18,802 nt of DNA from positions 1-18,802 of the forward strand of contig JADGJA010000435.1 in the NCBI GenBank assembly GCA_027596035.1, written 5' to 3'. Each line of letters opens with the position of its first letter. The first letter of the stretch is position 1. The notes under the pieces were generated by a model. The model was not told the origin of the DNA and made no database searches. It saw only the letters and a list, made by a program, of their open reading frames with translations. The translations under genes and the position numbers were made by a program. This stretch comes from Thoreauomyces humboldtii (lineage: Eukaryota > Chytridiomycota > Chytridiomycetes > Spizellomycetales > Powellomycetaceae). Below, in pieces: positions 1-18,802 of the stretch.

Positions 1-360
1 TCCCCCAACAGCCCACAGCCTCCCCTCCTCGTCCTCCTCCTCGCTCCGAGGCCAGCAGCACCCCCTTCCTTGAACTTCTACCAAACTCTACTGGCAATAC
101 GACCTTGGCGCGACCTTGGTTTTCAGATCCTCTTATATCTTCCTGACGGTCTTCACCCCACCCCTTGTCTTTGTTCAAACTCAGACCGCACCCCCTCTCA
201 CCACCACTAGACTGCGAATCGTCGCCTACTTCAAACACCTTGCCTTCGTCTCCTTTCGCTTTGCCTTCTCTCCGTGGCTTTCTTCAAACCTTCTTCACCT
301 CATAGCCCGCCCGTCTATCGGCCCTTTGCCGTACCTTGCCAGTCGTCAGGTCGGTTCGTC

Positions 361-396
361 ATGTATCGGGAGGGGGGAGGCACCATCAGTTGCTGA
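361..396 (+). other. Upstream ORF 1 of HAC1 (11 codons)
   Basis: ATG at 361, ten further codons and TGA at 394-396, ending 98 nt before the predicted HAC1 start at 495. The frame differs from uORF 2. Its regulatory role is inferred only from position; whether it lies in the mature leader is unknown. Confidence 0.35.
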
Positions 397-399
397 CGC

Positions 400-426
400 A
401 TGCGTGCAACTCGATTGTTCATCTAG
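400..426 (+). other. Upstream ORF 2 of HAC1 (8 codons)
   Basis: ATG at 400 and TAG at 424-426, only 3 nt after the stop of the first upstream ORF. Two tandem short ORFs in a leader can repress a downstream start or make it responsive to eIF2 phosphorylation. Here that is inference from layout. Confidence 0.35.
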
Positions 427-494
427 AAGCTCCTCATCCGGTCGTCTACCCAATTGATCCCTTCCTTTCTTTTCGAAGCGATTGCATTGACACA

Positions 495-1714
495 ATGTCG
501 ATACCATTCTCGCAGCCCAGCACTCAGGCTCCCTGGTTGGCTGGCGGCTCCGCCTCTTCCGTCTCACCGACTCCCTTCGTCTTCGGAGGCACAAATTTCG
601 ACTTACCGCTGTTTCCCGACCTCGACGATTTCACATCGCTTCTCAACTCCGTGTCAGGAACAAACAACTTTTCCTCGCCTTCGATAACTACACCCCCTCC
701 TTCGGTCGCTGGTTCCCTTCCAGCGATGAGCGATGTGTCTGCTAGCGCAGACCCTCTCTCATTTCAAGATCTCGAAGCGTTGTTTGCGAGCGTTGATTCG
801 GCTCCGACAAGCAGCTCATCGCTGCTGTCCAGTCCGCTTGGAGGCTCGTTTCCTATGGAGGATTTCATATTCGCCGACCTCTTGAGCGCTCAGGAAGCCG
901 CTCCTTCTACCGCCGCCCCGTCATTGATAACGCCGCGGTCGATGGCAAGGGATCCAGGCGTTGCCAGCAGACAGAAACCGACACACTTGAACGGCCATCC
1001 CCTGAGTCCAATCTCCGCCGGCTCACATGACGAGGCTTCACATGACGAGTCAGCCCCCGTGGTTCAGAATAAGGACACTAAGCGGCGTAAACTTTCTGCT
1101 GAGGAGAAGGAGGCTCGAGCACGCGACCGTGCGATCCGCAATCGGCAAGCAGCACAAGATTCTCGAGACAAGAAACGAAAATACATCGATGACCTCGAAG
1201 CTTCAAACACGGAACTTGCCAACCACAACAAGCAACTCGTTGAACGACTCCAGTCGACCGAACAAACCAATATGACGCTCGCTTCGCGGCTTGAGCAGAT
1301 GGCAACGCAACTCGCAACCTTCCGGAAACGGTTCAAGACGACCAACACTCCCTCCGGCATCACCGACATGACAGATACTCTCACGCTTGGCGCACTCTCA
1401 TCCGACCCAGCAGCGGTCAGAAGACGCACTTCCCAGCACGTCACATCCATCCAGCACGGATCCACGTCAAGCGAGAACGGAGCACCTGTCAGCTACGTGA
1501 CACCCCTGCTTACGGAGATGAGCACGACGAAGAGATCCTCTTTGTCTGTGTCAAATCCGAACGCCGGGACGTCACACCCCCCCAGCCCTTCGACATCGAG
1601 GACTATCTCGACTTCGCCCCAGGCTCATCCGCTAGCCACGCTGGTCGTGACGACGCTTTTCAATTCCTTGGTCTTCCTGACCTCGGGAGCGAGAGCAGCG
1701 TCCGGTCTTGCTAG
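495..1714 (+). CDS. HAC1: HAC1/XBP1-type bZIP transcription factor, Ire1-spliced form
   Basis: This is the unfolded-protein-response activator: a nuclear bZIP factor inducing ER chaperone and ERAD genes. ATG at 495 opens a Ser/Pro-rich, partly acidic N-terminus. The basic region lies near residues 195-225 and includes RNRQAAQDSRDKKRK, matching N-x7-R (N216, R224). A leucine-zipper coiled coil follows to about residue 278. The RNR-AAQ-SRDKKR type of basic region is characteristic of fungal Hac1, Hxl1 and Cib1. The genomic frame does not stop after the zipper. A frame shift of 2 mod 3, obtained by removing a predicted Ire1 intron (best 1411-1454, 44 nt), enters a second frame open to TAG 1712-1714. 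It encodes an acidic tail containing DIEDYLDFA and FQFLGLPDLGSE, like an activation domain. The spliced product would be about 391 aa. Family assignment is strong; the exact 3' splice site is uncertain. Confidence 0.82.
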
Positions 1715-1988
1715 CGTTTTGACCTTGGGGTCCGAGTCGACTCGTCCCGTCGATGGTGTCGATGCCAACACCGCCCCTTTCCACACCGTCAAAAATCGTA
1801 CCTCTTCCGGAGCGGTAATCCCGTTGCGGGACCCCATCTTCACCCCACGAACGAGTACCATCGGTCTCACACCCCGCTTGGATCTTTATCTCTCCTCGCG
1901 AACCGCGTCCCGCTTGGACAAGTTTCCGATCCTGCAAAGGATCTGGGCAACTCCTCCCGCAGCTCTAGGGCTGATCTCGTCATTTTAG
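495..1988 (+). CDS. HAC1: HAC1/XBP1-type protein, unspliced reading frame
   Basis: Without Ire1 cleavage the same start reads through to TAG 1986-1988, giving 497 aa, so the unspliced product is longer than the spliced one. The first 305 residues, including the bZIP, are shared. The tail differs completely: Ser/Thr/Pro-rich, then a strongly hydrophobic stretch (LVVTTLFNSLVFL, 1641-1679), then about 100 Arg/Ser/Thr-rich residues. In animals unspliced XBP1u has a hydrophobic segment that brings its mRNA to the ER membrane, and a repressor role; as I recall, Ustilago Cib1 also has a longer unspliced form with repressor activity. Transfer of those roles here is inference. The open frame could be incidental. 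Confidence 0.55.
   Translation: MSIPFSQPSTQAPWLAGGSASSVSPTPFVFGGTNFDLPLFPDLDDFTSLLNSVSGTNNFSSPSITTPPPSVAGSLPAMSDVSASADPLSFQDLEALFASVDSAPTSSSSLLSSPLGGSFPMEDFIFADLLSAQEAAPSTAAPSLITPRSMARDPGVASRQKPTHLNGHPLSPISAGSHDEASHDESAPVVQNKDTKRRKLSAEEKEARARDRAIRNRQAAQDSRDKKRKYIDDLEASNTELANHNKQLVERLQSTEQTNMTLASRLEQMATQLATFRKRFKTTNTPSGITDMTDTLTLGALSSDPAAVRRRTSQHVTSIQHGSTSSENGAPVSYVTPLLTEMSTTKRSSLSVSNPNAGTSHPPSPSTSRTISTSPQAHPLATLVVTTLFNSLVFLTSGARAASGLASVLTLGSESTRPVDGVDANTAPFHTVKNRTSSGAVIPLRDPIFTPRTSTIGLTPRLDLYLSSRTASRLDKFPILQRIWATPPAALGLISSF
1401..1467 (+). other. Predicted Ire1 splice hairpins and unconventional intron (best model 1411-1454)
   Basis: At 1404-1418 the RNA can form a 4-bp stem GACC/GGUC closing a 7-nt loop CAGCAGC. 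This is exactly the Ire1 loop consensus CNG|CNGN with cleavage after position 1410. The stem extends past one C-A mismatch with C1402-G1420 and U1401-A1421. The candidate 3' site is CAG|CACG at 1452-1458, a 7-nt loop on a short AUC/GAU stem, cut after 1454. Between them GACG (1423-1426) can pair with CGUC (1439-1442). A 44-nt intron is 2 mod 3, as the frame change demands. Alternative cuts with the right phase follow 1436 (26 nt) or 1508 (98 nt), but neither sits in a 7-nt hairpin loop. The 5' site is well supported; the 3' site is less so, because its loop has C rather than G at the sixth position. Confidence 0.68.
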
Positions 1989-2226
1989 TGTCTTTCTTTG
2001 TCGATACCTCTTCCTCATGTACATAAATAACAAATTGCAAAGGCAGCATTATTTGATCTGCGGGGGGCTGCTCTGTGTGCTTCGACTTCCTGCAGTGAGT
2101 CATCAGTTCGGACCTGTCTGGACCTTTCTGGACACGAAGCCTTCCTGCTATCCCCCAAGGGGTTTTCAACGCGGAAACCCGTCATTCTTGCGGTGAATAG
2201 AAGTACGGCGCCGATAAGAACGTGAC
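1989..2226 (+). promoter_or_regulatory. HAC1 3' UTR and DNA2 promoter
   Basis: A 238-nt gap between two genes on the same strand. An A/T-rich stretch at 2019-2036 (ACATAAATAACAAATTG) is the only polyadenylation-like sequence seen for HAC1. The remainder must hold the DNA2 promoter. I recognise no specific operator. Confidence 0.45.
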
Positions 2227-5200
2227 ATGAAGAAAGCAGAGAGAGCACGAAGAACAGAAACTCCTGCGGCTAAAGTAGCCGGCAGGAACGCTGTAAGGCC
2301 GGACCACGCTGGTGTCTATCCCTTGTTTTGAGCTCACCTGCCACGGCGCGTCCTCAGATTGCACGAGAACTGGCGAGCGCGACAAAGTCAGGGACCGACA
2401 TTCGCCGATTTCTCGGTACTTCCGCCGCCGCCAAAGACGGAACATCACCCGCTCCTGTGGTGCAGGGGAAGCCAGTCGACGAAAACAATGGACCAGTCTT
2501 AGGGCGTGGCAAGTCCAAGCGTGTTCCGCTCATCAAAGCAGGGGCATCGACGGATGCGCAAGCATCTGCAGCGGGGGTCAACGTTACTCCTGCGAGAAGA
2601 TCAGCATTAGGCGACGCGAATCTGACCGATGCCGCGCTGAAAAGCCGAGACCGGGTTTCCGATGCTGCTGGCGGCTCGGGTGCCCAGGTACTTGTCACAC
2701 CTTCAGAAAGAGGCGCGAAGTTGGCCACGCGTAGGGCTAAGCGTATATCAACGGAAGGGGCTGCCGCTGCCGGTGCTGCGAGATTAGTTCCATCCACCGC
2801 ACAGAAAGATACTTCCTCTACTACGACCAAAAAGGCGGAGACGCGTACCGTAGTGCGTCCTGCAAGCACTCCACTGCACACCGATGTAATCATCCCCCTA
2901 TCGACTGAGAAAATCCCAGAAGTTACTGTCCCTCCCAGACAAAAACATGCAGGTCTTTCTCCGAGGCCATCGTTTCAGCGAAGTGCTACGGGTTGGTAGC
3001 GATTTTGGATCTCTTCCTCTTGTGACCTTCATGCTCACATTCGATGCAGCTCCACTTTTAGATTCGACAACAGTCCCGCTCGCTCTGGAGAGAAGCAGGT
3101 CGTTACTGCGACCGTCAGACTCGGGTTTTAGTGAGGAGACTCTCAAGGGCGTGAACTTCTCGGCCAAAGATCAAGCACTACCTTCCACGCCGTCGAAAGA
3201 AGATTTGCAACTGACACAAGCAACCCCAAAAGAAAAGCACGAACCTGAAGAGGCGGTCGCCTGGCGTGGATCGCCGATTGATGCAGCCTTAACTGCCGCT
3301 CTGAAGGTGAGACATTGGATCGCCTGTGCTGCCCTCTCCCAACTGACTTCCCTGGGTCATGAACAGAGTCCAAGTGATCGCATCTCATCTTCTCGTTCAT
3401 CAGCAAATCATCAGAAAGGGTTCAAACGATCGTTCAGTCTTTCTAATATCGATGATACTGCGTCTGCTCGGGTTAAGGATCATGCGAAACTTACGAGACG
3501 TGGAACTTCATCGCACTGGACAACTTTCTCAGGAAAAGTTCGCATTCAACCGCAAACGAGCGAGCCGGTCTCTCCTCTGCCGTTCAAGGATTTTGTAGAA
3601 CGTTGTTCTTCAGTCGAAAAGTTGAAGAAGGAGAAGAGAGAACACCATTTCTGGAACAAAGAAAACCTTGCTCCGGGTGAGCGTGTGGTAAACGCACGAC
3701 GGAAGAAGAGTCTGCCTGAAGATCTGGCTCCGGAACCCGAGCGGGCGACCGCAAAGGCAGCAATCGCAGAACCGCCCCGGAAGAAGTCAGCGATCAAGCC
3801 GAGAAAGAGATACAGTCGCTTTCTCGTATTAGAAGTGTCTCGGAAGGAGTACGGATTGGCCGGTAGAAGTCCCGAAAAAATCTTGCGTCTTCTGGATGAA
3901 TCTGCGTCTCGAGAGCGTTACCTTCACCTCCGGGAAGATTGGTATCACACCGAGGTTAGCGTAGGTAAGTCCTCAACCTTCCTGCCCCAATAGCTCCATT
4001 TTCCTGAATTTTCTGATGAATGCTTCCAGGGGACTACTTAAACGTCCACGGCGAGTTTGAAATGTCCCTGAACCGTTGCATCGCCGACAATAAACAAACC
4101 ATCGTCGTCCTACATCCGGATTCCCTCGTCTCGGCGACAGGGCTCTCCGAGAGCTTCCAGTGCCTGCGGATGTCGATTTTGAAAGACCGTGTGGGCTCTG
4201 AAAGCCAGATGACCCCCCCAATCGTGTACGGAAATCTTTTGCATTCGCTCATGCAAACATGTCTGGCCGAGGAGGACTTTTCCACAGACCGAATCAAACG
4301 CGGGATCGGCGAGCTTGTCAAGGACAACGTGAAAGACCTTTATGCCATCGCCGAAACGGAGACCGCCGCCATCATCTTCATGAGCCAGTTTGCTCCAGTT
4401 TTAGAAGGGTGGGCTAAAAGATTCGTCAGCAAAGGGAAAGCGCCTAAACCCGACGGCACTGTCCACACAGCTCGAGCAGAGAACGGAAAAGAGACCACTA
4501 TTTGCGTCAGCAAGATCCTGGACATTGAGGAGCATGTGTGGTCTCCGATGTTTGGAGTCAAGGGTAATATTGACGCGACTCTGCAAGTCAAGATTCGGGA
4601 AGGCTTTGGCCGACCTCGGACCTTGGTTGCCCCATTCGAAATCAAGACGGGCAAAGGTGGAGCGAACAATGGAATTATCGCGCATCGCGCTCAGACAACT
4701 TTATACGCACTTCTCATGTCTGACCGTTACGATGTGGACGTTGCGAGCGGCCTTCTGTACTATCTGAGAGCTGGAGACATGCTCTTGGTACCCTCGTCAC
4801 GTGATGACGTTCGCGGCCTGATGATTGCCCGCAACTCTATGGCGGGATACATCAATGACAGGACTAAGTTGCCCCCCATGATCCGACAACTCAGCACCTG
4901 CCAGCGGTGTTATTCTCTCGACACCTGTCTAGTCTACCACAAAGCCGTTGAAAGCGGGACCGCCGATACGAGTGCATTGGGATCGTTGTTTGATAAGAAA
5001 ACAGGTCATATGACCCCTTCCCATACAGCATTTTTTGACAAGTGGGAGCGCCTGATCACCATGGAAGAAGGCGACTTACATCGCCTACGCAAAGAACTGT
5101 GGACGCTTCAAGGACCCGAACGAGAAAAACTCCGCAGATGCTTCAGCGGCTTGACGGTCCTCCCGGATCCCGCAAATGAGGGACCATCCGGGTCCGGAAA

Positions 5201-7440
5201 GCTGCGTTATCGTTATAGGATGGCTCGTGCTGCCTTTGAACCTGTTGACGGAGAGGCCCCGGCTGCCCCCATCTCCTTCATGAGCAGCAGCATCACAATT
5301 GGAGACCCTATCGTCATCTCGACAGAGGCAGGACATTATGCCCTTGCCATTGGCTTTATTACGGATATCCAACCAGCGATGATAACAGTAGCCGTGGATC
5401 GCCAGCTCCACGGTGCCCCGAATCGCCATCCGGATTTTGATCCCGTAAACAATCAAGATTTCAGGGGGATTTTGGACGCAGCCCCCAAAGAGCATGGTGA
5501 CTCCAACGATCTGCCGCTCTATCGTGTCGATAAAGACGAACTGGCTGCTGGGATGGGCCTTGCGCGGCGGAATCTCGTCACACTGCTAAGCGAAAATGGA
5601 GATGCAAAACGTCGCAAGCTTATCATCGATTTGGAGGCTCCTACCTTCCAACACGACCCTGGCCGCACGTCCGCTACCGTTACAGACCCCCCAGCAACTA
5701 CCTCTCTGAATGACGATCAGCTAAAGGCTCTGAACAAGGTTCTTGGTGCGAATGATTACACGCTGATTCTAGGCATGCCAGGAACCGGTAAAACGAGCAC
5801 CATTGCCGAGCTGATCCGGATGCTTGTACATCGCGGCAAGTCAGTTCTTCTTACGTCGTACACGCACTCCGCGGTCGACAATGTTCTTCTTAAGCTTCAC
5901 GACTCAAAAGTCGACTTCCTTCGGCTGGGAAACCCCGAGAAAATTCACGCAGCCATCCGACAGTATACTGTGGCCTTGGCCAACATCACTTCCGTTACGG
6001 AACTGACAAACTTCTACGCTTCCAAAAACGTGGTCGCAACGACGTGTCTCGGCATCAATGACATCGTCTTTTCGAAACGACGCTTCGATTATTGCATCGT
6101 TGACGAAGCCTCTCAAGTCACGCTTCCAGTGTGTTTAGGTCCCCTGCGATATGCAGATGTATTTGTTCTAGTCGGAGACCACTATCAGCTACCCCCGCTC
6201 ATCCGCAACCCGGAGGCGAGGGAGGCGGGGTTCAATGCATCGCTGTTCAAGATCCTGACCGAAGCGCATCCGGAGGCGGTCGTGAACCTACAACAGCAAT
6301 ACCGTATGAACGCTGACATCATGATGCTCTCAAACACTCTGATCTATAACCATCGCTTGCGATGTGGGAGTCCGGATGTCGCTCACTCGAAACTGAGCGT
6401 GCCCAACTTGGTCGCTGGCCTATCAGCTGTGCATACGTTCCGCACTAAGAAGGGAGATGGTCCAAGTCTTTGCGAGAAGCAGTCGTCGTGTTGGCTTAGC
6501 GACCTGATGAATCCGAGGTGAGGTTTCGACAAGCGTTCGCTGACCCTGCCTACCCAGCAACTAAAGTTCAAGGGCAGTCGCCGGGTAGTCTTTGTCAACA
6601 CAGATGACGTTCCGGCTTTGGACACCCGACCGGGTGACCTCGTGCAGAATGACATCGAAGCTTTACTTCTTCACCAGGTAAAACTTTCGTCGCATCGATT
6701 CAGGGTAGTACGGCTCTCTTACTATGCTCGGTTCTTATTGCTTCTGTCTAGACTGTGGAAACTTTGGTTGCCTGCGGTGTTCAAGAATCTGCCATCGGAG
6801 TCATCTCACCATATCGGTCCCAACTAAAAATCATCAATCAACTCCTCAAGCACCGGCCGAGCATCGACGTTCTGACAGTTGACAAGTTTCAGGGAAGCGA
6901 TAAGGAATGCGTCGTTATTTCGCTGGTACGGTCTAACAAGAATGGGAATGTAAGTAGTAGGCTCTCTCGACAGGACAGCAAGAGCGACTCCCCTCATGTC
7001 GGGTTCATTCAGGTCGGACATTTGCTCAAGGACTGGAGTCGCATTAACGTGGCGCTCACGCGTGCCAAAGAGAAGCTCATCATCTTCGGGTCAAAATCAA
7101 CCCTCCGCGAGGCACCTGTGTTTGCAAGATCGCTCGAAGTCATCGACAGCAAAGGCTGGGTGAGGACCGACGTGTAGGCTAGTCCGAGTTGAAGATCCGA
7201 AGAACTGATGTTAGCACGATCGGCATTCCGACGTAGGAGCTACGTCTTCCGCCAGGCGCCCAGAACTTTCACGAGTTTGAGCAACCTGTGGGAAAGGAGA
7301 TTGGAACTCGGCCCGGTCTTCCCTCGACACCAGATCTCGCTCGGGTCAAAACGGGGCAAGCCCGACCAAGAACACTTGCGCGCGTGATCGCTCGGCATCA
7401 CCCGGTCGCTGAGGACATCATGAACGATCTTGGACTCTAG
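2227..7440 (+). CDS. DNA2: DNA replication ATP-dependent helicase/nuclease DNA2
   Basis: Dna2 cleaves and unwinds 5' flaps in Okazaki-fragment maturation and resects DNA ends. Predicted exons: 2227-2292, 2358-~2991, 3050-3964, 4030-6517, 6578-6677, 6752-6949, 7013-7159, 7237-7440, about 1,583 aa, like the yeast protein. The donor near 2991 is ambiguous (2952 or 2982 also keep frame), and 3307-3366 may be a further intron. Visible: an N-terminal DIRRFLG motif; the RFLVLEV and GDYLNVHGEF blocks; nuclease motifs GNLLHS, GNIDAT, FEIKTGK and HRAQTTLYAL; iron-sulphur cysteines C in FQCLRM plus CQRCYSLDTC; helicase Walker A GMPGTGKT, then DEAS, GDHYQLPP, QYRMN, SPYRSQ, VDKFQGSD and NVALTRAK. The join 6517/6578 restores the family block NPSRRVVFVNTD. 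The frame stop at 7177 lies inside the last intron. Dna2 identity is near certain; splice ends are less so. Confidence 0.93.
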
Positions 7441-7731
7441 GACGAAGGACCTGCAGGGAATTTTTTGGCCATGTACATTTATTTACCCGCCCGAAGGACT
7501 TTGGTACTTTTTTTTGAGTTCGTACAAGGACCAAGTATCTGAGAATGAACAGATTTTCTGGAAAGTTGCCTGATGACCCTAGAGATCGGCTATGGGTGGC
7601 TTCCTTTAAGAAGTACCTCCATGAGTCTAACTTCTATTTCTGAGGTATCCTGCCATGATGATACCCTGGAGGTAACTAACGAGTTGGCTATATATGGCCT
7701 TCCTCAAGAAGCACCTTGATGAATCCAGGTT
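7441..7731. other. Convergent 3' spacer between DNA2 and CRD1
   Basis: No gene seen. An A/T-rich stretch near 7470-7488 (CATGTACATTTATTTACC) could serve DNA2 polyadenylation. The region includes the outer copy of a 62-bp repeat (7586-7647) and most of the inner copy (7684-7745). Confidence 0.5.
7586..7647 (+). repeat. 62-bp direct repeat, copy 1 (CRD1 3'-end duplicate)
   Basis: Aligns without gaps to 7684-7745 with 47 of 62 positions identical (hand count). The last 16 bases, TTCTATTTCTGAGGTA, are identical. Read on the minus strand, that block is the PQK-stop end of CRD1, so this copy is a decayed duplicate of the gene's 3' end. Confidence 0.75.
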
Positions 7732-7745
7732 CTATTTCTGAGGTA
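7684..7745 (+). repeat. 62-bp direct repeat, copy 2 (overlaps CRD1 stop)
   Basis: The gapless partner of 7586-7647, offset by 98 bp. It spans the CRD1 stop codon (TAG on the minus strand, 7734-7732), the last few codons and 48 bp of 3' UTR. Confidence 0.75.
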
Positions 7746-8893
7746 AGATCTTTATGACATCCTTGTCGAAAACATACTGAGCTCCGGACCATATCGTGGT
7801 GCCACCCACGATCCATCTGCAGGACATGCCCGTTTAGCTGAAGGAGTTCAGGGAGGCTACATGAGCGTGTAGTACTTACTGAAAGGCTTCCAAGCCGATC
7901 CAATCGACGTAACCAAAGACAGGAGCGGCGACGGACAGGGACATCAATGTGAGTTGCAACAATGTATTCAGCTGAAGACAAGATCGTGGATTAGCTGTGA
8001 GAAAAGGATGTCGATGCATCGGTAACCAACCTTGCTGATGAACGGTGGATGCACTTCGGCGGTCGGTAGAGCCAAATCAAAGTAACGCGCTGTTGTTTTC
8101 TTTCCCAAGTGTTTCCAAGGTCAACAAACCAGCGTGATGTTCGACCCACAGACAAGCGACTCACTGGTGGTGGCAGGGACTTGTACCGATACCACGCAGT
8201 GCCCGCGATGAGGCCAAAATCTCGCCCGAGAATGATAGCCGCTAAAGCAGCTGAAACACGCAGCGGGGAGAACTTGCAATCAGTGACCCGCAAGCCACGC
8301 ATCGGGACGCTTAGAGGAGGCTGTGCACGGCCGCCCGGCCCAACGTACTCGGAAGCAGGTTCGCGCTACATAGCGACACGGTCAGAACAGTCATGAGCAT
8401 CTTGTCTGCGGCGGGATCCAGGGCCGATCCCAGGAAAGTCTTCATGTTGTATCTCCGCGCGATCCAGCCATCCAGCATGTCCGAGAATCCCGCCACGATC
8501 AAGCTGCCCAGAGCCAGCGTGAACTGCTCGTTGACGATCAGATACCCGATCACGGGTGAGAACACCATCCGAGCGGTGGTCAAGGCGTTCGGGATGGTGT
8601 AGATGTTCTCCTTTGCTCTCGGGGGTGGTAGCGGCGCCGGGGTGGGCGTTGAGGGCTAAGTTCAAAAACGAGACGGGGAAGGGCTCTCGTCGTCAAACGC
8701 TGACATCCAGTGGCACACAACGCATCGATGATGCATCCTTTGTCCTGCTCACCGGCGTATCATGCGCCACGGGACCTGTGCCTACTGTTCTCCGGCCCGC
8801 AGAGACGATAACGCGGCTGGTAACGTCACGAAACCGTCTTTGTGTGGTTATCGCCCGAATGCATTGCAGGTGCCGAGCGGGAGAGACGAACAT
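7732..8893 (-). CDS. CRD1: Cardiolipin synthase, mitochondrial (CDP-alcohol phosphatidyltransferase)
   Basis: Joins CDP-diacylglycerol and phosphatidylglycerol into cardiolipin in the mitochondrial inner membrane. Minus-strand exons: 8893-8753, 8655-8349, 8250-8165, 8099-8031, 7971-7880, 7816-7732; 259 aa, close to the roughly 280-aa yeast enzyme. All five joins preserve phase. Exon 1 is Arg/Ser-rich with few acids (MFVSPARHLQCIRAITTQRR), a typical matrix-targeting presequence. An in-frame upstream ATG at 8977 would add 28 residues. Exon 2 has ENIYTIPNALT, then the exact family signature DG-x2-AR-x8-G-x3-D-x3-D (DGWIARR to DPAAD), about residues 109-131. Later exons give the hydrophobic segments LAAIILGRDFGLIAG and LLQLTLMSLSVAAPVFGY and the FISK-NT element shared with human CRLS1. 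The intron at 8030 uses an unusual GTTGGT donor. Confidence 0.9.
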
Positions 8894-9389
8894 GGGCCCC
8901 GAGGAACTGAGCTGAAGACCGATCGAGCATAGCCTCTCCGTGGCTATGAATTGTGGTGTTAGAAGGCGGTTCGACATCTAGACTAACTTCCTGCAGAGCT
9001 GCAATGGCTTGTAATGAAAAGACGTGGACCGACAGGGTTAACACAGGCAACCTCTCGTTTGGACACGCGTGGAGTGTCCGTTTGACAGACCTTCCCCCCC
9101 GGCCCCCGCTCACCGTTTTTCGCCAGCCATTCCATTGGCCGGAAATAGGTCTAACTGCCACCAGTCAGTATATCGCAAACAGAAGTCGCCACCGCTTCAG
9201 GTTTTCGGAAATAGTACATGCGCGCGGCGGGTTTGGATCCACCTATTGCGCCGAATCGGGTGCCTCGTTCTTTTACTGGGCTGCCTTTAAAAGGAACGTT
9301 TCTGTTCTCAGGTCAGTCACGGTATGACAACGAAAGAACCCTCAAATCGACATCCTCAAAGAGAAAGTCCTCAACTGAACAAACACACT
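8894..9389. promoter_or_regulatory. Divergent promoter between CRD1 and the BTG-family gene
   Basis: About 500 bp between divergent starts. On the CRD1 side it carries the optional upstream ATG (8977) in frame with the presequence. A G/C-rich stretch with a run of C lies near 9092-9107. On the BTG side there is a TATA-like box (9284-9294) and an upstream in-frame ATG at 9324. No protein-coding gene is convincing here. Confidence 0.5.
9284..9294 (+). promoter_or_regulatory. TATA-like element of the BTG-family gene
   Basis: CCTTTAAAAGG lies 106 bp upstream of the favoured ATG at 9390. Transcription starting about 30 bp downstream would begin near 9320-9325, leaving too little leader for the ATG at 9324. 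This is the main argument for starting translation at 9390. Confidence 0.45.
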
Positions 9390-9833
9390 ATGATCAGCGA
9401 ACTCAGCGCCGCAAGTTGTTTCCTCGCGACACACCTCCCCGCCTCCACACCTCCTCTTCAGCGTTCAGCCTTTCAGTCCGCCCTTCGCCGACGGATGGAG
9501 TCCAAATTCACGCAACACTGGGATCCTGCCTTTCCGGAGAAGGGCAACGGATATCGCTCCATATCGTTCTCGGGCGGCCGTCTGGATCCCATCGTCAGAG
9601 ATGCGGCAGCCGAATGCGGACTGGGGGAAGCCGTCCTCCTGGCAGTGTATCCGGAGGGGCTCGTCCTGTGGTGCGACCCGGGCTCGGTCACGTACAGGAA
9701 CGGGGAGAAGGGCTTTGCGCTCCCCGTCTGGGAGGTCAAGGCCACCTCGACGTCCATCAAGGGTCGCTCCAGTCCGGTGACCATCCGGGGCGGATCCTCG
9801 CAGCCCATCCCGGAGCCCATCCTCGTGTCGTGA
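9390..9833 (+). CDS. BTG/Tob-family anti-proliferative protein
   Basis: A single-exon protein of 147 aa, almost entirely a BTG domain. Recognisable blocks in order: the N-terminal helix SELSAASCFLATHL; RSAFQSALRRRMESKFTQHW; the box containing GNGYRSISFSGGRLDPIV; and the second conserved block LAVYPEGLVLWCDPGSVTYR. In animals BTG/Tob proteins bind the Caf1 deadenylase of CCR4-NOT through this domain and promote mRNA decay; that role is inferred here. The tail (PVTIRGGSSQPIPEP) is short, without the long Tob extension or PAM2 motifs. ATG 9390 begins right at the domain; the in-frame ATG at 9324 would add 22 polar residues. The gene converges on EME1, 123 bp away. Confidence 0.85.
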   Translation: MISELSAASCFLATHLPASTPPLQRSAFQSALRRRMESKFTQHWDPAFPEKGNGYRSISFSGGRLDPIVRDAAAECGLGEAVLLAVYPEGLVLWCDPGSVTYRNGEKGFALPVWEVKATSTSIKGRSSPVTIRGGSSQPIPEPILVS

Positions 9834-9956
9834 CCCGTGTCCATATCTGCCTCGTTCCCTTTCTGATCCTCTTCATCGTCGCCATAGCCCTGTAGCTGCT
9901 CCATTCCCCTTTTATATTTCAAAATACATTCGTTTTGTCTCTCTTCATACTATGCT

Positions 9957-12900
9957 TCAGTCCATGAGCACGAACTCCGGATTTGTCTCTCTGAACGCGG
10001 CATGAACCCGCTTGGCCAACTGCGGACCCATATTGCGGATGTTGTGGTTAGCTTCTGTGCCCAAGTTGAACTGGAGGATGAACTTTGGGTCAAGGGTCGA
10101 CCAGGGATCAAGAAGCAGCGAGTCATATTGTACCTTGATTTTGGCCAAAAGTGCTTTAGGATCAGGCGCGGCAGCAAAGGCGTTGTTCAGAGCCCGCAAC
10201 GATGGGTGTACTGTCGCAATGGCCGCAGCCCGTGGCAATGTGCAGAGCTGGATTTGTTGCAACATCTTGACGTAAGTGTCCTGAGCCCCCTCGCCCGACC
10301 GAATCTTGTCACCGAAGGACAGGGCCCAAGCGACTTCGCTTCTATGTCTGGAAGGAAGATCTGGCAATGAGACAATGCAAAGGACGAGGTCGCCGAAATG
10401 TAGGTGACCGTTTCTTACTCTAATTCCGGGGCTAGTGCAATCTGCTCGGTAAAGCTCGAGATCCACTCGACGCTTTCTTTGAAATTCTTGGCGGTATGTA
10501 CGCGGACGGATCCGGTCGCGTGCAGCTGCAACCCGACGAGCTCGTTTTCCACGTTCGCGCTCGTGATCGGGGCGACTTTCCGAATTCCAGTCTTTGCCGA
10601 CGAAGGCCTTCCTGTTCCAGCAGGTTCTGCATCTTCGTCGTCATCTGCCTCATCGTCCGGAGCGCCCCCTCCGGCTTTTCCCCGAGTTTTTCGGCGAAAA
10701 TACGCTTCTACTCCTTCCAGCATGTATATGACCTGTCGCCCCGGATAGCTGGCCCTTACGCTGTCGTAATGCTCAATGAGAGGCGAGACGGGATCCGATG
10801 CATCTTGAGTTCCTAGTAGCGCGTTCAACATAGGGCCAGTGAAACGGGCAAGGACGTAAGGGGCGGGCTCAATATGGGCAGGGCAGAGCTTCCATTCGTC
10901 TCCTTCCCATTTCCGAGTTACGGTCCGATCCCACAAAAGAATTCTGTCAGGGGAATCTTGCTCGTGAATGTTAGCTTTGGCGCCAACCTCCCGTAACGAA
11001 GCGGCCAGCAGCTCGTTTTCCGGAGTTTTCCCGAAGCCTGTAGGTATTCTCAAAGTCATTTCCTTGACACAATCTGTCTTTGTCCGGATAATGTTTGCGG
11101 TTCGATGGGCTTTCTTTTGAAGAGCGGCGTCTTGCTTCTCGCGAGCCTTTTCCGCCTGTCAAGATAAAAGTAGAGTTGGACATCGGAAATGGGACCGGAG
11201 ACCCAGATGTCGAATCCCGGTCTTACCTTCTCGTCCGCTTTCTGACGACGGAGAGCCTCTTTCGACTCCTTGGCGCGCATCTTTTCCTCCTGCTCGAAAG
11301 AAATTAGTCTTGAATGATAGATAGCAGAAGTATTTTCGAAAGACAAACCTTCTCGAGCATGGACGCAGCGTTGTTTTCTCGTCCCATGGCGGAAGTATCT
11401 TTCCGTTTGCTGGTATTCTGAGGACGGCGCATCTCCGGCTGTCCAGGTATTCCGGGAAATGATTGCGTTTTGCGCAACGTTGGATGGTTGTGATATGTCG
11501 GCAGCAGCGGCGAGGGCGGCGATGGGACAGGTGAGGTCTCGACAAGTCGTTCCTTGACTACGCCGAACCTTCTTCTGAAATCGTCGAAATCTGAATCGCT
11601 ATCAGCCGATGCTTCGGACGAGTCTGATGCAATATCGGCCGGATTCGTTCGTCGACGGATTTCGCGGCCAGCCCTGCGTTCGCGGTCGCCTGACCCTGCA
11701 CCGGCCTCATAAGCCGATTGGACTCTACGAAGTCCTGGGGTCACACTAAACCGATCGACTCCCCGGTCAGAAGTAGCAGCGGAGCCGGCTGCCGCACTGG
11801 TCCGGGCTAGAACGCTTTTTCTGAAATTTAGTAGTGCACTATCAAGAACCTCGATCGCATCGTCTTCACTGTCGCTACCGATGACCAAAGTAGCGAATAC
11901 GGCAGACGAATGCGGTGCCTGCGCTGATGGCGGCCGTCTGCAATCCCGCCTGCCAGCTGTAACTGAAGTAGCTTTGCGCGGTTCAACCGCAACGTTCGAA
12001 ACTCCAGCAGAGGATCGCTTCCATGATGAGGTATCAGCAGCATTCGGTGTGATCTGCGGTCCAGGACCTGGACTTGGCGGTCCAGCTACAGCATCAGAGT
12101 CGCTATCCAGACATATCACATGCGGCAGCGGGAGCGACCGCGATGCCGGGAGTGTTGTACGCGTGACATGCACCTCTGGTGCGGAACGCGAGGACCGAAG
12201 TGCTTCGCGTTTGACACGCTTCGACAGTTCCGGCTGCTCATCACGCTCCATGTTGGTCTGTCTTCGCTTGCCGCCTGCGTGGACATGTGCCGGGGTGCTC
12301 CGATACTCCAGATGTGTATCCATCAGATCTTCCTCGCGGATGAAGCCGCCTTCCATGCTCTCGTCCGGAGACGCTGGGTATGCATTCTGGGGCGAGAGCG
12401 TACTCGCCGAAGCCCTGGAGCGGGAAGATCCGACCGGTTCCCGAGATGGACGAGAGGTCGCCTCCGACAGCACATCCAAGCAAAGGCCGAGTACATCATC
12501 AGCTTCTTCAGGGTCTTCGAGCTGAGTGAGGTCCATCACACCATCCGACGCGCCTCTGTCCTTTGAGGAAAAGGTTGGTATCCATGCCGCTGCTCCGTAT
12601 CCTAGCGTTGCAGATCTGCATACCTGACCGTTGGATCTGTTTCAAGCGGGCTATCAGCCGAGTATCTTCATTGAAGGATTTCGATTAGCACGTGCCGCCG
12701 TACGCATCGGTTTTTAAGACGTACTGGAACGCAGGTCTCGACCCAAGAGCGCAAGCGTCATCTCCCAGAACTGCTCGCCTTGGAGGTGAAAGCGGACGTG
12801 GAGAGGGAGGATCGCTGGACAGTATGAGGTGGTAGCTTGGGTCGAGATACGTTCCTTCCAAAAACTAATCGCATCCCTTAGCAACCGGGGGCACGGGGGA

Positions 12901-13057
12901 GCTTGGGGTCCCGTTCCACACCAAAAAAACTCACACTTCCGTCCAAAATGCGGTTGATGGTCGCCTCAACGCTTCCCGTTCGTCGGAGATCCAGCAAGAC
13001 GTTCGACCTGCTCCGCCCAGGACAGACCGCCAGAACGTCGCTAGCCCACTCTTCCAT
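9957..13057 (-). CDS. EME1: EME1, non-catalytic subunit of Mus81 structure-specific endonuclease, with N-terminal CUE domain
   Basis: Partner of Mus81 in cleaving branched recombination and replication intermediates. Minus-strand exons: 13057-12935, 12864-12725, 12636-11349, 11292-11227, 11155-10419, 10347-9957; 914 aa, all joins in phase. Order: a CUE-like domain (about residues 1-45, TGSVEATINRILDG); a Ser/Asp-rich disordered region with VICLDSDSD and VIGSDSEDD, resembling SUMO-interacting motifs; a charged helix (EEKMRAKESKEALRRQK, then AEKAREKQ); the ERCC4-type domain (MTLRIPTG, YPGRQVIYMLEGVEAYFRRK, ENELVGLQL, SVEWISSFTEQIAL); and C-terminal helices as in Eme1 (DTYVKMLQQIQLC, NIRNMGPQLAKRV). 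The Mus81 catalytic ERKxxxD is absent, as expected. EME1 from ATG 12536 onward (725 aa) is secure; joining the two 5' exons is a good but unproven inference. GAGCAG at 11295-11290 (minus) gives tandem acceptors. Confidence 0.85.
12725..13057 (-). other. CUE-domain exons at the 5' end of EME1
   Basis: Exon 13057-12935 encodes MEEWASDVLAVCPGRSR and then the typical second CUE helices DLRRTGSVEATINRIL. The usual MFP is VCP here. Donor GTGAGT at 12934, branch-like GCTAAG and acceptor TAG at 12865 lead to exon 12864-12725 (starting FLEGTYLDPSYH). That exon ends with CA before donor GTACGT. The intron holds a CTAAT branch and an acceptor CAG at 12637, whose exon continues in the EME1 frame. If the second intron were not spliced, the frame would stop at TAA inside that branch site, giving a separate protein of about 104 aa. 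CUE domains bind ubiquitin; function here is inferred. Confidence 0.7.
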
Positions 13058-13463
13058 TATAGGTTCCACGAATCCGGAATCAAATGATCGATGACACAGA
13101 TAGCAGTGTTGGATCAGACGGTGTCCGAAACGTCACCGGTGGTTGAAAAGGATCGCTTGTCGTCCTTGGGTTGCTTGAATGACTAGGGGACATGACGCAC
13201 ACTCTGTGCACCCTGTGAAGGTGGAATAAATTGCACACTTCATGAACCTGTCGTGTCCAGGTGGTTCGGACGAATCCCCCGCATCATCTTCGTGATTGCT
13301 TTCCCGTCTTTTCTTTTTTTTCTGCCCCCCACTTTGACTGTGTGCTATACTTTGATACATTCTCTTCCCCCCCATCGATACTTCATTTCCCGTCGTCGAG
13401 TTCGTCTGGTACCTCTACTACCCGCTCCACAACCGCTCCTTTTCGTCACCTGTCGTCTCTCAC
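13058..13463. promoter_or_regulatory. Divergent promoter between EME1 and ROK1
   Basis: A shared 406-bp upstream region. The ROK1 side (about 13300-13460) is a pyrimidine-rich leader with runs of T and C, ending at the start codon context CACATGG. The EME1 side carries no ATG in frame back to a stop near 13133. I see no clear TATA box or recognisable operator. Confidence 0.5.
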
Positions 13464-15317
13464 ATGGACCTCTTTCGTGTCCTCGGCGCTGGCGCGAAGT
13501 TCGACAAGAAGCGTTTCCGGCAGGACGTAGAGGTCTTCCATGCTCCCAGGGACGAAAGGCCAACACCTGCCGCAGATGGTCCTACCAGCAGCGATGTGCC
13601 ACTCGAACTGGACTTCTTTGCCGTAAAAGATGATTCAGAAACTGCGACGAAACCTGTGTCCAAAGCACCTCGGGAAGGTCGAGCTGCCAAACGGGCACGT
13701 CTTCTTGCCGACCCAGACAGTGTAAACCCTGATCGTCTGCCATCATCGGAAACCGCGGCAGCGCCATCCGAACCTTACGTTCCTTTCGCTTCACCAGAAG
13801 CTTCCAGTGTGTTTCGAAGAGAGAACCGAATTCGGGTGTACGGCACGGACATTCCCAACCCACTCCGGACCTTCGACGAGCTGGTTCCCCGTTTCAAGAT
13901 TCGTTCTTATCTGACGCGGAATCTGGCCGCCGTCGGTCACACCACGCCAACACCCATTCAGATGCAGTCCATCCCGATCATGCTGCACGAGCGCGAGATC
14001 ATGGCCTGCGCGCCCACTGGTTCCGGAAAGACCCTCGCCTATCTCCTTCCCATCTTGCATGATCTGAAGCAGCCCGCGAAGGAGGGCATCCGCGCCGTGA
14101 TCATCTGTCCCACCCGTGAACTCGCTACCCAGATCCACCGGGAGCTGCAGACGTTGGCAAAGAACAAGCCCTTCAAAACGGTCGTTCTGACCAAGGTGTC
14201 TTCGGCCACCCAGGAGTCGACCCATCTCGCCGCCTCTTTTGCGGGCTTTGACATCCTCATCTCGACGCCACTACGACTGGCTCATGCCGTGCAAAGTCAA
14301 GGTCTCAAGCTTGACAAGGTCAGGCATCTCGTACTCGACGAAGCCGACAAACTACTCGAGCTCGGTTTCCTCGACCAAGTCGACGACGTGTTGGCTCTTT
14401 GTGGTGGGGACGGCGTGCGAAAGAGTCTCTTCAGCGCCACGATACCCAGTGGAGTCGAGGAACTTGCCAAGACATTCATGCGAGATCCTATCCGCGTCGT
14501 CATCGGGCAAAAGTATGTTTGGAGGAGATCTCCTGGCTCGTGCAGACGTCTCGTATTGCCGCTGACATTTTGCTCCTTAGAAACGCGGCCACCGAGACTA
14601 TCAATCAGAAACTCCTGTACGTGGGTCAGGAAGCCGGCAAACTTATCGCAATTCGTCAGCTTGTGTCTTCCGGGCTCAAACCCCCAGTCCTCATCTTCGT
14701 ACAATCCATCGAACGTGCAAAGGAGCTCTTCCACGAGCTCGTGTACGACGGGATCAATGTGGACGTCATGCACGGAGAGCGAACCAAGCACCAGCGAGAC
14801 ACGATCGTCCAGAACTTCCGGGCCGGTAAAGTCTGGGTCCTGATCGCCACGGAGCTTATGGCGCGAGGTATCGATTTCAAGGGCGTCAACCTCGTCATCA
14901 ACTACGACTTTCCGCAGTCGGTCGCTTCCTACATCCATCGGATCGGACGAACGGGTCGTGCAGGACGCGCGGGCGAGGCCGTCACGTATTTCACTAAAGA
15001 GGACGCGCCTTACCTGAAAGTCGTCGTCAACGTGATGCGGGAAAGTGGTTGCGATGTGCCGGAGTGGATGGTGCAGCTGAAGGGACCCAGCAAAAACGAG
15101 AAGAAGAACTTGAGGCTCAAGGCCGTGGAGCGGGAAAGCATCAAAACCGTCAGCAAGTTTGATGAGAAGAAGACAAAACGGAAGAGGTGAGGCCATCCCA
15201 TTCTGAGAATCCTGAACGGCACTACTGACTCGCTTATTTTTCAGGCAAATCGTTGAAGATCAAAAGAAGCGAAAATCGACCGCCGAGGCAACGGTTACAG
15301 TCGAATCACCAGCCTAG
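13464..15317 (+). CDS. ROK1: ATP-dependent RNA helicase ROK1 (DDX52 family)
   Basis: A nucleolar DEAD-box helicase needed for 18S rRNA processing and small-subunit assembly. Exons: 13464-14512, 14581-15186, 15245-15317; 575 aa, close to the 564-aa yeast Rok1. Both introns (68 and 58 nt) have good donors (GTATGT, GTGAGG), CTGAC branch points and YAG acceptors. The start [18 protein letters not shown] is characteristic of Rok1. Motifs in order: Q motif [11 protein letters not shown], Walker A APTGSGKT (about residue 183), [13 protein letters not shown] in [12 protein letters not shown] (about residue 291), SAT in LFSATIPSG, then in the second domain [20 protein letters not shown] and [10 protein letters not shown]. 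The C-terminal tail is lysine/arginine-rich (KKTKRKRQI, QKKRKS), consistent with nucleolar location. The gene is complete, with no missing catalytic residue. Confidence 0.94.
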
Positions 15318-15525
15318 AATCATTACGCTACTGCTTTACTCACAGTTCTACGCAAGTTCCCAAAGTGAAGTTCTGGCATGCATCCACCATAGACAGAGAT
15401 TACAACCTTTGATCCGGGCAATTTTGAAATAGAATGCGGTTTCGGGCTAGGTTATTGACCTGCTTGTTCCACCAGAGCTCTTGAACGATACTCTAGTACG
15501 AACGATGTCATCTTACTCAACGTAT

Positions 15526-17245
15526 TCACCCTTGCAAATCGGCGGTTTTGGCCACCATGAGATATTCAAGAAAGTTGCACTCTCTCCGGAGCGCGGATCT
15601 CAGTGCCCACTCGAGCTCGGGAATGCCCCCTCTTCCGTTCCCCGACTCCTTCAGAACGCGCCGATAGATGCTCTCGAGCATCTGCTCATCCTCGCCGCTC
15701 TCGTCGGCACTCACGTTGAGACCACATTCGAGAAGCTCGTAGAGCTCTGCGATCACGGCGCGCAGGTATGGACGCGAAAAGAGAGGCTGTTGCGCGGGAG
15801 GGGCGGATGGCGGTGGCCGACGGATGAGGCAGAGGTCGAGCGCCGTGCGAAACGTTCGTGACTCTGAAACTTTGAAAACGCATTGCACAGCCGTCGACGT
15901 GTGTCAGTTCCCGGTTCAGTGCCTCAAGGCCAACATAGCAATCCTTACCCAGCGTCTCGAGCTTGCGAATCTTGGTTACAAGCTTCTTCTTGCTCCTCCA
16001 TGCGACCCTTCCCGCATCATCTCCGAGGTGTCCACCATCACTCGCTCTCCATCCTGCCCCTCCCATGCCCTTCCTCATGGCCGGCCAGCATCCCACCATC
16101 ATCTTTTCAAAGGCCTCGTCGTCATCAAAGGCGCTAGCGATGCCAGCGTGACAGTACTCCCACTCCACCCTCTCCACCGCTCCGTCGTCCCGAGCGTTGG
16201 CGGCCCACGCTGCCGCGAACTGGGCCGAGAGACGATCCGCCGAGGTTTCGCCCGATCGGACCCGCGGGTGACCGTGCGGGGAGAAGAGGACACCGGACGT
16301 GACGACAAAGTGGGTGGGCAGGGTGGAACGGGCTGAGACGAGGTCGTAGACCTCTCGAACCACCTCCAGTCGGTTCGGGGAGAGACCACCCTGTCGAAGG
16401 ATGTGTGTTTTGGTACACACATGTTGCTCCAACGCACGGTGGTTTCACTGCGAGCTTTCTCTCTCTCTCACCTTGATGTCCACGACTAGCTGTTCGACCG
16501 TCGACGGGTCCCTGGGATCCAATCCGTATCCCACGACCATCATCCGGGCGTTCTGTCGCAAGCGTTTGGCCAAACCAATCGCGTTCAGTTTCCGCAGAAA
16601 TGACAGAAAAGAGCGGCTCTCGAGTTTGTCCCCGTCAGTCACCTTCTCGCCAACGTCCACTCCACAGACATCCTTGAAAGCCCGCATCACCGCCTGTTCA
16701 TGGATCCGTCCACCTTCTCCTTTGGCATCGATCAACGCTCTGTACAGCTCCAGAGCCATCCGTCTCGGTGCACCTCCCGCGAGCGCTGCTCGGTCCATGG
16801 CGGGTCCGACCTGCCATCTGAGAACAGGGGCGACCGCTTCCCGGAGAAGAGTGGTCGCTGCTGCTTCCTCGTCCGAGTCGGTCGGCAGGGGCAGGACAAA
16901 GGACGCGTTGGGCTTCACCGGGGATTCCGGTGATGGGAGGACATCGATCATGGTTCTTGCGATGCTGTTCTCCCTTGAGAACGGAGAAACGGCAATGATA
17001 GGCTCTGTGCTTTCAGGATTGACTGGGAAATGCCAAAATCGGGCCAAAATAGCCTGTCGAATACGCTTTGACAGCACTACTCGGATTCGCATGTCGGAGT
17101 TTACTCCGAGCAACACAAGCAACACGCTGATAAAACTCTTACTTTTGATGCCAAAGCGAAGGTGTGTGAGCGGGAAGGACAGGAGTCCATCAAAAGGGTC
17201 TTTGATGGGATCGCGTGAGCCGAAGGGTCCGACGCAGTGTTGCAT
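15526..17245 (-). CDS. Conserved-looking hypothetical protein, four exons
   Basis: I do not recognise this protein. The model is 17245-17143, 17076-16472, 16390-15949, 15863-15526 on the minus strand, 495 aa, with all joins in phase. Donors are GTAAGA, GTGAGA and GTAAGG. The first intron (66 nt) has no stop in frame, so its removal is a choice based on splice signals. The start MQHCVGPFGSRDPIKD is the first ATG of a frame that stays open upstream, so further 5' exons are possible. The protein is rich in Ala, Arg, Leu and charged residues, apparently helical (MALELYRALIDAKG, SFLSFLRKLNAIGLAKRLRQ, SRPYLRAVIAELYELLECG), with no signal peptide or membrane segment. A motif VVTSGVLFSPHGHPRV lies mid-protein. 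It converges on ROK1, 208 bp away. Confidence 0.65.
16401..16422. repeat. Inverted repeat inside intron 2 of the hypothetical gene
   Basis: Perfect 8-bp arms ATGTGTGT (16401-16408) and ACACACAT (16415-16422) flank a 6-nt loop, about 10 nt from the predicted acceptor at 16391. It may fold in the pre-mRNA and place the acceptor next to a hairpin. Confidence 0.5.
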
Positions 17246-17681
17246 GGCTTCAGCCACCACGACGGTGCTGCCACAGTGCAAAGATAACGGTGACGCCGTT
17301 CGATACCTGAGATCCAAAAGAAGGATGTGACGACAGGAGAACGCCGAACCACTCGCCGACAAGGAGGCGAAACAGTGGCAAGTAAAGAGACTGGATTCGT
17401 GTCCAGAGATGCTGATGTTTCACGCGAAAGTTGGCGGCGGTGAATGCCGGCTATTGCATATTTATTCAAGAGCGGCAAGGTGGGGTCTCTGGCCAACGTC
17501 AGCCGGAGAGAGGAATGATGCCAAGGTCCGAGGGATGTTTACATTGTCACAAAACCGTTAACTTTAACAAAAAGAAACGCCGCGTCAAGGTCCAGCGCGT
17601 TGAGAGAATGATCGGTGAACACACCGAGCTCAATTCCACCGTAAAGGATAGCTACTCTCGTCCCGACAAAGGCTGCTGATA
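17246..17681. other. Spacer between two minus-strand orphan genes
   Basis: Serves as 3' UTR of the gene ending at 17682 and as upstream region of the gene starting at 17245. The frame of the 17245 gene stays open for about 39 codons upstream without an ATG, so a small 5' exon could lie here. Otherwise I see only a polyadenylation-like hexamer at 17461-17466 and A-rich sequence near 17550-17580. Confidence 0.4.
17461..17466 (-). terminator. AATAAA-type polyadenylation hexamer
   Basis: The minus strand reads GAATAAATATGC here, 216 nt downstream of the TGA at 17682. The position suits the 3' end of the partial minus-strand gene. Fungal signals are loose, so this is suggestive only. Confidence 0.35.
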
Positions 17682-18802
17682 TCAGATATCCTCATGGTCG
17701 GATACGAGCGCTGCACCTTCAGCTGGTGCGACATCCTTGCGGCTGGCGGTAGCAACAGCGGGAACGGCCACCTCCCGATCCGCCGTGAGCATGGCCTGGA
17801 GCCACATGGACACGGTTTGGGCGCGCTTGGTGTACATAGGGTATTGCTTCAACGGGGTGCTCGAGGCGGTGCTCTGAGATGGGGCGGCGGTAGGGGCCGC
17901 CTTGGTTTCCACGGTCGGAGAAGCGGCGTTGGTTGTAGAACGACCAGTGGTGGTGGTGGTGGTATTCGATGCGGCCGAAAACGATGTGTCCTTATTCTCG
18001 GTCGTTCGCGGTTTCGATACCTGGGGTGAGACCGTCTCCTCGGTGCTAGCAGACTTTGTTGTCTTGGAGGTGCGGTCGCCGCGAGCGGCCTTTCGGAGCA
18101 GAGTCACAATCTCGATGTAATCGGCTTGGCTCATACTGCGGGCCGGAAGGAACACAGGATAGCCCTCGACTTGATCCTGCAGTGCCGGAATACGGTCGTG
18201 CCACTGAGCAGTTGTATGCCAATCCCGTGTAAGCATGTGATTGACTCCGATAGAAAACCAGGCTTCGGTCTGCAGAGAAATACAAAATTTTAGACATTGC
18301 CGTGGATGTGTTTTCAAGTCTATCGCTTACCAGCAGTGGATGGTATGTTCCGAGAGCCGGCATAACTTCCGGTTCCTGCGATTGGTTGTGATAGCACACG
18401 CATGTATCGGCGCCTCCGTGGGCATGATGGTGAGGTTGAGCACTTTGAGTGACAGCTGGGGGGGAGGAGGTTGCCACCTGAGACATCGGGGCACAATAAA
18501 GCTTCGTCAGACTCTTCGGCGAAATACTGTCTAAAAAATCGGGCATAGTGCCGATGTTGGGTGTCTGCAGGTCATCATCGGATGCCGAGGAGGGGACAGG
18601 TGAGAGATATTCCGGAGTACTAGCCGAGGAGGCGCCGCCGGAAAACGTATCCAGGGAGTTGGGAAAGTAAGACAAAAAATGGTGATAGTCCCGGATGCTT
18701 CGGCGAGCGAGATTTTCGACCAGCGTCACTGACGGCTGCATAGCATCTCGATAGTCGTTCCACGTGGGGAGCGGAATGCCCGCGGGTGGCGGGGTGGGAG
18801 GG
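17682..18802 (-). CDS. Hypothetical Ser/Thr-rich protein, C-terminal part
   Basis: I do not recognise this protein. Exons 18802-18331 (open to the window edge, so the true start is missing) and 18269-17682, joined across a 61-nt intron with donor GTAAGC and acceptor TCTGCAG, in phase 0; 353 codons are visible. The left exon starts Pro-rich and then has a likely folded stretch with LVENLARRSIRDYHHFLSYF. Next come Ser-rich linkers with SPVPSSASDDD and a His/Cys-containing run (PHHHAHGG, DTCVCYH). The second exon opens with a conserved-looking block (EAWFSIGVNHMLTRDW, ADYIEIVTLLRKAARGD). It then turns into a low-complexity Thr/Ala/Ser tail with a six-Thr run and ends SDHEDI. No transmembrane segment is seen. 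A regulatory or scaffold protein is possible, but that is a guess. Confidence 0.65.

Follow-up and report, generated by a model that had tools for sequence, protein, structure and literature searches.

A bZIP gene of Thoreauomyces humboldtii with two overlapping coding-like frames and a candidate 44-nt Ire1 intron

The bZIP gene and its overlapping frames

The window analysed here is the whole 18,802-nt contig JADGJA010000435.1 of Thoreauomyces humboldtii, which corresponds to contig C374 in the sampled genome (20.7 Mb, 823 contigs). On its forward strand, the ORF list gives an open reading frame in frame 0 (495..1988), which encodes an unspliced product of 497 aa and contains a bZIP domain at aa 204-264 (1104..1286; PF00170, E 2.8e-8, above the family cut-off). 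About 41 codons beyond the end of the matched domain lies a 5' Ire1-type loop, followed by a predicted Ire1 intron of 44 nt (1411..1454, with putative boundaries) and by the coding part of a second exon (1455..1714), which is read in frame 2 and ends with a TAG stop at 1712-1714. As proposed in the preliminary description, removal of the 44 nt, which is 2 mod 3, reaches the acidic frame and joins the bZIP to an acidic tail in a protein of 391 aa. This acidic frame is open from 1325, the start of the translated stretch, to its stop, while the overlapping unspliced frame contains a hydrophobic segment, LATLVVTTLFNSLVFLTSG, at aa 380-398 (1632..1688; mean hydropathy 1.62).

Two short upstream ATG frames, 361-396 and 400-426, are found ahead of ATG 495 and might be uORFs if the leader is transcribed. 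No relatives of the gene were found in the genome contigs, viral contigs and plasmids searched, and the sole Rfam match in 1200-1800 at E≤10 was a snoU89-like one, on the opposite strand and far under the gathering score.

Concerning the two frames, a codon-usage model was derived from 36 ORFs (19,129 codons) within 200 kb of this genome. Frame 0 is coding-like up to 1410 (55.2 bits) and beyond, the frame 2 score climbs from about 1470 onwards (12.3 bits at 1515-1604), and frame 1 is interrupted by nine stops in 495-1410 and five in 1455-1714. Compared with off-frame control windows, which overlap and derive from the 36 ORFs only, the 16.8 bits of frame 2 over 1457-1711 were matched by 20 of 16,069 windows at offset 2 and by none at offset 1, and the 7.4 bits of frame 0 over 1455-1709 by 30 and 42, respectively. 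For frame 0 past the acidic stop (1713-1985; 10.6 bits), 11 of 15,853 windows at offset 2 and 14 at offset 1 scored as high; as for its whole unspliced tail, 192 open codons with 17.8 bits, none of 12,217 windows did so at either offset.

When the sequence was recoded with the frame-0 protein kept, frame 2 was open in 1315 of 20,000 cases and equally acidic in 4; when the acidic tail was kept instead, frame 0 was open in 2815 of 20,000 and equally hydrophobic in 31. It is improbable, in our estimation, that only frame 0 is translated, with the loops and the acidic frame due to chance and the gene not the Ire1 target of this genome: frame 0 is indeed open and coding-like to 1988, but the score and the acidity of frame 2 would then both be rare by-products of it.

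A decayed copy of the gene, with stops and frameshifts, was found on another contig (C112:57055-57830; L042 1556-2331). Because the region from the bZIP to the intron has been lost there, this copy is silent on the stems. In a gapped alignment with small numbers, the N-terminal part shows an excess of substitutions at frame-0 third positions (33/85 vs. 31/173, p 0.0004), substitutions in the overlap (1583-1711) are scarce and evenly spread (17/111; 5/38, 7/37 and 5/36 by codon position), and those past the acidic stop (after 1715) amount to 50/159 (24/53, 10/53 and 16/53), with no frame-0 third-position excess. With the same reservations as to numbers and gaps, the substitution rate of the overlap differs from that of the N-terminus with p 0.054 and from that of the later part with p 0.003. 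The pattern in the overlap would fit two constrained frames and, being even, argues against translation of frame 0 alone, while the substitutions in the later part make it less likely that the final 90 residues of the unspliced tail are strongly constrained.

A second frame could also be reached by -1 ribosomal frameshifting, or be the artefact of a one-base assembly error, both of which we hold to be hardly probable. Frame 2 is offset by -1 from frame 0, and there is a strong hairpin at 1497-1575; yet an in-frame X XXY YYZ heptamer is absent at 1395-1560. As for an assembly indel, frame 0 behind it would be random, which is at odds with its 192 open codons and their score, even if frame 0 past 1715 carries no third-position signal against the decayed copy.

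Hairpins around the predicted intron

The loop scan placed a 5' hairpin, GACC[CAG|CAGC]GGUC, at 1404..1418, with the expected cut after G1410. In agreement with the preliminary description, GACC 1404-1407 and GGTC 1415-1418 close a 7-nt loop, CAGCAGC (1408-1414), whose letters fit the consensus. According to the passages of PMC549064 available, the loop rule comprises 7 nt, with C first, G third and sixth, and a G opening the 3' leg of the stem. The 5' loop meets the full CNGNNGN rule, with a 4-bp stem and a C-G closing pair (the yeast search described in the same passages required one stem pair more than these four), and is predicted with p 0.97 in all eight folding contexts. CNGCNG matches had been said to be confined, within 1330-1530, to 1408 and the overlapping 1411, and this holds even over 1300-1720.

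The 3' hairpin, AUC[CAG|CACG]GAU (1449..1461), with the expected cut after G1454, is less regular. Its loop, CAGCACG (1452-1458), was correctly located in the preliminary description, as were its CNG|C motif and the resulting length of 44 nt; C1, G3, the 7-nt size and the closing pair all fit. The full CNG|CNGN consensus, in turn, does not hold for this site, since position 6 is C, so that the 7-nt CNGNNGN rule is broken, and the stem has just 3 bp. In the passages of PMC549064 available, G6 is described as essential for efficient cleavage by the Saccharomyces cerevisiae enzyme. No in-phase loop meeting the full rule was found in 1411-1712.

Both hairpins are predicted in seven contexts ranging from 101 to 2040 nt. 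They are enclosed by a 9-bp closing stem, whose 5' arm, CGCUUGGCG (1384..1392), pairs with its 3' arm, CGUCAAGCG (1465..1473), with p 0.94-1.00 in four contexts. The 3' loop has p 0.74 in the seven contexts with flanks and 0.12 in the isolated 1395-1470 segment, because the closing stem is present in the former and absent from the latter. Folding of 1395-1470, as had been suggested, consequently recovers the 5' loop (p 0.97) and not the 3' hairpin, for which the closing stem is needed. Between the two loops, the middle stem reported earlier (GACG 1423-1426 with CGTC 1439-1442; hairpin 1423..1442) is present as well, with p 0.96 in context vs. 0.17 in 1395-1470 alone. Its 3' part contains an alternative CAGCACG (1434-1440). 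The two CAGCACG copies, 1434-1440 and 1452-1458, are 18 nt apart and both in the phase of the acidic frame; they perhaps reflect a small duplication.

Ire1 might also cut at 1410/1411 and make its 3' cut elsewhere, after G1436 (26 nt), after G1508 (CUG|CUUA, 98 nt) or further, which we consider unlikely. CAGCACG at 1434 and CUGCUUA at 1506 are in the right phase, an intron of 26 nt is also found in human XBP1, and the loop at 1452 is itself imperfect; moreover, Ire1 enzymes of the relaxed type take other loops, as stated in the available text of PMC6037481 and PMC8104961. The sites at 1434 and 1506, however, have no 7-nt hairpin (stem 0), and within 1380-1480 the only 7-nt loops that exceed p 0.02 are those at 1408 and 1452.

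It had also been claimed that neither intron boundary has GT or AG. The 5' end does lack GT, but the intron ends with ATCCAG, with AG at 1454. A spliceosomal intron that switches the frame, e.g., 1416-1471 (56 nt), 1416-1492 (77 nt) or 1440-1492 (53 nt), is nevertheless very improbable. The lengths of these GT...AG pairs are 2 mod 3 and CTGTCAG at 1492 would serve fairly well as an acceptor, whereas none of the six GT in 1300-1500 (GTTCAA, GTCAGA, GTCACA, GTCAAG, GTCAGC and GTGACA) corresponds to GTRNGT and the CTNAY branch motif is absent between 1398 and 1508. A donor profile built from 27 automatic intron calls was too noisy for a figure; it included donors starting with GTC.

In the second exon, a long imperfect hairpin (1497..1575) is predicted with p 0.99. 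The region 1488-1583 has a z of -5.5 vs. 60 dinucleotide shuffles, and the stability of this hairpin was equalled in none of 1000 frame-0 recodings and in 21 of 1000 frame-2 recodings.

The frequency with which such loops arise by chance was estimated from codon shuffles of 1290-1532 (20,000 per run). Since all classes of loop pairs were framed after the site had been seen, the shuffle figures are guides. A 5' CNGCNGN loop with a stem of at least 4 bp, together with an in-phase CNGC loop with a stem of at least 3 bp (class E), occurred in 1, 4 and 7 per 20,000 shuffles for three seeds, and in 0 of 20,000 with a pyrimidine-G closing pair at both loops. Other definitions gave 11 per 20,000 for any CNG on the 3' side (class A), 34 for a 5' CNGNNGN (class B; in a separate run, 2 with pyrimidine-G closing pairs at both loops), 73 for the loosest class (C), and 32 for two loops with G6 (class D), a class that the real sequence fails. 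With the loop positions fixed, both loops formed as CNG loops in 2 of 800 recodings, and a helix of 9 bp or more linking the two 33-nt flanks arose in 30 of 5000 shuffles. Over 400,000 nt of the same genome (20 loci, both strands), two class-E pairs were counted, none of them with the closing rule; among the 11 bZIP loci scanned, class E was found in the present gene and in that of C585, and with the closing rule in the present gene alone.

On the other side, and in line with translation of frame 0 alone, a lone 5'-type loop is present in 0.9% of the codon shuffles and was seen 51 times in the 400,000 nt. The folding energy of 1380-1475 is ordinary, too, with 875 of 2000 synonymous recodings and 456 of 2000 permutations equally stable. 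A dinucleotide control over 1380-1476 (z -2.2; 13/500 as stable) was not counted as evidence.

Other bZIP genes, Ire1 and ligase

The basic region of the gene resembles Hac1, HacA and XBP1 sequences, but in an equal-length comparison those of two other bZIP genes, on C585 (L027 from 1945) and on C301 (L022 3264-3425, minus strand), are as near to them, and nearer to HacA. An apparent lead of the present gene in this comparison came partly from a longer stretch and was gone at equal lengths. This equal likeness, too, speaks for translation of frame 0 alone. Both other genes, which have HacA-like basic regions, nevertheless continue via GT...AG introns (GTAAGT...CAG and GTACGA...CAG) into a common transmembrane-like hydrophobic stretch, FSFAL..LPGFM.ST.H.GGHI.GKAYS. 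Because they share this segment after a GT...AG intron, they look like another bZIP type, which counts against the idea that frame 0 alone is used in the present gene; their sequences recall the membrane-bound ATF6/CREB3 class of bZIP factors. In the C585 gene, two CNGCNGN loops lie in phase with a spacing of 155 nt, 34 and 189 bases past the start of the bZIP match. The first of them lies within the basic region and the pyrimidine-G closing pair is absent at both, and the pair is probably due to chance.

The genome holds both an Ire1 gene, truncated by a contig end, and a gene for a joining ligase of the Trl1 type. The former, on C715 (L031 1-3182, minus strand), comprises a PQQ-like luminal part, kinase pieces and a partial RNase, and ends with the contig inside the RNase domain, the first 73 of 127 RNase-family positions being present. 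A second piece of the RNase was not found at E≤10. The latter is a 768-aa stretch on C115, with a match to the RNA-ligase family of the Trl1 kind (E 1.3e-65).

In an alignment to the solved yeast enzyme, yeast E988 and K992 correspond to N and D in this Ire1 (numbering read with the available text of PMC8104961); the third specificity residue (1059) and the catalytic histidine lie past the contig end. The same text describes D/E at 992 as part of a pattern present in 175 of 230 Ire1s and linked to relaxed cleavage. Since N/D is part of this relaxed-specificity pattern, the enzyme may accept a loop that lacks G6.

Proposed mechanism and known Ire1 introns

Taken as a whole, the gene at 495-1988 is probably a HAC1/XBP1-type bZIP gene whose mRNA carries an Ire1 intron with an uncertain 3' end. 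The architecture (sequence, phase, predicted fold, two coding-like frames, and Ire1 and ligase genes in the same genome) fits the reading given in the preliminary description better than it fits the rivals tested, while the 3' loop without G6 and a basic region that is not distinctive weaken it. The 3' site is its weakest link, followed by the identity of the gene vis-à-vis those on C585 and C301.

Under this reading, the two CAG|C hairpin loops of the folded mRNA would be enclosed by the 9-bp stem 1384-1392/1465-1473. ER stress would induce cleavage by Ire1 behind G1410 and, in the likeliest case, behind G1454; once the Trl1-type ligase had joined the cut ends, the 44-nt loss would bring the ribosome out of frame 0 and into frame 2. 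The bZIP would thereby exchange its unspliced tail of 192 residues, which includes the hydrophobic segment (497 aa) and may have a membrane or inhibitory role, for an acidic tail with DEHDEEILF and DIEDYLDF (391 aa), presumably with an activating role. In a more elaborate version, which we regard as unlikely in its entirety, the gene would be an XBP1-like fungal HAC1: the hydrophobic segment of the tail, overlapping the acidic frame, would tether the mRNA to the ER, a relaxed Ire1 would cut the 3' loop that lacks G6, and the hairpin at 1497-1575 would dock in the manner of the yeast 3' UTR element.

If the mRNA is spliced as predicted, the set of Ire1 substrates would be extended by an intron of 44 nt and by a natural 3' site that lacks G6, and the strictness of Ire1 recognition beyond budding yeast would be put to the test. 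The overlap of the acidic and hydrophobic frames would, in addition, open the way to a direct test, in a fungus, of whether the unspliced protein has an XBP1u-like role.

The intron of Ustilago maydis cib1 measures 65 nt. Other Ire1 introns are reported, in the excerpts consulted, with lengths of 19, 20, 26, 56, 252 and 297 nt, to which a putative one of 379 nt in C. glabrata and those of some Candida relatives, from 152 to almost 850 nt, are added. The lengths of 19, 252 and 297 nt do not agree with 2 mod 3 as a general rule, which had been put forward in the preliminary description. None of 44 nt is described in the titles and abstracts searched; Hooks and Griffiths-Jones 2011, which lies outside this scope, may list relatives.

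The present gene is probably a further example of the known Ire1-spliced bZIP mRNAs. In S. cerevisiae HAC1, as described in the available text of PMC549064 and PMC6116095, 7-nt CNG loops and a Trl1-type ligase are found as here, together with a tail swap of the kind predicted here, with an intron of 252 nt vs. the predicted 44 nt. Pairing between the HAC1 intron and the leader blocks translation, whereas a similar leader-intron pairing was rejected here, with 71 of 300 shuffled introns pairing as well as the real one. HAC1 also has a 3' UTR element, and the present gene a long hairpin in its second exon. Animal XBP1 (from general background and the available text of PMC8674358) resembles the present gene in its two 7-nt CNG loops, its short frame-shifting intron (predicted here) and the hydrophobic region of its unspliced frame, but its intron has 26 nt, its loops are of the CNG|CAGN type, whereas G6 is missing from the 3' loop here, and its ligase is RtcB, whereas a Trl1-type gene was found in the present genome. 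U. maydis cib1 likewise codes for a bZIP protein of the Hac1 type and carries an Ire1 intron (predicted in the present case), and an inhibitory role has been proposed for its unspliced protein (PMC6918084, PMC6988420 and PMC10688622, as far as their available text goes).

The closest in kind is HXL1 of the basidiomycete Cryptococcus neoformans, for which the comparison relies on the available text of PMC3154848. Both are bZIP genes with an Ire1 intron, a predicted one in the present gene, located just past the bZIP and with CAG at both borders, and the Ire1-dependent switch of the C-terminal tail known from HXL1, in which that text reports no yeast-type bipartite element in the 3' UTR, is predicted here. 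The HXL1 intron, the splicing of which has been demonstrated, is 56 nt long, vs. the predicted 44 nt; its spliced and unspliced proteins are of similar length (426 and 406 aa, respectively), whereas those of the present gene would be of 391 and 497 aa.
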